64,000 nucleotides of DNA, from positions 3,557,501 to 3,621,500 of the forward strand of contig FP929003.1 in the NCBI GenBank assembly GCA_000196815.1, written 5' to 3'. Position 1 is the first letter of the stretch. The number at the start of each line of letters is the position of its first letter. Made by a program: the position numbers and the translations under genes. This stretch comes from Nitrospira defluvii (GTDB taxonomy: Bacteria > Nitrospirota > Nitrospiria > Nitrospirales > Nitrospiraceae). Below, in pieces: positions 1 through 64,000 of this stretch. A model generated the notes under the pieces. That model was not told the origin of the DNA. It saw only the letters and a list, made by a program, of their open reading frames with translations, and made no database searches.

Positions 1-15
1 CCTTTCTTCACCAAA

Positions 16-1305
16 TTACGGGGTTTTCGGGCGGTAATACCGTGTGCCACGAAGCGGCTCCGGGAGGTGATTCTGATCGGTTTTGGCGGCTGAATCGTCA
101 TGCACGTACCGATACCCCTTCCCGTAGCCGATGTCTTTCATGAGTGACGTCACGGCATTGCGCAGGTGCAACGGCACGCCGAGATTGCCATGTTGGCGCG
201 CATCCCGCACTGCCTCCTGCAGGCCTACATAAGAAGCATTATCCTTGGGCCGCGAGGCCAGGTACGTCGTCACATGCGCCAGGTTGATTTGAGCCTCCGG
301 CAATCCGACGAACTCCACCGCCTGCGCGACCGCGTTGGCCATCACCAAGGCCATCGGATCGGCATTGCCGATATCTTCTGAAGCAAAAATCACCATCCGT
401 CGGGCAATGAATCGGGGATTCTCCCCGCCTTCCAACATACGCGCCAGCCAATAGAGGGCGCCGTCCGGATCGGAGTCGCGCAGGCTCTTGATATACGCCG
501 ACACCAGGTTGTAGTGCTCCTCGCCCGACTTGTCGTAACGAAGCGCCTTTTTGAGTAGCGCAGCCTCCAGCACCTGTTCATCGATGGTTCGTGATCCATC
601 CGGCCCGACAGGCGCCTGGCCGGCGACAAACTCCAACGTCGTCAACAGGCTTCTCGCATCACCGTTGCCGAAGGCAATCAATCGCTCACGAGCAGCGGGG
701 AGCAACGTGATCCGGAGCGATCCGAGTCCCCGCGCCCTATCGTCCACTGCGCGATCCAGAATGGAACCGAGCGACTCTTCTGACAGCGGCTTCAACAGCA
801 CCACGATGGAGCGAGACAGTAAGGGCGCGATGAGTTCGAAGGAAGGATTTTCCGTGGTCGCCCCGATGAGCACCACCGTCCCCCGTTCGACATGCGGCAA
901 AAAGGCATCTTGCTGGGCTTTATTGAACCGGTGAATTTCGTCTACGAACAGCGTGGTCGCCCGACCCATCGCCCGACGATGCTCTGCAGCCTTAATAATC
1001 TCGCGCAACTCGGGAATGCCGCCGGTGACGGCCGAAAACGGCACGAACTGAGATTCGGTATGCTGCGCGACCAGGCCGGCTAATGTAGTTTTCCCGCAAC
1101 CCGGTGGTCCCCAGAAAATAACGGAGGAGAGCTGATCCCGTTCAATGGCATTTCTGAGCGGACGTCCCGGCCCCACCACCTCATCCTGCCCGACAAGGTC
1201 ATCGAAGCTTCGCGGACGCATCCGCTCGGCCAGCGGGACCTTTCCCGGACGGGTGGCCGTCTGAGCCGGCGCGAAGAGATCACCTGTGGAATCATGAGAG
1301 GACAT
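16..1305 (-). CDS. rarA: Replication-associated recombination protein A (RarA/MgsA AAA+ ATPase)
   Basis: AAA+ ATPase of the RarA/MgsA/WRNIP1 family, which acts at stalled replication forks and is related to clamp-loader subunits. With the start used here (429 aa) the Walker A motif GPPGCGKT lies at residues 66-73, Walker B VDEIHRF at about 121-127 and a sensor-1 segment GATTENPSF follows. The C-terminal half carries the family signature ENPRFIARRMVIFASEDIGNAD (seen in two parts) and the conserved PLHLRNA region. Length fits the family (about 430-450 aa). The frame stays open to 1428, but the upstream 41 residues do not resemble the family, so the internal ATG at 1305 is preferred. It is divergent from the hydrolase gene that starts at 1458. 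Confidence 0.95.
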   Translation of the reverse strand: MSSHDSTGDLFAPAQTATRPGKVPLAERMRPRSFDDLVGQDEVVGPGRPLRNAIERDQLSSVIFWGPPGCGKTTLAGLVAQHTESQFVPFSAVTGGIPELREIIKAAEHRRAMGRATTLFVDEIHRFNKAQQDAFLPHVERGTVVLIGATTENPSFELIAPLLSRSIVVLLKPLSEESLGSILDRAVDDRARGLGSLRITLLPAARERLIAFGNGDARSLLTTLEFVAGQAPVGPDGSRTIDEQVLEAALLKKALRYDKSGEEHYNLVSAYIKSLRDSDPDGALYWLARMLEGGENPRFIARRMVIFASEDIGNADPMALVMANAVAQAVEFVGLPEAQINLAHVTTYLASRPKDNASYVGLQEAVRDARQHGNLGVPLHLRNAVTSLMKDIGYGKGYRYVHDDSAAKTDQNHLPEPLRGTRYYRPKTP

Positions 1306-1457
1306 GGTCGTGCTCTGCCTGAATATCTCTTGGCATTCTAGCTGTCGCGAGGGAATCATCGCAAACGACTCTCGTCCCCATCGCCGATCCTCCCCTTGAT
1401 TCCCGCGCACGGCAATGCTACCACCCACCCATCGGCTTTTTCACAAAGGATGAACTT

Positions 1458-2261
1458 ATGTTTTTCGACACGAAGGGCATTCGGTTGGCCTACGATGACC
1501 AGGGCACAGGACTTCCTCTCGTCTTCCTCCATGCGTTCCCGCTGAATCGCTCGATGTGGACGCCACAGACGACCGCGCTGTCACGACAGTTCAGGACCAT
1601 CGCCATGGATCTTCGCGGGCATGGTGAGTCGGATGCCCCGCTGTGGAATTTTTCACTCGAGCAGTACGCCGACGATGTCTTGGCACTGCTCGACCACCTT
1701 GCCATTCCACAAGCAGTACTGGTCGGGCTCTCGATGGGGGGTTATATCAGCCTTGCCTTTTCCCGAAAATACGGGAGCCGCCTGAAGGGATTGGTGCTGG
1801 CTGATACTCGAGCACAGGCGGATAGTCCGGAGGGGCGCACGGGGCGTTTCAATCTGGCACAGACTGCCTATGGGAAAGGGGCCGACGCCGTGGCGGACAT
1901 CATGCTCTCCAAACTACTGGGCGCAACGTCACTGCAACAAAAACCTGAACTGGTCGATTCCATCCGACACACAATCCGGAACACGCCGGTGAGCGGCATT
2001 GTCGTCGATCTGATGGCCATGGCGGACCGGCCCGATTCGGTCGCCCATCTCCGCACACTCGCCTGCCCAACTCTGGTGGTAGTCGGCCAGGAAGACCACA
2101 CCACGCCTCTCGCCGACGCGCACGTGATGGCGACAGGAATACCCGGTGCCCGGCTGGCCGTGATCCCTGCGGCCGGGCACTTGAGTAATCTTGAACAACC
2201 TGAGGTCTTTAACGATCTGGTGAGAACCTTCGTCGAGGAACTACGGGCGGCGGGCGATTAA
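1458..2261 (+). CDS. Alpha/beta-fold hydrolase
   Basis: Cytoplasmic alpha/beta hydrolase of 267 aa, close in pattern to 3-oxoadipate enol-lactonase/BioH-like enzymes. The oxyanion motif [11 protein letters not shown] is near residue 25. The nucleophile elbow GLSMGG puts the catalytic serine at about 92. An acid in GQEDHTTP (about Asp213) and a histidine in [10 protein letters not shown] (about His241) complete the triad. An AAAGGATG purine stretch precedes the ATG. The stop codon overlaps the stop of convergent folE by 4 bp. Substrate cannot be read from sequence, and the neighbours are unrelated. Confidence 0.88.
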
Positions 2262-2893
2262 TTTCCGTCCCTGACGCTGCTGCCTCGAATCAACTTCAAG
2301 AACTCTTCGCGAGTCTGTTGTTGCGTGCGGAATACGCCCAGCATGGAACTGCTCACGGCCACGGTGTTCTGTTTTTCGACGCCCCGCATCATCATGCAGA
2401 GATGCCGCGCTTCCATCACCACCGCCACACCATGCGCATTCAGCTTTTTCTTCAGTGTTTCGGCGATCTGGAGAGTCAGCCGTTCCTGAACCTGCAGTCG
2501 CCGGCTGAAGGCGTCCACAACCCGGGGAATCTTGCTGAGTCCCACGACTTTCTTGTTCGGCAAGTACCCCACATGACACTTCCCAAAAAACGGCAGCAGG
2601 TGGTGTTCGCACATACTAAAAAAATCGATGTCTTTCACGATCACCATTTCGTCATACTCGATCGGAAACAGAGCCCCGTTGAGCAGATGATCGATATCCT
2701 GCCGATATCCTTGAGTCATGAAACGCATGGCCTTCGCCACCCGCTTCGGCGTATTGAGGAGGCCGTTACGGTCAGGGTCCTCTCCCAATTCCAGCAAAAG
2801 ATTCGTCATCAGGCCTTCGATCGGATCCTGGTCGGTCGGCGCCGCAGAGACACGCGACCGTCTGGCCCGGGCCCCAGAAACCACTTTAGCCAT
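2258..2893 (-). CDS. folE: GTP cyclohydrolase I
   Basis: Converts GTP to 7,8-dihydroneopterin triphosphate, the first step of folate, queuosine and tetrahydrobiopterin synthesis. The 211-aa protein has the zinc ligands in MCEHHLLPF (Cys95, His98) and RHLCMMMRG (Cys166), and the conserved stretch [23 protein letters not shown]. The N-terminal 20 residues are a basic low-complexity tail. It follows the PTPS gene with an 8-bp overlap (2886-2893), so the two are almost certainly co-translated and the product is passed to the next enzyme. Confidence 0.96.
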
Positions 2894-3335
2894 GCCTCAC
2901 TCCCTCTTCTCTCCGCATGCTCTCCACGGAGCCGGAATACTCGAAGTAGTTATCCCGCGTTTCAATCACACCGACCTTCACTAACCGTCCCGCAGGGAGC
3001 TGATCCACCAGCAAGTCCCAAATGAGCAGCACCAGATTCTCTCCGGTCGTGGTCTGGGTCGCGAACTCAGGATCCAGATTCAAATCCTGATGATCGAAAC
3101 GTTGCACCACGATCCGCTCGACCACGGCATCAAGCCGTGACACATCGAGCACCTGATGCGTGACCGGATCGATGTCCCCTCTGACGGACACGAACACCAC
3201 ATAGTTGTGGCCGTGTCCGTTGGGATTGTTGCACTTCCCGAAAGTGGTCCAATTCTCCTCAGCCGACAGCTGATCGGTGTGCAACCGATGGGCAGCGCAG
3301 AAACGATAGCGCCGGGTGATGGTGGCCTGAGACAT
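2886..3335 (-). CDS. 6-pyruvoyl-tetrahydropterin synthase family protein (eukaryote-type motif)
   Basis: Acts on 7,8-dihydroneopterin triphosphate, the FolE product. Zinc histidines are His16 in FCAAHRLH and His41/His43 in GHGHNY, and the catalytic cysteine is Cys35. The active-site segment reads [11 protein letters not shown], which matches animal PTPS rather than the CxxLHGH form usual in bacterial QueD. The following VRGDIDP, FDHQDLN and [12 protein letters not shown] also follow the animal-type pattern. The length, 149 aa, is normal. A GGAGAG purine stretch precedes the ATG. The product could be 6-pyruvoyl-tetrahydropterin or the queuosine intermediate 6-carboxytetrahydropterin; QueC, QueE or sepiapterin reductase are not adjacent. 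Confidence 0.9.
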
Positions 3336-3370
3336 CGAGACAACTCTCCAGAAAGATCGGCAGAACGAAC

Positions 3371-3414
3371 AAGCCGGGAGGGCTCCCCGCTAGAGAGGGA
3401 GCCACTCCCGGCTT
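3371..3414 (-). terminator. Hairpin terminator downstream of the A-type Fe-S carrier gene
   Basis: AAGCCGGGAG-GGCTCCC on the left pairs with GGGAGCC-A-CTCCCGGCTT on the right. This makes a 17-bp stem with one bulged base and a loop of about 9 nt. On the minus strand it is followed by a T-rich stretch (TGTTCGTTCTG). It lies between the Fe-S carrier gene (ends 3468) and the PTPS-folE pair (starts 3335), so it should separate two transcripts. Confidence 0.7.
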
Positions 3415-3467
3415 GCTGCTACTCAACGGACCATTCGCAATCCGGTTGGGGGTCAACCGGAAGGCTC

Positions 3468-3788
3468 TTACGCACTGAATGAACTGCCGCACCCGCAGGT
3501 CGTCTTGGCTTGCGGGTTCTTGATCGAGAATCCGGATCCTTGCAAGCTGTCGACATAATCGACTTCCGCGCCCTGAAGCAGCGGTGCGCTTTGCGAGTCC
3601 ATGATGACCTTCACGTCGCCTTTTTCAATGACCGTATCATCGTCGGCCATTTTGGATTCGAAGGCCATGCCGTACTGATACCCGTGGCATCCTCCGCCGC
3701 GAACATAAATCCGCAGACCGACCACATCTTTTTCCTCGGTCATGAGTTCTTTTATTTTCTGCTCAGCCAATTGCGTAATCGTTACCAT
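3468..3788 (-). CDS. A-type iron-sulfur cluster carrier (IscA/ErpA/HesB family)
   Basis: Small (106 aa) Fe-S carrier or insertion protein. The three conserved cysteines are at residue 34 (GGGCHGYQYG) and 98/100 (TTCGCGSSF), with the family's usual spacing. The first motif has CHG rather than the common CSG, a modest variant. An AAGGAGG ribosome site lies 5-11 bases before the ATG. It sits 63 bp downstream of a 2Fe-2S ferredoxin and NuoF, both Fe-S proteins, so a role in maturing them is plausible but inferred. Confidence 0.93.
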   Translation of the reverse strand: MVTITQLAEQKIKELMTEEKDVVGLRIYVRGGGCHGYQYGMAFESKMADDDTVIEKGDVKVIMDSQSAPLLQGAEVDYVDSLQGSGFSIKNPQAKTTCGCGSSFSA

Positions 3789-3851
3789 CGTTGGTCCTCC
3801 TTCTGGTCTACCTGTTCAGCACGTTATGATACTCTACCATCTCACGGCAGC

Positions 3852-4208
3852 TTACGGAAGTCCTGCCCCTCTTTTCCCAACTTCGCCTGATGAGGCTGAT
3901 GTGGGTTGCACCCATTTGGTTTCCGGCACACGCACCACCACATCCCCTAACACTCTTGCCTGGCATCCGAGCCGATGCCAAGGCTCCGACAAGGCTTCAC
4001 GGTCCAACAGGTCCTGTTCGTCGAAATCAATCTCCGACAGATTGTCCCCACCCATCTGCACTTCGACGCGGCACGTGGTACAGGACGCATTGCCGCCGCA
4101 ATCGTGATTCAGCTCAAACCCCAGCATCTTGGCAGCTTCCAGCAGAGTGAGATTTGACTCGACCTCACCGCTCCGACCCTGGGCATGCAGAAAACTCACA
4201 CGCGGCAT
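3852..4208 (-). CDS. 2Fe-2S ferredoxin
   Basis: Plant/adrenodoxin-type [2Fe-2S] ferredoxin of 118 aa. Cluster cysteines are at 37, 43, 46 and 82 (CGGNASCTTC ... LGCQ). The spacing CX5CX2CX35C is typical of the adrenodoxin-like branch. A basic and glycine-rich C-terminal tail extends about 15 residues beyond the usual fold. An AGAGGA ribosome site precedes the ATG, 12 bp after the stop of nuoF, so the two form an operon. The ferredoxin may be an electron partner of the NuoF-like flavoprotein (inference). Confidence 0.93.
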   Translation of the reverse strand: MPRVSFLHAQGRSGEVESNLTLLEAAKMLGFELNHDCGGNASCTTCRVEVQMGGDNLSEIDFDEQDLLDREALSEPWHRLGCQARVLGDVVVRVPETKWVQPTSASSGEVGKRGAGLP

Positions 4209-4220
4209 CCGACCATTCCT

Positions 4221-5522
4221 CTAAGCGTTCGCACCGGCCCCGGTGCGGGCCGGCTGAAAGGGACAACGTTGTAAGCGAATATGCTCTTCAAATTCATGCT
4301 GAAACAATCGCAGACTGCTCTGCACAAGGACTGCGGCACCGGTGATAAGGGTGCAATATCCGGTGCCCTTCACAAATCCACACAGCTGCAGCAGCGAATC
4401 AAGGTCCTTCCGGCTCCCCTCTCCGCGCTCGATTTTGTCCATCAAGGTCGCCAGATTAATCGTCCCCATCCGGCACGGAGGACATTGGCCGCAACTTTCA
4501 CCCTTGAAGAAATTCGAATACTTGAGGGTTGCGGCGACCATGCACGTGGCATCATCAATCACAATCGTCCCGGCGGAACCGAGTCCGGTCCCGGCCTTCT
4601 TCAGCGAATCGAAATCCATCGGCAGATCCAGCTGATCCGCCGTGACCATTGAGAAGGCAGGTCCGCCTGGGAATACGGCTTTGATTTTACGTCCGTTCGG
4701 GACCCCTCCGCCGCACGTCTCGATGAGGTCTCTGATCGTCACGCCCATCGGCATTTCGTATACTCCGGGCCGATTCACCGATCCGCTAAGAGAGAAGAGC
4801 ATGGTCCCGGGACACTTCTCCGTCCCCACTTGCGTAAACCATGCAGCGCCGTTTTTAAGAATCTGAGGGATGTTGCACAACGTCTCAACGTTGTTCACCA
4901 GGGTCGGCTTCCCGTACAGTCCGAAATCGGTGGGGTAAAACGGTGGCTTCTGACGCGGCATGGCCGGACGTCCCTGCATGGACTCCAACATGGCCGTCTC
5001 TTCACCTGCGACATAACTGCCATGACCGGAGTAGACTTCAAGGTCGAGGTCCACACCCGTTCCGAGGATATTCTTCCCCAGTAGGCCACGTTCCCGGGCT
5101 TGAGTGATGGCTTTTCTGAGATTCGCCTCTTCTTCCGCATACTCATGGTTGACGTAAATATAGGAGGCTTTGGCATTCACGGTTCGAGAGGCAATGAGAC
5201 AGCCCTCGATCAGTTGGTGCGGGATATGCTTCAGGAGATGACGGTCTTTAAAGGTGCCCGGCTCATGCTCACCGGCGTTGCAGACAAAGTAACGCTCCTG
5301 CACTCGATGGTTGAGGACCTTGTCCCACTTCGTACCGGTCGGAAAGCCAGCGCCGCCACGGCCGCGCAACCCGGCTTTCTTAATTTCGCCGACGATGTCG
5401 TTGGGGGTCAGTTCTTTCAGACACTTCCGCCAGGCTTCATACCCGCCGGTCTTGAGGTAGGGGTCGATTTCCCAGGGTGCCCCTTCAAGCTTCTGCAATA
5501 CCCTTGGTTGAGGTAGGGTCAC
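4221..5522 (-). CDS. nuoF: NADH-quinone oxidoreductase subunit F (NuoF)
   Basis: NADH-binding flavoprotein subunit of complex I or a related diaphorase. The FMN/NADH region has GLRGRGGAGFPTGTKW near residue 52 and CNAGEHEPGTFKDR. The C-terminal 4Fe-4S site is CGQCPPC plus a fourth cysteine about 40 residues on (344, 347, 350, 390). The start used is a GTG at 5522 with AAAGGGA just upstream; an upstream in-frame GTG at 5546 would add 8 residues. NuoE and NuoG are not beside it. Instead a 2Fe-2S ferredoxin follows, so this may be an orphan subunit or serve a ferredoxin-linked complex. Confidence 0.93.
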   Translation of the reverse strand: MTLPQPRVLQKLEGAPWEIDPYLKTGGYEAWRKCLKELTPNDIVGEIKKAGLRGRGGAGFPTGTKWDKVLNHRVQERYFVCNAGEHEPGTFKDRHLLKHIPHQLIEGCLIASRTVNAKASYIYVNHEYAEEEANLRKAITQARERGLLGKNILGTGVDLDLEVYSGHGSYVAGEETAMLESMQGRPAMPRQKPPFYPTDFGLYGKPTLVNNVETLCNIPQILKNGAAWFTQVGTEKCPGTMLFSLSGSVNRPGVYEMPMGVTIRDLIETCGGGVPNGRKIKAVFPGGPAFSMVTADQLDLPMDFDSLKKAGTGLGSAGTIVIDDATCMVAATLKYSNFFKGESCGQCPPCRMGTINLATLMDKIERGEGSRKDLDSLLQLCGFVKGTGYCTLITGAAVLVQSSLRLFQHEFEEHIRLQRCPFQPARTGAGANA

Positions 5523-5610
5523 GTTATTCCCTTTCGGGGGTAGCACCCCCAGGTTAGCAGGAACGTACTATACGGCTGCCATCCGGGGGCCGTCAAGCCA
5601 AGTTCGCCTG

Positions 5611-5652
5611 ATTAGGCCTGAATCTCAATCAGTTAGGCCTGATAGGCCTACA
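5611..5652 (-). promoter_or_regulatory. Cluster of AGGCCT palindromes upstream of nuoF
   Basis: Three AGGCCT palindromes (5614-5619, 5635-5640, 5644-5649) lie within 36 bp, set in the repeated context TCAGGCCTAA/TAGGCCTAT when read toward nuoF. A further half copy (AATCAGGCG) is at about 5605-5613. The cluster sits 90-130 bp upstream of the nuoF start, where an operator could be. No regulator can be named from the sequence. Confidence 0.35.
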
Positions 5653-5710
5653 GCGAATCAGTCCAAAGACTCGCCGGCCTTCGATTACGGCACCCGGCAC
5701 CGATTGGCCC

Positions 5711-5753
5711 AAGAAAAAGGGGACTGATCACCCTAGTCGGATGACCAATCCCC
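5711..5753 (-). terminator. Rho-independent terminator after the PuuD-like membrane protein gene
   Basis: On the minus strand GGGGATTGGTCA pairs with TGATCAGTCCCC across an 11-nt loop. The 12-bp stem has two G-U pairs and is followed directly by TTTTTCTT. It lies 23 bp downstream of the membrane protein stop codon and before the nuoF promoter region. Confidence 0.85.
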
Positions 5754-5775
5754 GTGATTCTGCTCGCCCGACGGC

Positions 5776-6363
5776 TTACTTCAAATGGCTCCCTGCTCCC
5801 ATGAAGAACAACATGGGAATAGACAGCAAGAAGTTGATGCGTGATGCAATCAAGGCCGTTTTTCCCCACTGAGCCATCTCCGGCGGAGCGGGCGTACCTT
5901 GCGCAGCGGCAGCCACCGCCGCAATGACCTTCTTCTGATTGGGCCAAATAATCCCGTGCACATTCCCCATCATGATGATGCCAAGCAAACCGCCGATCCC
6001 CAGCGCAAGCGCCCCCGTTCCACCTTTTGAATAGAGGTAGCCGTACAGCACAATCCCCGCGAGGACAGTGACCGTGGCGCCATGGCGGAACCAATTCAGC
6101 GCAGCAGGCATGAGCTTGGGAATGACGATGTTCTTCGTCGGGCCATCCAGACTCTTGAGAAAGCCTGCATTGATAAGGTTAAAAAAGTACAACAGTCCGA
6201 TCCAGGTGATGCCGGCCAGGAAATGGACCCAGCGAACGATCAGACCGAACCAATCGGCTTCGCCCGCCCCCACCCCCGCCATACCCAGATATACGACTAT
6301 CAATCCGACAGCGAGCGCAAATCCTGCGCCCAATGTCTGATATGGATCCTCCAAGAATTTCAT
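5776..6363 (-). CDS. Urate-oxidase-N-terminal-like (PuuD-type) integral membrane protein
   Basis: A 195-aa membrane protein with about four to five transmembrane helices: residues about 10-30, 42-62, 96-115, 121-140 and a last one near 170-190. The motifs WVHFLAGITWIGLLYFFN and GNVHGIIWPNQKKVIAA recall the membrane part of PuuD-like urate hydroxylases (Urate_ox_N). The cytochrome c domain of true PuuD is absent. Conserved histidines inside helices suggest haem or metal binding (inference). A GGGGGG ribosome site precedes the ATG. It has its own terminator. Function is unknown; a respiratory or haem-linked role is a guess. Confidence 0.75.
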   Translation of the reverse strand: MKFLEDPYQTLGAGFALAVGLIVVYLGMAGVGAGEADWFGLIVRWVHFLAGITWIGLLYFFNLINAGFLKSLDGPTKNIVIPKLMPAALNWFRHGATVTVLAGIVLYGYLYSKGGTGALALGIGGLLGIIMMGNVHGIIWPNQKKVIAAVAAAAQGTPAPPEMAQWGKTALIASRINFLLSIPMLFFMGAGSHLK

Positions 6364-6466
6364 ACGCCCCCCAACTGTAACGGTTTACTGCCAACCACGT
6401 TCTCTACTGCAGGGCATTGAGCCTTGTCAAGCAACCTGCGTCCCATGCCCACCCGAAGTCGGCCGG

Positions 6467-7408
6467 TCACGCAGTCAGCAGGCGATCAACGACTGCACAT
6501 AAGTCCCGCACCGCATCCGCGGACGCCTGCAATGCGGTGCGCTCCTCAGCCGTCAGATCGTATTCGACGATGGATTCACCCCCGCTTCGTCCCAACGTCA
6601 CGGGCACGCCGACGATGACATCCTTCAGCCCGTATTCCCCCTCACACAGCATGGCACAGGGCACCACGCGCTTCTGGTCGTTCATGATCGCTTCGACCAT
6701 ATCCACCGCGGAGGCGGAGGGCGCATAAAATGCGCTGCCGGTCTTGAGCAGCCCAACGATTTCGGCCCCGCCGTCCTGCGTCCGCTTGATCAACGCTGCG
6801 AGCCGATCCGGAGCCAATCGATCCGTGATCGGCTTCCCGGTGACCGTCGTTTGCCGAACCAGCGGCACCATCGTATCCCCGTGCCCACCCAACACCATCG
6901 CCTGCACCTCTGTGCCCGGCACATTTAATTCTTCGGCTACGAACGACCGCAAGCGCGCCGTATCCAAGACACCCGCCATCCCGAGGACTCGTGACTTCGG
7001 CAGTCCGCTGACCTGTCGGGCCACATGCACCATGGCGTCCAGCGGATTCGTCACCAGAATAAGGATAATGTTCGGCGAACGCGACACCAGTTCCCGCACC
7101 ACTGTTTTTACAATTTTGGCGTTCGTCGCCAGGAGTTCATCCCGGCTCATCCCCGGTTTCCTGGGAATTCCCGACGTGATGACGGCAATGGAGGACCCGG
7201 CGGTCTCGTCATACCCATTGGTACCGACGACGCGGGTACTATACCCGCACACCGGCCCGGCCTGGGTGATATCCAAGGCCTTGCCCTGCGGGATGCCCGG
7301 CACAATGTCGACCAGCACCACATCGTACGCATTCTTCTCAGCCAGCCGCTGCGCAACCGTCCCGCCGACATTCCCCGCGCCCACTACCGTAATCTTTGGT
7401 CGTCCCAT
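6467..7408 (-). CDS. mdh: Malate dehydrogenase
   Basis: NAD-dependent malate dehydrogenase of the LDH-like (MDH type 3) family, oxidising malate to oxaloacetate in the TCA cycle (oxidative or reductive). The NAD site GAGNVGG is at 10-16 with Asp34 after the second strand, favouring NAD over NADP. The substrate loop has IPRKPGMSR (Arg83, Arg89), which marks MDH rather than LDH. Catalytic residues are Asp149 and Arg152 (VLDTARLR) and His176 (GGHGDTMVP). A GGAGG site lies 5 bases before the ATG at 7408; an in-frame ATG at 7465 is unlikely. The length of 313 aa is typical. Confidence 0.96.
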
Positions 7409-7493
7409 AAATTCCTCCGCAAGAATCCAACCGGGGAATGCCGAATGAGGAGGGCTTGCCGCCACTCCTTCTCCTCACCTCCCCATGTACCAT

Positions 7494-7904
7494 TCAGTGG
7501 CCTTCGTGGCCCGTCCAGCCGCCGACCTTGAAATTGATCGTGCAGACAAAATTATCCCCGTCATAAAAATTCACTTTGATTTTCTTCTTCCCGTAGTGCG
7601 CCGCGAGAAACTCCTCAGGCGCATCAACCAATCCCTGGTACCCACCGGCGGGATACTCCCCCAGCTCGTGAAACACCACGATCATGCCGGCCTTCACTTC
7701 CTCGAGAATCTTGGCCGTGCACCGCGGATAAATCTCCCAAAACTTGGCGTCGATCTCCTCCCGCGTCGGTTCCGGCCGATCCTCTCCAGGCTTGGTATCG
7801 CGATTTGCAAATTTGGCCTGCCGTCGCACATAGGGATATTGATGCCCGGTAAATAACTTGTAGAGCCATGGCGGCACAGTCGGTCGTGTTGGTTGCTCAA
7901 TCAT
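7494..7904 (-). CDS. Conserved hypothetical protein
   Basis: A soluble 136-aa protein that I cannot assign to a family. It is charged, has no signal peptide or membrane helix, and ends with GGWTGHEGH. The middle contains FWEIYPRCTAKILEEVKAGMIVVFHELGEYPAGGYQ (seen in parts), which looks like a compact alpha/beta fold. The coding pattern is regular and the frame has a plausible GGAG site 14 bases upstream. It lies between mdh and the large VWA gene, all on the minus strand, with 44 bp to the VWA stop codon, so it may share that transcript. Confidence 0.7.
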   Translation of the reverse strand: MIEQPTRPTVPPWLYKLFTGHQYPYVRRQAKFANRDTKPGEDRPEPTREEIDAKFWEIYPRCTAKILEEVKAGMIVVFHELGEYPAGGYQGLVDAPEEFLAAHYGKKKIKVNFYDGDNFVCTINFKVGGWTGHEGH

Positions 7905-7948
7905 CGTTCACTATGCTCCAGTGCTACAAAGGCCTCCCGCGCGACCAT

Positions 7949-10900
7949 TCAGGCCGTCAGCCGATGGTAAATCCTCGGGAGCTTCTCCGGCAACCCCTCC
8001 ACCCGATCAATCACCACATATCGCACATCCCCGTACATTCGACGCACATAGGGATCCGCCTGCTTATCAATCGTAATGCAAACCGGCTCAACACCGCTGG
8101 CACGAGCCTCCCGCAGCGCCATGCGTGTATCTTCCAGGGAATAGTCATCCTTGTAGCCGTCGTCCAACGGGCGGCCGTCGTTGATGACCACCAGAATCCG
8201 CGTCTTCGCCTGACGGGCGAGCAACTTGCTCGTTGCGTGCCGGATAGCCGCGCCGTCGCGATTCTGCTGCAGGGGCACAATCCCTCCCAACTTGGCCCCG
8301 GCACGCCCGGTCACGAGTTCGTCGAAGCCCTTCACAACCACAAAATCCACCTGGTTACGACCCTGCCCCGAATAGCCATACACGGCGAATTGATCGCCGA
8401 TCGCGGTCAGCGCTTCGCACAGGAGCACGAGCCCCTGCTTTTCGATGTCGATAATCCGCCGTCCCTGCTCGACCTGACGACTGGTTGATCCGCTGAGATC
8501 CACCAAAAATGCGACGGCGACCTCACGTTCCCGTTTTTCCCGCCGCACATAAATCCGCTCCGATGGCTCGATGCCCGCCGACAGATCAGCCACCCGACCG
8601 ATGACGGCATCCATGTCCAGATCTTCCCCGTCCAACTGACCGGGAACGCGCCGGAGCCCGGGCGGGCGCAGACTCTCGAAATAGCGACGCAACAACGTCA
8701 CCGCTCCCCGTTGGGCAGCGAGCGTCTCCTCCACAAAGTCCGATGTCCCTTCAATCGCTTCGCGCTCCACCACCCGGCACCAATTCATGCGGTAATCCTG
8801 GATGGACGCATCCCACTCCCGGTAACGAACCGCCTTGGCCTCGCCGATCTTGGCATCCTCCGGCCGAGCCCCCTCGCCTTCAACCGCCAGCACCTCCTCC
8901 ACGAGTGACGGCTGTCGGCGACCGGGAACAAGCACGTCTTGTGACACCTGCTGGGAGCGCGCGGTGCCCGCGCCAGACGAACCTCCGGCATCACCGGCCA
9001 GACCCGCGCCGCCCTCGCGATCACCCTGACCGGATGCCGCACTCTGTTCGGGAGACGATTCCGTTCGGTCTCGCACCAGATTGGGATCCATCGCGCCGCG
9101 ATAGTCCCAATTGTCCATCGGCCGGTACGTATCGGAGAGGTCCTCCGAGGACTTGGGCGCCGGAATGGATTGTTCCGGCGCCTCCGTCTCGTCCTGACTG
9201 GGTATGGCTTCACGACGGATGGCCAATAGCTCGTCCATGCGGACATAGAGGCGGTCCGCCAGGCGCACCGCTTCCTCAGCGGTGGCTCGGGGATGGTAGA
9301 TGGTTCGGCACAGCGCCCAGAGCTGATCAACTTCGCGTTTGACTGCGTCCGGAACGATGACCGATCCGGCATCCGTAGCAGAGAACAGGAGGAGTTGATC
9401 GACCACCAATTCACGCACCGTCATGCCATGGGCAAGACTTCGAACGTTCACCGCGTCTTTCGCCACGGATGCCAGGTCACGGCTCAAGCCGGGATACTCG
9501 GCGCGCAACAGGTACTCAACCCTGGCATCCTCCACAAGGGCCCAGAGGTCGCGAATCAGGCCGGGCTGCGGATACCGCGCGAACACATCGCCCAAGGTCC
9601 GGACTTCCTTCGGTGCGGGACGCCCATACCGCTGCCCGAGATCCTCAACCAGGTCCTGCAATCTGATAATAGGCAACTCGAATGTGCCGAACTCCAGATG
9701 CCCGGCCTCGTGTGCGGCCATCACCATATAGAGACGCACGTTTTCCTCGTAGGTCGGATACCGCCTGACAAGGGACGGAAGCCCGATACTCTGCCCGTCT
9801 TCACTCACCGTGGCGCGAGCCATGGGTTGTGTCGATTCGAGAGAGTCGGGGAGATCGTGAATGCGCAGGTCACGCCCACAGAGTGCCTGCGCGAATAACT
9901 TGACGCGTCGGGCGATCTGTCGCAACGGCACGCCGCTCAAGGCCTGGGACACGGCACCCAAGGCCTTCTCCGTTTCCATGGCGAAGTAGGCCCGCCCCCC
10001 CTCCAGGCTGTACTCCAGCACTTCCATACCGGAGGCAAACCAGGACTGGAACTTCTCCTGCGCCCCGTCTCCGGACCCGATCAAGGCGATCAGTTCAGGA
10101 CAGCGTCGAAGATAGGCCAGTGCCGTGTCAGCGTCACGCTCGGCGACCAGCAAGCCGTAACGGAGCACCTGAGTCCGCCATTCCTCCGAAGGAAGTCGGC
10201 GAAGCACCGCAGGCGCCTCCGCCAATACTGCAATACCTGCTGCCGGAGCCCGCTCGGCCATCTGCGCTCCGATGCCGATCACCTGATTGCGGTGTGATGA
10301 CCCGGGGATATCTTCCAGAATGGCCGGACTCGTTCGGAAGAATTCCAGGACTCCCAGATAGTCCGGTTTGCCGAGACTATTCTCGACGATGAGCTTCATG
10401 CCGAACCGCACCCATGCTCGAACGGCATCGAGTGATAAGACATGAGCAATCGAGGGAATCTGGCGGATATATTCCACCGCCAGGGCAAAATCCGTTTCCG
10501 TGAGTTCACAGGCCAAATCCATCCACACGGGCCAATCTGCGGGAGATAAGACAGCGACCGCTTCCGGGGCAATCCGGATAAATTCCACCGCCACATTGGC
10601 CTGGCGGTCCGCGAGTTCTAATCCGGCCGCCAGCACGATCGCTCTGCCGGAGGGCTCGAGAAGACCGAGCAGCAGCGGACTCTCCTTAAAAAATCTCATG
10701 GCCAGCGCACCGGAATCTGCCGCGATGGCGACCCCGAGATCGATCCATGGCAACACCTCCGCCAGCAGGCCGCGACGCTGCATGTCGGCTAACGCATCGA
10801 TCGCAGCCCTGGCCGCTTTCGGCGCTTCTTCCGTGAGTTCGTCCAACAACACCAGAACACCGTCAATGGCATCGGGCCTGGCAGCCGAATCGGCGATAGC

Positions 10901-10984
10901 CGTCACCACGGCAGCAGCCGTGTCTGGCCCAAGTTGTTCGGCCAGCAGATCACGCAGTTGTTCAGAGGAGCGCCCAGACGCCAT
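7949..10984 (-). CDS. NorD-like VWA domain protein (large form)
   Basis: A 1011-aa cytosolic protein. The C-terminal VWA domain has the MIDAS motif DLSGSTS starting at about Asp829. NorD/CbbO-type proteins pair with MoxR-family AAA+ ATPases to insert or activate metal cofactors in partner enzymes. Residues about 60-340 form six or so helical repeats of 40-45 residues (pattern LAxxxxxxALxYxxxxPxxLxxL). A second unusual feature is an HEAGH (HExxH) motif at 425-429. A low-complexity acidic linker separates the two halves. The ATG at 10984 is preferred over an upstream in-frame ATG at 11095. The partner ATPase is about 3 kb upstream at 13769-14608. Its target enzyme is not evident here. Confidence 0.85.
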   Translation of the reverse strand: MASGRSSEQLRDLLAEQLGPDTAAAVVTAIADSAARPDAIDGVLVLLDELTEEAPKAARAAIDALADMQRRGLLAEVLPWIDLGVAIAADSGALAMRFFKESPLLLGLLEPSGRAIVLAAGLELADRQANVAVEFIRIAPEAVAVLSPADWPVWMDLACELTETDFALAVEYIRQIPSIAHVLSLDAVRAWVRFGMKLIVENSLGKPDYLGVLEFFRTSPAILEDIPGSSHRNQVIGIGAQMAERAPAAGIAVLAEAPAVLRRLPSEEWRTQVLRYGLLVAERDADTALAYLRRCPELIALIGSGDGAQEKFQSWFASGMEVLEYSLEGGRAYFAMETEKALGAVSQALSGVPLRQIARRVKLFAQALCGRDLRIHDLPDSLESTQPMARATVSEDGQSIGLPSLVRRYPTYEENVRLYMVMAAHEAGHLEFGTFELPIIRLQDLVEDLGQRYGRPAPKEVRTLGDVFARYPQPGLIRDLWALVEDARVEYLLRAEYPGLSRDLASVAKDAVNVRSLAHGMTVRELVVDQLLLFSATDAGSVIVPDAVKREVDQLWALCRTIYHPRATAEEAVRLADRLYVRMDELLAIRREAIPSQDETEAPEQSIPAPKSSEDLSDTYRPMDNWDYRGAMDPNLVRDRTESSPEQSAASGQGDREGGAGLAGDAGGSSGAGTARSQQVSQDVLVPGRRQPSLVEEVLAVEGEGARPEDAKIGEAKAVRYREWDASIQDYRMNWCRVVEREAIEGTSDFVEETLAAQRGAVTLLRRYFESLRPPGLRRVPGQLDGEDLDMDAVIGRVADLSAGIEPSERIYVRREKREREVAVAFLVDLSGSTSRQVEQGRRIIDIEKQGLVLLCEALTAIGDQFAVYGYSGQGRNQVDFVVVKGFDELVTGRAGAKLGGIVPLQQNRDGAAIRHATSKLLARQAKTRILVVINDGRPLDDGYKDDYSLEDTRMALREARASGVEPVCITIDKQADPYVRRMYGDVRYVVIDRVEGLPEKLPRIYHRLTA

Positions 10985-11017
10985 AGTGCCAGAGTCCGTT
11001 TTGGGGGAAGTTGTGGA

Positions 11018-11054
11018 TTGTAAAGGACACAATTTCGCTTGTAAACTGTGTCCT
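11018..11054. promoter_or_regulatory. Candidate operator between the VWA gene and the FTR-like gene
   Basis: The 137-bp divergent intergenic region holds AGGACACA (11024-11031) and its exact reverse complement TGTGTCCT (11047-11054), with 15 bp between. Overlapping these are two TTGTAAA direct repeats (11018-11024 and 11039-11045) spaced by 21 bp, two helical turns. The arrangement fits a dimeric regulator controlling one or both divergent genes. Confidence 0.45.
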
Positions 11055-11121
11055 CGCGACGGGCAGGGACCGATGGCGCACGGACAACGATTCACCGGGC
11101 GGTTGTAACGCGGGGGACAGG

Positions 11122-11568
11122 ATGGCTGAACCGAGCAAAGAAAGCCTCGACAAGATGTGGAAGTATGTAAAGGGCTTCGCCGAGAAGAGCGGGACCGCCA
11201 TGCACCCGAATGAAGCCGTTACCAACGCTGTGGTCCTCGGTCTCGCCGCCCACGTCGACGAGTTGGGGAAGCCGTTGTGCCCCTGTAACTTCTACCCCGA
11301 CAAACAAGCCGAAGCCAAGCTGCGACGCTGGATGTGCGCCTGCGACGAGATGCAAATCTACAAATACTGCCACTGCCTGCTCTTCGTCCGTGAAGACGGC
11401 ATGCCGATCACCGAATATCTGCCGGAGGACCACGAAGGCCGCCAGTGTTACGGACTCATCACCGATCCGACTCCGGAGAAAGGCCGGGCACTCCGGCACA
11501 AGGCGCTGCCGATGGCGCCGAAGGAAGGCACTCCACCGACTGCCTCAGATTCAGCCCCACAACCGTGA
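11122..11568 (+). CDS. Ferredoxin-thioredoxin reductase catalytic-subunit family protein
   Basis: A 148-aa homologue of the FTR beta (catalytic) subunit, which reduces thioredoxin disulfides with electrons from ferredoxin via a 4Fe-4S cluster. The cysteines are arranged CPC (53-55), X16, CAC (72-74), X8, CHC (83-85), exactly the FTR spacing. The second motif is CAC instead of the usual CPC. No variable (alpha) subunit gene is adjacent. The C-terminal 25 residues are a Pro/Ala-rich tail. The ATG at 11122 follows GGGGACAGG. The stop codon overlaps the GTG start of the next gene by 4 bp. Confidence 0.88.
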   Translation: MAEPSKESLDKMWKYVKGFAEKSGTAMHPNEAVTNAVVLGLAAHVDELGKPLCPCNFYPDKQAEAKLRRWMCACDEMQIYKYCHCLLFVREDGMPITEYLPEDHEGRQCYGLITDPTPEKGRALRHKALPMAPKEGTPPTASDSAPQP

Positions 11569-12812
11569 AGTCGCCTTTGCCTCCTGGTCGGCCCCCCGGG
11601 GTTGCCCCTATCCTCACAGCCCTGTCCCTCCTGCTCGGGCTAGCCTCTACCGGATGCCTGGGTACGATGGAAGCGATCGACCCACGTAGCTTGCCGATTA
11701 CCTCAGCCTCAGGCCAACGGTTGCAACAACATGTGTCGTTCCTCGCCAGTCCCGAGCTGTCAGGACGGCAGCCAGGCTCATCGGGAAATCGCCAGGCTGC
11801 CCACTATATCGAGGAACAGTTTCGAGCCGTCGGACTCCAACCCCTGCCGTCACTCGGCGGCTACCGGCAGGCCATCTCGCCGACGATCGGCGACAACATC
11901 CTCGGCTTCCTCCCGCCGACCGCCGCCTCCGCCCCCGCGCGATGGATGCTCATCGGTGCCCATTACGATCATTTGGGCTATCCCTTCCTGGGCGCGGACG
12001 ACAATGCCTCCTCCGTCGCCATTCTCATTGAAACGGCGCGACGCATGACGGGCCAGCCTGGCCACGGCATTCTGTTTGTGGCCTTCAACAGCGAGGAATC
12101 TCCTTATTTCGGCAAAACCGAGATGGGATCGCAGTTCTTGTTTCATCACCTGCCGCCGGAAATCGGCCATGCCGGAAATCTCCAGGCCGTCGTGATCATG
12201 GACCTCATGGGTGGCGTACAGTGGCCCCCTCTCAAGGATGCGATTTTTGCCGCCGGCGCGGAAACAAGCCCGACGCTGTACCAGCGCGTCAAACAAGCTT
12301 CGGCGCCGTCCCTGACGGTTTTTCCCGTGGGAATGCACCTGGTGGAAGAAATTCCTGAGATCGGCCACAAAGCCTTCAGCGACTACGACGTCTTCCGCAA
12401 CCATGGACTACCGTTTCTGTTTCTCTCCGCGGGGCGCACCCCGCGGTACCACACCGCAGGAGACGTTCCCAGCACCCTGCATTACGACCGCATGGCCGCC
12501 ACCGTCAACTGGCTGCGAAACTTGATTACCCTGATCGGTCAGGATGAGGCGCCCTACGGATTTCAGGCTGATCGCGTGGAATGGGTCGATGAAGTCGCAT
12601 CGTTCCGCGAAATCGTCAACCGGGCAGTACATGATGGCACGCGGATTCCAGGCACATCGCGATGGTCGCTATATAAATTGGAGCAGGATGCGGAATGGCT
12701 GCGGGACGCCGATCGTTTAGTGCCGACGCCGCAGAACCGTGATCGGCTGGAGCGGATCTCGATTCGTGTGCAATGCCTGATGGCCGGCTACTCCGGCTGT
12801 TTCACCTTTTGA
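11565..12812 (+). CDS. M28-family metallopeptidase lipoprotein
   Basis: Secreted zinc aminopeptidase-like protein of 415 aa. A lipoprotein signal ends in LASTGC with Cys31. The M28 metal ligands appear as GAHYDH (His133, Asp135), GADDNASS (Asp146) and NSEE (Glu177/178), with a later HTAGD. The start is a GTG overlapping the previous stop (GTGA), so it is translationally coupled to the FTR-like gene. Family members cut N-terminal residues from peptides or remodel glutaminyl ends. The reason for coupling to an FTR-like protein is not obvious. Confidence 0.85.
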   Translation: MKSPLPPGRPPGVAPILTALSLLLGLASTGCLGTMEAIDPRSLPITSASGQRLQQHVSFLASPELSGRQPGSSGNRQAAHYIEEQFRAVGLQPLPSLGGYRQAISPTIGDNILGFLPPTAASAPARWMLIGAHYDHLGYPFLGADDNASSVAILIETARRMTGQPGHGILFVAFNSEESPYFGKTEMGSQFLFHHLPPEIGHAGNLQAVVIMDLMGGVQWPPLKDAIFAAGAETSPTLYQRVKQASAPSLTVFPVGMHLVEEIPEIGHKAFSDYDVFRNHGLPFLFLSAGRTPRYHTAGDVPSTLHYDRMAATVNWLRNLITLIGQDEAPYGFQADRVEWVDEVASFREIVNRAVHDGTRIPGTSRWSLYKLEQDAEWLRDADRLVPTPQNRDRLERISIRVQCLMAGYSGCFTF

Positions 12813-12852
12813 TCGATCCCGGCTGCGCACGCCCGAAGAATCAGATCCATTG

Positions 12853-13326
12853 CTATTGCCAGCCGGTTGTTTCGTACCCTTTTTCTTTGAGGCAGCGTTC
12901 AACAAACGCCGCGTAGTCCGGCTGAGGCTGCAGCGGTTTATAGGCTCCCGCCAGCAGGCCCAGCACCCCGCCGACCGCGCCGCCGGCCGCCGCCCCGATG
13001 GCGATACCGGTCGGTCCCCCCACCAACCCGGCAGATGCCCCCACTGCGGCCCCTCCGATGATCCCCAACGTCGCGCCTGCCCCGGCGTTCCCGCTCCGAT
13101 TGGCCCCGTGTTGCAACCCGGCGCGTTCCGCTTTTTCGCCGCACACCGCCGCGTCACGTGCCGCCTGGTCTTTGCCATACAGTTGTACATGGGTAGTGGA
13201 TTTCAGGATGGGCTCTGGCCCGGCACAGGCCGCCAGACCGAGCACGACTAGAAGTATCGAACACCAGGTTTGTCTCCGCCGAACTGAACCGGTCTGCCCT
13301 GTCCTAGTCATCCGCTTACCTCGCAT
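12853..13326 (-). CDS. Glycine-zipper lipoprotein
   Basis: A 157-aa envelope protein. The signal peptide ends in a LAAC lipobox (VVLGLAAC). The middle is a glycine zipper of about 45 residues (repeats such as GGAAVGASAGLVGG and GAAAGGAVGGVLG), expected to insert in or pack against a membrane. The C-terminus has a charged helix with two cysteine contexts (CGEKAER and ERCLKEKGY). The start at 13326 follows GGGGGG; an ATG at 13311 with GAGG is also good. Similar proteins are outer-membrane lipoproteins related to SlyB/Rcp families. No function is known. Confidence 0.75.
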   Translation of the reverse strand: MRGKRMTRTGQTGSVRRRQTWCSILLVVLGLAACAGPEPILKSTTHVQLYGKDQAARDAAVCGEKAERAGLQHGANRSGNAGAGATLGIIGGAAVGASAGLVGGPTGIAIGAAAGGAVGGVLGLLAGAYKPLQPQPDYAAFVERCLKEKGYETTGWQ

Positions 13327-13386
13327 GCGTTTCCCCCCGGCGACGCCTCCCGACAGCAGAGGCTCGCAATCCACCCGCCGCTCATG

Positions 13387-13704
13387 TCATTCCAGGTGGA
13401 GCTGTGCCCGCACCTGTTCTGCCGTTCGCCCCTTGACCAACACGCGTTTCTGGCGACTTCCCGCACCGCTCAGGATGTGGACCGCACTCAACGGCACCTC
13501 ACAACAACGGGCGAGAAACCGGCACAATTCGGCGTTCGCCGCGCCATCGGCCGGCGGCGCGGCGATGCGAATCTTCACCGCATGCCCATGCAGGCCCGCA
13601 CATTCACTGCGGGAGGCTTTCGGCTGAACATGAACTGAAATGGTCACGCCCTCGGATGTGGCGCGAACGGCCTGTTCGCGTTCAGTGGCCTGGGGCTCTC
13701 GCAT
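13387..13704 (-). CDS. yggU: DUF167 (YggU family) protein
   Basis: Small soluble protein of about 105 aa. The family core is seen as VHVQPKASRSE, KIRIAAPPADGAANAEL and SGAGSRQKRVLVKG. The function is unknown family-wide. The N-terminal extension before the core is uncertain; the frame is open to 13746 with only a GTG there. No good ribosome site is visible. It lies just downstream of the MoxR gene (65 bp) and may be co-transcribed. Confidence 0.8.
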   Translation of the reverse strand: MREPQATEREQAVRATSEGVTISVHVQPKASRSECAGLHGHAVKIRIAAPPADGAANAELCRFLARCCEVPLSAVHILSGAGSRQKRVLVKGRTAEQVRAQLHLE

Positions 13705-13768
13705 GGGGTGTGGTTGGTCGCCGAGCTCCTGCCGACACCGCCTCACTGCATCGCAGCGGGCGGATGCG

Positions 13769-14608
13769 TCAGAATATCGCCTTCACGACCTCGATGATGC
13801 TGCGCAACATGTCCGGATCGTCGGTGATAGGACGGGCAATGGCCACCTCACAGGCTTGATCGGCCGGCACACCTTGCCTGATCAATGTGGCCGCATAGAT
13901 CAGCAGTCTGGTGCTCACGCCCTCTTCCAGTCCGTGATTCTTGAGGTTTCGAACTTTTTCCGCAACCTTGACGAGACGCTGTGCAACCTCGAGGCTCACG
14001 CCGGCTTCGTGCGCCACCACCCGGCTCTCGACATCGGGCAGGGGGTAGTCGAACTCGATCGCCATGAACCGCTGCTTGGTGCTCTGCTTGAGATCTTTCA
14101 GAATACTTTGGTAGCCGGGGTTATATGAAATGACCAGCATGAAGTCATCGACCGCTTCAATGACCTGGCCCTTCTTCTCGATCGGCAGCAGGCGCCGATC
14201 GTCGCTCAAAGGATGGATAATGACGGTGGTGTCTTTCCTGGCCTCGACGATCTCGTCCAGGTAGACAATAGCCCCCTGCTTGACGCCGAGGGTCAACGGG
14301 CCGTCCATCCAGACCGTCTCCTGCCCCTTCAGCAGATACCGGCCGACGAGGTCGGAGGCCGTGAGATCTTCATGGCAGGCGACGGTAATGAGCGGGCGCC
14401 CCAGGCGATAGGCCATGTGCTGGACGAACCGCGTCTTGCCGCATCCCGTCGGCCCCTTCAACATCACCGGCATGCGACTCTGAGCTGCAATCGTGAACAG
14501 CCCGACCTCGCCCCGCACTTCGGCATAAAACGGCTCGCGCGCGATCCGATACCGGTCGATCTCCTGTTCCTGCCCTTTCGGCGCCGATACCGTTCGCCCT
14601 TCGCTCAT
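13769..14608 (-). CDS. MoxR-family AAA+ ATPase, CbbQ/NirQ/NorQ type
   Basis: A 279-aa AAA+ ATPase with Walker A GPTGCGKT at 52-59 and Walker B IVYLDEI at 114-120. The stretches [17 protein letters not shown] and SYNPGYQS are typical of the CbbQ/NirQ/NorQ/GvpN branch. These ATPases work with NorD/CbbO VWA proteins to activate Rubisco or nitric-oxide reductase or to insert metals. The ATG at 14608 has TAGGAG eight bases upstream. The partner VWA gene is at 7949-10984 on the same strand but three intervening genes break the usual adjacency. Confidence 0.92.
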
Positions 14609-14728
14609 TCCGACACTCCTACATTGAATTGAATAACCTGCATGGTGCGCCACGATAAACGGAAACGAGCGGGAAGTTCAAGCAGCCGGCTGAATACAGA
14701 GAGAGCCCCGCACCTTTGTGCGGTACGG

Positions 14729-17700
14729 TCAAGCGACTTTCGATCCATCGAGCACTTCTCGAACCTTCTGCGCCAGCGTCGTGGGCGTGAAGGGTTTCTG
14801 CAGGAAGGAATGCTCAGTATCGATCCCCCCCTTGGAAAAGGCCGGGTGATCCGGATAGCCCGACATGTACAGCACTTTGACCTCCGGACGAACCGTCGCG
14901 AGTTTTTCGGCGACTTCCGGCCCGCTCATCTGCGGCATGACCACGTCCGTCAGCAGCAAATGTATCGGACCGGCATGTTTGGCGCCGGTGAGCAACGCTT
15001 CAATCCCATGCCGGGCCTCGAGCACCGTATATCCATGCAAGCGCAGCGTTTCATTGACCAACCGCCGGACACCAGGCTCGTCCTCAACCAACAAGACCGT
15101 CTCGCGCCCTCTGACCGAGTCCCCTCCGACCGCGACGGATTCGGTCTCCGTTGCGGCCGACTCCACACGCGGAAAGTAAATCTTAAAGGTCGCCCCGCGT
15201 CCGGGCTTGCTCTCGACCTCGATACAGCCGCCACTTTGCTTGACGATGCCATAGACCGTCGAAAGACCGAGCCCCGTGCCCTTGCCCTTCTCTTTGGTTG
15301 TAAAAAACGGCTCGAAGACGTGCGACTGCGTATCCTCGTCCATGCCATGGCCGGTATCGCGCACGATCAACGCCACATAGGAACCGGGTTCGGCGCCCAT
15401 CGGCGGACGGTTCCTGCGTTGTCCGAACTGCACATTGCTGGTCTCCACCGTGAGGCGGCCACCGTTCGGCATGGCATCGCGGGCATTCACCGCAAGGTTC
15501 ATGATCACCTGCTCCACCTGACCGGGATCCGCCTTCAACTGTCCCAGCCCCGGATCCAGCACCGTGCAGAGCTCGACGATGTCCTCGCCCAGCAACCGTC
15601 GCAACATGCCTTCCATATTGTGGATCACCGAATTCAGATCCAGCACTTTCGGCGCAATGAATTGGCGGCGACTGAACGCCAACAGCTGTCCGGTGAGACC
15701 GGAGGCGCGATCCGCCGCCTTCTTCACTTCCTCCAGTTCCTTCCGGAATCCATCCGTGGGCGCCAGGCGGCTCAACACCAGTTCGCTGTAGCCACGAATC
15801 ACCGTCAGCATGTTGTTGAAGTCGTGCGCCACACCGCCGGCCAACCGTCCGACGGCTTCCATTTTTTGCGACTGCTGGAGCTGCGCTTCGGTGCGCCGCA
15901 ACGCATCCTCCGCCCGCGCGCGTTCGCCGAACTGGCCGATTTTCAGTCCGACGTCGGCCACCATCTTCAACAGCTGCTCGTCCGGCTGCTTGATCTCGCG
16001 CCGGAACAACTCGATCACACCCTCCACTTCGGTGCCGACCCGAACGGGAAATCCGAAGGCTCCGTGCAACCCCACTCTGGCGGCGGCACCACCGCGAGGG
16101 AAATTGGCCTCCTGCACCACGTCTTTGATCCAGGTCGGTTCACCGGCCTGCCAAATCCGTCCGGGGAGTCCCTTGCCGATCGTAAAGGTATGTTGCCAGG
16201 TGTCCAACACAAACTCTTCGGCGTTCAATGCGGGCGACTGCCAGACATCCAGACAACGCAGCACACTGCCCTGCCGATCGAGGCGCCAGAATATCCCCAA
16301 CTCCCATTCGAGACTTTCGCAGATGGCCTGCAGAATCTTCGGCCCCGCTTCTTCCAGCGTCCGCGATTCCGCCAAGACGCGCGTGACCGCGTACTGAGAC
16401 GCGAGTTGACGCTCGGTACGTTTTCGAGCCGTAATATCCCGGATGAACGCGCTGAAAATATAGGCATCGCCCAGCCGGGCGGGAGAAATGGTGATTTCGA
16501 CGGGAAACTCATGACCGTCGCGGTGAGATCCCATCATCTCAATCCGTCGATTGAGGAGTGCGCCCTGCCCGGTGTCCAGGAAATGGCGCAACCCGCGCTC
16601 ATGCGCCTCCCGATCGCGCACAGGAATCACCGTTTCGGACACGCGGCGGCCGAGCGCTTCCTCCCGCTCCCAGCCGAAAATATTGACCGCCTGCGCATTC
16701 CAATCCGTAATGATGCCGCCCGCATCCATAGAAATCACGGCGTCCAGCGCCGTATCGACGATAACCCGGTTGCGTTCCTGACTCTGCAGCAACGCGGCCT
16801 CCGCGGCACGCGCCCATTCACTTTCCTGCTGTGCCTGGCGATGCTGTTCACGCAATCGACCGGTGGCCCAGAGCAACAGTCCGACCATCGGAAGCCAGAC
16901 GACGACACCGGCCATGCCCAGTTTCCACATCATGGCTCGAATCGGCAGGAGAATGAGGTCCCGATCCATCCGCAGCAGGATCGTCCACTGCAACCCGGAA
17001 TAGTCGCCATACCCCTTGGTTTGGGAATAACCCGTGACGACCGGTACGCGACGGCGAGCATGCATTTCTTCGACGTATCCCGCCTTGCCGGACCGGCTCA
17101 ACAGCACCGAGGGCAACCCTAGTTCCGTGAGATTCACCCGATCGATGCCGGAAAAAGCCGAATCCACAAACACGACACCGGCTTTCGTCAGAAATTGATA
17201 CTCGAAGGGGCCGGCGGAGCCGTCGGTTTGTTGAATTTCACGGACCGTTTCAATGAGGACATCTTCCAACATCGGCAGCCCGATGCGAGTCGTCACGGCA
17301 CCGAGAAACTGGCCGCCGACACTCAGAATGGGGGCCGTAAAGGCCACCGACTCGATCTTATGATTCGATTCATGGATCTCGACTTCGTCTACCTGCACGG
17401 TTCCGGTCTGCCGCACCCGGTCGAACCAGCCGCTCCGGCTATAGTCCTGACCGATCACGGCGGAGTCCGTCGCCGCCACCATACGCCCATGGGCGTCCGT
17501 CACACCCAGCCAAAGATAGACCGGCGCATAGGTTTCCTTCATCCACTGCAGATATTCGTTGATGTATTTTTTATCGAGGGCGCGATCGGAAAAGGCCCGA
17601 GCCATCATACGAACATCCGCATGGCGTTCGAACAACAACCGATCGAGTTTGTCCGCAATTTCCGCGGAGGCCAGCGTGAGATTTTCTCCGGTCGCCTCGA

Positions 17701-17830
17701 CCATTCGCACTTCAATGGAGCGGAGCATCACCACACCGATCACAAGCGCCACAATGGTCACGCCGACGATCAGGACAGGTAACCAGGGATAGGACCGACG
17801 CGGGGAACCGGCAGGAAGGGAAACGGCCAT
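14729..17830 (-). CDS. Hybrid sensor histidine kinase: Cache-PAS-GAF-HisKA-HATPase-REC
   Basis: A 1033-aa membrane sensor. TM1 is at about 17-36 and TM2 at about 300-325, enclosing a double-Cache periplasmic domain. Then come PAS (about 350-465), GAF (about 480-640), HisKA with the phosphoacceptor in GGVAHDFNNM (about His668), HATPase with GTGLGLSTVYGIV, and a C-terminal receiver with Asp963 in LLLTDVVMP. The ATG at 17830 lies 2 bp after the stop of the upstream YkgJ-DUF2156 gene, so they are co-transcribed. The output partner is not visible. The receiver ends with a conserved YMSGYPDH segment and a KPF lysine. Confidence 0.93.
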   Translation of the reverse strand: MAVSLPAGSPRRSYPWLPVLIVGVTIVALVIGVVMLRSIEVRMVEATGENLTLASAEIADKLDRLLFERHADVRMMARAFSDRALDKKYINEYLQWMKETYAPVYLWLGVTDAHGRMVAATDSAVIGQDYSRSGWFDRVRQTGTVQVDEVEIHESNHKIESVAFTAPILSVGGQFLGAVTTRIGLPMLEDVLIETVREIQQTDGSAGPFEYQFLTKAGVVFVDSAFSGIDRVNLTELGLPSVLLSRSGKAGYVEEMHARRRVPVVTGYSQTKGYGDYSGLQWTILLRMDRDLILLPIRAMMWKLGMAGVVVWLPMVGLLLWATGRLREQHRQAQQESEWARAAEAALLQSQERNRVIVDTALDAVISMDAGGIITDWNAQAVNIFGWEREEALGRRVSETVIPVRDREAHERGLRHFLDTGQGALLNRRIEMMGSHRDGHEFPVEITISPARLGDAYIFSAFIRDITARKRTERQLASQYAVTRVLAESRTLEEAGPKILQAICESLEWELGIFWRLDRQGSVLRCLDVWQSPALNAEEFVLDTWQHTFTIGKGLPGRIWQAGEPTWIKDVVQEANFPRGGAAARVGLHGAFGFPVRVGTEVEGVIELFRREIKQPDEQLLKMVADVGLKIGQFGERARAEDALRRTEAQLQQSQKMEAVGRLAGGVAHDFNNMLTVIRGYSELVLSRLAPTDGFRKELEEVKKAADRASGLTGQLLAFSRRQFIAPKVLDLNSVIHNMEGMLRRLLGEDIVELCTVLDPGLGQLKADPGQVEQVIMNLAVNARDAMPNGGRLTVETSNVQFGQRRNRPPMGAEPGSYVALIVRDTGHGMDEDTQSHVFEPFFTTKEKGKGTGLGLSTVYGIVKQSGGCIEVESKPGRGATFKIYFPRVESAATETESVAVGGDSVRGRETVLLVEDEPGVRRLVNETLRLHGYTVLEARHGIEALLTGAKHAGPIHLLLTDVVMPQMSGPEVAEKLATVRPEVKVLYMSGYPDHPAFSKGGIDTEHSFLQKPFTPTTLAQKVREVLDGSKVA

Positions 17831-17832
17831 AC

Positions 17833-19350
17833 TCAGCACTCCGTCACTATGTAGTTGGGTAACAATCGTGCGGGATGATACCACTGCTTGGATCGCGCCA
17901 GACTCGGCAGGCCGGAATCATCCATCGTATTGATCCAACATGCCCCTTTCGCGCGAGCTTGGCGACAGAATTCACGAAACACAAACGGCCCGAGCCCCAC
18001 AATATCCCGATCGGCGATTTCCAGCAACACACAAAACACCGACGGGTTGAGCCACAGGCCCATCGTATAGGCCCGGATACGGCCCCCAACCCGAACCACT
18101 GCGCCGGTCAGCCCGAGTTCGGCTGTGTCAGACAATGCCGTCTCATGCGCGCCGGCGGCATCCGCCAACAGCGCAGAGGCCCAATCATCGGCACCGGCCC
18201 GCTGCTTCTGTTCCCGCCATTCATGAAACAAACTGACACAGGCTCGTTGGTCCCGGGGCTCATAGGGCTCAAGTATCCCGCCCCGTTCCCGGATAAATCG
18301 ATTGCACGCGGCCCGCGGGGATTTCAATGACTCGCCGGACAAGTCGGACAGAGCCGACGCCTCGTAGAGATAGTCGGGCTCTTTCGCAGTCGCACGGTAG
18401 CCCAGTGCGCGAACCTCATTGATACAGGCCTCCGGCACATTTTCGACCCGCGTGACCCGGGAATCGCCGTTCCGTTCACGCATGAAACGAAAGGCCTCGG
18501 CCAACGGCTGCGCAAGAGGCCCCGCCCCAAGCGGCGGCAGGGCCATGAACAGGCCATCGGGGCAGTCGGCGAACAAACAGAGATGGTCGTGAAGCACGGC
18601 CCAGGAATAGGTCACGCGATGCCGCCAGATGTAATGGTAGGCGAAGGACGCGGCGGCGAGCGGCGTTCCCTGAACACCGGCGCTGACGGCGAGCGCCGCT
18701 TCCATGCGTTCTCGATCCCCGAGCGTGAGGGCCTGCGTCCTCACCTGCATCCGCCCCTGCCGCAACCGTTCGGTCACGCGTTCAAGCGGCCGCAATACGA
18801 TCACGTCTTCCTGAAATCGCCCGATGAGCCTGGGATACCGCACGAGCGTCTCCACCCTGGCATCCTGCTCGATCCATCCGGCAACTTCGTCGGCAGCCTG
18901 TGCCACGAGCGGTGAAGACTGGTCCCTCATATACGGGCACTTCGTATCCCATCCCAACAGCACCTGCTCATGCATGGCATCCCACATCAAGGCAAACGGG
19001 TAGAGCCGGCAATCGAGGGGACGGGCCTCATAGATGCGACACTGCGAGGTTGCGCAATCGAAGGCCGGACAGACGTACCCCTCCCCATCCGGATTCGGAA
19101 CCAGGTCGATTTGTGAACCATCGGGGTGTGGAAACAGCGCAGGGGGAAGCCCGGCCGCAGTTGCGGTCCCGATTTCATCGGCGGTAAAGAAGGGCCGCAG
19201 GAAACTGTCTCGCTCCGGAAACCGGCAACAAACATCGCAACTGAGGCAGGCGGAACTCGGCACGATCTGCAGGAGAGGATCACCCCCGGGACGTGAAGCA
19301 TGTGTCGGGACAATTGGCACGAATGAACTCGTCATGAGCTGTGAGCGCAT
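17833..19350 (-). CDS. YkgJ-type cysteine-cluster domain fused to a DUF2156 (GNAT-like) domain
   Basis: A two-domain protein of about 505 aa. The N-terminal half is a zinc/iron-chelating YkgJ domain: CLSCDVCCRFPE (Cys35, 38, 41, 42) and CPAFDCATSQCRIYEARP. The C-terminal half (about 300-505) resembles DUF2156, the acyltransferase fold of lysyl-phosphatidylglycerol synthases, with FIRERGGILEPYEP and a closing INTMDDSGLPSLARSKQWYHP. No signal or TM is seen, so it is probably cytosolic. The start could also be the ATG at 19335; neither has a clear ribosome site. It is followed at once by a hybrid kinase. The pairing suggests metal- or membrane-lipid-linked signalling (inference). Confidence 0.8.
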   Translation of the reverse strand: MRSQLMTSSFVPIVPTHASRPGGDPLLQIVPSSACLSCDVCCRFPERDSFLRPFFTADEIGTATAAGLPPALFPHPDGSQIDLVPNPDGEGYVCPAFDCATSQCRIYEARPLDCRLYPFALMWDAMHEQVLLGWDTKCPYMRDQSSPLVAQAADEVAGWIEQDARVETLVRYPRLIGRFQEDVIVLRPLERVTERLRQGRMQVRTQALTLGDRERMEAALAVSAGVQGTPLAAASFAYHYIWRHRVTYSWAVLHDHLCLFADCPDGLFMALPPLGAGPLAQPLAEAFRFMRERNGDSRVTRVENVPEACINEVRALGYRATAKEPDYLYEASALSDLSGESLKSPRAACNRFIRERGGILEPYEPRDQRACVSLFHEWREQKQRAGADDWASALLADAAGAHETALSDTAELGLTGAVVRVGGRIRAYTMGLWLNPSVFCVLLEIADRDIVGLGPFVFREFCRQARAKGACWINTMDDSGLPSLARSKQWYHPARLLPNYIVTEC

Positions 19351-19485
19351 TGTAGCACTAACAGACTGAGCGGCCTACTAATCGGAACGTTTCACCCCCC
19401 GCGTGACCGAGCTCTCACGGGGCGGCAACGGATCGCTCCTCGAACAGCTCCGGCGTTCCGCTGACTTGTACCGGTATCAGAGGCC

Positions 19486-21078
19486 ATGGTACGATTTGCT
19501 CACCTCGAATCCAAACGCGAGTGCGAGGCATGCGACTGCGCTGCGAGTCTCGAGGATATTGCATTGGCACTGGCACAACATTCACGTGAGCCATTGAACT
19601 CCGACGAAGCCCGCCGACGTTGTCTCGCAATTCGTGATGCTCTCGTTCGCGCCGGGATCTACGGCCAGGCCGAAGCCGGCGACGGTGCGGCAACGACCGG
19701 CTCCTCAATTCAGTCGCCACGGTTCCGCCTGTCGCCAACGCCCTTTCCGCTCTCCTCCTCGGACGTCACGTTTTTTCAGCAACTGGGACAGGACCTCCTC
19801 TCCTTCTACAGGGCTCTCAACCGTCTGTATCAGGACAGCACCCGTGGAACTCAGCCCGCCTGGGTGGCGGCCTATCTCGACCAGGGCAAGCCGGAATCGC
19901 TGATCACCTTTAGCCGGATGAACCGTTTCCGCACCCTCATTCCCGGCATCATCCGACCCGACGTGATTCCAACCGCCGACGGCATGGTGATCACAGAGCT
20001 CGATTCGGTACCGGGCGGGATCGGCCTGACCGGTTGCCTGACTCGCGCCTATGATGATCAGTCCGCCATGGAACACCGGCCCCCCGGCCTGGCGCCTGAA
20101 CGCTCTCCCCTCATCGCAGGGCGTGACGGGATGTTGCAAGGCTTCGCCGCCATGCTGCGCGCCCAGCAAGGAGAGCAGGAAGGGTGCCTGGCGATTGTCG
20201 TCTCCGATGAGGCCAAGGAATACCGCGCGGAGATGGAATGGATGGCCCAACGATTGCGTGACATCGGGCACCAGGCCTACTGTGTTGAACCACGGGCGGT
20301 GCATTTCTCGGAAGAGGGCCTGTTTCTGCAGGAAGACACCGGACCACGGCCGATCGGCTTACTCTACCGCTTTTTCGAACTGTTCGACTTGAAGAACATC
20401 CCCAAGGCAGAACTCGTGATGTATGCCGCCAAGAAGGGGCATGTGACGGTCACGCCGCCCTACAAACCCGCGCTTGAAGAAAAGCTGGCGTTCGCACTGT
20501 TTCACCATCCGGAACTAACTCCGTTTTGGGACCAGGCATTACGTCCCGAAACCGCCGTCAACTTGCGACGATTGCTGCCGAGAACCTGGATCCTCGACCC
20601 GCAACCGGTACCTCCTTCCGCGGTCATCCCGCACCTCACGATCAGCGGCCGCGCGGTGTCGGACTTCCGGCGATTAGCCCAGACGACCCAAAAGGAACGC
20701 CAGTTGGTGCTCAAACCATCGGGATTTTCCGAACTGGCCTGGGGTAGCCGGGGCGTGTCCATCGGGCACGATCTGCCGCAGGTCGAGTGGGCCGCGGCAT
20801 TGGAGCAGGCGCTCCAGGCGTTCCCCGCGACGCCCTATGTCCTTCAGGAATTCCATAAGGGCCGCCTGTTCGAGTTGTCCTATCTCGACGAACGGAACGA
20901 CACGGTGGTCCCGATGTCCGGGAGAGTCCGCTTGTCTCCCTACTATTTCGTCGTCGGCGACAAAGCTGAACTCGGCGGGATTCTCGCGACCCTCTGCCCT
21001 GCCAACAAGAAAATCATCCACGGTATGGTCGACGCGATCATGGCGCCCTGTGCCATCGCGCAAGACCTCGCGTCATGA
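19486..21078 (+). CDS. ATP-grasp-like protein of unknown substrate
   Basis: A soluble 530-aa protein. Segments ITELDSVPGGIGLTG (residues about 169-183), KGHVTVTPP, and LVLKPSGFSELAWGSRGV with Lys410 resemble the nucleotide and Mg sites of permuted ATP-grasp ligases such as glutathionylspermidine synthase-like proteins. The C-terminus holds VLQEFHKGRLFELSYLDE and a PMSGRVRLSPYYFV strand. The N-terminal 60 residues contain several cysteines (CEACDCA). AGAGG lies 3 bases before the ATG. The next gene encodes a small glutaredoxin-like protein, a pairing that would suit thiol or peptide-ligand chemistry. Assignment to a ligase class is tentative. Confidence 0.65.
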   Translation: MVRFAHLESKRECEACDCAASLEDIALALAQHSREPLNSDEARRRCLAIRDALVRAGIYGQAEAGDGAATTGSSIQSPRFRLSPTPFPLSSSDVTFFQQLGQDLLSFYRALNRLYQDSTRGTQPAWVAAYLDQGKPESLITFSRMNRFRTLIPGIIRPDVIPTADGMVITELDSVPGGIGLTGCLTRAYDDQSAMEHRPPGLAPERSPLIAGRDGMLQGFAAMLRAQQGEQEGCLAIVVSDEAKEYRAEMEWMAQRLRDIGHQAYCVEPRAVHFSEEGLFLQEDTGPRPIGLLYRFFELFDLKNIPKAELVMYAAKKGHVTVTPPYKPALEEKLAFALFHHPELTPFWDQALRPETAVNLRRLLPRTWILDPQPVPPSAVIPHLTISGRAVSDFRRLAQTTQKERQLVLKPSGFSELAWGSRGVSIGHDLPQVEWAAALEQALQAFPATPYVLQEFHKGRLFELSYLDERNDTVVPMSGRVRLSPYYFVVGDKAELGGILATLCPANKKIIHGMVDAIMAPCAIAQDLAS

Positions 21079-21153
21079 GGGAACCTGATGATCGCTGCAG
21101 CAGAACCGGTTCATTGGCAGATGCCCACTCAACCTTTTGCCCCATAGGTACGC

Positions 21154-21399
21154 ATGGCTCTCACGCTCTATCATGTCCAATGGTGCCCGGATTGTGCGGT
21201 CGTTCGGGACCGCCTGGACGAACTGAACCTCTCCTACGAAGACGTGGTGGTTCCGGACTTTCGTCCGATGCGCACACAAGTCTTCGAAGTGTCGGGTCAA
21301 TACTATGTTCCTGTCTTGAAAGACGGAGACACGGTGCTGACGGAAACCCACGACATTCTTGCTCACCTGGACACACAATACGACAAGGCACGACCGTGA
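21154..21399 (+). CDS. Glutaredoxin / GST N-terminal-like thioredoxin-fold protein
   Basis: An 81-aa thioredoxin-fold protein with a CPDC dithiol at 11-14, a cis-proline segment YYVPVLKDGD, and TETHDILAHLD typical of GST N-terminal domains. It starts 75 bp downstream of the ATP-grasp-like gene on the same strand. The likely function is disulfide exchange or glutathione-dependent reduction. The partner is unknown. Confidence 0.85.
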   Translation: MALTLYHVQWCPDCAVVRDRLDELNLSYEDVVVPDFRPMRTQVFEVSGQYYVPVLKDGDTVLTETHDILAHLDTQYDKARP

Positions 21400-21568
21400 G
21401 GACTTTGCCCGGATCTGCAGCGCGAGCGCCGATCCCGGACCCGCCCCGATTTCACGGGGAGGCGCCGGCCCAGAGAGCTCGACCACTTAGCACGTTCTTG
21501 ACGAACAGTGGTCGTCCGTGTGCGGTTCAGGGCCGGCTGCGATCACGTATTTCCATACGCATCACCTG

Positions 21569-21646
21569 CAGGCTGTTGAAAAAGGCCGCCCAGCAAGGCC
21601 GCTGAGCGATGCGAGAGCGCCGCGGGCGGACTTTTTCAACAGCCTG
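21569..21646. repeat. Interspersed inverted repeat, copy 1 (short)
   Basis: 78 bp with arms 21569-21591 and 21624-21646. The outer 16 bp, CAGGCTGTTGAAAAAG, are perfectly inverted, then one mismatch and six more pairs. The loop holds AGCAAGGCC and GCGATGCGAGAGCGCCG, related to the longer copies. It ends 17 bp before the GTG of the kamA-like gene. It is a member of the family seen at 25979, 42865, 46804 and 51088. Confidence 0.85.
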
Positions 21647-21663
21647 TTAGAAAGGATAGAGAC

Positions 21664-22797
21664 GTGGAGGACTGGAGACGTATTCTGGCTCAGAGCGTGG
21701 TCAAGCCGAAGGATTTGGCGGATCGGCTCGGTGTCGACCCGAAAGAAATCGAGGACATCGTGGGGGACTACCCCATGCGGATTACGCCGACCGTGCTGGC
21801 CACCATCAAGGAGAAGGGCGATGCGATCTGGAAACAGGTCGTGCCCGATCGCGCGGAGATGGCCGATGCGGATGCGGAAGACGATCCGCTCGAAGAAGAT
21901 CTGATGAGCCCCGTGCCCCACTTGGTCCACCGGTACCCCGACCGCGTCCTCTTGATGGTCACGAATCAGTGTCCGATCTATTGCCGGTTTTGCACGCGCA
22001 AACGGCTGGTGGGCAAACCGGGCTTCCTCAAGAAAGGGGAACTCGACCGGGCCATCGCGTACCTGCGCGAACATCAGGAAGTGCGGGATGTGATTTTGTC
22101 CGGGGGCGACCCGCTCCTGCTCCCCGATCACCTGCTGGAACGGATCCTCAAATCCCTCCGGACCATTCCCCACTTGGAACTGATCCGCATCGGCACCCGC
22201 GTACCGGGCAGCCTGCCGGAGCGCATCACCCCGAAGCTCTGCGACATCATCAAGAAATATCATCCGTTTTATATGAACCTGCACTTCAACCATCCGGACG
22301 AGCTGACCCCGGAGGTGAAACGTGCCTGCGGGATGCTGGCCGATGCCGGGGTTCCCCTCGGTGCACAGACTGTGTTACTGAAGGGGGTCAACGACGACCC
22401 CGAGATCATGAAACGTCTGATGCATCAATTGTTGCTGGCACGCGTGAAGCCCTATTATCTGTATCAAGCCGACCTGACGAAGGGGACGAATCATTTCCGA
22501 ACGTCGGTGGAAACCGGCCTCAAGATCATCAAGTCGCTGCAGGGCCACACCAGCGGCATGGGCGTTCCCCACTTCGTGATCGATGCGCCCGGCGGCGGAG
22601 GCAAAATTCCACTGCTGCCCGCGGACTACCTGGTCAACCTGGATGAAGACAGCGCCGTGTTGAGAAATTACGAAAACCGGACCTTCCACTACCCCCAGCC
22701 CGGTTCCGCTCCAGGACGCGAACTGCCGATGGTCGGCGCCCATCCTTCCTGGGCCGCCACAGGCAACGGCTGCGACGGAGGGGGTGAACACCTGTGA
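21664..22797 (+). CDS. kamA: Lysine 2,3-aminomutase family radical SAM protein
   Basis: PLP- and AdoMet-dependent radical enzyme that moves an amino group from C2 to C3 (L-lysine to beta-lysine in KamA). The radical SAM cluster is CPIYCRFC (Cys103, 107, 110). The PLP lysine is in PGGGGK (Lys314). Asp270 in YQADLTKG and Asp307 in DAPGG correspond to the lysine-binding aspartates of characterised LAM, which supports a lysine substrate. The 377 aa are shorter than clostridial LAM, lacking its C-terminal zinc region. The GTG start has AAAGGA about 8 bases upstream. The stop overlaps the dcd-like GTG by 4 bp. A beta-lysine osmolyte or EF-P-related role is open. Confidence 0.88.
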   Translation: MEDWRRILAQSVVKPKDLADRLGVDPKEIEDIVGDYPMRITPTVLATIKEKGDAIWKQVVPDRAEMADADAEDDPLEEDLMSPVPHLVHRYPDRVLLMVTNQCPIYCRFCTRKRLVGKPGFLKKGELDRAIAYLREHQEVRDVILSGGDPLLLPDHLLERILKSLRTIPHLELIRIGTRVPGSLPERITPKLCDIIKKYHPFYMNLHFNHPDELTPEVKRACGMLADAGVPLGAQTVLLKGVNDDPEIMKRLMHQLLLARVKPYYLYQADLTKGTNHFRTSVETGLKIIKSLQGHTSGMGVPHFVIDAPGGGGKIPLLPADYLVNLDEDSAVLRNYENRTFHYPQPGSAPGRELPMVGAHPSWAATGNGCDGGGEHL

Positions 22798-23945
22798 CCC
22801 GTGCCGCTTCTTCAAAAGGGATCCTGCCGTACCAGCACATCACGCAGTTGATTGCCCGTAGATCCATCACCTCGGAGCATCCGATCGAGGACCGGCAAAT
22901 TCAACCGGCCAGCCTGGACTTACGGCTTGGAAAGAAAGCGTACCGGCTGATCAGCAGCTTCCTGCCGGAGTTGTCGGCGATCAGCAGCCGCCTCAATGTG
23001 CTCGACTTTTACCAGTCCGACCTCGTGATGTACGAGATGGACCTCACGCAGGGCGCCATACTCGAGAAGGGCCATGTGTATCTGGTCCCGCTCCTCGAAC
23101 AACTGGACCTGCCGGCCACGCTCCGCGCACGCGCTAATCCCAAAAGCACCACCGGGCGGCTGGATGTCTTCACCCGCGTCGTGACCGACTTGAATGCGGG
23201 GTTCGATGAAATCCGGGCCGGCTACCGGGGGCCGCTCTATCTGGAAGTGGTGCCGCGCTCTTTCGCCATCAAGGTACGCACGGGTGACTCCCTGAATCAG
23301 ATTCGTTTCGTGCGCGGCGATGCCACGGTCTCCGACAGTGCCCTGCAAAAGCTCCACGGGACCGATCCGCTGCTCTTTCATAATGCCTCGCCCCCGAAGG
23401 CGCTCCCTCAGAAGGAATTCCGCACAGATCGCGGCCTCTTCTTGCGGATCGACCTCACCGGAAGTGCGCGGGAAGACGCGGTCATCGGCTACCGGGCCAA
23501 GAAAAATAGCCATGTCATCGATCTGGCCAAAATCGGACATTACGCGGCTCTCGACTTCTGGGAACCCCTGAAACGGCACCGGCAGGACAGTCTCCTCCTG
23601 GAACCGGAGGAGTTTTATATCCTGGCGTCCAAAGAGCGCATTCGGGTGCCGCCGGGTTATGCCGCGGAGATGGTCGCCTACGAAGCGGCCTGCGGCGAAC
23701 TGCGCACCCACTATGCCGGCTTCTTCGACCCGGGGTTCGGGTATGGAGACGGCAAGATGCGGGGCACTCAGGTCGTCCTGGAAGTCCGCCCGCACGATGT
23801 CCCGTTCCTCATTCATGACGGGCAAACCTTCTTCAAAGTAGTGTATGATCGGATGCTCACGGTGCCGACACAGGTATACGGGACGGCGCTCGGCTCGTCA
23901 TACCAACGGCAAGCCCTCACCCTCAGCAAGCACTTTAAGGCCTAA
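22794..23945 (+). CDS. dcd: dCTP deaminase family protein, two-domain form
   Basis: A 383-aa protein of the 2'-deoxycytidine 5'-triphosphate deaminase/dUTPase family. The first half has IQPASLDLRLG, RARANPKSTTGRLDVFTRVVTD and GYRGPLYLEVVP. The second half repeats the fold with EFYILASKERIRVPPGYAAEM, HYAGFFDPGFG and FLIHDGQTFFKVVYDRM. Single-domain Dcd is about 190 aa, so this is the duplicated form found in some alpha-proteobacteria and others. The GTG start overlaps the kamA stop (GTGA). It would provide dUTP for thymidylate synthesis. Confidence 0.88.
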   Translation: MTRAASSKGILPYQHITQLIARRSITSEHPIEDRQIQPASLDLRLGKKAYRLISSFLPELSAISSRLNVLDFYQSDLVMYEMDLTQGAILEKGHVYLVPLLEQLDLPATLRARANPKSTTGRLDVFTRVVTDLNAGFDEIRAGYRGPLYLEVVPRSFAIKVRTGDSLNQIRFVRGDATVSDSALQKLHGTDPLLFHNASPPKALPQKEFRTDRGLFLRIDLTGSAREDAVIGYRAKKNSHVIDLAKIGHYAALDFWEPLKRHRQDSLLLEPEEFYILASKERIRVPPGYAAEMVAYEAACGELRTHYAGFFDPGFGYGDGKMRGTQVVLEVRPHDVPFLIHDGQTFFKVVYDRMLTVPTQVYGTALGSSYQRQALTLSKHFKA

Positions 23946-23947
23946 AC

Positions 23948-24361
23948 ATGGCACCACCCAGCGACCTTCCAGATCCCTCGACCCGTCCGTCCAGACCCTC
24001 CTCGAACCAGGAGGGCCCCGAAGAAGACAGCGGCTCGGACCGCCAGGCGCATGTCGCCGGGATGATGGTCGGCACAGCCTTGATGTTCATCGGCTTTCTC
24101 GACGTGTTCCTCTCCATCAGCGGAGGGTTCGAAATCAACGTGGTGCCGCTGCTGATCTACTTCAGCGGCATCGCCGTCTGGGCCAATGCCGTGGTCGAAA
24201 ATCCGACGATTCGTTACTCCCTGATGGCCGGATCCGTCCTGATCAGTCTGGCATTTTTCCACTATGGCGAGGTGCTGTTCTGGCACAAGCAGGTGGTGTT
24301 CTGGTCCACCGTCGTCGTCGTGATGTATTTCATGTTCAACGAGCCGAAACAGGCGACCTGA
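23948..24361 (+). CDS. Small membrane protein of unknown function
   Basis: 137 aa with a 35-residue Pro/Ser/acidic N-terminal cytoplasmic segment and four hydrophobic helices: about 38-55, 62-82, 92-112 and 116-132. It starts 2 bp after the dcd stop, so it belongs to the kamA-dcd transcript. No known motif is seen. A role linked to nucleotide metabolism cannot be inferred from the sequence. Confidence 0.7.
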   Translation: MAPPSDLPDPSTRPSRPSSNQEGPEEDSGSDRQAHVAGMMVGTALMFIGFLDVFLSISGGFEINVVPLLIYFSGIAVWANAVVENPTIRYSLMAGSVLISLAFFHYGEVLFWHKQVVFWSTVVVVMYFMFNEPKQAT

Positions 24362-24426
24362 AGAGCCGCGTACCGTATCCATCCTAGGAGCAGGCCGGTG
24401 AATTCATCGCTCCTCCACCCTCGCCG

Positions 24427-25143
24427 ATGACCATTGCCGTCATCATCCCGGTTCTCAACGAAGCCCGCGGTATCGGTCAGACCCTTTCACACACGGCCAC
24501 GCTCGGATTCGACGACCTCATCATCGTGGACGGCGGCAGTTCGGATCAGACGTGCGCCGTCGTGGAGTCCCGTGCCGGCCACCTTTCGAACAGGCCCTCA
24601 CCGGCATCGCCGCCTATCCGCCTTCTGAAGGCCCCGGCAGGTCGCGCGCGGCAGCTCAACGCCGGTGCCGCCGCCAGCCAGTGCGAGGTCCTGCTGTTCC
24701 TTCACGCCGACACCCAACTCCCGTCGAACGCCCGACAGGCCATCGCCACCGCGCTGTCCGACAAGGCTTGCGTGGGCGGACGCTTCGACGTCCGCTTCGA
24801 CTCCCCTCGTCCGATAGCCCGCCTCGTTGGACGCATGATGAATCTGCGTTCCCGCTGGAGCGGCATTGCCACAGGCGACCAGGCCCTCTTCGTCCGACGG
24901 GATATCTTCGAGCGGATCGGACGCTTCGCAGAGATCCCGTTGATGGAGGACATCGAGTTCTCCCGCCGCCTCAAACGCGCAGGGCGCCTCGCCCCGCTGC
25001 GTCATCAAGTGGTCACCGCCTTCCGTCGGTGGGAACGGAACGGCCCGGTCCGCACAATTCTGTTGATGTGGACCCTCCGCTTCCTGTACTGGATCGGAGT
25101 CAGCCCCTATCAACTTCAACATTTTTACCGCAATGTGAGATAA
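24427..25143 (+). CDS. Family 2 glycosyltransferase, TIGR04283-like
   Basis: A 238-aa GT-A fold transferase. The N-terminus reads IAVIIPVLNEARGIGQTL, then VDGGSSDQT (nucleotide-sugar site), LLFLHADTQLP (DxD-like HADT) and MEDIEFSRRLKRAGRL near residue 178. The C-terminal helix is hydrophobic (WTLRFLYWIGVSPYQL) and suggests membrane contact. It is 4 bp from the next gene, a TIGR04282 protein. The two families commonly occur side by side. Confidence 0.88.
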   Translation: MTIAVIIPVLNEARGIGQTLSHTATLGFDDLIIVDGGSSDQTCAVVESRAGHLSNRPSPASPPIRLLKAPAGRARQLNAGAAASQCEVLLFLHADTQLPSNARQAIATALSDKACVGGRFDVRFDSPRPIARLVGRMMNLRSRWSGIATGDQALFVRRDIFERIGRFAEIPLMEDIEFSRRLKRAGRLAPLRHQVVTAFRRWERNGPVRTILLMWTLRFLYWIGVSPYQLQHFYRNVR

Positions 25144-25147
25144 ATCC

Positions 25148-25900
25148 ATGAGTGCTCCCCCTCCGGATCGCAAACAGCCCGCCTCGGCAGCCCTGGTGAT
25201 CTTCGCCAAAGCTCCGATCCCGGGACAGGTCAAAACACGCCTCTGCCCGGGTCTGACCGAAGACGAGGCCGCCACCCTTCACGGCAGCTTCGTCCTCGAC
25301 ACGCTCGAGCGCACCAAGGCGGCGGTGCATAAGTTCAAACTCCCTGTCGACCGCTTTCTGGCCTGTGCGCCCTCGAGCACGCATGTGTTTTTCAGAATCA
25401 TGGAAGCGCGGCATGGAGTGACGCTCCTCGATCAACAAGGCGACAACCTGGGGGACAGGATGGCGCAGGCGTTCAGTACGCTCTTCGCCCGAGGGTACCG
25501 GCACGTTTTCCTCGTGGGAACCGACGTCCCTTCTCTGCCCCTGACCCATTATCGCGATGCGGTGCAGTCTCTCACCAGGCACGACCTGGTCCTCGGTCCG
25601 GCGAAAGACGGCGGCTACTATCTGATCGGCATGACGGCCCCTCACCCCGAGCTGTTCGCGGATATTCCCTGGTCCACGGATCAGGTCACGGCGCTCACAC
25701 AGCAGAAAGCGACGGCGGCGGCATTGCAGACCGCCTTGCTCCCCGTCTGGAGCGATGTGGACACCCTCGACGATCTTCACGCCTTGATCGACGACTGCGT
25801 AGCGGATAAAAGGCGCCCCAAACAGGAACGAGTGTATTCGCAACGAACGGCCGGTACGCTGGAGTTACTCGCCAAACGCCTGCGCACGCGTGAGGCCTAA
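25148..25900 (+). CDS. TIGR04282-family (DUF2064) glycosyl/nucleotidyltransferase-like protein
   Basis: A 250-aa protein with LVIFAKAPIPGQVKTRLCPGLTEDEAA at the start, a signature of the DUF2064/CofC-like fold. Later motifs are LVGTDVPSLPL and LGPAKDGGYYLIGM, expected for a nucleotide-binding active site, and PWSTDQV. It follows the TIGR04283 transferase by 4 bp. The pair is often found near radical SAM or selenium-domain proteins. A radical SAM enzyme (KamA) is upstream, but a direct link is unproven. Confidence 0.87.
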   Translation: MSAPPPDRKQPASAALVIFAKAPIPGQVKTRLCPGLTEDEAATLHGSFVLDTLERTKAAVHKFKLPVDRFLACAPSSTHVFFRIMEARHGVTLLDQQGDNLGDRMAQAFSTLFARGYRHVFLVGTDVPSLPLTHYRDAVQSLTRHDLVLGPAKDGGYYLIGMTAPHPELFADIPWSTDQVTALTQQKATAAALQTALLPVWSDVDTLDDLHALIDDCVADKRRPKQERVYSQRTAGTLELLAKRLRTREA

Positions 25901-25978
25901 TAGTTTGCCGATAAACTAACTAACGACCCCGGAAATGGAGTTGTGCCCCCTATGCACAGACAGAACCGAAATACCCCG

Positions 25979-26088
25979 CAGGCTGCTCAGAAAGGCCGTA
26001 GCACGTGAAGAGGCGAATCGTGCTCGTGCCCTACGGTGAGCCTCGGCGCGATGCGAGAACGCCGCTGGCGGACTTTCTCAACAGCCTG
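25979..26088. repeat. Interspersed inverted repeat, copy 2
   Basis: 110 bp. The outer arms CAGGCTGCTCAGAAAG (25979-25994) and CTTTCTCAACAGCCTG (26073-26088) are inverted with two mismatches. The interior carries GAAGAGGCGAATCGTGC, CCTACGGTGAGCCTC and GCGAGAACGCCGCTGGCGGACTT, shared with copies 3 and 4. It ends 14 bp before the ATG of the SDR gene, so it forms its 5' leader. Confidence 0.85.
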
Positions 26089-26102
26089 TTCACGGAGTCC
26101 CT

Positions 26103-26837
26103 ATGACGCAGAAAGTTGCCCTCATCACCGGCGGCGCCAAGGGAATCGGCCGCGCCATCGCGTTGGATCTCGCCGCACAACAGTGGTCCGTGGCTATCTG
26201 CTACCGCACCAGCAACGCTGCCGCAGATGAAACCAGCGCGGCCATCACGGCACTCGGCGGGCAAGCCTTGGCGGTGCAATGCGACGTGTCCGACCCGCAG
26301 GCCGCCGGCGACTTGGTCTCCCGGGTCGAAAGCCGGTGGGGGAGGATCGACGCACTGATCAACGGCGCCGGCCCCTATCACCGCGTCAATCTCTTCGACG
26401 AGACGCCGGCGGGCTGGCGTGAAATGTTCGAGGGTAACTTACACCCGATCTTTTATCTTGGGCAGGCAGTCGCACCGGGGATGAAGGCACGGAAGCAAGG
26501 ACGCATCATCAACTTCAGCATGGCCAATGCGGACCAGATGGTGGCCCAGCCCGAGGTGACGGGGCACTATATCGCCAAAGCCGGCGTGTTAATTCTTACC
26601 AGGACACTGGCGAAACTGCTCGCCCCCTACGGCATTACCGTCAACGCCATCTCTCCGGGTTTTATCGATTCAGGCAGCGCGCCGCCGGAGGAATTGGCCG
26701 GTGTGGTCAAACGAATTCCCGCCGGATACATCGGGAGCGTGGGCGATACGGTCGCGGCCGTGCGATACTTGCTCAGCGAGGAGGCGCGCTACGTCAACGG
26801 CGCCAATCTGCACCTCAGCGGCGCATGGGGCATTTAA
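26103..26837 (+). CDS. SDR-family oxidoreductase (FabG-like)
   Basis: A 244-aa short-chain dehydrogenase. The coenzyme site GGAKGIGR spans 10-17, NGAG is at 87-90, the catalytic serine is Ser139 (INFSMAN), and YIAKA gives Tyr156 and Lys160. After the tyrosine comes NAISPGFIDS. The active-site segment is like FabG but the catalytic loop differs from fatty-acid-synthesis FabG, so the substrate is uncertain. Its leader is repeat copy 2. It stops 12 bp before the stop of the convergent HAD-UbiA gene. Confidence 0.88.
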   Translation: MTQKVALITGGAKGIGRAIALDLAAQQWSVAICYRTSNAAADETSAAITALGGQALAVQCDVSDPQAAGDLVSRVESRWGRIDALINGAGPYHRVNLFDETPAGWREMFEGNLHPIFYLGQAVAPGMKARKQGRIINFSMANADQMVAQPEVTGHYIAKAGVLILTRTLAKLLAPYGITVNAISPGFIDSGSAPPEELAGVVKRIPAGYIGSVGDTVAAVRYLLSEEARYVNGANLHLSGAWGI

Positions 26838-26849
26838 TGAGGCGCATAC

Positions 26850-28286
26850 TCACGTGGCCAAGAAGAGAATGGCTCCGATGATCGCCGCCATGAGATAACT
26901 TTTTGAATCCTTGACCGCGAACACCACCGGATCGTCGTCCATTCGATTCCGGTAGGCCAGCATCCAGACTCGACTGATCCAGTACAGCATCACCGGACAG
27001 ACCAGCCACAATACGTCCGCATGGGTGTACAGCAGCAGCACTTCTTTACTGCTGATGTAGAGCGCCAGGACCAGCACCGCCAGCAACCCACTCGCCGTGC
27101 CGATACTCGAGATATGCTCGAGATCCGTCACCCAGTACCCTCGCCCGTGTAGCTCCTTGCCTTCGGCCTCACCCGTGAGCCGCAATTCGGTAAACCGTTT
27201 CACCAAAGCCAGACTCAGGAAGAGAAACAACGAGAACGTCAGCAGCCAATGGGAGGGAGCCACCCCCGTCGCAGCCCCGCCTCCGTATACCCGCACGGTG
27301 TAGAGTTGGGCCAACACAATCACATCCAGCAGCACGAACTGTTTCAGATAGAACGAATACCCCGTCGTCAGAACCAGGTAGCCGGCCAGCACGAACAGAA
27401 ATGGCGAGGGCAGCGCCAACGCCAGCACAAGCCCTCCCACAAGACACCCTGCAGCCAAGAGGAGCCCGAACGGAATCGAGAGGCTGCCGGACGCAAAGGG
27501 ACGGTATTTTTTCCGTGGATGCCGGCGGTCGGACGCGAGGTCGAGACAGTCATTGACGATATAGACGGCAGAGGCGGAAAAACTGAATGACAGGAATGCC
27601 AGGGTGGCCTGCAGCATCAGGGCTCGGTTGGTGATTTGATGCGAGGCGACCACCGGGATAAACACCAGCACATTCTTCGCCCACTGATGCACGCGCAAGG
27701 CCTTGGCCACCTGCTTCAGCCATGTCACCCGCTCGCTGAACACGCGACTCACCGGGGTCAGCGTTTGCGCGCGACTCACCAATCCGGCAGCGGCATTGAC
27801 GACGATTGCTTCGTTAGCCTCGGCCCACACCGGTAAATCGGCGGTCGAATTTCCCGCATAGGCAAATCGGCGAGCCCCGTATCGCTCAACCAGCAGGGCA
27901 ACCTTGCGGGCGCCCTTGAGGTTGGTCGAGGCATCGCTCCCGAACACCCGCTCATCGAACAGCCCGAGATGAGCCGCCACGGCGCGGGCAAAACTCTCAT
28001 GACTGGCTGTGGCCAGCACCAGCTCACGGCCGGACCGGCGTTCGTTGGAGAGAAACTCGACCAGAGCCTGGTCATACGGGAGCGTGCTGGCATCGAGTGT
28101 CACCCGGCGGGCAATTTCATGCTTGAAAGAGGCTTTGCCCTTCAGCAGCCAGAAGGGAAGCCGAAAGACCGAGAGCGGACTCTGCTTCAGCAGCGCCAAC
28201 AGCGATTCCCAGAGCAGATCGGTCCTGATGAGCGTGCCATCAAGATCGACACACAGGGGGCTTTTGGGTTGGAAATCTTCACTCAT
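26850..28286 (-). CDS. HAD phosphatase-UbiA prenyltransferase fusion
   Basis: A 478-aa fusion. Residues about 1-190 form a HAD phosphatase with VDLDGTLIR (nucleophile Asp14, general acid Asp16), VLATASH and YAGNSTADLPVW. Residues about 200-478 are a UbiA-type membrane prenyltransferase with NDCLDLASDRRHPRKKYRPFASG and several TM helices. Such fusions are known as decaprenyl-phosphate phosphoribosyltransferase-like proteins, which attach phosphoribose to polyprenyl phosphate and dephosphorylate it. Whether that is the role here is inferred. The start used is the ATG at 28286; an upstream ATG at 28358 exists. Confidence 0.88.
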   Translation of the reverse strand: MSEDFQPKSPLCVDLDGTLIRTDLLWESLLALLKQSPLSVFRLPFWLLKGKASFKHEIARRVTLDASTLPYDQALVEFLSNERRSGRELVLATASHESFARAVAAHLGLFDERVFGSDASTNLKGARKVALLVERYGARRFAYAGNSTADLPVWAEANEAIVVNAAAGLVSRAQTLTPVSRVFSERVTWLKQVAKALRVHQWAKNVLVFIPVVASHQITNRALMLQATLAFLSFSFSASAVYIVNDCLDLASDRRHPRKKYRPFASGSLSIPFGLLLAAGCLVGGLVLALALPSPFLFVLAGYLVLTTGYSFYLKQFVLLDVIVLAQLYTVRVYGGGAATGVAPSHWLLTFSLFLFLSLALVKRFTELRLTGEAEGKELHGRGYWVTDLEHISSIGTASGLLAVLVLALYISSKEVLLLYTHADVLWLVCPVMLYWISRVWMLAYRNRMDDDPVVFAVKDSKSYLMAAIIGAILFLAT

Positions 28287-28360
28287 GACACGCAGGAGGG
28301 ATTGTATCGGCACGGGTGAATCCTGGCAAGCAGATACGACGAACTTGGAGGAACTCAAGA

Positions 28361-28400
28361 GCTCGTGCGTGGGCGGGGATCGAACCGACTGCCCGTGAAG
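28361..28400 (-). other. tRNA 3'-end-like fragment (weak)
   Basis: On the minus strand the gap between grxD and the HAD-UbiA gene contains GGTTCGATCCCCGCCCAC, which looks like a tRNA T-loop and 3' acceptor strand. The T stem does not pair (GTCGG against CCCGC) and no anticodon arm or 5' acceptor half was seen upstream. It may be an attachment-site relic of a tRNA or chance. Confidence 0.2.
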
Positions 28401-28442
28401 GCCGGTACGGATCGGAGTGAAGAGCAGACGCCGGCTCGGCGC

Positions 28443-28769
28443 TTATTCAGCTCCGAACGCCTTCTTGAGCAAGGGCATCACTTCACCCTTGGCTTCCATA
28501 GGGTCCAGAATATCCGTGTCGCCGTAAAACTGCCCGTCGATGAAGACCTTCGGTAAGGTCGGCCAGTTCGTCAATTTGGTCAACGCCTCGCGTTTGGCCG
28601 GCTGGGACAGCACGTCGATCAGTTCGTAGGGATAGCCGTATTTTTCGAAAAAGTGCATGGTCTCCCTCGTAAACCCGCACATCGGCATGGCTTTCGTGCC
28701 CTTGCCGTAGATCAAAATCTTGTTCGCTTTGATTTCTTGTTGAATTTCGTCTTCGATCGGGTCAGCCAT
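28443..28769 (-). CDS. grxD: Monothiol glutaredoxin (Grx4/GrxD family)
   Basis: A 108-aa monothiol glutaredoxin that carries [2Fe-2S] clusters. The active-site motif is CGFT (Cys31) with the usual CGFS serine replaced by threonine. It has KGTKAMPM before the cysteine and WPTLPKVFIDGQFYGDTDIL after it. GAGGAGGGACAG precedes the ATG. It is 11 bp downstream of bolA. Grx4-BolA pairs form cluster-bridged heterodimers that act in Fe-S trafficking. Confidence 0.95.
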   Translation of the reverse strand: MADPIEDEIQQEIKANKILIYGKGTKAMPMCGFTRETMHFFEKYGYPYELIDVLSQPAKREALTKLTNWPTLPKVFIDGQFYGDTDILDPMEAKGEVMPLLKKAFGAE

Positions 28770-28780
28770 CTGTCCCTCCT

Positions 28781-29026
28781 CTATGTGTTCACTTCTTCCG
28801 GTGTCTTGGCTGTAATCTCCAGAGCATGGATACGTCCGTCTTTCATCGGAGCGGCCAGGGCCTGGTAGACCAATCGATGTCGGTCCAGAAGATTCTTGCC
28901 GAGAAATCCGCCCGAGGTCACCCGCACGATCAAATGGTCCTGCGTGCCGGTCTTATCGATCACGGTCACGTCAGCATCAGGAAATACCTGACGAATGAAT
29001 GCGGTCACAGCGTCTGCGGTAATCAT
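28781..29026 (-). CDS. bolA: BolA family protein
   Basis: An 81-aa BolA/IbaG-type protein with FPDADVTVIDKTGTQDHLIVRVTS and a C-terminal AAPMKDGRIHALEITAKTPEE. The conserved histidine in RVTSGGFLGKNLLDRHRLVYQAL and one in HALEI are the expected cluster ligands when paired with monothiol glutaredoxin. It is followed by grxD on the same strand after 11 bp, so both are likely made together. The frame is open further upstream to 29143 but only the ATG at 29026 gives a normal family length. Confidence 0.92.
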   Translation of the reverse strand: MITADAVTAFIRQVFPDADVTVIDKTGTQDHLIVRVTSGGFLGKNLLDRHRLVYQALAAPMKDGRIHALEITAKTPEEVNT

Positions 29027-29205
29027 CGTTCTGGAGAATAACGCATACAGGAAGCCGAAGGCAATCTGAACCACGGACATTTCATCGCTGAGCAGGACAA
29101 CCTGCGTGTCGAACGCATGGATATTTGATGGACAGCCCGCCACACTGCGCTATTGCGTCAATCTATCCGGACCTCGCATTCACCCAGGATGAAAGAAGAA
29201 GATTC

Positions 29206-29568
29206 ATGGTCCAGCCACATTCACGTCGCCCCCGTCGTCTGTCACGGATCACTCTGTGCGTCGTACTGCTTGTTCTTGGATGCCAGTCGGCCCTGTCCGT
29301 GCGAACAGCCGCAGCCGCAGGCTCCGGGTCGGAAGCCATTCAAGGTTTGGGAAGTTACTTCCTGACACTGCCGTATGGCGGCATCAAAATGGCCGTCGCC
29401 GTACTCGGCGCGGTCGCCGGAGGAATGGGGTTTATCTTCACCGGCGGGGACAAAGTGACCGCTGAAAAAATCTGGAGCCCGGCCCTGGGCGGCGAATATG
29501 TCGTGACACCTGCACATCTCCGGGGCGAGAAGGACTTACATTTCTTCGGCAACACCCCGTCTAAGTAG
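29206..29568 (+). CDS. Small lipoprotein, putative
   Basis: A 120-aa exported protein. The N-terminus is basic (RRPRRLSR) followed by LCVVLLVLGCQ, a likely lipobox with Cys26. A second hydrophobic stretch (about 55-78, Gly-rich, AVAVLGAVAGGMGFIFTGG) may be a membrane anchor. The C-terminus ends in HLRGEKDLHFFGNTPSK. The ATG at 29206 lies after GAAGAAG. A strong terminator follows at 29672. No family was recognised. Confidence 0.65.
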   Translation: MVQPHSRRPRRLSRITLCVVLLVLGCQSALSVRTAAAAGSGSEAIQGLGSYFLTLPYGGIKMAVAVLGAVAGGMGFIFTGGDKVTAEKIWSPALGGEYVVTPAHLRGEKDLHFFGNTPSK

Positions 29569-29671
29569 CCCCTCCTTTTAGGAGCCGGTCTCGACCGGTC
29601 CACTCCACAGCCACGGCCTGCTGAACCGTTCCAATTCCAAATCTGATCGACGAGCCGGTGGTGCATTTCAC

Positions 29672-29702
29672 CCGGCCTGGTGGATCCCAACCACCAGGCC
29701 GG
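29672..29702 (+). terminator. Terminator hairpin after the lipoprotein gene
   Basis: CCGGCCTGGTGG (29672-29683) is perfectly complementary to CCACCAGGCCGG (29691-29702) with a 7-nt loop. This gives a 12-bp GC-rich stem followed by a modest T-rich run (ACTTACTTTTCC). It separates the lipoprotein from the signalling cassette. Confidence 0.6.
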
Positions 29703-29765
29703 ACCTCCGCCTCACTTACTTTTCCTAACGTACTGAAATCACAGTCTTCTTCAGACTTCCTTCAC

Positions 29766-29781
29766 TGGCATGTGTGTTGCT
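29766..29781 (+). promoter_or_regulatory. Sigma-54 (RpoN)-type promoter for the signalling cassette
   Basis: TGGCATGTGTGTTGCT matches the -24/-12 consensus TGGCACG-N4-TTGCW in every key position except C-to-T at position 6. The GG and GC doublets are exactly 10 bp apart. It is 64 bp upstream of the response-regulator ATG. No enhancer site was identified. A RpoN-dependent start is predicted for the four-gene cassette. Confidence 0.55.
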
Positions 29782-29844
29782 GTAACTAAACAGCAAGGAC
29801 GACAGACGGCATCAACAAACGACACAACCACCAAGGAGGGGATC

Positions 29845-30279
29845 ATGGGAGAATTTAAATCGGGCTTCTTCATGAGCGAGTCTGCTTGCAACGGTCGTGT
29901 GCTGGTGGTCGACGATGAACCGGACATCCGCAAAGTCGTTCGCATGACCTTGCAGAAGGCCGGGTACGAGGTCATCGAGGCGGAGAACGGGGAAAAGGCT
30001 ATCGAGGCCATCAACACCGGAGAAAACCGGCTGCTGCTGGACGTGCTCATCTGCGACATCCGCATGCCGAAGATCAATGGAGTTGAGGCCATTGCCTACT
30101 TTCAACAGGAATGGCCACGGGTGCCGATCATTGTCCTGACCGGCTTCCCCGACACCGACATGGCGACCTCGTTCCTACGAAGCGGCGTGGTCGACTATCT
30201 GGTCAAACCGGTCGAAGGGGAAAAGCTCCGCACGGCCGTGGCCAGGGCGATGGAACAGCGGGAACTTGCCCAGCTGTAG
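29845..30279 (+). CDS. Single-domain response regulator
   Basis: A 144-aa CheY-like receiver with no output domain. Acidic pocket Asp23/Asp24, phosphoacceptor Asp71 (LICDIRMPKING), switch threonine in IIVLTGF and lysine in LVKPVEG. The 15-residue N-terminal leader before the fold is unusual. AAGGAGG lies 6 bases before the ATG. The gene opens a cassette with two histidine kinases and a haem-type sensor. It may relay phosphate to a partner or act by protein contact. Confidence 0.93.
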   Translation: MGEFKSGFFMSESACNGRVLVVDDEPDIRKVVRMTLQKAGYEVIEAENGEKAIEAINTGENRLLLDVLICDIRMPKINGVEAIAYFQQEWPRVPIIVLTGFPDTDMATSFLRSGVVDYLVKPVEGEKLRTAVARAMEQRELAQL

Positions 30280-30316
30280 CGTCACCCATCCCGACCGGCA
30301 ACGCCACACCCTCCAC

Positions 30317-30345
30317 GTCGGGGAGGTCTCCCAGACCTCTCCGAC
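30317..30345 (+). other. Strong hairpin between the response regulator and the Rossmann-kinase gene
   Basis: GTCGGGGAGGTCT (30317-30329) pairs with AGACCTCTCCGAC (30333-30345) with one G-U and a 3-nt CCC loop, giving a 13-bp stem. It is 38 bp after the regulator stop codon and 65 bp before the next start. It lacks a T tract, so it is more likely an mRNA-processing, stability or attenuation element than a full terminator. Confidence 0.5.
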
Positions 30346-30410
30346 GACAAGGTGCGAGTCAGTAAGACTCACTGCCGGACGGACCTCGCAACACACCACG
30401 GAATACGACC

Positions 30411-31460
30411 ATGAAACTCTGCTCGACGAGAATCGCCATCATCGGTGCCGGAAAAGGCGGCACCGCCCTCCTGGACCTCCTCCATCAGATCCCGGATGTG
30501 GAGATCGTCGGCATCGCGGACAGGGATCCGACGGCTCCGGGACTCACGCGGGCCCGAGACCTGAATGTGCTGGTCGCGGAACGGGTAGAGAACCTCATCC
30601 AGAATCATGGGGTGAACCTGATCATGGATGTGACGGGCGACCCATCCATGGAACCGCTCATCCACACCCTGAAGCGTCCCGGCGCCGAGGTCCTGAGCGG
30701 AGCCGCCACCAGACTCCTCTGGAAACTCGTCCAACATCAGTCGAAATTGGAAGCCGAATTGTTCCAGGCGGACAAACTCGCCGGGCTGGGCTCTTTCGCG
30801 GCCGGCATCGCGCACGACATCAACAATCCGCTGCAGTTGATTCTCGGACTGGCCGAAAACCTGGAAGAAGAGCAGGACCTCGCGGTCGTCCACGAGCAGG
30901 CTCGCGACATCACGCAGGCGGTCAAACGCACCAGCGCAATCTGTCGCGATCTGACCCGCTACGCCAGACGCAACGGCGCCGGCGAAGAGGTCATGGTCAA
31001 CCTCAATACCAAGCTGGATGAAGCGCTGAGAATCGCCCGCTATGCCGTGACGCTGCAAGACGTCACCGTCGTCAAACGCTATGCGGAAGAAGCCAGCGTG
31101 ATGGGCAATCCAGACGAACTCCTTCATGTCTTCGTCAACCTGATCACGAACGCCGTCCAAGCCATCACCGATCACGGCACATTGACGCTCCAAACCACGG
31201 TCGGGCCGGACGGACTGGTCAGCGCCTCGGTCAGCGATACGGGGTGCGGCATCCCCAAGGAAGCCTTGTCGAAAATTTTTGAACCGCTGTACACCACCAA
31301 ACCCCCCGGGAAAGGCACGGGGTTGGGGTTGTACAATGTGATGTCGGTGATCTCGAAAATGGACGGTCACATTTGCGTCGAAAGCGACGTGGGCGTGGGC
31401 ACGACCTTCCGCATCGAATTTCCACAGGTGCAGCCGACCATATCATGCGCGCCACTATGA
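30411..31460 (+). CDS. Histidine kinase with N-terminal Rossmann-fold domain
   Basis: A 349-aa soluble kinase. Residues 1-105 look like a dinucleotide-binding domain: IAIIGAGKGGTALLDLL (GxGxxG, 12-17), VGIADRDP at strand 2, and DVTGDPS, as in homoserine-dehydrogenase or ACDSA-like Rossmann folds. Residues about 115-349 form HisKA with phosphoacceptor His135 (GIAHDINNPLQ), and HATPase with NLITNAVQAI, DTGCGIP and GKGTGLGLYNV. No transmembrane helix or PAS was seen. The fold could read NAD(H) or an acyl ligand. The stop overlaps the next start (ATGA). Confidence 0.9.
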   Translation: MKLCSTRIAIIGAGKGGTALLDLLHQIPDVEIVGIADRDPTAPGLTRARDLNVLVAERVENLIQNHGVNLIMDVTGDPSMEPLIHTLKRPGAEVLSGAATRLLWKLVQHQSKLEAELFQADKLAGLGSFAAGIAHDINNPLQLILGLAENLEEEQDLAVVHEQARDITQAVKRTSAICRDLTRYARRNGAGEEVMVNLNTKLDEALRIARYAVTLQDVTVVKRYAEEASVMGNPDELLHVFVNLITNAVQAITDHGTLTLQTTVGPDGLVSASVSDTGCGIPKEALSKIFEPLYTTKPPGKGTGLGLYNVMSVISKMDGHICVESDVGVGTTFRIEFPQVQPTISCAPL

Positions 31461-33937
31461 CGAATCCATCGGGCTCCTTCTCGAACGCCCTCGGGTGGGG
31501 CCTGAAACGCAAGCTCATCGTATCCATGCTGATGGTCGGTGTGGTTCCCCTCCTGCTCGGCCTCAGCCTGGCCTTCCTGCAAGGCTCGAAGGAAATCCAG
31601 GTCGTCAGCGGGGAAAGCTTCCAGGCGCTGGCCACGGAGGCAGCCCGCAAATTGGACCTGCTCGTGGCGGAAGAGGTGGCCAGGACCTCCCGCATTGCGG
31701 TCCACCCGGATATCGTGCGTGCGCTGGAACACCGTCGCGACGCGCTCCATACCTCCGATCAAAACGCTGCGCTGCCGACTCTCGTACAACAACGGGCCCG
31801 CTGGGCGGCAAAAGACCCGGCTGCAGTCAAAGCGATCACGGGAAATTCCACCGCCCTTCTTTTGCAGAGTTTTTATGCCGGCTCGCAGAGCGAACCGGAC
31901 CAGCTCCTGCCGCAGGTCGTGCGCGCCGCCACCAAGAAGCTGTTCATCACGGATGTGCAGGGAAACCTCTTTGCCGCCCTGACGACCAAACCCGGATTCT
32001 CCCATGCCGACAGTCCCTGGTGGAAAGGCTCGTACAACAGAGGAGTCGGCCAGCTCTACATCGAAGATCTTCACTTCGACGAACAGGCTAATGCCTATGT
32101 CTTCAGCATTTCCCTGCCGGTCATGGACAGCCTTCGGTATGAAGTGGTGGGCGTGGTCCACCGGGTCATCGATGCCAAGGAATTCTTCTCTCCCTCGACC
32201 CACCCCATCCGGTTCGGCAAGACCGGCCATGTGATGCTCATCGACAGCCGAGGCATGGTCCTCAGCTGCCCGATCCTGCCGACCGGTGTTCAACTCTCAG
32301 GCGCAACGCTGATCCCCCAGGTGACGGTGCGTCAACCCGGTTGGGTCACGGCCGACAGTGACGGCCACGGCGGCCAGGGCACCGCCATCATCGGCTTCGC
32401 GCCCCTCCCCGAAACCAGTCGGGCCACGAACGGCGCGCTGGAAAGCGGCGCCTGGCACACCTTCGTCTGGCAATCCTCCGACGAGCTGTTCGCCCCGATC
32501 CGGCACCTCATGATGTGGATGATGATTCTTGCCGGGATCGCGCTCGGCTTGCTCGCCACACTGGGGTATTTCGCCGCTAGCCGGATTGTGACGCCGGTCA
32601 GACGACTGCAGGAGGCCGCGCGCCTCATCGGGCGAGGAGAATTGCAGGAACCGATCCAGATTCACACGGGAGATGAACTGGAAGAGCTGGCGGTCGAATT
32701 CAACCGCATGAACACGCAACTCGAAGCCGCCTTTGCCGGATTGAGCACCCAGGTGGAAGAAAAAACACAGGAAGTGCAGTACCTCCAAAAATCGACGGAT
32801 CAGGTGCTCGACGCCGTCCCGACCCCGATCATCATGATCGACCAGCAAGGCCTCGTCCAGTATATGAACCGCGCGTCCCGGGACGCGCTCCAGACGCAAG
32901 AGCAAAATTGGTCCAGCCGCCCGCTGTTCGATCTGCTCCCGCTGGACGACGATCACCTCCAGACCCTGCGGCGAGACCTTAGGCTGGTCGAAGAAAACAA
33001 ACCGATCGCGCCACCCCGCCCGGACCAGGAGCCCGCCCTGAAAGAGGCGCGCGATCCGCTCAATCAAACCCTCAGCCAGGCGTCCCCCTCAACCCGACGG
33101 GAATTACGGATCGGCTCGCACCTGTACCACTATGAATGGTTTCCGCTGGAAAGTCGTAGCGGGGCAGGCAAACGCTTCGGCCTCGTGTTGCGTGATACCA
33201 CCGACGAAAGCCGGCTGCAGGACCAGCTGATCCAAGCTGAAAAATCAGGCAGCCTCGATGTGCTGACCGCCGGTATCGGCCACGAACTCAACAACCCGCT
33301 GTTTGGAATTCTGGGCCTCGGGGAGGCGATCCAGGAGGAAGCGGACCTGGCTCGCGCCAAGGGTTACGCGCAAGACATCGTCGGACACGGCCGAAAGATG
33401 GCGGCCATCATTCGGGACTTCACCGGAGTGGCGGCCCGTGAATCGAAAAGCCAACGTGTGCCGGTGGATGTGACCGCCCAATTGGAACAGGCCCTGGCCA
33501 TTGTACAGACCTCGCACGACTGCCTCGGGCTGAACGTCCAGAAACACTATGTGGCGGTGTCGCCGGTGACGGCGTTGCCCGACCAGCTTCGCCTGGCGTT
33601 TATCAACATCCTTACCAATGCCATTCAGGCCATGAGCGGGCGAGGCGACCTGTGGCTGACCACCGAAGAACAGGACGACCTGATTACGATCACGATACGG
33701 GACAACGGCCCCGGCATTCCCAAACACCATCTCGGCAAAGTCTTCGATCCGTTCTACACCACGAAGGGGCAGGGGGAAGGATCGGGACTCGGCCTCACCG
33801 TCGCGCAACGGCTGGTCAAGAAATTCGGCGGCGAGATTCGCTTGGAGAGTCCGGAAGGCCAGGGCACGACCTGTGTCATCACCCTGCCGGCGGACAAGGC
33901 CGGGGTACGAAAGGAGCAGCCATGCGTCTCATCCTGA
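31457..33937 (+). CDS. Cache-HAMP-PAS sensor histidine kinase
   Basis: An 826-aa membrane kinase. TM1 at 19-41 and TM2 at about 350-375 enclose a large periplasmic double-Cache domain. HAMP follows (RRLQEAARLIGRGELQEP), then PAS (about 440-560), HisKA with phosphoacceptor His608 (GIGHELNNPLFG), and HATPase with NILTNAIQAM and GSGLGLTVAQRL. No receiver is attached. The ATG overlaps the upstream stop by 4 bp. The 3' end overlaps the DUF3365 gene by 16 bp, so the three genes are tightly coupled. Confidence 0.93.
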   Translation: MTNPSGSFSNALGWGLKRKLIVSMLMVGVVPLLLGLSLAFLQGSKEIQVVSGESFQALATEAARKLDLLVAEEVARTSRIAVHPDIVRALEHRRDALHTSDQNAALPTLVQQRARWAAKDPAAVKAITGNSTALLLQSFYAGSQSEPDQLLPQVVRAATKKLFITDVQGNLFAALTTKPGFSHADSPWWKGSYNRGVGQLYIEDLHFDEQANAYVFSISLPVMDSLRYEVVGVVHRVIDAKEFFSPSTHPIRFGKTGHVMLIDSRGMVLSCPILPTGVQLSGATLIPQVTVRQPGWVTADSDGHGGQGTAIIGFAPLPETSRATNGALESGAWHTFVWQSSDELFAPIRHLMMWMMILAGIALGLLATLGYFAASRIVTPVRRLQEAARLIGRGELQEPIQIHTGDELEELAVEFNRMNTQLEAAFAGLSTQVEEKTQEVQYLQKSTDQVLDAVPTPIIMIDQQGLVQYMNRASRDALQTQEQNWSSRPLFDLLPLDDDHLQTLRRDLRLVEENKPIAPPRPDQEPALKEARDPLNQTLSQASPSTRRELRIGSHLYHYEWFPLESRSGAGKRFGLVLRDTTDESRLQDQLIQAEKSGSLDVLTAGIGHELNNPLFGILGLGEAIQEEADLARAKGYAQDIVGHGRKMAAIIRDFTGVAARESKSQRVPVDVTAQLEQALAIVQTSHDCLGLNVQKHYVAVSPVTALPDQLRLAFINILTNAIQAMSGRGDLWLTTEEQDDLITITIRDNGPGIPKHHLGKVFDPFYTTKGQGEGSGLGLTVAQRLVKKFGGEIRLESPEGQGTTCVITLPADKAGVRKEQPCVSS

Positions 33938-34515
33938 CAGTCATTCAGGCACGGTCGCTGTGGTTCGCACTGGCGCTGGCCTGCGCCTCGACCTATTCAT
34001 TGCAGGCCAAAGATGTCGCGCCGCCTCCGGGCATTCCTCCGGAAAAAGTGGCGGACTTCGTACATGCGGTGCTGGATGCCGACCGAACCATCTACACGAA
34101 CCAGGTCGTCAACCGGATGCAGGCCAAAGGCATCGTCTCCGCCGCGGAACATTGGGAACACGAAAATGCCCTGCCCCTGCCCGCCCAGTTCCTTCAACAT
34201 TCGGGCAAACTCGTGGCCGAGTCCGGACGAGGCATTCGCTATCGTCTCATCAGCCTCTGGCCCATCTACCAGCGGAATGCCCCCGCCACGGACTTGGAAC
34301 GCCGGGCACTGGAGAGTTTTTCGCAGACCCCCGACCGGCCTTTCACCGGCATCGTGACCAGCGGCCGCAAACAATACTTTCAGGCCATCTATTCCGATCG
34401 GGCCAGCTCAGCCGCCTGCGTGAAGTGTCACAACAGCCACCCGCTGAGCCCCAAACGTGACTTCGCGTTGAATGACGTGATGGGGGGCATGACGATTACC
34501 ATTCCCCTCGACTGA
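33922..34515 (+). CDS. DUF3365 (Tll0287-like) haem-binding periplasmic protein
   Basis: A 197-aa exported protein with a cleavable signal (VIQARSLWFALALACAST...). The domain matches DUF3365/Tll0287-like periplasmic sensors, which bind haem c. A CVKCH motif (Cys166-Cys169-His170) near the C-terminus provides the covalent haem site, followed by NSHPLSPKRDFALNDVMGGM. Preceded by GAAAGGAG. It overlaps the Cache kinase, so it probably supplies a redox or ligand input to that sensor (inference). Confidence 0.88.
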   Translation: MRLILTVIQARSLWFALALACASTYSLQAKDVAPPPGIPPEKVADFVHAVLDADRTIYTNQVVNRMQAKGIVSAAEHWEHENALPLPAQFLQHSGKLVAESGRGIRYRLISLWPIYQRNAPATDLERRALESFSQTPDRPFTGIVTSGRKQYFQAIYSDRASSAACVKCHNSHPLSPKRDFALNDVMGGMTITIPLD

Positions 34516-34538
34516 CAGACCGGCGGGTGAACGGCTGG

Positions 34539-35621
34539 TTACGATGCAGCCGGCGGGGCCGGAAGGTGCTGCTGGTAGTCGTCCCGGTAGATCTGCAGAG
34601 CGGTCAAAAACAGCCCGACAAGAATCGGCCCCAGAAACAATCCGAGGATCCCGTAGACCGCCAGGCCTCCGAGCACACTGAAGGTGAGAAGCAACACGGG
34701 AATCTCCGCGCCTTGCCCGATGAACAGCGGCTTGAGGATCTGATCGATCGTGGAGACGACCCCGATCCCCCAGGCCAGCATGACCAGCCCCTTCCCCACC
34801 GCGCCGGCCCAGAGGAGGTACAAGGCCACAGGCCCCCAGATGAGCGCCGTCCCGCCGAACGGAAGCGGTGCCAGGAGAATCGTCAGGGCCATCAACACCA
34901 TGGGAAACGGCACACCCAGGACCGCATAGGCCACTCCGGCGAGCAGCCCCTGTGCAATAGCCGTCAGCACGATCCCTTTCACCACGGCGCGAATGGTCTG
35001 ATCCAGACGAGCCAGGATCTTGTCCTTGTGCGAGGCTTCCAACGGAATCAACGCATACAGCGACGCCAGCCAGTGGCGGCCGTCCTTGAAGAAGAAAAAC
35101 AGGGTAAACATCATGACGAGGAAATCGGCAACCAGCATAAAGACATCCCGCACAAGATCGCTCAACTCTCCCACGATGAATCTGCTGAAGGTCTTCGCGC
35201 TCGAGAGCACAAATTGTTCGAGGTCACTTTCCCTGCCCGTGAACCGCTCCAGCCACTCCCTCACCAGATGACCTCCCGGCAGCCCGGACAACCGGTCGGG
35301 CAACTGCTGAACGCCTCCGGAGGCAATCCATTCCCGCACCGCGCGGTCAGCGGATCCGGCCTCCTTCACCAGCATCACACTGAGCACCACCAGCGGCACC
35401 ACGACCAGGGCCAGCGCAGCCAATGTCAGGAGCACGGCCGAATGCGATTCCCGTCCTCCCAACCAGGCGGTGAGACGGATGTGCAGGGGGAAACACAGAT
35501 GCGCAAGAATCACTGCCCAGAGGACCGGAAACACGAAGGGGCGAAACATCAGCCCCATCTGATACAGCAGCGCCAGCAGCACGCCGAAAAAGCACAGTGC
35601 AAAAATCTGTTGTCGATTCAT
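34539..35621 (-). CDS. AI-2E family transporter
   Basis: A 360-aa membrane protein of the AI-2E/YdiK/PerM family with about eight TM helices. It has the family stretch near residue 150-200 (DVFMLVADFLVMMFTLFFFFKDG) and a C-terminal GILGLFLGPILVGLF. Family members export diverse solutes such as Na+/H+ or autoinducer 2; which applies here cannot be told. It is convergent with the DUF3365 gene (23 bp gap). Confidence 0.9.
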   Translation of the reverse strand: MNRQQIFALCFFGVLLALLYQMGLMFRPFVFPVLWAVILAHLCFPLHIRLTAWLGGRESHSAVLLTLAALALVVVPLVVLSVMLVKEAGSADRAVREWIASGGVQQLPDRLSGLPGGHLVREWLERFTGRESDLEQFVLSSAKTFSRFIVGELSDLVRDVFMLVADFLVMMFTLFFFFKDGRHWLASLYALIPLEASHKDKILARLDQTIRAVVKGIVLTAIAQGLLAGVAYAVLGVPFPMVLMALTILLAPLPFGGTALIWGPVALYLLWAGAVGKGLVMLAWGIGVVSTIDQILKPLFIGQGAEIPVLLLTFSVLGGLAVYGILGLFLGPILVGLFLTALQIYRDDYQQHLPAPPAAS

Positions 35622-35793
35622 AGTCGTGAAGAGGACTCGCGTTGCAGCCGTTGATAGCAGAACCTGCTCAGGATGTCACGCGTCGGTCTGACGACCGCTG
35701 TGCCTGAACAGGGAACTGCCGCCAAGCCGGGAGGAGACCCTATGAACCATAGGGCGCACGGGCTACGTAGCGTGAGGGTGGGAACGCGAGCCG

Positions 35794-36234
35794 TCAGGCG
35801 TTTTCGCCGAGCATGGCGACGGCCTTGGGACGCTGCGAGGAGATGTCCCGAACATTGCCGGGGAGTTTCTGGGCTTCGTCGCCCCAGGAGGCGACCCCCA
35901 TATCCGACATCCCTTGAAACTTCGCCCCGTCTTCCATGGAGAACGCGGGCGCGTGGACTTCGCCGACGAGCAGACCGGTCTTCAGCAATTGAAGCCGTTC
36001 AGTCGCCCGCACCGTCGCCTTGATTTTTCCGCTGCTGATGATGGTCCCGGCTGTGATGGTCCCCTGCACGATGCCGTCTTCGCCGATCACGACGGTCCCC
36101 GTGGTGTGAAGATCGCCTTCCAATCGCCCGTCGATACGGACCGTGCCTTCAACGCGAATCTCACCTCTGAGCAAGACCCCTTTGGCCAACAGGGTAATAT
36201 TGTCGTTTTCCACAAAGCCGGACTTCTTCATCAT
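35794..36234 (-). CDS. Bactofilin
   Basis: A 146-aa polymer-forming cytoskeletal protein. The beta-helix core is read as LAKGVLLRGEIRVEGTVRIDGRLEG and GTVVIGEDGIVQGTITAGT, repeated hydrophobic-Gly patterns. The C-terminal 35 residues form a disordered tail. GGAGAAGGAG precedes the ATG at 36234. Bactofilins act in cell shape, stalks or peptidoglycan placement. A class A PBP follows downstream (36321), consistent with a wall-related cluster. Confidence 0.9.
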   Translation of the reverse strand: MMKKSGFVENDNITLLAKGVLLRGEIRVEGTVRIDGRLEGDLHTTGTVVIGEDGIVQGTITAGTIISSGKIKATVRATERLQLLKTGLLVGEVHAPAFSMEDGAKFQGMSDMGVASWGDEAQKLPGNVRDISSQRPKAVAMLGENA

Positions 36235-36320
36235 CTCGCGCTCCTTCTCCCAGGCAGTGGCCGATGAACTGGAGGACCATCCCAACATGAGCCGAGCCTA
36301 CACCAGCATTTCGATCGCAC

Positions 36321-38624
36321 CTAGGAAAAACCAAAACCGCGCTTCACCCGTTCCCAGAATCCGCTGCCGTGCACTTCACAGTAGATCGAAGGTTCCGTAC
36401 CTTCGATAAACAACTCCGCCGACCGCTGCGGACACTTCGAGGTCGCCAACTGGGCCGACTGGGGATCGATGTCGCGCGTGACCACGGCAGGCGGCATCGC
36501 AAACTCACGCGTCGCAGCCGGTGAGATCCGGCGCGCGAACTCCACCCACATCGGGAGCGCCGCCTGCGCTCCGGTCAGGTGCAACGCCTCCTCGTCGTCG
36601 AATCCCACCCACACGCCGACCACCACATCCGGCGTGTACCCGACAAACCAGGCGTCGCGATACCCGTCCGTCGTCCCGGTCTTTCCCGCCACGGTCCCGC
36701 GCAAGCCCATCGCCTTCGCCTTGGCCGCCGTGCCGCGCTCGACGACACCCTTGAGCAACGAGGTCATGACATAGGCCGCCTGAGGGGACACCGCTTGATG
36801 CCGTACCGGCGTATGATGCCAAGCGGGATCCCCTTCAGGGGTCATCACGGCCTGCAACGCCGAGGGAGCCACATAGAGCCCGCCTTGCGCCAGAGCCCCG
36901 TAGGCCGAGGTGATCTCCAACAGCGAGACGCCGGAAGTTCCCAACGCAATGGACAGATTGTCGGCCAGCGGGCTGCGAATCCCCAGCTTCTCTGCCATCT
37001 GAAGAATCCGCTTCGTCCCTACCGCCTGTGCGATCTTCACCGCGGGAATATTCAGCGATTGTTCGATCGCCGTCCGCACGGACACCGTGCCGTGGAACCG
37101 ATGGTCGTAATTCTGCGGCGCCCAGACACCCGTCCCTGATTCGAATGTCACCGGTTCATCGACGATCGAGGTCGCCGCCGTAATCGGTTGGCCACCGGTC
37201 AATTCGCGACGGGCTTCCAATGCGGCGAGATACACCAACGGCTTAAACAACGAGCCGGGCTGGCGTTTCGCCTGCACGGCCCGGTTGAACTGGCTGGTGC
37301 GATAGTCGCGGCTCCCCACCATCGCCAGAATGCCGCCCGTTGCCGGATCGAGCGCCACCAGCGCGGCTTGCACCGGACTGCTGTGGCCGGTCAGCGCCGG
37401 ATAGGCCGCTTCCAGTTTGCCCAGTTCACTCTCCAGCGTCTGAGTGGCCAGCCGTTGCAACACAGGGTCGAGCGTCGTGTAGGCCCTGACGCCGTCCGGC
37501 AACGGCGCACCGGTCGTCTCTTCCACCTGTCTCAACAGATGGTCGACAAAAAACGGCGCGTCGGCCAACGTGTCCTGCGGCGGCATCACCCTGACGGGCA
37601 TCATCACCGCCTGCTTCCACGCGTCCTCGCTCACGAGCCCCTGCTCGTGCAACCGGCCCAGGACGACATCGCGACGCTGCTTCGCCAGCGCCGGATTCCG
37701 GAGGGGTGAATAGGTATTCGGCCCCTTGATCATGCCGACCAGCAGCGCGGTCTCTTCCAAGCTCAATGCATCCATGCGTTTGCCGAAATACCGGTGCGCG
37801 GCCTCCCCGACTCCATAAATCGACACCGACCCGACCTGCCCGAGATAAATCTCGTTCGCATAACTTTCGAGGATCGCCTGTTTGGAGTATTTCGCCTCCA
37901 GGACCAATGCCGCCATCGACTCCTTGAGCTTCCGCCCGAACGTGCGTTGCGGAGAATAAAACAGGTTCTTCGCCAATTGCTGCGTGATCGTACTGCCGCC
38001 CTGGATGACCGTGCCGCGGGTCACATTCGTCCAGACCGCACGACCGACAGCAATGGGATCGATGCCGGGATGGCTGAAGAATCGCCGGTCTTCGATCGCC
38101 AGCAACACATCGAGAAATCGTGCCGACAGATCGTCATACGACACCCATTCCCGCACCTGCCGCGAGGCGCCGCGCAACCCGCTGATCAATTGCGGTTCCA
38201 GGTAGGCGGGAAATAACTCGTCGCCCCCCGGAATCGACAGGACCTTCGTCACTCGCCCCTGGTCGAGCACCAAACGGGCCGGAACCGGTCGCAGGTGAAA
38301 ATCGGCAAACTCGTGCAAGTAGATATCGATTCCGGCGGGGGTGACACGATACTCGCCGGGGGTGCGCACAGCCGTCTCGACCGAGCGATAGCCGAGCCGG
38401 TTGAGGCGCTCGATCAGATGAGCGGAGGCAATATTCAGATCGGGCTTCAACAGAAACGGGGCGCCGTAGATCAGGCGAGGGGGATGCTCGTCGCCGGCCG
38501 GCAAGGCCAGACTGGCCGAGAGGTAGAGTCCGTAGGCCACCGCGCTTCCTGCGGCAAGGACCACGACGCCGGCCAATACCAGAAGCCCCCGCACCATCCA
38601 GCGTCTGACGAACATCACCACCAC
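36321..38624 (-). CDS. mrcB: Penicillin-binding protein 1B-type bifunctional transglycosylase/transpeptidase
   Basis: A 767-aa class A PBP. A short cytoplasmic tail and TM anchor (about 11-35), then a UB2H-like domain (about 50-150), transglycosylase with EDRRFFSH (Glu178) and GGSTITQQLAKNLF, and transpeptidase with SLFK (Ser458, Lys461), SLN (523-525) and KTG (648-650). All catalytic residues are present. The start is one of four adjacent codons (GTG-GTG-GTG-ATG, 38624 down to 38613), so the first residues are ambiguous. Confidence 0.95.
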   Translation of the reverse strand: MVVMFVRRWMVRGLLVLAGVVVLAAGSAVAYGLYLSASLALPAGDEHPPRLIYGAPFLLKPDLNIASAHLIERLNRLGYRSVETAVRTPGEYRVTPAGIDIYLHEFADFHLRPVPARLVLDQGRVTKVLSIPGGDELFPAYLEPQLISGLRGASRQVREWVSYDDLSARFLDVLLAIEDRRFFSHPGIDPIAVGRAVWTNVTRGTVIQGGSTITQQLAKNLFYSPQRTFGRKLKESMAALVLEAKYSKQAILESYANEIYLGQVGSVSIYGVGEAAHRYFGKRMDALSLEETALLVGMIKGPNTYSPLRNPALAKQRRDVVLGRLHEQGLVSEDAWKQAVMMPVRVMPPQDTLADAPFFVDHLLRQVEETTGAPLPDGVRAYTTLDPVLQRLATQTLESELGKLEAAYPALTGHSSPVQAALVALDPATGGILAMVGSRDYRTSQFNRAVQAKRQPGSLFKPLVYLAALEARRELTGGQPITAATSIVDEPVTFESGTGVWAPQNYDHRFHGTVSVRTAIEQSLNIPAVKIAQAVGTKRILQMAEKLGIRSPLADNLSIALGTSGVSLLEITSAYGALAQGGLYVAPSALQAVMTPEGDPAWHHTPVRHQAVSPQAAYVMTSLLKGVVERGTAAKAKAMGLRGTVAGKTGTTDGYRDAWFVGYTPDVVVGVWVGFDDEEALHLTGAQAALPMWVEFARRISPAATREFAMPPAVVTRDIDPQSAQLATSKCPQRSAELFIEGTEPSIYCEVHGSGFWERVKRGFGFS

Positions 38625-38896
38625 GTCCCCATCTGCCGAGCATACGCGATCCAGCGAACGAAATCACATGCGTGCACACCGCTTCAGGAAGATCCCCCGC
38701 GGCATCCCAGCTTGACAAAGCCCCGTGCCTTCTCTTAGATGAGCGCCACATTGCCGAATTTTTACGCCCTTGCACCCATCGGGACGTCCGACATACGCGT
38801 CGGCTCTGCGCGTCACACCCGTACAACGTTACTCGCACACGCCACGCGCCCGGACAGGCTGATTGCGTTACTGACAGACTCATCCACACGAGGAAT

Positions 38897-40387
38897 ATGA
38901 CCGTGAGTACTCTACGCCTTCTTGATGCCGGTGATTCACAGGAACCCTGCGTGCCCGCGACAGGGCCGTCGCACCACGGGAGAACCCGACGGCAGCGCCG
39001 ATGGAAGCGACACGATGACGCCTTTCCCCGGATACTCATTGCCTGTTGCGCGTTGATCTCCATGATCACGTTCCTGCCACCGGCAGCCCGGGCGGGAAGT
39101 TTTCGCATCTACGATCACAGTGCTTCGGCAACCGGCCAGGCGTCGGCATTCACGGCGCAAGCCGACGATGCCTCCGCCGGGTACTATAATCCGGCCGGCA
39201 TGACGCAACTCCGCGGGGTTCAGTTCTCAGCCGGCACCACTCTTATCGCCGGCGGCTTCTCGTTTCAGAACGGCGCGGGGACCCAGGCCAACGGCGATCT
39301 TCGCGGGAGTGTGGCGGTTCCACCTCCGTCGAACATCTACATAACAGCCAATCTCAAGGACCTCGGCATCGGCTCCTCCGACAGCACCGCCATTGGCTTG
39401 GCCGTCTTCAGCCCGTTCGGCACCTTGACGCGCTGGCCGGACAGCAGTCCCTTCTCCACGGCGACCACGAAAGCCGCGTTCGAGTTGATCGACATTCGTC
39501 CCTCCATCGCCTTCCGGCCATTGCCGGATCTGGCGATCGGGTTGGGAGCGGATATCTATACGTTTTCCGGAGCCTTCGGAGAAGGACAGGTTGAGCGACA
39601 ATTTCGCTGGCCCGGCGGGCTCGGCATCCCGGCCGGCACCGGCATGGAATTGAATGGGCGCGACACCGCCGCGGGCTTCAATGCCAGCCTGCTCTATACG
39701 CCGCTGCGTAATGGGGACGGACGTCCGCTCGTCAACATCGGCCTCATCTACCGCAGTCAGGCGACGCTGCATCTCGACGGGCAATTGCTCGCCGGCGGCA
39801 CCCGTGTGGCAGACGCCCGCACGACCTTTGTGGTCCCGCAGGTTCTCACCGGCGGCATCGCACTCTGGCCCGTCCGGGATAACGAGCGGGAGTGGAAACT
39901 GGAATTGGACGTGGATTACACCGGTTGGAAATCGGTCCGCAATCTGGATACGACCCTGTCGAACGGGCTCGCCATCGCCACCCCGGCCAACTGGACCAGC
40001 GGCTACACCTTGATGGTCGGCACGGAATACAAGTGGCTGAACCCCGCACCGCTGCCCGATTGGGACGTCGCCTTACGCGCCGGCTACTGGCACTCCCAGA
40101 AGGCGATTCCCGATCAGACCTTCAACCCTGCCATTCCCGACGGCGACAACCATGCCGTCTCCACCGGCTTCGGATTCATGTGCCGGGGGCACGGCAAATT
40201 CTTCGGGGTCATCCCCTGCGGAGGATCGGACAAAACCCTCAGCCCCAAGGGCCTCGGAATCGATCTGGCGTACCAGGCCATTCTGTACGAAGGCAGAACC
40301 GTCGCCGGGAACGTGAATCCCACTGTCAACGGCACGTATCGCACGACCTTGCATGTGGGCTCCATCAATCTCCGTGTGAATTTTTGA
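38897..40387 (+). CDS. FadL/OmpP1/TodX-type outer-membrane transporter
   Basis: A 496-aa outer-membrane porin. A signal sequence (ILIACCALISMITFLPPAARA) is preceded by an unusual basic, Arg/His-rich segment of about 40 residues. The mature part begins GSFRIYDHSASATGQASAFTAQADDASAGYYNPAGMTQLRG, carrying the FadL-family NPAG signature. The C-terminus ends with alternating residues and F, as in OM proteins. GAGGAAT precedes the ATG at 38897. Family members import long-chain fatty acids or hydrophobic compounds. Confidence 0.85.
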   Translation: MTVSTLRLLDAGDSQEPCVPATGPSHHGRTRRQRRWKRHDDAFPRILIACCALISMITFLPPAARAGSFRIYDHSASATGQASAFTAQADDASAGYYNPAGMTQLRGVQFSAGTTLIAGGFSFQNGAGTQANGDLRGSVAVPPPSNIYITANLKDLGIGSSDSTAIGLAVFSPFGTLTRWPDSSPFSTATTKAAFELIDIRPSIAFRPLPDLAIGLGADIYTFSGAFGEGQVERQFRWPGGLGIPAGTGMELNGRDTAAGFNASLLYTPLRNGDGRPLVNIGLIYRSQATLHLDGQLLAGGTRVADARTTFVVPQVLTGGIALWPVRDNEREWKLELDVDYTGWKSVRNLDTTLSNGLAIATPANWTSGYTLMVGTEYKWLNPAPLPDWDVALRAGYWHSQKAIPDQTFNPAIPDGDNHAVSTGFGFMCRGHGKFFGVIPCGGSDKTLSPKGLGIDLAYQAILYEGRTVAGNVNPTVNGTYRTTLHVGSINLRVNF

Positions 40388-40503
40388 TGCCCGGCCTTCC
40401 AACGGTCATGGTAGAGTAGGCATACTTACGAGACACGCGCACATCGTGATACTGCCATCGGTGCCCTGTGCGCGGTGAACCTGCTTCAGAGCAAGGCTTT
40501 CGT

Positions 40504-42864
40504 ATGGATCGCCCATCCCACACCGATCCGGCTCCGGATCTGCATACCCTGCAAGTTCAGGTGTTGTACCGCAATATGCCTACCGGCGTGGCGGCGAGCG
40601 CCATCAATGCCGCCGTTCTCGCGGCGGTGGAATGGTCCGTCGTTCCGCATCCGCCCCTCCTGCTCTGGGTCATCGGTTTATGGATAGTCGCCGCCGCGCG
40701 GGCACTCCTGATCCTCAGTTATCGGCGAGCGCGGCCGACCTCCTGGAGCAGCGCAGACTGGCACCGCTGGATGCTGGTGACGACCAGCATGGCGGGATTC
40801 GGATGGGGCAGCAGCGTGTATTTTCTCACGCTGAACATTCCCCTCCCTTATGAATTGGTCCAACTGTTCGTGCTCGGCGGCATGACGGCCGGCGCGGTGT
40901 CCGTCCTCTCGGTCTCCTTTCCTTTGTTCTTGTGGTACGCGGTTCCGTTGACACTTCCGATCCTCGGACACCTCTTTCTCAGCGAACACGAATTCCATCT
41001 GATCATGGGAGGCATGGGCGTCCTGTTTCTCCTGGCCATCGTCCACTCAGCCTGGAACTTCAACCGCGTGCTGCTCTCCTCGATGCGCCTGCAACTGGAG
41101 AAGGTGGCCCTGGCACGGTCGCTGACGGCCCGCACGGAAGCGGTCGAACGACTGAATCAGGAGATCACCAAAGAGATCCACGATCGTCGCGTCATCGAAG
41201 AGCAGCTACGCACGGCGCAAACCGATCTGGGACAGCGCATCACCGAACGCACGGCCGACCTGGCCCAGGCCAACGCGCGGCTGCAGAATGAAGTCCTGGA
41301 ACACCGGCGGACGGAAGGCGCGCGGCTCTCGAGCGAAAAGCGATTCAACTATCTCACCGACAATCTCAACCAGGGCGTGTGGTTTGCGCAGGCGAATCCG
41401 CCGCAGGTCCTGTACGTCAATCCGGCCTTCGAGCGGATCTGGGGATTGCCGGCCGCGCGATTCTATGAAAACCCGAAGCTCTGGCGGGATTTTATCCACC
41501 CGGACCACCGACAGGTCGTCAGCGAGGTCTACGATGCCGAGATTGCGAATCCGACCGGACGCGACCTGCACCTGCTGTACCGGATCATACGGCCCGACGG
41601 GCAGGTCCGATGGATTCACGACCGGATGGTCATCCACCATACCGCGACGGGGGAAGTCGACAATCTGAGCGGGATCACTGAAGACATTACGGAAGCCCGC
41701 GAACTGGAAGACCAGTTGCGGCAGGCTCAAAAAATGGAGGCCGTCGGGCGATTGGCGGGAGGCGTGGCACACGACTTCAACAATGTGATGACCGTCATCC
41801 TCGGCTACAGCGCGGTCCTGCTCCAGGAACTGAGCCAGAACTCTTCGGCCCGCTACTTCGTGCAGGAAATTCAACGCGCGGGGGAACGTTGTGCGGCGCT
41901 GACCGGCCAGTTACTGGCCTTCAGCAGGAAGCAAATGCTCCACCCGGTCTCGCTGGACCTTCACCGGGTGATTCGTGACCTCATGGCGCTGCTGAAGAGC
42001 CTGATCGGTGAACACATCTCGATCGTCCTGCAACTCGACCCTCTTCCGCTCTGGGTCAAAGCCGACGCCGTCCAACTCGAACAAGTCCTGCTCAACCTGG
42101 CCGTCAATGCCCGCGATGCCATGCCGCATGGCGGGACACTGACCATCGATACCCGCCAGGTGTCCCGGGAAGAGGTCTGGGGAACGGATCATGATTCACG
42201 CACCGCCCGCACCTATGTGCGTCTGCGGGTGCACGATACGGGAACCGGCATCGACCCGGCCACAAAGGCCAAGATCTTCGAACCCTTTTTCACGACCAAA
42301 CCGCCGGGTCGCGGAACCGGTCTCGGCCTCTCGACGGTGTATGGCATCGTGCACCAAAGCGGCGGGACCATTACGGTCGAAAGCGCGGTGGGCCAGGGCA
42401 CCACCATGAGCGTGTTTCTGCCGGAAGTCGTCCCCCCGCACACGGCCCTCCCGCCGGTTCAATCTGAACCGGCCCACACCACGGGGACAGAAATCATCCT
42501 GCTGGTGGAAGACGAGCCGGCGGTGCGCCTGCTGACGCAGCATATTCTGCGCACACATGGGTACACCGTGCACGAAGCGGAGGACGGTTTCCAGGCACTG
42601 GATCTGATCCGACGAAACGCGCTGCACATCGACCTACTGCTGACGGATCTCGTGATGCCCGGCATGAACGGCAAAGAGTTGGCCATGCGCCTCCGCAGTC
42701 ACTTCGCGGAGCTGAAAGTGCTCTACATGTCCGGGTACAGCGATAACCCGCCCGTCACAGGAGATGAAACCCAGGGCCACACGACCTTTCTTCAAAAGCC
42801 CTTCTCGCCCGAGGATTTGATCCGCATGGTGCGCGAGATTCTTCACTCAGTCTCGCCCGCCTAG
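40504..42864 (+). CDS. Membrane hybrid histidine kinase (multi-TM, PAS, HisKA, HATPase, REC)
   Basis: A 786-aa kinase with six to seven N-terminal TM helices (about residues 35-190), possibly a MASE-like sensor. A coiled-coil linker leads to PAS (about 280-400), HisKA with phosphoacceptor His423 (GGVAHDFNNVM), HATPase with NLAVNARDAM and GTGLGLSTVYGIV, and a receiver with Asp715 (LLLTDLVMPGMNG). It resembles the kinase at 14729 in its core. The true start is taken as the ATG at 40504 rather than a GTG at 40468. Confidence 0.92.
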   Translation: MDRPSHTDPAPDLHTLQVQVLYRNMPTGVAASAINAAVLAAVEWSVVPHPPLLLWVIGLWIVAAARALLILSYRRARPTSWSSADWHRWMLVTTSMAGFGWGSSVYFLTLNIPLPYELVQLFVLGGMTAGAVSVLSVSFPLFLWYAVPLTLPILGHLFLSEHEFHLIMGGMGVLFLLAIVHSAWNFNRVLLSSMRLQLEKVALARSLTARTEAVERLNQEITKEIHDRRVIEEQLRTAQTDLGQRITERTADLAQANARLQNEVLEHRRTEGARLSSEKRFNYLTDNLNQGVWFAQANPPQVLYVNPAFERIWGLPAARFYENPKLWRDFIHPDHRQVVSEVYDAEIANPTGRDLHLLYRIIRPDGQVRWIHDRMVIHHTATGEVDNLSGITEDITEARELEDQLRQAQKMEAVGRLAGGVAHDFNNVMTVILGYSAVLLQELSQNSSARYFVQEIQRAGERCAALTGQLLAFSRKQMLHPVSLDLHRVIRDLMALLKSLIGEHISIVLQLDPLPLWVKADAVQLEQVLLNLAVNARDAMPHGGTLTIDTRQVSREEVWGTDHDSRTARTYVRLRVHDTGTGIDPATKAKIFEPFFTTKPPGRGTGLGLSTVYGIVHQSGGTITVESAVGQGTTMSVFLPEVVPPHTALPPVQSEPAHTTGTEIILLVEDEPAVRLLTQHILRTHGYTVHEAEDGFQALDLIRRNALHIDLLLTDLVMPGMNGKELAMRLRSHFAELKVLYMSGYSDNPPVTGDETQGHTTFLQKPFSPEDLIRMVREILHSVSPA

Positions 42865-43173
42865 CAGGCTGCGGAAAAACTCGATTATTGCGTCATACGT
42901 CGCGTTTCGCACACGGGCCGTCTCGCGTCAGAATCGCCCGCAGGATGCGCAAAAAGGCCGTCCAGCAAGGCTGCAGCGAACGAAGAGGCGAATCGTTCCT
43001 TCGTACCCGCCCACCCCGAGCCTGCCAAGACAGGCTCTTGTCCCGTGGCGTACGGTGAGCCTCTGAGGTTCACGACGCGCTGAATAAAGCGCGTCACGTC
43101 TGTGAACGCCGCCGAGCCGGTGAGGCGGCAGTGTCTTGCGAGAACGCCGCTGGCGGACTTTTTCCGCATCCTG
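42865..43173. repeat. Interspersed inverted repeat, copy 3 (long, nested)
   Basis: 309 bp, following the kinase stop closely. The left arm CAGGCTGCGGAAAAAC (42865-42880) faces CTTTTTCCGCATCCTG (43158-43173). A second internal left arm CAGGATGCGCAAAAAG (42941-42956) matches the right arm with one mismatch. The interior holds GAAGAGGCGAATCGTTC, TACGGTGAGCCTCTGAGG, and GCGAGAACGCCGCTGGCGGAC. An insertion of about 44 bp near 43010 carries the palindrome GAGCCTGCCAAGACAGGCTC and is missing from copy 4. The remaining 189 bases up to the symporter stop show nothing I recognise. Confidence 0.85.
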
Positions 43174-43362
43174 ATAGAAGTCTGTCCGAGATTGCCTTCA
43201 TCGCGAGGCGAAGCAGGCGCGACCAGATGCGAGGCCGCAGGCCCGGGAAAGCCGACGCGTATTCGCTGAACTGCGTTGAGGATTGTTTCGTGCCGAGAAC
43301 AACGCGGATGATCGTGGATCGTTTGCCGCAGTCGAACGGTCAATGTCGGACAGGTTCCTGGC

Positions 43363-44826
43363 TCACTCGACGGGCGAGGAAAGGGACGGCCGGTTCCCGG
43401 ACGCGCTCGATCCAGCCGGATGCTCGATCCATTGCGGCAGCAAAGACCCCGCCACCATCCCCGCGACCGCGGCCAGCAGCCCTACGAGCTGCGGCGGCCA
43501 GATCTGATCGGGCGTGAGGGTCAGCTCCGATCCGCACCAGGTTCCGAGCCCCACAGTGATCGCCAGCACCGCCCCTTGCGTCGTGGCACTGGGCCAGTAC
43601 AATCCGGCCAGCAACGGCACGAAGGCCGCCACCAGCGTAATCTTGTACGCACTCTCGACCATCTTGAAAATACTGGCCTCTGAATTGAGCGCAAACAGCA
43701 GGACCGTGGCCGCAAACCCGACGAGGACGATTCGCATCACCCGTAACAACCCTTGATCGCTGATCGTGGGCACCCAGCCCTTCACGATATTTTCACTGAA
43801 CGCCACCGACGGCGCGAGTAACGTGGCGGACGAGCAGCTCATGATGGCGGACAGCAGCGCGCCGAAAAAGATGATCTGCGCCGCGATCGGAGTGTGCTGC
43901 ACGATCAGGTTGGGAAGGATGAGTTGGGAATCCCGTTCCAGCAGCTGCGCCACTTGCGCCGGATCGACGAGCGTAGCGGAATAGGCGAGGAACATCGGCA
44001 CAAACGCGAAGAAGAAATACAGCGTCCCCCCCAGCACCGATCCCCGCACCGCCGTCCGTTCGTCCCGCGCCGATGTGATGCGTTGAAACACATCCTGCTG
44101 CGGAATCGATCCGAACATCATCGTGACCCAGGCACCGAGAAACGGAATCCACGCCTCCATCCGCGCCGGTGGAAAAAAATCCAGTTTCCCCGCCATGGCC
44201 GCATGCGTCACCACCCGCTCCACGCCGCCGGCTAACCCGCTGATCACCGAGCCGATATAGAGCATGCCGCCCATGATGATGGTGATCTGCACAAAATCGA
44301 GAATCGCCACCGAGAACATGCCTCCGAACGTGGTGTAGGTCAGGACAATGACCGCTCCCAGCACCATGCCGACCGACTGGCTCATCGCTCCGTCCGTGAC
44401 CACGTTGAAGACCAGTCCGAGGGCCTTGATCTGGGCCGAAACCCAACCGAGGTACGAAGCGACGATGCAGAGGGTGCAGAGGACTTCGACCGCGCGATTG
44501 TACCGGAGTCGATAAAAGTCTCCGATGGTGAGCAGGTTCAGTCGATAGAGCCGCCGGGCGAACAACAATCCGGCGAGAATCAAACAGAGGCTCGATCCGA
44601 ACGGATCGGCCACCACCGCCCGCAGGCCGTCTTTGACAAAGGTGGCGGAGATGCCGAGCACGGTCTCGGCGCCGAACCAGGTCGCAAACACTGTGGCGGT
44701 CACCACCGGCAGCGGCAGACAACGCCCCGCAACGGCAAAATCTTTGGCATTGTGCACACGGGTCGCGGCGTAGAGCCCGATCCCAACCGAACAGGCCAGA
44801 TAGAGAATCACGAAGGATAGGAGCAT
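43363..44826 (-). CDS. Sodium/solute symporter (SSS family)
   Basis: A 487-aa membrane protein with 13 or so TM helices, PutP/SSS fold. Signatures include AGRCLPLPVVTATVFATWFGAETVLG at the start of the core and ALLSAIMSCSSATLLAPSVAFSENI in the middle. The solute cannot be named from the sequence. It lies between two long copies of the inverted repeat. Confidence 0.9.
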   Translation of the reverse strand: MLLSFVILYLACSVGIGLYAATRVHNAKDFAVAGRCLPLPVVTATVFATWFGAETVLGISATFVKDGLRAVVADPFGSSLCLILAGLLFARRLYRLNLLTIGDFYRLRYNRAVEVLCTLCIVASYLGWVSAQIKALGLVFNVVTDGAMSQSVGMVLGAVIVLTYTTFGGMFSVAILDFVQITIIMGGMLYIGSVISGLAGGVERVVTHAAMAGKLDFFPPARMEAWIPFLGAWVTMMFGSIPQQDVFQRITSARDERTAVRGSVLGGTLYFFFAFVPMFLAYSATLVDPAQVAQLLERDSQLILPNLIVQHTPIAAQIIFFGALLSAIMSCSSATLLAPSVAFSENIVKGWVPTISDQGLLRVMRIVLVGFAATVLLFALNSEASIFKMVESAYKITLVAAFVPLLAGLYWPSATTQGAVLAITVGLGTWCGSELTLTPDQIWPPQLVGLLAAVAGMVAGSLLPQWIEHPAGSSASGNRPSLSSPVE

Positions 44827-45014
44827 GGAGTCATTCGCGCGTCAGTGACACCACACCCATCGGCGGGTGACGAGCGAGGGGGATTGTACCGACAGCGAAG
44901 CACCCGCGCAATGGCAGGTAGGGCAGGGCAGGCGCTCACGCGGTCGGCTACGGGCGGCCTGCGCATGCGTCATCCCCATGCACAGGCCGGTCGAGCCGAG
45001 TCGACAGAACGAAC

Positions 45015-45290
45015 CTATTCCGTCTTCGCTTTCAGTTCCTTGACCTTGCCCTTGGCCTTCTCTACGGCCGCGTTCCCCTTGCCCTTGGCGCGCTCCACTT
45101 CCGCCTGAACCTTATTGCCCTTGGCTTCTTCGACGGCGGCCTTGGCCTCCCCCTTCATTTCTTCAACCTTCGCCTTTGTGTCGCCCTTCATCTCCTCCAT
45201 CTTGGCCTTCATCTCACCGGCCCAGCCGACAGACATAAGGCCGAACAGAGCCAATGCAAGGGTCGCGACGGAAATCGACATCCTGTTCAT
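45015..45290 (-). CDS. Secreted 11-mer repeat (LEA-like) protein
   Basis: A 91-aa exported protein: signal peptide (ISVATLALALFGLMSVGWAG) and then a lysine/glutamate/alanine-rich region with five undecapeptide repeats such as KMEEMKGDTKA, KVEEMKGEAKA and AVEEAKGNKVQ. The 11-residue pattern resembles apolipoprotein- or LEA-group-3-like amphipathic helices. AAGGAGG lies 8 bases before the ATG at 45290. Role unknown; membrane- or desiccation-related protection is inferred. Confidence 0.75.
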   Translation of the reverse strand: MNRMSISVATLALALFGLMSVGWAGEMKAKMEEMKGDTKAKVEEMKGEAKAAVEEAKGNKVQAEVERAKGKGNAAVEKAKGKVKELKAKTE

Positions 45291-45460
45291 GGGAGGTCCT
45301 CCTTGTGAGAATGGTGAGTGGCGGCGGAATCCGACGCCCATCACAGCAGTGTCCGCCAATAACAACGCCGGAGCAATTCCTGAAACCGACTACGGAATCT
45401 TCCGGAACAGACCCTTCCGTCCTGAGCGACAGGACGAGACGGTAAAAAACAACCGTTTCG

Positions 45461-45488
45461 TTGACATCTCATCCCGCTATGGTACGAA
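45461..45488 (+). promoter_or_regulatory. Sigma-70-like promoter before the small secreted protein gene
   Basis: TTGACA (45461-45466) and TACGAA (45483-45488) are separated by 16 bp. The -10 box would put the transcription start at about the ATG of the gene at 45495, suggesting a leaderless or near-leaderless message. The -10 match is weak. Confidence 0.35.
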
Positions 45489-45494
45489 TAGGCC

Positions 45495-45725
45495 ATGCGA
45501 TATTCATTCTACTTCGCATGGGTGGTGGCCGTCCTTTCGATCTGCGTCCTGACGACGCTGGCCTCGTTTCCGTTGCTCGTGAGCGGCGAGCGCCCTGCCG
45601 AGCCGCGGATTGCGACAGGGGCAGAGAAGCTCCGGACGATCAAGCTCCACCGGCTGCGATGTAATCCCTTCACACCTTCGTGCCAGCTTTCCAAGCACAA
45701 GCCGCCACATAAAGTGTCGGCGTAG
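45495..45725 (+). CDS. Small membrane-anchored hypothetical protein
   Basis: A 76-aa open frame. The first 30 residues form a hydrophobic helix (FYFAWVVAVLSICVLTTLASFPLLV), followed by a basic, Cys- and His-containing tail (LHRLRCNPFTPSCQLSKHKPPHK). No clear ribosome site but a promoter-like element ends just before. The support is weak and it could be a chance frame. Confidence 0.4.
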   Translation: MRYSFYFAWVVAVLSICVLTTLASFPLLVSGERPAEPRIATGAEKLRTIKLHRLRCNPFTPSCQLSKHKPPHKVSA

Positions 45726-45746
45726 CATGTAGGAAGCTGGCTCCGT

Positions 45747-46697
45747 CTACGACAGGGGAATTCGTCCCTTGTTCGCCTCCAGCCACTGCGCAAAGGTCTG
45801 CAGCCCGGGATTCAGTGCCCGGGCGATCACCGGCTCACGCGCGCCGCAAAACATCGCATTGAAGTCACGCTTGAACTGAAACATGTTGCCCAGATCATCC
45901 GCTCCGGGGAAGCCGAACGTCCTGTACACCTCCGGCGGCACCGCGTTGTAGCGCACCTCCTGGCCCAGCGCCTTCGTCAACGCAGCGGCCATTTGCGATC
46001 CGGTGAGATGCTCCCCCGCGATCCCGACGGTCTTTCCCACATAGGCATCCCGCTTTTTCAACAATCCCAAGGCGCACTTCCCGATATCGTCCGCCGCAAT
46101 ACCGGGCAATCGCGCCTCGCCCATGGGAAGCGTGAACGCCAACGTCCCGTCCGGTCCCTTCTTCGGGCCCATCCCGAAATGAATGAGATTGTCCCAATAG
46201 AACGACGTGAGCAGAAAGGTTGTCGGCACACCGAGCTGCCTGAACACCTGATCGGCTTCACCCTTGGCATCGAAATGCGGCACCTTGTACTTACCCAGCA
46301 GCGTGGGCATGCGGTCGTCCGAGAGCGGAACCCATCGACGCGTGTCTTCGAGGGTCGACCAGATCACATGCGGAACCCCTGCCGACTTGGCGGCCCGGGC
46401 CATTGTCTCGGCTTCGGCAAATTCCTGTTCGGGAGAAAAATGCGCCCAGAAAAAGGTCACGCAAAACACCCCGGCAGCGCCCGCAAACGCCCGCTTCACA
46501 CTCTCGCCATCGTGCACGTCGGCCGCGACCACCTCGGCGCCCAGTCGCGCGAGCTCCCTGGCCTTGTCGGAATTCACATCCCTGGTCAACGCGCGTACCG
46601 TCATGCCGCTGCTCGGATCGGCCAGAATCGCCCGCACCAACCCTCCCCCCTGCATGCCCGTCGTCCCGACCACCGCAATCACCTGCTTCTGTCCCAT
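45747..46697 (-). CDS. NmrA-like NAD(P)-binding protein
   Basis: A 316-aa Rossmann-fold protein of the NmrA/atypical SDR family. It has VVGTTGMQGGGLVRAIL (GxxGxxG), RALTRDVNSDKARELARLGAEVVAAD and FSPEQEFAEAETMARAAKSAGVPHVIWSTLED. The usual catalytic Tyr/Lys pair of classical SDRs is absent as expected for NmrA. GGGAGAGGGGAG precedes the ATG. Family members sense redox through NAD(P). Confidence 0.88.
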   Translation of the reverse strand: MGQKQVIAVVGTTGMQGGGLVRAILADPSSGMTVRALTRDVNSDKARELARLGAEVVAADVHDGESVKRAFAGAAGVFCVTFFWAHFSPEQEFAEAETMARAAKSAGVPHVIWSTLEDTRRWVPLSDDRMPTLLGKYKVPHFDAKGEADQVFRQLGVPTTFLLTSFYWDNLIHFGMGPKKGPDGTLAFTLPMGEARLPGIAADDIGKCALGLLKKRDAYVGKTVGIAGEHLTGSQMAAALTKALGQEVRYNAVPPEVYRTFGFPGADDLGNMFQFKRDFNAMFCGAREPVIARALNPGLQTFAQWLEANKGRIPLS

Positions 46698-46803
46698 TTC
46701 TCCCCTCTCCCTTCCACAGCCGGTTTCCGCCGCTAAGCATCCGTTCCCTGCAGCCGGTTGTCAACCGATTCGCGCGCGGTTCGTTACGTTCGTTAAGTCC
46801 CAG

Positions 46804-47068
46804 CAGGCTGCGGAAAAACTCGATGATTGCATCATACGTCGCATTTCGCACACGGGCCGTCTCGCGTCAGAATCGCCCGCAGGATGCGCAAAAAGGCCGT
46901 CCAGCAAGGCCGCAGCGAACGAAGAGGCGAATCGTACTCATGCCGTACGGTGAGCCTCTGAGGTTCACGACGCGCTGAATAAAGCGCGTCACGTCTGTGA
47001 ACGCCGCCGAGCCGGTGAGGCGGCAGTGTCTTGCGAGAACGCCGCTGGCGGACTTTTTCCGCACCCTG
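46804..47068. repeat. Interspersed inverted repeat, copy 4 (long)
   Basis: 265 bp, near-identical to copy 3 except that the 44-bp insertion is missing. Left arm CAGGCTGCGGAAAAAC (46804-46819), inner left arm CAGGATGCGCAAAAAG (46880-46895) and right arm CTTTTTCCGCACCCTG (47053-47068). It lies between the NmrA-like gene and the 47133 gene, in the same orientation as copy 3. The rest of the 435-base gap shows only the ribosome site of the next gene. Confidence 0.85.
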
Positions 47069-47132
47069 CTAGACCTGGTCTTCGCCGCCACGGGAATGGT
47101 AGGCTAGAGTCAGCTAGCCAGGGAGGAACCTC

Positions 47133-47627
47133 ATGGTACGTCTCACGACTGATCGAATGAAATCTCCTCGGCATTGGGTCACGTCTCTCACCGTCGGTTT
47201 CTGCACCGTCCTCTTCACACTTCCCCTCCACGCCGCCGAGTCTTCCGGCCCCTGGGAATGTTCAAGCTACACGGGTGATGCGCATACGCGATGCCTGCAG
47301 GCGTTTATCGAGATCCAGCGCGACAAAATTTCGAAGCTGGAAGCAGAGGTCCATGTCCAGCAAAACGCCGTCGGCCAACTGAAAGAACAGGCTGATCGGC
47401 AAAGTGCCATGACCGCCGACCTTCAACGTCAGATGGCCGAGCAGTCCTCTTCCGTATCGACCTATAATTATGTTGCGCCCGGATTGCTCTATGGATATCC
47501 GTCTGTGGGTTTTGGCCTGTACCTCGGACGTCCATGGCTCTATGGCTCACCGTTCTACGGCCGGCCCTACGCCTGGGGACCACGGTACTATCGGCCCTAC
47601 TATGGACGCTGGCATAGACGTTGGTAG
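47133..47627 (+). CDS. Exported coiled-coil protein with Tyr/Gly-rich tail
   Basis: 164 aa. A signal sequence (WVTSLTVGFCTVLFTLPLHAAE) is followed by two cysteines, a coiled-coil (FIEIQRDKISKLEAEVHVQQNAVGQLKEQ) and a C-terminal 60 residues rich in Tyr, Pro, Gly and Arg (YGSPFYGRPYAWGPRYYRPYYGRW). GGGAGGAAC precedes the ATG; an in-frame ATG at 47157 is possible. Such tails are seen in envelope or surface proteins of several environmental bacteria. Function unknown. Confidence 0.7.
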   Translation: MVRLTTDRMKSPRHWVTSLTVGFCTVLFTLPLHAAESSGPWECSSYTGDAHTRCLQAFIEIQRDKISKLEAEVHVQQNAVGQLKEQADRQSAMTADLQRQMAEQSSSVSTYNYVAPGLLYGYPSVGFGLYLGRPWLYGSPFYGRPYAWGPRYYRPYYGRWHRRW

Positions 47628-47906
47628 TCCCGGACCATAGGCGCTCCTGTTGCTGAAACGTGATCCTCGCAGTGCCGTTCAACCTCGGGATTCCACCCCG
47701 GCAAGTCCTCACCGCGTTATCCCTTCTTGGCTGCCTCGCCCCCCTTTCCTGAAGACTGACCCGACCATCGATTCATGGCCCAGCAACGGCTCATGCAAGA
47801 CCGACCGGCTGTTTCGATCATGACATCGCGTCATACAGGTGGCACACTGAGGTGACGCCAATGCGGACTGTATGCTAAACCATACACCGGCCGAGAACCT
47901 CTTGAA

Positions 47907-49940
47907 TTGTCTTCTTGGGGACCCGTGTTTCGCTTGCACCACAGCACCGGCGTTACCTGCGCCCTCCTGCTTCTCATTTTCGGACTCCCGTCCGCCACTC
48001 ACGCGCGTCCCGATAAGCCGCAACCCAAACCGAACGCATCGCTCATCCATTCCGAACGCTCGATCCACAAGGCCCTCACCGAAGGGACCGCGGCCCAAGC
48101 CAGAGGGCTGCTTGACCAGGGCGCGAACATCGAAGCACGAGACACTCAGGGTGCGACGCCGCTGATCACGGCGGCAGGCAAGGGCAATCTGGCGCTGGTC
48201 ACTCTATTCCTCAACCGGCATGCGGAGCTTGAAGCAACGGATCGAGCCGGCAACACCGCCTTACATCAGGCGAGTTTTTATGGGCAGGTACGCTGCGTGG
48301 AGGCACTTCTGGCCTCAGGGGCACAGACCTCGGCGCGGAACGCCCTCGCGTTTACCCCGCTCCATCAGGCCGTCAGGCGATTTTGGGAACTCTCCGGTGA
48401 ATCCCGGGCAGACCGGCTGACCCGTCAAGCCAGCATGATCGACACACTCCTTCGCCACGGGGCCGATCCTGAGCTCAGAGAGGCCAGCGGCAGAACTCCG
48501 ATCACTCTGGCAACTGAAAGTAGCAATGGTTCACTCAGGCACGCATTTAACAGAGCGCCCCTGCGGGCCATACCAGCCGCCGAGATACCGACGAGGCCCC
48601 ACTCGCCCGCCGCGACGGCAAACAGTTCAGAGGCAGCTCCCGGCATGGCGGCTTCGGATCCGGGAACAGACTCACACACGGTCCAGAGTAACCCTCCGGC
48701 GCCCTCTCGAAGCGTAGACCCGCTTCCGGCCGTACCGTCGCTCAAGCCGCCGACAGACATTTCGGTGCAGGACGTCAGGCAACCGGATATCGCAGTCATC
48801 CCCGCCCCATCCACCGCAATGATGGACTCCTCCAGCGATCCCACCGCGGCGAAATCCCTCTTTCCCGCACCTGAGGGAGCTTCTGCGGCCACTTCGCCCG
48901 CTGATGCCACTTCCTGGCCGCACACAAGCCCGATACCGGCGCCGCCGATCGAGACCGCTCCCGCAAAAGATCACGAAGCCACCCCGGCAACCGCCTCGCA
49001 ACCTCTGATTGCTGAATCCCAGCCACCCGCCGACAGGGTGACACCGGTCTCCCCGCAGGTATCCGGCATGCCGCCGGCCAAGTCGCTCAGACCACTTGAA
49101 CCGGTCCCTCCTCAAACTGCGCCGCCGCCGCTGATCGCCGCCGTCGACACCCAGATGGAAACCAAGCCTGCGGTTTCACCGCCGGCGGATCCACAGCGTC
49201 GGAGCATCGCAACCATCATCGAGTCCGCCGAGGACATTCGAAAGCCGCGGCAACCACACCAGCTCACTCCCTCCACCGATTCGACGCGCCCTCAATCCGC
49301 TCCGCTTGTCGCGTCAGCCGACTCCTCCCCCGCGACAGCGAGTGCTCCGCTGGTAGGCGCGACAGGTCCCTCCACTGACCACCCACCGCTGTCGCCCCCG
49401 GCCCCCGCCACGGACAAGAAGGAGAATCCGCCGGACACGGACGGTGAACGTCCCCGGATGTTTCAGCGTCTCGGCTTCGGGCTCGGCCTCGGATGGACAC
49501 ATAATCTCGGCCCGAGACGGGTGGATTCCGTCACAGTCGTCAACCGGATCGTCCGCATCGACAACGAACGCAACGATCTGGTGCGCTTCATGCCGGAAAT
49601 GCACCTCTGGATCGACCGGTGGGACGAGCAACGTTGGAGTTGGGGACCGTTTCTCACGGTCGCGCCGGGGTCGCGGATCATCGACGCGGTGGGATTCGGC
49701 CTGATGATGGGATACCGGCCGCATCGACAGGATCAATACAGTTTCAATGTCGGTATCGGCGGCACGCTCGATCTCGATGCGCGAGTCCTGGGCGACGGAC
49801 TCATCGCAAACGAGCCGCTGCCGCCTCGGGAAACCACGGCACGCACGAAGCAGACCACCGCCGCCGGGCTCCTCCTACTTTTTTCCGTCGGATGGGACCT
49901 CGCAGCGCCCCACCACCCCACACACACAGAACGACAATGA
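47907..49940 (+). CDS. Ankyrin-repeat, proline-rich and beta-barrel-like envelope protein
   Basis: A 677-aa protein with a TTG start (or GTG at 47925). A signal-like helix (VTCALLLLIFGLPSATHA) is followed by four ankyrin repeats (GANIEARDTQGATPLITAAGKGN, HAELEATDRAGNTALHQASFYGQ and others), a long Pro/Ala/Ser linker (about residues 225-510), and a C-terminal 165-aa domain (RLGFGLGLGWTHNLGP...) whose alternating pattern fits an outer-membrane or periplasmic beta domain. The combination is unusual. It may bridge the outer membrane and periplasm. Confidence 0.75.
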   Translation: MSSWGPVFRLHHSTGVTCALLLLIFGLPSATHARPDKPQPKPNASLIHSERSIHKALTEGTAAQARGLLDQGANIEARDTQGATPLITAAGKGNLALVTLFLNRHAELEATDRAGNTALHQASFYGQVRCVEALLASGAQTSARNALAFTPLHQAVRRFWELSGESRADRLTRQASMIDTLLRHGADPELREASGRTPITLATESSNGSLRHAFNRAPLRAIPAAEIPTRPHSPAATANSSEAAPGMAASDPGTDSHTVQSNPPAPSRSVDPLPAVPSLKPPTDISVQDVRQPDIAVIPAPSTAMMDSSSDPTAAKSLFPAPEGASAATSPADATSWPHTSPIPAPPIETAPAKDHEATPATASQPLIAESQPPADRVTPVSPQVSGMPPAKSLRPLEPVPPQTAPPPLIAAVDTQMETKPAVSPPADPQRRSIATIIESAEDIRKPRQPHQLTPSTDSTRPQSAPLVASADSSPATASAPLVGATGPSTDHPPLSPPAPATDKKENPPDTDGERPRMFQRLGFGLGLGWTHNLGPRRVDSVTVVNRIVRIDNERNDLVRFMPEMHLWIDRWDEQRWSWGPFLTVAPGSRIIDAVGFGLMMGYRPHRQDQYSFNVGIGGTLDLDARVLGDGLIANEPLPPRETTARTKQTTAAGLLLLFSVGWDLAAPHHPTHTERQ

Positions 49941-50038
49941 CCTTACTTTCGAGCCAACGCGAGACCGCGAGGCCCCATCGACAATTGACGGGCCCCCTCG
50001 ATTCTGACTAAGGTAGAACTCCCAAGGAGAATCGTGCA

Positions 50039-50983
50039 ATGAGGGCACAACCCCAGTTTCCGAACGAACAGACCGACAGCGGCGAATTCAAACGACAGTC
50101 CGACGCATTTCGCCACTGGGTCACCGAGGACGGCCGTTCGGGATATCCGGCCGCAGCCGGGCGGTATCATCTCTACGTCTCCCTCGCCTGCCCCTGGGCG
50201 CATCGCACCATCATCGTCCGCGCGCTCAAAGGACTCACCGGGGTGATCGGCATGACCGTGGTCGACCCGATCCGGGACGACCAGGGATGGGCCTTTCGCA
50301 ACGGCCCGGGGCACTCCCTGGATACGACCAATGGATTTCACTTTCTCAGCGAAGCCTATCGCGCCACCGACCCCGATTACCGCGGCCGCGTGACGGTTCC
50401 GGCATTGTGGGACACGGTGACAAAACGAATCGTGACCAACTCCGACGATGACCTCATGCGGATCTTCAACAGCGAGTTCAATGACTTCACCGCCAGCTCG
50501 CTGGACCTGTACCCCGCAGCGCTCCGTCCGCAGATCGACGAGATGAACGACTTTCTGTATGAGCGGGTGAACGATGGTGTCTACCGTGCCGGCTTTGCGA
50601 CCTCCCAGCAGGTGTATGAACGAGCCGCGCGCTCGGTCTTCGTTGCGCTGGATCAACTCAATACGAGGCTTGGCGACCGGCGTTACCTCTTCGGCGCCCA
50701 ATTCGTGGAGTCGGATTGGCGGTTGTTCGTCACGCTGCTCCGGTTCGATGCCGTGTACCACGGTCATTTCAAATGCAACCTGCGACGCATCGTCGACTAC
50801 CCCCATCTGTATGGCTACCTTCGGGACCTCTACCAGGTGACGGGTATCGCGGAGACCGTGGATTTCGATCACATTAAGCGGCACTACTATGTGACCCATG
50901 ACGACATCAATCCGACCCGCATCGTCCCCATCGGACCGATGCTGGATTTGCTCAGCCCTCACGGCCGAAGCGGACTGTCCTGA
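50039..50983 (+). CDS. yqjG: Glutathionyl-hydroquinone reductase (YqjG/ECM4 family GST)
   Basis: A 314-aa GST-like enzyme that reduces glutathionyl-hydroquinones. The Cys-type catalytic motif LACPWAHRT gives Cys51. The characteristic region WVTEDGRSGYPAAAGRYHLYVSL precedes it, and FNDFTASSLDLYP and GHFKCNLRRIVDYPHLYGYLRDLYQ follow. CAAGGAG lies 8 bases before the ATG. Such enzymes need a glutathione-type thiol and so bear on the organism's thiol chemistry. Confidence 0.92.
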   Translation: MRAQPQFPNEQTDSGEFKRQSDAFRHWVTEDGRSGYPAAAGRYHLYVSLACPWAHRTIIVRALKGLTGVIGMTVVDPIRDDQGWAFRNGPGHSLDTTNGFHFLSEAYRATDPDYRGRVTVPALWDTVTKRIVTNSDDDLMRIFNSEFNDFTASSLDLYPAALRPQIDEMNDFLYERVNDGVYRAGFATSQQVYERAARSVFVALDQLNTRLGDRRYLFGAQFVESDWRLFVTLLRFDAVYHGHFKCNLRRIVDYPHLYGYLRDLYQVTGIAETVDFDHIKRHYYVTHDDINPTRIVPIGPMLDLLSPHGRSGLS

Positions 50984-51012
50984 CATAGCTTCCAATAGCC
51001 TGGACACAGGCG

Positions 51013-51031
51013 GCGTGCAGCTTCTGCACGC
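51013..51031 (+). other. Hairpin downstream of the glutathionyl-hydroquinone reductase gene
   Basis: GCGTGCAG (51013-51020) and CTGCACGC (51024-51031) form a perfect 8-bp stem with a CTT loop, 30 bp after the stop codon. There is no T run, so termination efficiency is uncertain. Repeat copy 5 follows. Confidence 0.4.
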
Positions 51032-51087
51032 GATCGGACAAGATCCATGTACGAGCAAGGCCCACAGCGAAAGCCCGCTCCAACTAG

Positions 51088-51215
51088 CAGGCTGCTCAAA
51101 AATGGTCGCCCGGCAAGGCCGCAAGGAGCGACTCGAGTGAGGCGTACCCTCGGTGGTACGTCGCAACGAGAGTTCGCGACTGAGAACGAACCCGGAGACC
51201 ATTTTCAGCAGCCGG
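51088..51215. repeat. Interspersed inverted repeat, copy 5 (variant)
   Basis: 128 bp. The left arm CAGGCTGCTCAAAAATGG (51088-51105) pairs with CCATTTTCAGCAGCCGG (51199-51215) with small gaps. The terminal arm matches the other copies but the interior differs, except for CGGCAAGGCCGCAAGGAGCGA. A small stem, GCGTACC/GGTACGT, sits in the middle. It occupies the gap before the FKBP gene, which starts 79 bp after its right end. Confidence 0.75.
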
Positions 51216-51294
51216 CCCAAGAATTTCCTTGAGCCGCACGGGCTCCCTGGCATATGGTGAGCAGAGCCATGGTGTTCATCAGAAAGGATCGTCT

Positions 51295-51972
51295 ATGCGT
51301 CATGTGACCGGTGCCGTCTCCGCAGTGGTGCTCCTCATGTCCTCGCTCAGCTGGGCGGCCGCCCCTGAACCGGCCAACGACGAGCAAAAAACGCTCTATG
51401 CTCTCGGAGCGGCCATCAGCCAATCGCTCGGCCCGTTTACCTTGAACGAATCCGAACTGGAATTCGTCAAAGCCGGTTTGGTCGATGGTGTGTTGAAACA
51501 TCCCCAAAAGGTCGATTTGCAGGTGTACGGCCCGAAGATTCAACAGATGCAGCAGGTACGCGCCACGGCGCTGGCCGAGGTCGAAAAGAAAGCCGGGGCA
51601 GGATTCCTGGCCAAGGCTGCGGCGGAGTCTGGCGCGAAGAAAACGGAATCGGGTGCGATCGTGACGACGATCAAGGAAGGCAAGGGGGCGACCCCGAAGG
51701 CCACCGATACGGTGAAAGTCCACTACCACGGGACGCTGATCGACGGAACGGTGTTCGACAGTTCGGTCAAACGCGGCGAACCGGCCACCTTCCCGCTGAA
51801 CCAGGTCATCAAATGCTGGACCGAAGCGGTACAGCTGATCAAGGTCGGGGGCAAGAGCAAACTGGTCTGCCCGTCGGGCATCGCCTACGGGGATCGTGGA
51901 TCACCCCCGGTCATCAAGCCCGGTGCCACCCTGATTTTCGAAGTGGAATTGCTGGACATCGTCAAGCAGTAG
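51295..51972 (+). CDS. FKBP-type peptidyl-prolyl isomerase (Mip/FkpA-like)
   Basis: A 225-aa exported isomerase. The signal peptide (VTGAVSAVVLLMSSLSWAAA) is followed by a helical dimerisation segment and the C-terminal FKBP domain: ATDTVKVHYHGTLIDGTVFDSS, GEPATFPLNQVIKCWTEAVQLIKVGGKSKLVCPSGIAYGDRG, IKPGATLIFEVELLDI. The active-site aromatic/acidic residues of the family are present. AAAGGA lies before the ATG at 51295. Periplasmic protein folding is the expected role. Confidence 0.92.
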   Translation: MRHVTGAVSAVVLLMSSLSWAAAPEPANDEQKTLYALGAAISQSLGPFTLNESELEFVKAGLVDGVLKHPQKVDLQVYGPKIQQMQQVRATALAEVEKKAGAGFLAKAAAESGAKKTESGAIVTTIKEGKGATPKATDTVKVHYHGTLIDGTVFDSSVKRGEPATFPLNQVIKCWTEAVQLIKVGGKSKLVCPSGIAYGDRGSPPVIKPGATLIFEVELLDIVKQ

Positions 51973-51984
51973 CCCCTTCCGAAT

Positions 51985-52016
51985 GGACTCTGCCGGGGCT
52001 CACCCCCGGAGAGTCC
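51985..52016 (+). terminator. Intrinsic terminator after the FKBP gene
   Basis: GGACTCT-CCGGGG and CCCCGG-AGAGTCC form a stem of 13 bp with one bulge and a CTCAC loop, 12 bp after the stop codon. The downstream stretch TTCGATTTCCCCTTCTTTC is T-rich. Confidence 0.6.
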
Positions 52017-52162
52017 TTCGATTTCCCCTTCTTTCAGCCCTCACTTAAGTATTCTTCGTTGACTTCCGATAGGGATATCAGCGCCTTGTATTCCGATGCG
52101 AGGCCTACAGTCTATGCCCTCTCCCCCGACGGCCTGGCCGGCAACCGGAGGTGCCACATATC

Positions 52163-53086
52163 ATGCTGTTCCCGCAAACACAGTTATTGCTCGTCGATGA
52201 TTCGCCCCTGAACCTCAAGATCCTGCTCGAGTTCCTGCCCCAGCCTGACTATCGTTGCACCACGGCGCAAGGCGGCCTCCAGGCCTGGGAAATGCTCGAA
52301 GCACAACCGGATCGGTTCCATGCCGTGCTGCTCGATCGCATTATGCCGGAGATGGATGGCATGGAAGTCCTCCGCAAGATGAAACAGCATCCTGTGCTGA
52401 GCCAGATTCCCGTCATCATGCAGACGGCCGCTTCCACACATCAGCAGACCCTGGAAGGACTCCAGGCAGGGGCCTACTACTACCTGGCGAAGCCGTTCGA
52501 AAAAGCGACCCTGCAAGCCATCGTCGATGCGGCCGTCCGCGATCACATCAGCTACCTGGAAGTACGACAGGACCTGCGCCGGACCACCACGACCATGCAC
52601 CTGTTGGACTCAGGGACGTTCCGGTTCAAGACGCCTGAACAGGCGAAAAACCTGGCGATGCTGCTCGCGCATGCCTATCCCGATGCGAACCGGGTGGTCA
52701 CCGGCATCCTCGAACTCACCTTGAACGCGATCGAACACGGCAACTTGAATATCGGCTATAAAGAGAAATCTCGCCTCATCGAAGAGGAGCAGCTGGATAG
52801 TGAAATCGAGCGACGGCTGAGCGATCCCCTCTACTCGTCCCGCGAGGCCACGGCACAGTTTGTCCGCCGCCCGGACACACTCTCCCTGCACATCAGCGAT
52901 CAGGGTAAGGGATTCGAATGGCGGAAGTATTTGAACTTCGACCCCGACCGAGCCTTCGACACCCATGGCCGCGGGATTGCCATGGCCAACAAGCTCAGCT
53001 TCGATACGATTGAGTATCGCGGGAACGGCAACCAGGTGATTGCGGTGCTTCAACTTGGGACTGTCGCGCAGGAACTGGTCGCGTAA
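52163..53086 (+). CDS. Receiver domain fused to GHKL/HATPase (RsbW-like) regulator
   Basis: A 307-aa protein. The N-terminal receiver has DD pocket residues 12-13, Asp58 (LLDRIMPEMDG) and a KPF lysine. The C-terminal half is a GHKL ATP-binding domain: LELTLNAIEHGNL, ISDQGKGFEW and THGRGIAMANKLS, with no HisKA. This suggests a phospho-dependent anti-sigma or partner-binding switch rather than a kinase. The ATG at 52163 has GGAGGT ten bases upstream. Confidence 0.85.
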   Translation: MLFPQTQLLLVDDSPLNLKILLEFLPQPDYRCTTAQGGLQAWEMLEAQPDRFHAVLLDRIMPEMDGMEVLRKMKQHPVLSQIPVIMQTAASTHQQTLEGLQAGAYYYLAKPFEKATLQAIVDAAVRDHISYLEVRQDLRRTTTTMHLLDSGTFRFKTPEQAKNLAMLLAHAYPDANRVVTGILELTLNAIEHGNLNIGYKEKSRLIEEEQLDSEIERRLSDPLYSSREATAQFVRRPDTLSLHISDQGKGFEWRKYLNFDPDRAFDTHGRGIAMANKLSFDTIEYRGNGNQVIAVLQLGTVAQELVA

Positions 53087-53160
53087 CGCCCCCTCTCGTC
53101 ACACCAGCCCGCCTCCATGGCGCCCCCCCCGGCCCAAGAGACCTGAACCACACCGAACAG

Positions 53161-54561
53161 TCAGCGAATCTCCACGCGTGACAGCGCATACCACCGGTCC
53201 GCTCGTTTCCCCTCGATTGCCAACTCGACATGGGCGGAGCGGGCGTCTTCAGAGAGAATAGCCACATCCAACGCATACGAACCGGCGGACAGGGTCTCCG
53301 GCACCAGCACCGTATCCTCTACCCGGGGCGAAGGTCCCGGAAGCCATTGCTTGAGATCGGCGGAACTGGTCCACTGCGCTACGACCTGGTCCGAACTCGA
53401 TCGTAGCCGATAGGCTAACGGCCAGGCGTGGTAGATCGGCGCCACCCCCTTATTCTCCCAACGCGACTGAAGGATGAGCGGCCCGCCGGGGTGACTCTCC
53501 GCTGAATGCGTCAGTTCGCGCAAGACGAAGCGATACCCGATCCTTTTCAGAAATTCATTAAACCGCGGTCGCCAGGCGGCAGGCACTGGCTTCGATTTCG
53601 CATTCAACACCGAGAGATGCCACTCCAAGCCCTGATTCAGAATACGGTCGAGATCGAACCCGCGCTCGTACCACTCGTGAATGTACCCGCAGACCTCCAT
53701 CTGAACCGGCCCACGCTTCCAGGCATTCGCGATAACCGCCTCTTCGAGTACCGGAGGGTACGCATGCTCCATATGATTCCAGTCAGGACTGAAATAGCCG
53801 TAGTCGCCGAAACAATCCCCGCGCCAACCGGCGCCGTGTGAGGCCGCATACTTCAGCTGTCCGCCGTGGAGCATCACCAGCGGAGTGCCTGCGAAATATT
53901 TCAAGTACCAGTCCGTGATGGCGATCTGATTCGCCTCGGTCGGAAAGTACGCCTTACACTGCGCTTCCACGCCTTCGCAACATGCCGTATTCCACTCGCC
54001 CCAACATCCGATGGAGCCGATGTCGACATGGTCGATATCGACGGAGCGGCCGTACCGTTCCCCGAATGCACGGATGAGCCGTTCGTGGTAGTCGAGAAAC
54101 ACGGGATGGTTGTAGTCGGGGAAAATGCCGTCGGTCTCCTTCACACTCCCGACCCCCTTGTCGAGCAACCACTGCGGCGAACCGGTCTTGTATTCGGACA
54201 CGATGCGGATGGCGAGCGTCTCTCCCTTACCCCTCGCCTGCTCAATCACGCGATCCACGAGGGCAAAGTTGTACTGACCTTCCTTCGGTTCGAGTTCCGC
54301 CCAGGGCCAACGAAAATACGCGACGGTCGTATGGGGATACTCTTCCGGTGCCGGCGGATGTCCGAACCCGAAATGAAAATCGGCAACGCCCATTCCGGGG
54401 TTGTACAGCACCGCATCGATTTCGCGAGGCTGAATGGTAACGGTCCGCCCGATCCCCTTCGCATCCCCCGACCCCGACATGCCGCTCAGTGAATCGGCAC
54501 AGCCGGCCATGCCCAGCACGAGCATCGCCAACGTCGCGGCACTCCACATTGGTCTTCGCAT
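53161..54561 (-). CDS. DUF4832-type lipoprotein with a TIM-barrel-like glycosidase fold
   Basis: A 466-aa lipoprotein; lipobox LGMAGC gives Cys21. The first 300 residues resemble beta-barrel glycoside hydrolases (FRWPWAELEPKEGQYNF, IGSIGCWGEWNT, LHGGQLKY) and the C-terminal region (from about 355) is a DUF4832-like domain (GGPLILQSRWENKGVAPIYHAWPLAYRL). Putative catalytic acids include the Glu in CWGEWNT. A surface carbohydrate-active role is suggested but not proven. Confidence 0.75.
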   Translation of the reverse strand: MRRPMWSAATLAMLVLGMAGCADSLSGMSGSGDAKGIGRTVTIQPREIDAVLYNPGMGVADFHFGFGHPPAPEEYPHTTVAYFRWPWAELEPKEGQYNFALVDRVIEQARGKGETLAIRIVSEYKTGSPQWLLDKGVGSVKETDGIFPDYNHPVFLDYHERLIRAFGERYGRSVDIDHVDIGSIGCWGEWNTACCEGVEAQCKAYFPTEANQIAITDWYLKYFAGTPLVMLHGGQLKYAASHGAGWRGDCFGDYGYFSPDWNHMEHAYPPVLEEAVIANAWKRGPVQMEVCGYIHEWYERGFDLDRILNQGLEWHLSVLNAKSKPVPAAWRPRFNEFLKRIGYRFVLRELTHSAESHPGGPLILQSRWENKGVAPIYHAWPLAYRLRSSSDQVVAQWTSSADLKQWLPGPSPRVEDTVLVPETLSAGSYALDVAILSEDARSAHVELAIEGKRADRWYALSRVEIR

Positions 54562-54712
54562 ATGTCCTCCTTGGACGAACCCCCGACCGCCACTCAGGCG
54601 CCCCCTGCCCTGCGGTCATGCTTGTTCATCATCCCCGCCGGATGAAACCGAGAGTAGGGTCGCGCCGTAAATTATGATAGGGTACGCGACCGGCGGGAAG
54701 AACCGCCTCGAT

Positions 54713-55597
54713 ATGCTGAATTGGTTTTCACAATCGCCGCAATCCGACTCCGTCGTCATCACCGGCGCCTCGACCGGCATCGGGGCCGCTTGCGCGTTGG
54801 CGCTCGACAAGCTGGGGTACCGTGTCTTCGCAGGCGTTCGTCATCCCGCTGACGGAGAACGGCTCCAGCAACAAGCCGGCCCTCGACTCATGCCGATTCG
54901 CCTCGATGTCACCGATGCCGCCTCGATCTCGGCCGCCAGTCATACCGTGGCAGCCATGGTCGGAGAACACGGCCTCGCCGGTCTGCTGAACAATGCCGGG
55001 ATCGGCGTCGCGGGGCCGATCGAACTCCTGCCCCTCGCCGACTGGCGGCGGCAATTTGAAGTCAACGTGTTCGGCCTCATCGCGGTCACGCAAACGTTCC
55101 TCCCATTGATCCGCACCGGGCGAGGACGCATCATCAATATGGGCTCCATCGCCGGACGGGCCTCCATGCCGTTCATGGCCCCCTACGCCGCCTCGAAACA
55201 TGCGCTCGAAGCGATCACCGATGCCTTGCGCCTGGAACTCCAACCCTGGGGCATCCGCGTCGCACTCATCGCGCCCGGAGCCATCGCCACGCCCATTTGG
55301 AAAAAGACCAGAAAAGAAGTCGATGCCTGGGACGCAGCCTGGGGGCAGGAACTCAAGGGCATGTACCAGGAAGGCTTCACTCGCATCAAGGACGCGGCCA
55401 CTGCCGCCGGTGAACAGGCACAACCGGCGAGCGTCGTGGCCGAAGCCGTGTCGCATGCCTTGCGTTCGAGGTGGCCGAAAACACGCTATCTCGTCGGCTC
55501 AGACGCCGCCATCCGTGCCTACCTGGCCCTGCTCCTGCCGGACCGCCTGAATGACTGGCTGATCACCCGGATCGTGAAGCTCCCCCGCCGCCGCTGA
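54713..55597 (+). CDS. SDR-family oxidoreductase
   Basis: A 294-aa classical SDR with TGASTGIG at 17-24, NNAG at 93-96, catalytic Ser145 (INMGSIAG), and YAASK giving Tyr158 and Lys162. The C-terminus carries a basic extension (SDAAIRAYLALLLPDRLNDWLITRIVKLPRRR) with a possible membrane-associated helix. Frame is open to an ATG at 54674; the ATG at 54713 has a GGGAAG site about 11 bases upstream. It is convergent with the following lipoprotein gene. Confidence 0.88.
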   Translation: MLNWFSQSPQSDSVVITGASTGIGAACALALDKLGYRVFAGVRHPADGERLQQQAGPRLMPIRLDVTDAASISAASHTVAAMVGEHGLAGLLNNAGIGVAGPIELLPLADWRRQFEVNVFGLIAVTQTFLPLIRTGRGRIINMGSIAGRASMPFMAPYAASKHALEAITDALRLELQPWGIRVALIAPGAIATPIWKKTRKEVDAWDAAWGQELKGMYQEGFTRIKDAATAAGEQAQPASVVAEAVSHALRSRWPKTRYLVGSDAAIRAYLALLLPDRLNDWLITRIVKLPRRR

Positions 55598-55603
55598 CGT
55601 CGC

Positions 55604-56392
55604 TCAACGCCGTGGCGCTCTGACCATATCGATCACCTGCCCCTGCGCGTCGAGATAGACCGATACCAGCTCGTTGGGAGCGAGCTGTTCAATAGCCGGC
55701 TGCAGCAACGGCCGCACAGGAAAAGACTGAATGTCGTCGATCTTCATCCTGAGACGCATCCGTCCGTCACCGATCGTCACGAATGCGCCCTCCAGGCGAT
55801 GATGCGGCGCGCGTGACGAAGACTCAAGCGCCAGTTCGCGGGGCTTGCCCAACGAAAACACATCGACGAGGAGATACGCCCGATCGACGGCAAAATCGGC
55901 CGTCTCGCCGACCTCCAGAGCCGCCAGTTTCTCCATGGCCACCGTGCGCGCATAGAACCCCACATCCCGCCCCGTATCGAGGCGTATCGTCACCCGTTCC
56001 TTCTGAGGGTTGAACGATCTCCCCAGCGAGCCGCGGAAGACTTTCGTGGGCGGCTGATCGGCAGGCCGTTGATAGGCCACAATCTCGTCGCGATCGTTGA
56101 CCATGATCTCCACGGTCCCTCCCGGCTGGAGTCCACGCGCCTCGTCCCCGCCGGCTTCGAGTGACAGGTAGCGCGGAGCCCGTTCCCCGGTCTCCACCTC
56201 CACACGATCGCCGGAGAAACTGCTGATCGTGCCCCTGATCAACCTCGCACTGGGCAGGATGCCCGGCACCGGCTTCAACTCCTCGATACTGAGCCCGGAC
56301 ATGAGTTTCGCCGAGCTCCCGCAGCCGGTCGCCCAGCCAACCAGCATGATCGCACCGATCAGAACACCCAGCCTCATGTGCTTCGACTCCAT
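55604..56392 (-). CDS. Hypothetical lipoprotein with beta-strand repeats
   Basis: 262 aa. Lipobox WATGC gives Cys24. The mature part is rich in short beta-type segments (RGTISSFSGDRVEVETGERAPRYLSLEAGG; GSLGRSFNPQKERVTIRLDTGRDVGFYARTV), suggesting small barrel domains of about 60 aa. GGAGGGACG precedes the ATG. No family was recognised. It is downstream of an SDR in convergent orientation. Confidence 0.7.
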   Translation of the reverse strand: MESKHMRLGVLIGAIMLVGWATGCGSSAKLMSGLSIEELKPVPGILPSARLIRGTISSFSGDRVEVETGERAPRYLSLEAGGDEARGLQPGGTVEIMVNDRDEIVAYQRPADQPPTKVFRGSLGRSFNPQKERVTIRLDTGRDVGFYARTVAMEKLAALEVGETADFAVDRAYLLVDVFSLGKPRELALESSSRAPHHRLEGAFVTIGDGRMRLRMKIDDIQSFPVRPLLQPAIEQLAPNELVSVYLDAQGQVIDMVRAPRR

Positions 56393-56845
56393 CGTCCCTC
56401 CGAGGTTCTCTCGTCGGATGATAAAACAAACCCCTGCCCGGAGGCGAGCGTCCGTCTTCCACAGTTAACCCGATCTTAATCCGGCTCGCAGCGACGTGTA
56501 ACGACATCCTGTCAGATTATCAGGCCGTTAACGCTTCGCCAGCGGCTCTCCGCAGAAAGGAACCCTGAATGACACCGCCCCCCGTCGAAATCGAACATGA
56601 CTGCTTTGATCGTGCCCATGTGTTTCCACCCATACCTGCTTACGGCTGCTCGACACAACGGGCCTGTGCATGGTTCATCAGAACTTAATCCGCTCCTGAC
56701 CTCGCTGTAATCCTGTGCCGATACGATGGTACGGCTGATACCTCCGACCTGGCTCCTGACAGCCGCTGCGCGGCCGGCCTCGCAGCCCGCTTGCAGTCTG
56801 CGCTTACATCGCCCATCATCATAAGAATACTCCGGGAGAATCCCC
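56393..56845. other. 453-bp intergenic region with a possible HAD gene remnant
   Basis: No complete gene was found. On the minus strand at 56512-56619 a frame opens with MGTIKAVMFDFDGG, as in the first motif of HAD phosphatases (DxDG), then loses the family pattern at a six-G run. Upstream of it CAGGAG and CAGCGGC stretches are uninformative. The last bases carry the GGGAGA ribosome site of the gene at 56846. Confidence 0.4.
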
Positions 56846-57964
56846 ATGGCCCCCCTCGATGCGCCTCCGCTCTCGATCGAACAGGGGACCTGCTATGCTC
56901 TGTTCGCCTATGACATCGGGTTAGCGATCAATCTCGATGAGGCGGAACGGCACGTCACCGCCATCAAAGAACGCGGGCGCATCCGCCACAAAGCGCGAGC
57001 CCCGCACTATTTTGAATACCGTCCGGCGCCGCTTCGACTGACACAGGAGACCGTCGCTCTGACGTTCGACGACTACCGGTCGAGCGAAGCGGTGGAAGTG
57101 ATGCTGTACGACTTCGGCGCGGTCACCGTGATCTACCGCATTCCGATCAACGGTCGCTTTGAAGGCCTGCTGAGCTTAAGTGAGTCGCTCTACGAGAACG
57201 AGACGCTGCTGGCGGAATCGCGCCACCGCTTGGATCAACTGGTACGCGACATCTTTCCGGCCATCGAGCGGCCGTCCACGTCGAAGGAGGTCGAGGACTA
57301 TCTGATTTTTTCCATTGAGCGCTGCACACCCTCGGCCATTCAGACTTTCGGCGCTCCCTACGATCCGTTATTCGCCCATGTGCTTCGTAGCGAACGCACG
57401 CGACTCTCCGACCAGGAGATCCATGAAGCGACGTCCTGCCGGATTTCATTCAGCCGCGATGACACCGCCCTGATCGACTGGAACGCCGCCCTCGTATTCG
57501 GACAGGACATGGATGACGTGCGGGCGGTGCTGGAGTTTGTGAACGTCGAACTGCTTGAAATGCGCGCCCTGGATGAGCAACTGGATACGGCGCTCGACCA
57601 GGGGTACGACGCGCTGACGAGAAAGACCGGCCTGACATCATGGCTGCCCGGTTCGCACGAGGTTGCATTGACGCACATCGGGCAATTGCAGGTCGACAGC
57701 GCCGTGCTCTTCGAGCGCGTGGCCAACACCTTGAAGCTGCTCGGCGATCAGTACCTGGCCCGCGTGTATCGATTGGCCTCTCAACGTTTTCACCTGGAAG
57801 CCTGGGACGCCAGCATCATTAGAAAACTCCAGACCCTGGAAAGCATCTACGGAAAAATGACCGACCGCGCCACGACTCGACGGATGGAAGTGCTCGAATG
57901 GATCATCATCGTGCTCATCGCGATTTCGATTGCCATCTCCTTCCTCCCGCTCACCGGCCACTAA
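56846..57964 (+). CDS. RMD1/YagE (DUF155) family protein
   Basis: A 372-aa protein with the DUF155 pattern: IRHKARAPHYFEYRPAPLRL, VEVMLYDFGAVTVIYRI, and a late helical region (LEAWDASIIRKLQTLESIYGKMTDRATTRRMEVLEWIIIVLIAIS) ending in a TM helix (about 352-368). Known relatives are mitochondrial RMND1/RMD1 and bacterial YagE, which are involved in translation or unknown tasks. GGGAGA lies before the ATG. Orientation to the membrane is probably C-tail anchored. Confidence 0.78.
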   Translation: MAPLDAPPLSIEQGTCYALFAYDIGLAINLDEAERHVTAIKERGRIRHKARAPHYFEYRPAPLRLTQETVALTFDDYRSSEAVEVMLYDFGAVTVIYRIPINGRFEGLLSLSESLYENETLLAESRHRLDQLVRDIFPAIERPSTSKEVEDYLIFSIERCTPSAIQTFGAPYDPLFAHVLRSERTRLSDQEIHEATSCRISFSRDDTALIDWNAALVFGQDMDDVRAVLEFVNVELLEMRALDEQLDTALDQGYDALTRKTGLTSWLPGSHEVALTHIGQLQVDSAVLFERVANTLKLLGDQYLARVYRLASQRFHLEAWDASIIRKLQTLESIYGKMTDRATTRRMEVLEWIIIVLIAISIAISFLPLTGH

Positions 57965-58001
57965 ACGGAGGGGCTCAGGCCCTAGGTTCCACAGAAGAGA
58001 T

Positions 58002-59246
58002 ATGGTAGAACCCCCGCTGATGAATCAGCAACGTCGATCCGATTCAGTGCGCCGTACGATTCACGCCCGAGGGCGCATCAGTCTTGTCGGCCTCCTGGCC
58101 GTTCTCAGCCTCGCAGGCTGCCTCTCTCCTCCGACACTCAATCGCGCCGTCCTCGCCTACGACGAGGCCATCACCGACGCAATCTCCAAACAGCTCCTCA
58201 TCAATATTGCGCGGGCGCATCATCATGAGCCGATTCACTTCACCGGCGTCGCCAACGTAGCGGCCACCTTCGATTTCCGTATCAACGCGGGCGCCACACC
58301 GGCCCTCACCGGAGAACACGGCCGCACATTGGTTCCCTTATTCGGAGGATCCATCGCCGAAAATCCCACCATCAGCATTACGCCGATCGAGGGAGAAGAA
58401 TTCACCAAACGCATCCTGGCGCCGTTCCAGGAAAGCAAACTCAACCTGCTGCTCCGGCAAGGCGTCGACATCGATCTCCTCCTGCGGCTCATGGCCAAAG
58501 AACTCCGTCTGAAACGCAAGGGCGAAGAAGTCGCCTACCGCAACAGTCCCTCCGACAAAGACGGCTACGACATGTTCCGCAAAGTGGTCCTGCACTTGTC
58601 GGCCATTCAAGATGCCAATCACCTCTATGCGGAAGCCTTGACGTTCGAGCGCACCTGGACGATCCCGGCCGAGTCCGTGACCGCCGAAGGCTTTGCGACG
58701 CTGGAGCAGCAATACCTCATCACGTACCAGAGCGAGACACGCACCTACACCCTGCGCAAGCCGGTCTCCGGACGCATTCTCATTACGAATTATGATCCCG
58801 CCACGCTTCCGCCCGCAGAACGGGTCCGATTGCACGAAACCGCGGACCAGCGCCCCGTCAACGATGTCTCGTTCGACATTCGAGCGGGCCATTTCGGAGG
58901 AGAGTGGCCGTTGCAGGGCGATTTCAGGCTGCGCAGCTTTAACGCGATGTTGAATTTTCTGGGGCACGCCGCGGACGAAGACCGCGAGTATGCCGTGGAC
59001 AAGGATTCGCGTACGCCCCCCGTGGCCGAAAATCCAGTGCACACGATGGACCTGCTCATCCTCGATCACACGCCGGACGAACCAGACCTGGCAGTAAAAT
59101 CCCATGGCCGCTATTATGCGATCAATGCCACGGGACCCCAGGCACGCTGGAATCGCGAAGCGTTCAAATTACTCTCCCAACTGTTTCAGATGACCGTCAC
59201 CGACGTGCCGCGAACCGGCGTGCCGAGCATCACCATCGCCAAATAG
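58002..59246 (+). CDS. Hypothetical lipoprotein
   Basis: 414 aa. Lipobox LSLAGC places Cys40 after a basic N-terminus, so ATG 58002 is a fair start; the frame is open to 57930 and ATG 58020 is another choice. Conserved-looking segments include LINIARAHHHEPIHFTGVANVAATFDF, IAENPTISITPIEGEEFTKRIL and HTMDLLILDHTPDEPDLAVKSHGRYYAIN. I cannot name a family. It is 37 bp after the RMD1 gene on the same strand. Confidence 0.7.
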   Translation: MVEPPLMNQQRRSDSVRRTIHARGRISLVGLLAVLSLAGCLSPPTLNRAVLAYDEAITDAISKQLLINIARAHHHEPIHFTGVANVAATFDFRINAGATPALTGEHGRTLVPLFGGSIAENPTISITPIEGEEFTKRILAPFQESKLNLLLRQGVDIDLLLRLMAKELRLKRKGEEVAYRNSPSDKDGYDMFRKVVLHLSAIQDANHLYAEALTFERTWTIPAESVTAEGFATLEQQYLITYQSETRTYTLRKPVSGRILITNYDPATLPPAERVRLHETADQRPVNDVSFDIRAGHFGGEWPLQGDFRLRSFNAMLNFLGHAADEDREYAVDKDSRTPPVAENPVHTMDLLILDHTPDEPDLAVKSHGRYYAINATGPQARWNREAFKLLSQLFQMTVTDVPRTGVPSITIAK

Positions 59247-59398
59247 GCCTCAGTCGACGGATCACCCGTGCGCGGTTTTTTGTCCCCGCTCTCTTGCAAC
59301 TTCCCCGGGCGCTCCAGTAGGGTTGGCTCATCGACAGAACGCGGGCAGCCCGACTCTCGCCATGAGTGACGTACCCGTCCGCCCCCTGATTCACATCC

Positions 59399-60424
59399 AT
59401 GCACCGCAATATCATCAGTCGCCCCCTGCTGTGGCAGTGGACGGTCTTCATCCTTAGCCTGTGTCTCACGCTGCCTTCCCGGGCCGACGAAGTACACCTG
59501 CTGAATGGAGATCGGCTGACCGGCACGATCCTCAAAATGGAAGAGCGTGTCCTCACCCTGCAGACCGACTACGGGGGTGAGGTAAAAATCGATTGGGGTA
59601 AAGTCGAGAGTCTGAAGTCCGACGGCACACTGAAGATTTTGGTGCCGGGTGAGTCGCACGATGTACTGCGCGATTTTCTGTACGGCGCACAGGCCCTGCG
59701 GGAGACCAGAGAACTGGGGCCCGAGAGTCCCGTGCCCCTGGCCGATATCACCGCCATCAATCTCGAACCGCTCCGACTGACCGGGACGGTCACGGTCGGC
59801 GGCAACAGCACCTCAGGCAACAGCAGCACGAAAGCCTTTAACAGCGCCGCCCGCTTGACGATTCAAGCGTACCGCCAGCGACTGTTACTCGAAGGGAAAT
59901 ACAACTACGGGCAGGCCGGCGAGCTCGTGACGGCTAGAAATTCACTGGCCAGCGTGAAGCACAACTACTTCCTCAGCAAACAGATTTTCATCGAATCCTT
60001 CGGTATGCTTGAAAAGGACACCCTGCAGAATCTCCAACTTCGATCCACGATCGGTAGCGGTTTGGGATATCAGTTTTACGAGAGTGCCCGAACCACCCTC
60101 TCGCTCTCCCTCGGACTTGCCCATGTGAGCGAGCACTTCACCAACAGTCCGAACACGCAAACCCCATCAGGCCGATGGAGTCTGCGCTGGGAACATGCCG
60201 TATGGCCGGACCGGGTCAAAGTCTTCCACCGCCATGAAGGGTTCTACGACGTCAATGCCGGCAATGCCTTCCGCATCAATGCGGACCAGGGAGTCCGAAT
60301 CACGGTCTATAAGAATCTCTTCTTCAATGTGGAATACGACCTTCGATTGAATACGCAACCCGCGCCAGGACGTGAGAAACTCGACGAATCCCTCATTTTC
60401 GGTGTGGGCTACGAATTCAAGTGA
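59399..60424 (+). CDS. DUF481 outer-membrane beta-barrel protein
   Basis: A 341-aa exported protein of the YdiY/DUF481 type. After a signal peptide (WTVFILSLCLTLPSRA) comes a small SH3-like segment (LLNGDRLTGTILKMEERVLTLQTDYGGEVKIDW) and then a barrel ending in FGVGYEFK. The C-terminal Phe-x-Lys-like end fits outer-membrane insertion. No clear ribosome site is visible. It is convergent with the HI0933-type gene. Confidence 0.85.
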   Translation: MHRNIISRPLLWQWTVFILSLCLTLPSRADEVHLLNGDRLTGTILKMEERVLTLQTDYGGEVKIDWGKVESLKSDGTLKILVPGESHDVLRDFLYGAQALRETRELGPESPVPLADITAINLEPLRLTGTVTVGGNSTSGNSSTKAFNSAARLTIQAYRQRLLLEGKYNYGQAGELVTARNSLASVKHNYFLSKQIFIESFGMLEKDTLQNLQLRSTIGSGLGYQFYESARTTLSLSLGLAHVSEHFTNSPNTQTPSGRWSLRWEHAVWPDRVKVFHRHEGFYDVNAGNAFRINADQGVRITVYKNLFFNVEYDLRLNTQPAPGREKLDESLIFGVGYEFK

Positions 60425-60471
60425 CGGCCGGGCACCTAGCGACGTTCCGACTTGCCCGCCGCCCGCTCGCC

Positions 60472-61782
60472 CTATTTGCGGTTCCCTCCAGCCTCGCTGC
60501 TTGCAGCGATGGGACTCAGGGCTGCCGCTCGACCGGCCAGCCGTCCGGTCGCCCAGGCCCACTGAAAATTGAATCCGCCGATCCGCCCGTCGCAATCGAG
60601 CACCTCGCCGACCAGATACAAGCCGGGGACAAGCTTCGACTCCATCGTGCGGAAGTTGACCTCTTCCAGCGGAATCCCTCCGGTCGTCACTTCGGCGAAA
60701 TTCCACCCTCGATCGCGCACGACAGGAAACCGGAACCGGGTAAGGGCCGACAGGAGACGATCACGAATGTTCCGCGACACCTGGGCGCAAGCCTGCTGCG
60801 GATCGCCCTCCACATGACGACAGAAGGCCTCGGCGCATCGCTCGGGCAATATCTCCATCAACAGCTTCAACAGCGACCGCCGCGGATTCTTCGCCGCCTG
60901 ATGCAGAAACCACTCCCGCGCCTGCTCCGTAGTGCGCCCGGGCAGGAAATTCCCATACACCTCCGCCGCCTCACCACGTTCTCTGGCAAGGCACCAGAAT
61001 CGACTCGCATCCATCACCACCGGTCCGCTGATCCCGAAATGCGTCCAGAGTAAGCTGCCGATTCGCCGATCGACGGGTCTCCCCTGGACCAAAGTCTGAA
61101 TCTCGACTTCCTGTGAAAGCCCGGACAGTCCGCGATGAAAGCAACGGTCGTCGAGGACCAGAGCCACCAATGCCGGGGCGGTCGGCGTCACCTGGTGGCC
61201 CAGGCGTCGCGCAAGGTCATAACCCGAACCGTCACTCCCCGTGCGTGGCAACGACCGTCCGCCGGTGGCCAGGATGACGCGCCGAGCGAAGGTTTCGCCT
61301 TCTTGATGCCGGATCACGAACCGGGCAGGCTCCGGCTTGTCCGCCTCTTGTGTGTCGTCAAGGCGGGCAATATCCGTGACTCGATGACCGGAGTGAAGGA
61401 CTATCCCGAGCACCCGGTTGCGAGCGAGGAGCGCCTCCAACACGGTCCGCGATTTGTCGGTCACCGGAAACAGTTTGCCGGTCTCCTCGCACTTCAGATC
61501 GACACCGAGGGAAGCAAACCACCGGATCGTGTCCTGCACAGGGAAGGCCGCGAGCACATTGCGCACCAGATGGCGGGTGCCGAAAAAATCCTCCGGCGTG
61601 ACGACATGATGGGTGACATTGCACCGGCCGCCGCCGGACACCAGGATCTTGGCGCCGATGGCCTTCGCCCCGTCCAGCAATTCGATCGTCAGGTGCGGGT
61701 TCTGCTCGGCGGCAAAAATACCGGCCGCCAACCCGGCCGCTCCGGCGCCGACGATGCAGAGATCAACCGTTGGAGGGATCAT
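60472..61782 (-). CDS. HI0933-family FAD-dependent oxidoreductase (BaiN/RdsA-like)
   Basis: A 436-aa flavoprotein. The FAD GxGxxG is GAGAAG (12-17), followed by ETGKLFPVTDKSRTVLEALL and RVILATGGRSLPRTGSDGSGYDLARRLGHQVTPTAPALVAL. The C-terminal VGEVLDCDGRIGGFNFQWAWATGRLAG closes the FAD site. The closest families are BaiN-like and YhiN flavoproteins, whose substrates are largely unknown. A second, probably paralogous, flavoprotein lies at the right edge (63359). Confidence 0.9.
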   Translation of the reverse strand: MIPPTVDLCIVGAGAAGLAAGIFAAEQNPHLTIELLDGAKAIGAKILVSGGGRCNVTHHVVTPEDFFGTRHLVRNVLAAFPVQDTIRWFASLGVDLKCEETGKLFPVTDKSRTVLEALLARNRVLGIVLHSGHRVTDIARLDDTQEADKPEPARFVIRHQEGETFARRVILATGGRSLPRTGSDGSGYDLARRLGHQVTPTAPALVALVLDDRCFHRGLSGLSQEVEIQTLVQGRPVDRRIGSLLWTHFGISGPVVMDASRFWCLARERGEAAEVYGNFLPGRTTEQAREWFLHQAAKNPRRSLLKLLMEILPERCAEAFCRHVEGDPQQACAQVSRNIRDRLLSALTRFRFPVVRDRGWNFAEVTTGGIPLEEVNFRTMESKLVPGLYLVGEVLDCDGRIGGFNFQWAWATGRLAGRAAALSPIAASSEAGGNRK

Positions 61783-61921
61783 TCATTCGTCTCATCTTCC
61801 GGGCACACCGCTGGCTGATACGCACGAGCCTGGGCATGGCAGTCCTGCGGGTCGATCGACGGAGCGGCATATGATACAGTCCTGCGACAAGTGTCCGACC
61901 TTCATTTCACAATCCTGACCT

Positions 61922-62704
61922 ATGGCCGGTTCGACCCTACGCATCGCGCTCTTGCATCTGGCCCCGATACCCGGCGCTCTGGCGAAGAACCGGCATCTGC
62001 TCTCCCACGCGATCACGAGAGCCGCCTGCCTCGGAGCCGGCTGGATCATCACGCCGGAACTCGCGGTCAGCGGCTACACGTTCGCCGATACACTCGGCAC
62101 GGACTGGATCGCCCCGCAGCCGGATCCCTGGATGGAGAAGGTCCGCCTCTTTGCCGCCAGGAAGCGCGTCGCCGTCTTCCTCTCACATCCCGATCGGGAC
62201 CCGCAATCCGGACGACTCTACAACGCCGTCTTCGCCATCACCCCCGACGGACGCCTGGCAGGATCACATCGCAAGATCAACGCGCTACGCGTCGGGTCCG
62301 AAGCCTGGTCGACTCCAGGCACGGAAACGACGGTCTTTCCGATGGAGCCACTCGGAAACGTCGGGATGCTTATCTGCGCCGATGCTTACTCACCGGGCAT
62401 TGCCAATAGTTTGAAGGCGAAGGGCGCGCAGATCCTGGTCTCGTCGGCGGCCTGGGCTCCGGGACTGCATGGCCCGAACGGCGAATGGGAACGATGCACG
62501 AGAGACACAGGGCTCCCCCTCTTCGTGTGCAACCGCACCGGAGCCGATCGCACACTCGATTTCAGGAAGGCCGACAGTGTGGTGGCTCAGAACGGGCGGC
62601 GGCTCCTCTCATTGTCCTCGGAACGGTCTGCCATTTTCCTCATCGACTGGGACCTGAAGACAGGCACACTCGCCTCACCGGAATATCGACAGATCCTCAC
62701 CTAA
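61922..62704 (+). CDS. Carbon-nitrogen hydrolase (nitrilase superfamily)
   Basis: A 260-aa amidase-like enzyme with the Glu-Lys-Cys triad as PELAVSGY (about Glu40), SHRKINAL (about Lys119) and MLICADAYSP (about Cys154). Motif RLYNAVFAITPDGRLAGSHRK is typical of the family. Omega-amidase or deaminated-glutathione amidase are possible, but the substrate is unknown. The start overlaps the region just after the divergent flavoprotein gene (139 bp). Confidence 0.85.
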   Translation: MAGSTLRIALLHLAPIPGALAKNRHLLSHAITRAACLGAGWIITPELAVSGYTFADTLGTDWIAPQPDPWMEKVRLFAARKRVAVFLSHPDRDPQSGRLYNAVFAITPDGRLAGSHRKINALRVGSEAWSTPGTETTVFPMEPLGNVGMLICADAYSPGIANSLKAKGAQILVSSAAWAPGLHGPNGEWERCTRDTGLPLFVCNRTGADRTLDFRKADSVVAQNGRRLLSLSSERSAIFLIDWDLKTGTLASPEYRQILT

Positions 62705-62811
62705 CGACATGCGGGCTGAAGCGCCCCGAGCCTCCGTATCTCGCCGCTCGCACTTCGTCCTGACGGGATACGCATCACATTTCACCAGATACGAACGCGG
62801 ACGTCGAGGAG

Positions 62812-63372
62812 TCACAACGACTTCAAGAAGCCATCGAATACCGCAAGCCCGGCCGGCCAGTCACCGAGACCGCTGTCTGCGTTAATGTGACCGACTGCAC
62901 CAACCTCCACAAAGTCGCTGCCCCAATCAGCAGCACAACGCTGCGCATAGGCGACGGAACCGAACGGATCGTTGCTGCTCGCCACCACCAGACTGGGAAA
63001 CCGGAGTTTCTCCGAAGGGACCGGCTGAAAACCCTGTGCAGCAGGCGGAAACATGGGGCCGGCAGGATCCGGGACTGCGACCAGAAAGGCCGCACGAACA
63101 GGGAGCGAGGTACGTTTCGCCCAGTGGGCGACCAACAGGCAACCCATGCTATGGGCGATCAGCACAGGCGGAGCAGAAAGACGGGCCATGGCGGCATCGA
63201 GCCCGCGCAGCCATTCCGCACAGACCGGACGATCCCAGTCACGCTGCTGCACTCGCGGCCAGCCGTGGTGCCGCTCCTCCCACAAGGTTTGCCAATGGCC
63301 GGGTCCCGAATTACCGATGCCCGGAACCACCAGAGCCACAACCCCGTTGTTGGTCGTGTTATGCCTTGGCAC
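62812..63372 (-). CDS. RBBP9/YdeN-type alpha/beta hydrolase
   Basis: A 186-aa serine hydrolase of the RBBP9/YdeN family. VVPGIGNSGPGHWQTLWEE marks the start of the fold, the nucleophile is in HSMGCLLVAHW, and the acid and histidine appear in SSNDPFGSVAYAQRCA and GHINADSGLGDWP. The GTG at 63372 has AAGGAG ten bases upstream. It overlaps the stop of the upstream flavoprotein by 14 bp, so it is co-transcribed. The substrate is unknown. Confidence 0.85.
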   Translation of the reverse strand: MPRHNTTNNGVVALVVPGIGNSGPGHWQTLWEERHHGWPRVQQRDWDRPVCAEWLRGLDAAMARLSAPPVLIAHSMGCLLVAHWAKRTSLPVRAAFLVAVPDPAGPMFPPAAQGFQPVPSEKLRFPSLVVASSNDPFGSVAYAQRCAADWGSDFVEVGAVGHINADSGLGDWPAGLAVFDGFLKSL

Positions 63373-64000
63373 GCCCTGCACGCTCCTTGAGCCAAGCGAC
63401 CGCACCGGCACCGGCTGTTCGCCCGCTGGCGAAACAGGCCGTGAGCAGATACCCGCCCGTCGGCGCCTCCCAATCCAACATTTCCCCCGCGCAGAACAAT
63501 CCTGGGATCCCTCGCACCATCAGTCGCTTATCCAGCGCCTTGAACTCGACCCCGCCGGCGGTGCTGATCGCCTCCTCCAAGGGACGCGGAGCCGCGAGCG
63601 TGAGCGGTAAGGATTTGATCGCTGCGGCCAGGCGCGTCGGGTCCGAAAAATCTTCTTTCGACACGAGCTCTCGTAACAGGCCTGATTTCACCCCTTCAAT
63701 GTGCGCCCGCCGCTGCAAGTGCGTCGCCATAGTTCGTTTCCCGCGCGGCTGGGAGAGATCCTTGATGAGGCGAGGCAGTTCCCGATCGGGCGCAAGATCC
63801 AGCCGGAGCGTACCACGGCCGGTAGCCCGAATCTCATCGCGAAGGTAGGGCGCAACCGCGTAAATGATGCCGCCCTCAACTCCGGTGTCCGTAATCACGA
63901 ACTCCCCCATCCGGCGCATCACCGCCCCGTTGGGCGACTTGGCGACCACGCCCACGGTCTTCACCGGATGCCCCGCGAATTTGTTCCGGAAATGCTCCGT
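63359..64000 (-). CDS. HI0933-type flavoprotein, TIGR03862-like (partial at window edge)
   Basis: The C-terminal 213 or so residues of an FAD-dependent oxidoreductase that runs off the right edge; the frame remains open through 64000 (edge residues EHFRNKFAGHPVK). It has GEFVITDTGVEGGIIYAVAP, a catalytic-domain insertion, and the closing FAD motif IPGLFCAGEMLDWEAPTGGYLLTACFASGRTAG. The gene is distinct from the HI0933-type gene at 60472. Which half is missing is the N-terminal FAD GxGxxG. Confidence 0.9.
   Translation of the reverse strand, partial: TEHFRNKFAGHPVKTVGVVAKSPNGAVMRRMGEFVITDTGVEGGIIYAVAPYLRDEIRATGRGTLRLDLAPDRELPRLIKDLSQPRGKRTMATHLQRRAHIEGVKSGLLRELVSKEDFSDPTRLAAAIKSLPLTLAAPRPLEEAISTAGGVEFKALDKRLMVRGIPGLFCAGEMLDWEAPTGGYLLTACFASGRTAGAGAVAWLKERAGRAKA

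Follow-up and report, generated by a model that had tools for sequence, protein, structure and literature searches.

The transferase family PF09924 (LPG_synthase_C, formerly DUF2156) was named by Pfam after lysyl-phosphatidylglycerol synthase. The accessible text of PMC11630815 names two residues of this domain in MprF, S684 and R742 (Pfam positions 152 and 212), as having experimental relevance to the production of aminoacyl-PG. The accessible part of PMC9379638 places VlmA, an enzyme that uses seryl-tRNA, in PF09924, and that of PMC12945691 gives Lys305 as the catalytic lysine of FemX. Among proteins with cysteine clusters, FliB has eight conserved cysteines and an N-terminal CX4CX3CC motif that binds [4Fe-4S], again according to the accessible text of the report (PMC8598068).

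The window (the whole 64,000-nucleotide stretch of Nitrospira defluvii DNA that was analyzed) contains an ORF in which a domain of each kind is present. Pfam scanning of this fusion ORF (17833–19350, minus strand; 505 aa as first called) identified PF03692 (CxxCxxCC, YkgJ-type) at residues 34–120, with 31.1 bits against a gathering cut-off of 23, in a part that we extended to C138 (18937–19251, minus strand). The scan also identified PF09924, a tandem-GNAT transferase domain, at residues 234–502 (17845–18651, minus strand), with 98.7 bits against a gathering cut-off of 27.5. The first-pass annotation had described a cysteine domain fused to an acyltransferase-like fold, with a kinase gene starting 2 bp beyond it, and both statements were confirmed, the TGA of the fusion being followed by GT and then by the ATG of the kinase gene. 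In many relatives the two genes have a 4-bp overlap instead of this gap.

The fusion ORF was the sole PF09924 match in its own genome, in which PF03692 also matched two further ORFs, one of 290 aa and one of 209 aa. A match uninterrupted by stops was found in 29 of the 29 genomes of its own genus code (own genome included), and the fusion protein was present in 47 of the 61 genomes compared (again including its own); the fusion is therefore no chance ORF. In G010 the match was divided between two contigs. Translation probably begins at the second ATG (position 19335), giving 500 aa, because a 1-base deletion between the two ATGs in G015 throws the first out of frame, and also because TGCTACAAT (19349–19357, minus strand), an invariant sequence resembling an extended -10 element, overlaps the first ATG. 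Comparison of near genomes placed this sequence inside a 16-base stretch that was invariant in all six of them, and its position suggests a very short leader before the second ATG. A consensus scan of positions 17700–19550 found no sigma-70-type promoters or terminators, and no RNA families were matched at gathering scores within 13700–24000.

Linkage of the YkgJ and DUF2156 halves

Whole-genome searches covering the window's own phylum, Nitrospirota, and a contig search together gave 144 loci at the start, 11 of which (L037, L038, L046, L047, L049, L173, L175, L176, L177, L183, and L186) were left out of the pairing count for an absent or too short DUF2156 match. Some genomes were present twice, under a G handle and as a named contig, and the counts are therefore of loci and not of independent species; family codes exist for G-handle loci only, and the named contigs were placed in the Nitrospira-type group by similarity. 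YkgJ and DUF2156 were fused (107 loci) or adjacent on the same strand (17 loci) in 124 of the 133 DUF2156 loci, and 11 family codes are represented among the paired or fused loci (f1, f2, f3, f5, f6, f9, f10, f12, f18, f20, and f21). One of the nine loci without YkgJ, L189, lies at a contig edge. The other eight (f15, f17, f19, and f33) have a related but diverged DUF2156 and fall on one side of a supported branch.

In the split loci, seen in several order-level relatives, the gene order was YkgJ then DUF2156, and both states occur inside a single genus code (g14). A tree of 76 representatives, quickly built and with five long branches, required at least six changes between the fused and split states, which indicated that the two states had repeatedly turned into each other; branches with support of 95 or more force three changes for the split state and two for the fused one. 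Outside Nitrospirales, the other neighbors of the pair largely differ between families. Together, the linkage of the pair, the differing neighbors and the repeated changes between fused and split states provide strong evidence of joint function. The linkage shows that the two halves belong together, and it is as a YkgJ-DUF2156 pair that they are conserved.

The best 80 of 158 hits in a contig search for relatives were titled Nitrospira, Nitrospiraceae, Nitrospirae or Nitrospirota, with one Nitrosospira. No viral relatives were confirmed, and in the plasmid collection four records matched the DUF2156 part only, at 23–30% identity. In L047 (G044, f3), the DUF2156 gene has several in-frame stops and the YkgJ match has none, which may represent decay or an assembly error. 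The pair is real and deeply conserved, and it unites known domain families in an arrangement for which we found no description: no title or abstract opening describing it was found in a literature search that reached a minority of the subscription journals.

The explanation that we favor, tentatively, is a two-part modifying enzyme in which a tandem-GNAT aminoacyl/acyl transferase has a dedicated metal-binding cysteine domain and to which sensors were added later. The PF09924 half would transfer an aminoacyl group, or an acyl group like it, with aminoacyl-tRNA as the probable donor, as in FemX, VlmA, and MprF, and its acceptor would be a non-lipid molecule. The eight-cysteine domain would bind a metal center, most likely [4Fe-4S] by analogy with FliB, and may either make the transferase redox-dependent or act on the same substrate. 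The Nitrospira kinase and, in a different family, a Cache-HAMP-GAF sensor would have joined the pair later. As these sensor genes lie beside the pair, enzyme and sensor would probably be made together, an expectation in which the adjacency was observed and co-transcription and regulation are inferred from it.

Fold and residues of the transferase half

The AlphaFold2 model of the fusion had a mean pLDDT of 78.8, and the fold comparison covered residues 201–505. The closest structure by far was 2hqy, a stand-alone protein (residues 202–505 of the model; Z 32.8, rmsd 2.3, 290 aligned), followed by L-PGS/A-PGS/MprF chains (Z 17.5–19.5), FemX 6snr (Z 16.9, rmsd 4.5, 273 aligned), and Sba18/Sbb17 (Z 16.2–16.4; 9wqy, Z 16.4). 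Weissella FemX (Z 14.7–15.0) and mycothiol synthase (Z 14.3) were in the same fold list. The match to FemX identified a tandem GNAT fold. With the family profile searched against the PDB, 2hqy was matched at 6.3e-64 and 4v36 at 9e-4.

The first-pass annotation had raised a lipid-modifying enzyme and the retention of donor and acceptor residues in DUF2156. In a MAFFT alignment with five MprF rows, taken from the nine MprF-type loci of the phylum, the fusion has F375 at MprF S684 and E444 at MprF R742. Across the 34 family rows, which comprise YkgJ-partnered and diverged stand-alone DUF2156 proteins, the arginine column holds E in 31 and A in three, never R, and the serine column holds F in 17, Y in six, L in four and other residues in seven (S once). 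The MprF-type matches in the phylum scored 314.6–352.4 bits, and in all seven of the nine that were translated the DLMR arginine lies near position 212. MprF-like lipid aminoacylation was therefore not supported by these replacements, and the two MprF residues were not retained. What was retained is an invariant lysine, K488, found in 34 of 34 family rows and five of five MprF rows. This residue lies 17 residues from the aligned C-terminus, compared with 18 for FemX Lys305, as measured from fold-match ranges, and based on these similar chain-end distances K488 may correspond to Lys305.

Three genomes (G219, G076, and G100) each carry an MprF-type match as well as a YkgJ-DUF2156 pair, so the roles of the two probably differ. 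The proteins studied here are clearly set apart as a subfamily by the missing MprF amino-acid residues and by a dedicated cysteine-cluster partner, and the family name derived from lysyl-phosphatidylglycerol synthase is thus probably wrong for them.

With both residues of the MprF amino-acid site replaced, the donor may not be aminoacyl-tRNA. A somewhat unlikely alternative is that the DUF2156 half works as a 2hqy-type N-acyltransferase that depends on acyl-CoA; the YkgJ half would then be a zinc domain with a structural role, and tRNA would not be involved. This would agree with the loss of the MprF residues, with the stand-alone 2hqy being by far the nearest structure, with the matches to tandem acetyl-CoA GNATs such as mycothiol synthase, and with a GNAT-like glycine loop, DRDIVGLG, at residues 447–454, in which D447, R448, and G452 are invariant in 11 rows. 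However, MprF, Staphylococcus aureus FemX, and Sba18/Sbb17 outrank the acetyl-CoA tandem GNATs in the fold list (Weissella FemX and mycothiol synthase being tied), and the invariant K488 is shared with MprF.

Sensor genes beside the pair

The gene downstream of the fusion (14729–17830, minus strand) encodes a lineage-specific neighbor, a hybrid histidine kinase of 1033 aa. It has, in order, a hydrophobic segment, a weak dCache_1 match (28.4 bits against a cut-off of 45), a second hydrophobic segment, PAS, GAF, HisKA, HATPase_c and receiver domains. The HisKA (38.8 bits), HATPase_c (79.2 bits) and receiver (62.3 bits) matches were all over cut-off, as expected of a hybrid histidine kinase, and motif reading gave H669 and D962 as its putative phosphate sites. 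The HisKA-HATPase-receiver order is that of CckA-like hybrid histidine kinases; unlike CckA, the window kinase adds Cache-like and GAF domains, and its 415.3 bits fell far below the CckA NCBIfam equivalog cut-off of 1000. The N-terminal sensor part was unrecognizable in 23 of the 101 kinase rows, yet the place beside the fusion was kept; most of these 23 kinases are shorter (about 770–780 aa) and still have at least two predicted membrane segments. Several loci in the range L132–L156 have an adjoining kinase of about 770–780 aa in total, with a different, shorter N-terminal part but in the same place. Further downstream in Nitrospirales loci is a gene for a CbbQ/NorQ-type AAA+ protein (13769–14653, minus strand, in the window).

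Based on a rule that required a core within 3200 nt on the same strand, a kinase lay downstream and co-directional in 93 of the 123 loci with at least 3 kb of room; the rule missed L032/L099, in which a kinase lies about 1.5 kb downstream. These 93 were found among the 100 loci of the Nitrospira-type group. None was found among the 23 loci outside it (five in f2, three in f3, and 15 in other families), of which 18 have YkgJ, three lack it (L169, L170, and L185), and two are cut by a contig edge (L049 and L189). The absence from all 23 ruled out the kinase as a general partner of the pair, and the kinase link is real but local. The association with a two-component sensor put forward in the first-pass annotation therefore held in the Nitrospira-type group and failed as a general rule. 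The opposite case, which it had said would count against the association, a fusion that is common with no sensor partner, largely describes the loci outside the group, save for another sensor in f20. Kinase homologues do occur somewhere in the fetched regions of six family codes besides the Nitrospira-type group's own, and in L034 (f2) a convergent kinase-like gene, with a core 61% identical to that of the window kinase, lies near a fused pair.

In f20, a dCache_1-HAMP-GAF sensor without a kinase is encoded directly upstream of the YkgJ gene of the split pair in all five fetched loci with room (L165, at 5605–7416, L166, L167, L168, and L187). This sensor, of 603 aa, has dCache_1 (69.1 bits), HAMP and GAF_2 domains and no kinase or other output domain, and in L165 the sensor and YkgJ frames overlap. 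Its similarity to the window kinase is weak, with 19% identity for the GAF part (E 2e-4, from one comparison) and E 0.002 for the Cache part. In f21, an HflX-type GTPase gene is directly upstream of the split pair in seven of seven fetched loci with room (L172, L173, L174, L175, L176, L178, and L179, two of the seven having been Pfam-scanned). M16 peptidase neighbors of the pair were also observed in f9 and f21.

A sensor neighbor was thus present in two of the 11 family codes. Counted roughly and with no formal test, the window's own genome has 67 HATPase_c and five dCache_1 matches, and two f20 genomes have 11 and seven dCache_1 matches; with 67 HATPase_c matches, one sensor neighbor is unremarkable. 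The two Cache-type sensor neighbors are suggestive and are not proof of a sensor link for the pair; the sensor link that exists is lineage-specific. That the two neighbors are different sensors suggests a reaction that responds to some cue from the environment in Nitrospira and related lineages. We consider it unlikely that the pair is, phylum-wide, a sensor-gated enzyme in which an Fe-S domain and a tandem-GNAT aminoacyl-transferase would work as one redox-dependent unit on a new acceptor, with lineages plugging in a hybrid kinase, a kinase-less Cache-GAF receptor or HflX.

Quite unlikely, in our judgment, is the model of the first-pass annotation, in which fusion and kinase form a single sensory module: the signal would come from the metal domain of the fusion and be passed on by the co-translated hybrid kinase. 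Such a module would account for the small gap or 4-bp overlap kept throughout the genus, the kinase adjacent in 93 of the 100 Nitrospira-type loci with room, the convergent gene in L034, and the second, different sensor in each of the five f20 loci. It is at odds with the 23 outside loci that have no downstream co-directional kinase, and with the kinase owning a sensor part, which is unrecognizable in the 23 rows mentioned although adjacency is kept; moreover, with so many HATPase_c matches in the genome a chance kinase neighbor is not rare. Because YkgJ and DUF2156 are rarely separated, whereas the presence of the kinase varies, the metal domain is more likely to act for the transferase half than for the kinase.

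The cysteine half, the divergent module and known systems

The eight cysteines of the YkgJ half (C35, C38, C41, C42, C94, C104, C114, and C138) were invariant in 17 of 17 aligned rows, an alignment that includes L177, which has no DUF2156 beside its YkgJ. YkgJ-type proteins without DUF2156 also exist in L186 and in the two further ORFs of the window's own genome. The motif at residues 35–42 is CX2CX2CC and not the CX4CX3CC of FliB, and over this stretch the predicted model was weak (pLDDT under 50 at residues 31–43). No PDB sequence matched the YkgJ half at E values up to 1, and at the same limit the N-terminal part matched no family besides PF03692; the MprF flippase membrane domain was not found in it. 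This cysteine-rich domain probably holds iron-sulfur or zinc.

Judged by motif and cysteine count, FliB would be the nearest characterized comparison for this half. It is very unlikely that the YkgJ half is itself a FliB-like SAM-dependent methyltransferase, with DUF2156 as a second modifier of the same lysine or amine: the eight invariant cysteines recall those in the accessible description of FliB (PMC8598068), but their spacing is CX2CX2CC, the half has only about 195 aa, and no SAM-binding family was matched in the fusion.

Across 135 bp, the fusion faces a divergent cluster on the plus strand that encodes a ligase-like protein (19486–21078; 530 aa), a glutaredoxin-like protein (21154–21399), and a KamA-family radical SAM protein resembling lysine 2,3-aminomutase (21664–22797). 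The ligase-like protein had no Pfam or NCBIfam match over cut-off, and its model (pLDDT 80.8) folds like eukaryotic glutathione synthetase and the glutathionylspermidine synthetase proteins GspS/YgiC/YjfC (Foldseek 2.1e-15; Z 24.9, rmsd 4.2, 411 aligned). The ligase was present in 123 of 245 genomes sampled from Nitrospirota. Of the 20 fetched regions, 17 had KamA next to the ligase, the exceptions being the two f13 regions and f28, and a glutaredoxin match lay between the two in eight of the 17. The phylum-wide conservation of ligase and KamA indicates a module independent of the YkgJ-DUF2156 pair; in Nitrospirales the two modules are head to head.

The KamA protein passed the KamA-family cut-off (298 against 199.2 bits) and missed that of the lysine 2,3-aminomutase equivalog (428.8 against 525.4). 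Its sequence suggests lysine rather than glutamate as substrate, because it keeps both aspartates aligned with D293 and D330 of 2a5h, which we take to bind the lysine side chain. EpmA and AblB are the usual users of beta-lysine. EF-P beta-lysylation and N-acetyl-beta-lysine were rejected as uses of the aminomutase, as the window's own genome had no match to AblB and none over cut-off to EpmA (genX), for which the best match, a 517-aa frame that is probably lysyl-tRNA synthetase, scored 264.4 bits where 286.9 are required. The ligase and KamA may act in a pathway whose product is a beta-lysine-containing compound or thiol. Cooperation of the pair with this cluster, for example by transferring beta-lysine, seems highly improbable, for although the two are placed head to head in Nitrospirales (f1–f3) and both occur in genomes of f1, f3, f5, f6, f9, f10, f12, f20, and f21, they are unlinked in the loci fetched outside Nitrospirales, the ligase occurs without a detected pair in f7, f8, f11, f13 and genus g11 of f3, and in f18 it is the ligase that is missing beside a pair that is present.

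In the two-part modifying enzyme, we read the transferase half as resembling aminoacyl-transferases and the other half as its dedicated partner, probably an Fe-S one. The close pairing of the two halves provides a testable handle on the function of YkgJ-type domains.

The Bacteroides thetaiotaomicron protein of 2hqy, a stand-alone DUF2156, has the same fold over the whole transferase domain at 26% identity, and also has E at the MprF arginine position, but its chain has no YkgJ part and the structure is titled "unknown function". The C-terminal domain of MprF/aminoacyl-phosphatidylglycerol synthase (4v36, 4v34) is of the same Pfam family and shares the invariant lysine; unlike MprF, the fusion has no flippase, has both S684 and R742 replaced, and carries an N-terminal cysteine domain instead. 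The aminoacyl-tRNA-dependent transferases FemABX, VlmA, and Sba18 have the tandem GNAT fold in common with it, whereas they belong to other gene clusters and, in the accessible text on them, go without mention of a YkgJ partner. FliB, finally, is a flagellin lysine methyltransferase with eight conserved cysteines, whose N-terminal cysteine cluster was likened to PF03692 by its authors, but it differs from the YkgJ half in its CX4CX3CC spacing, in having flagellin as target, and in the accessible text mentioning no transferase partner (PMC8598068).
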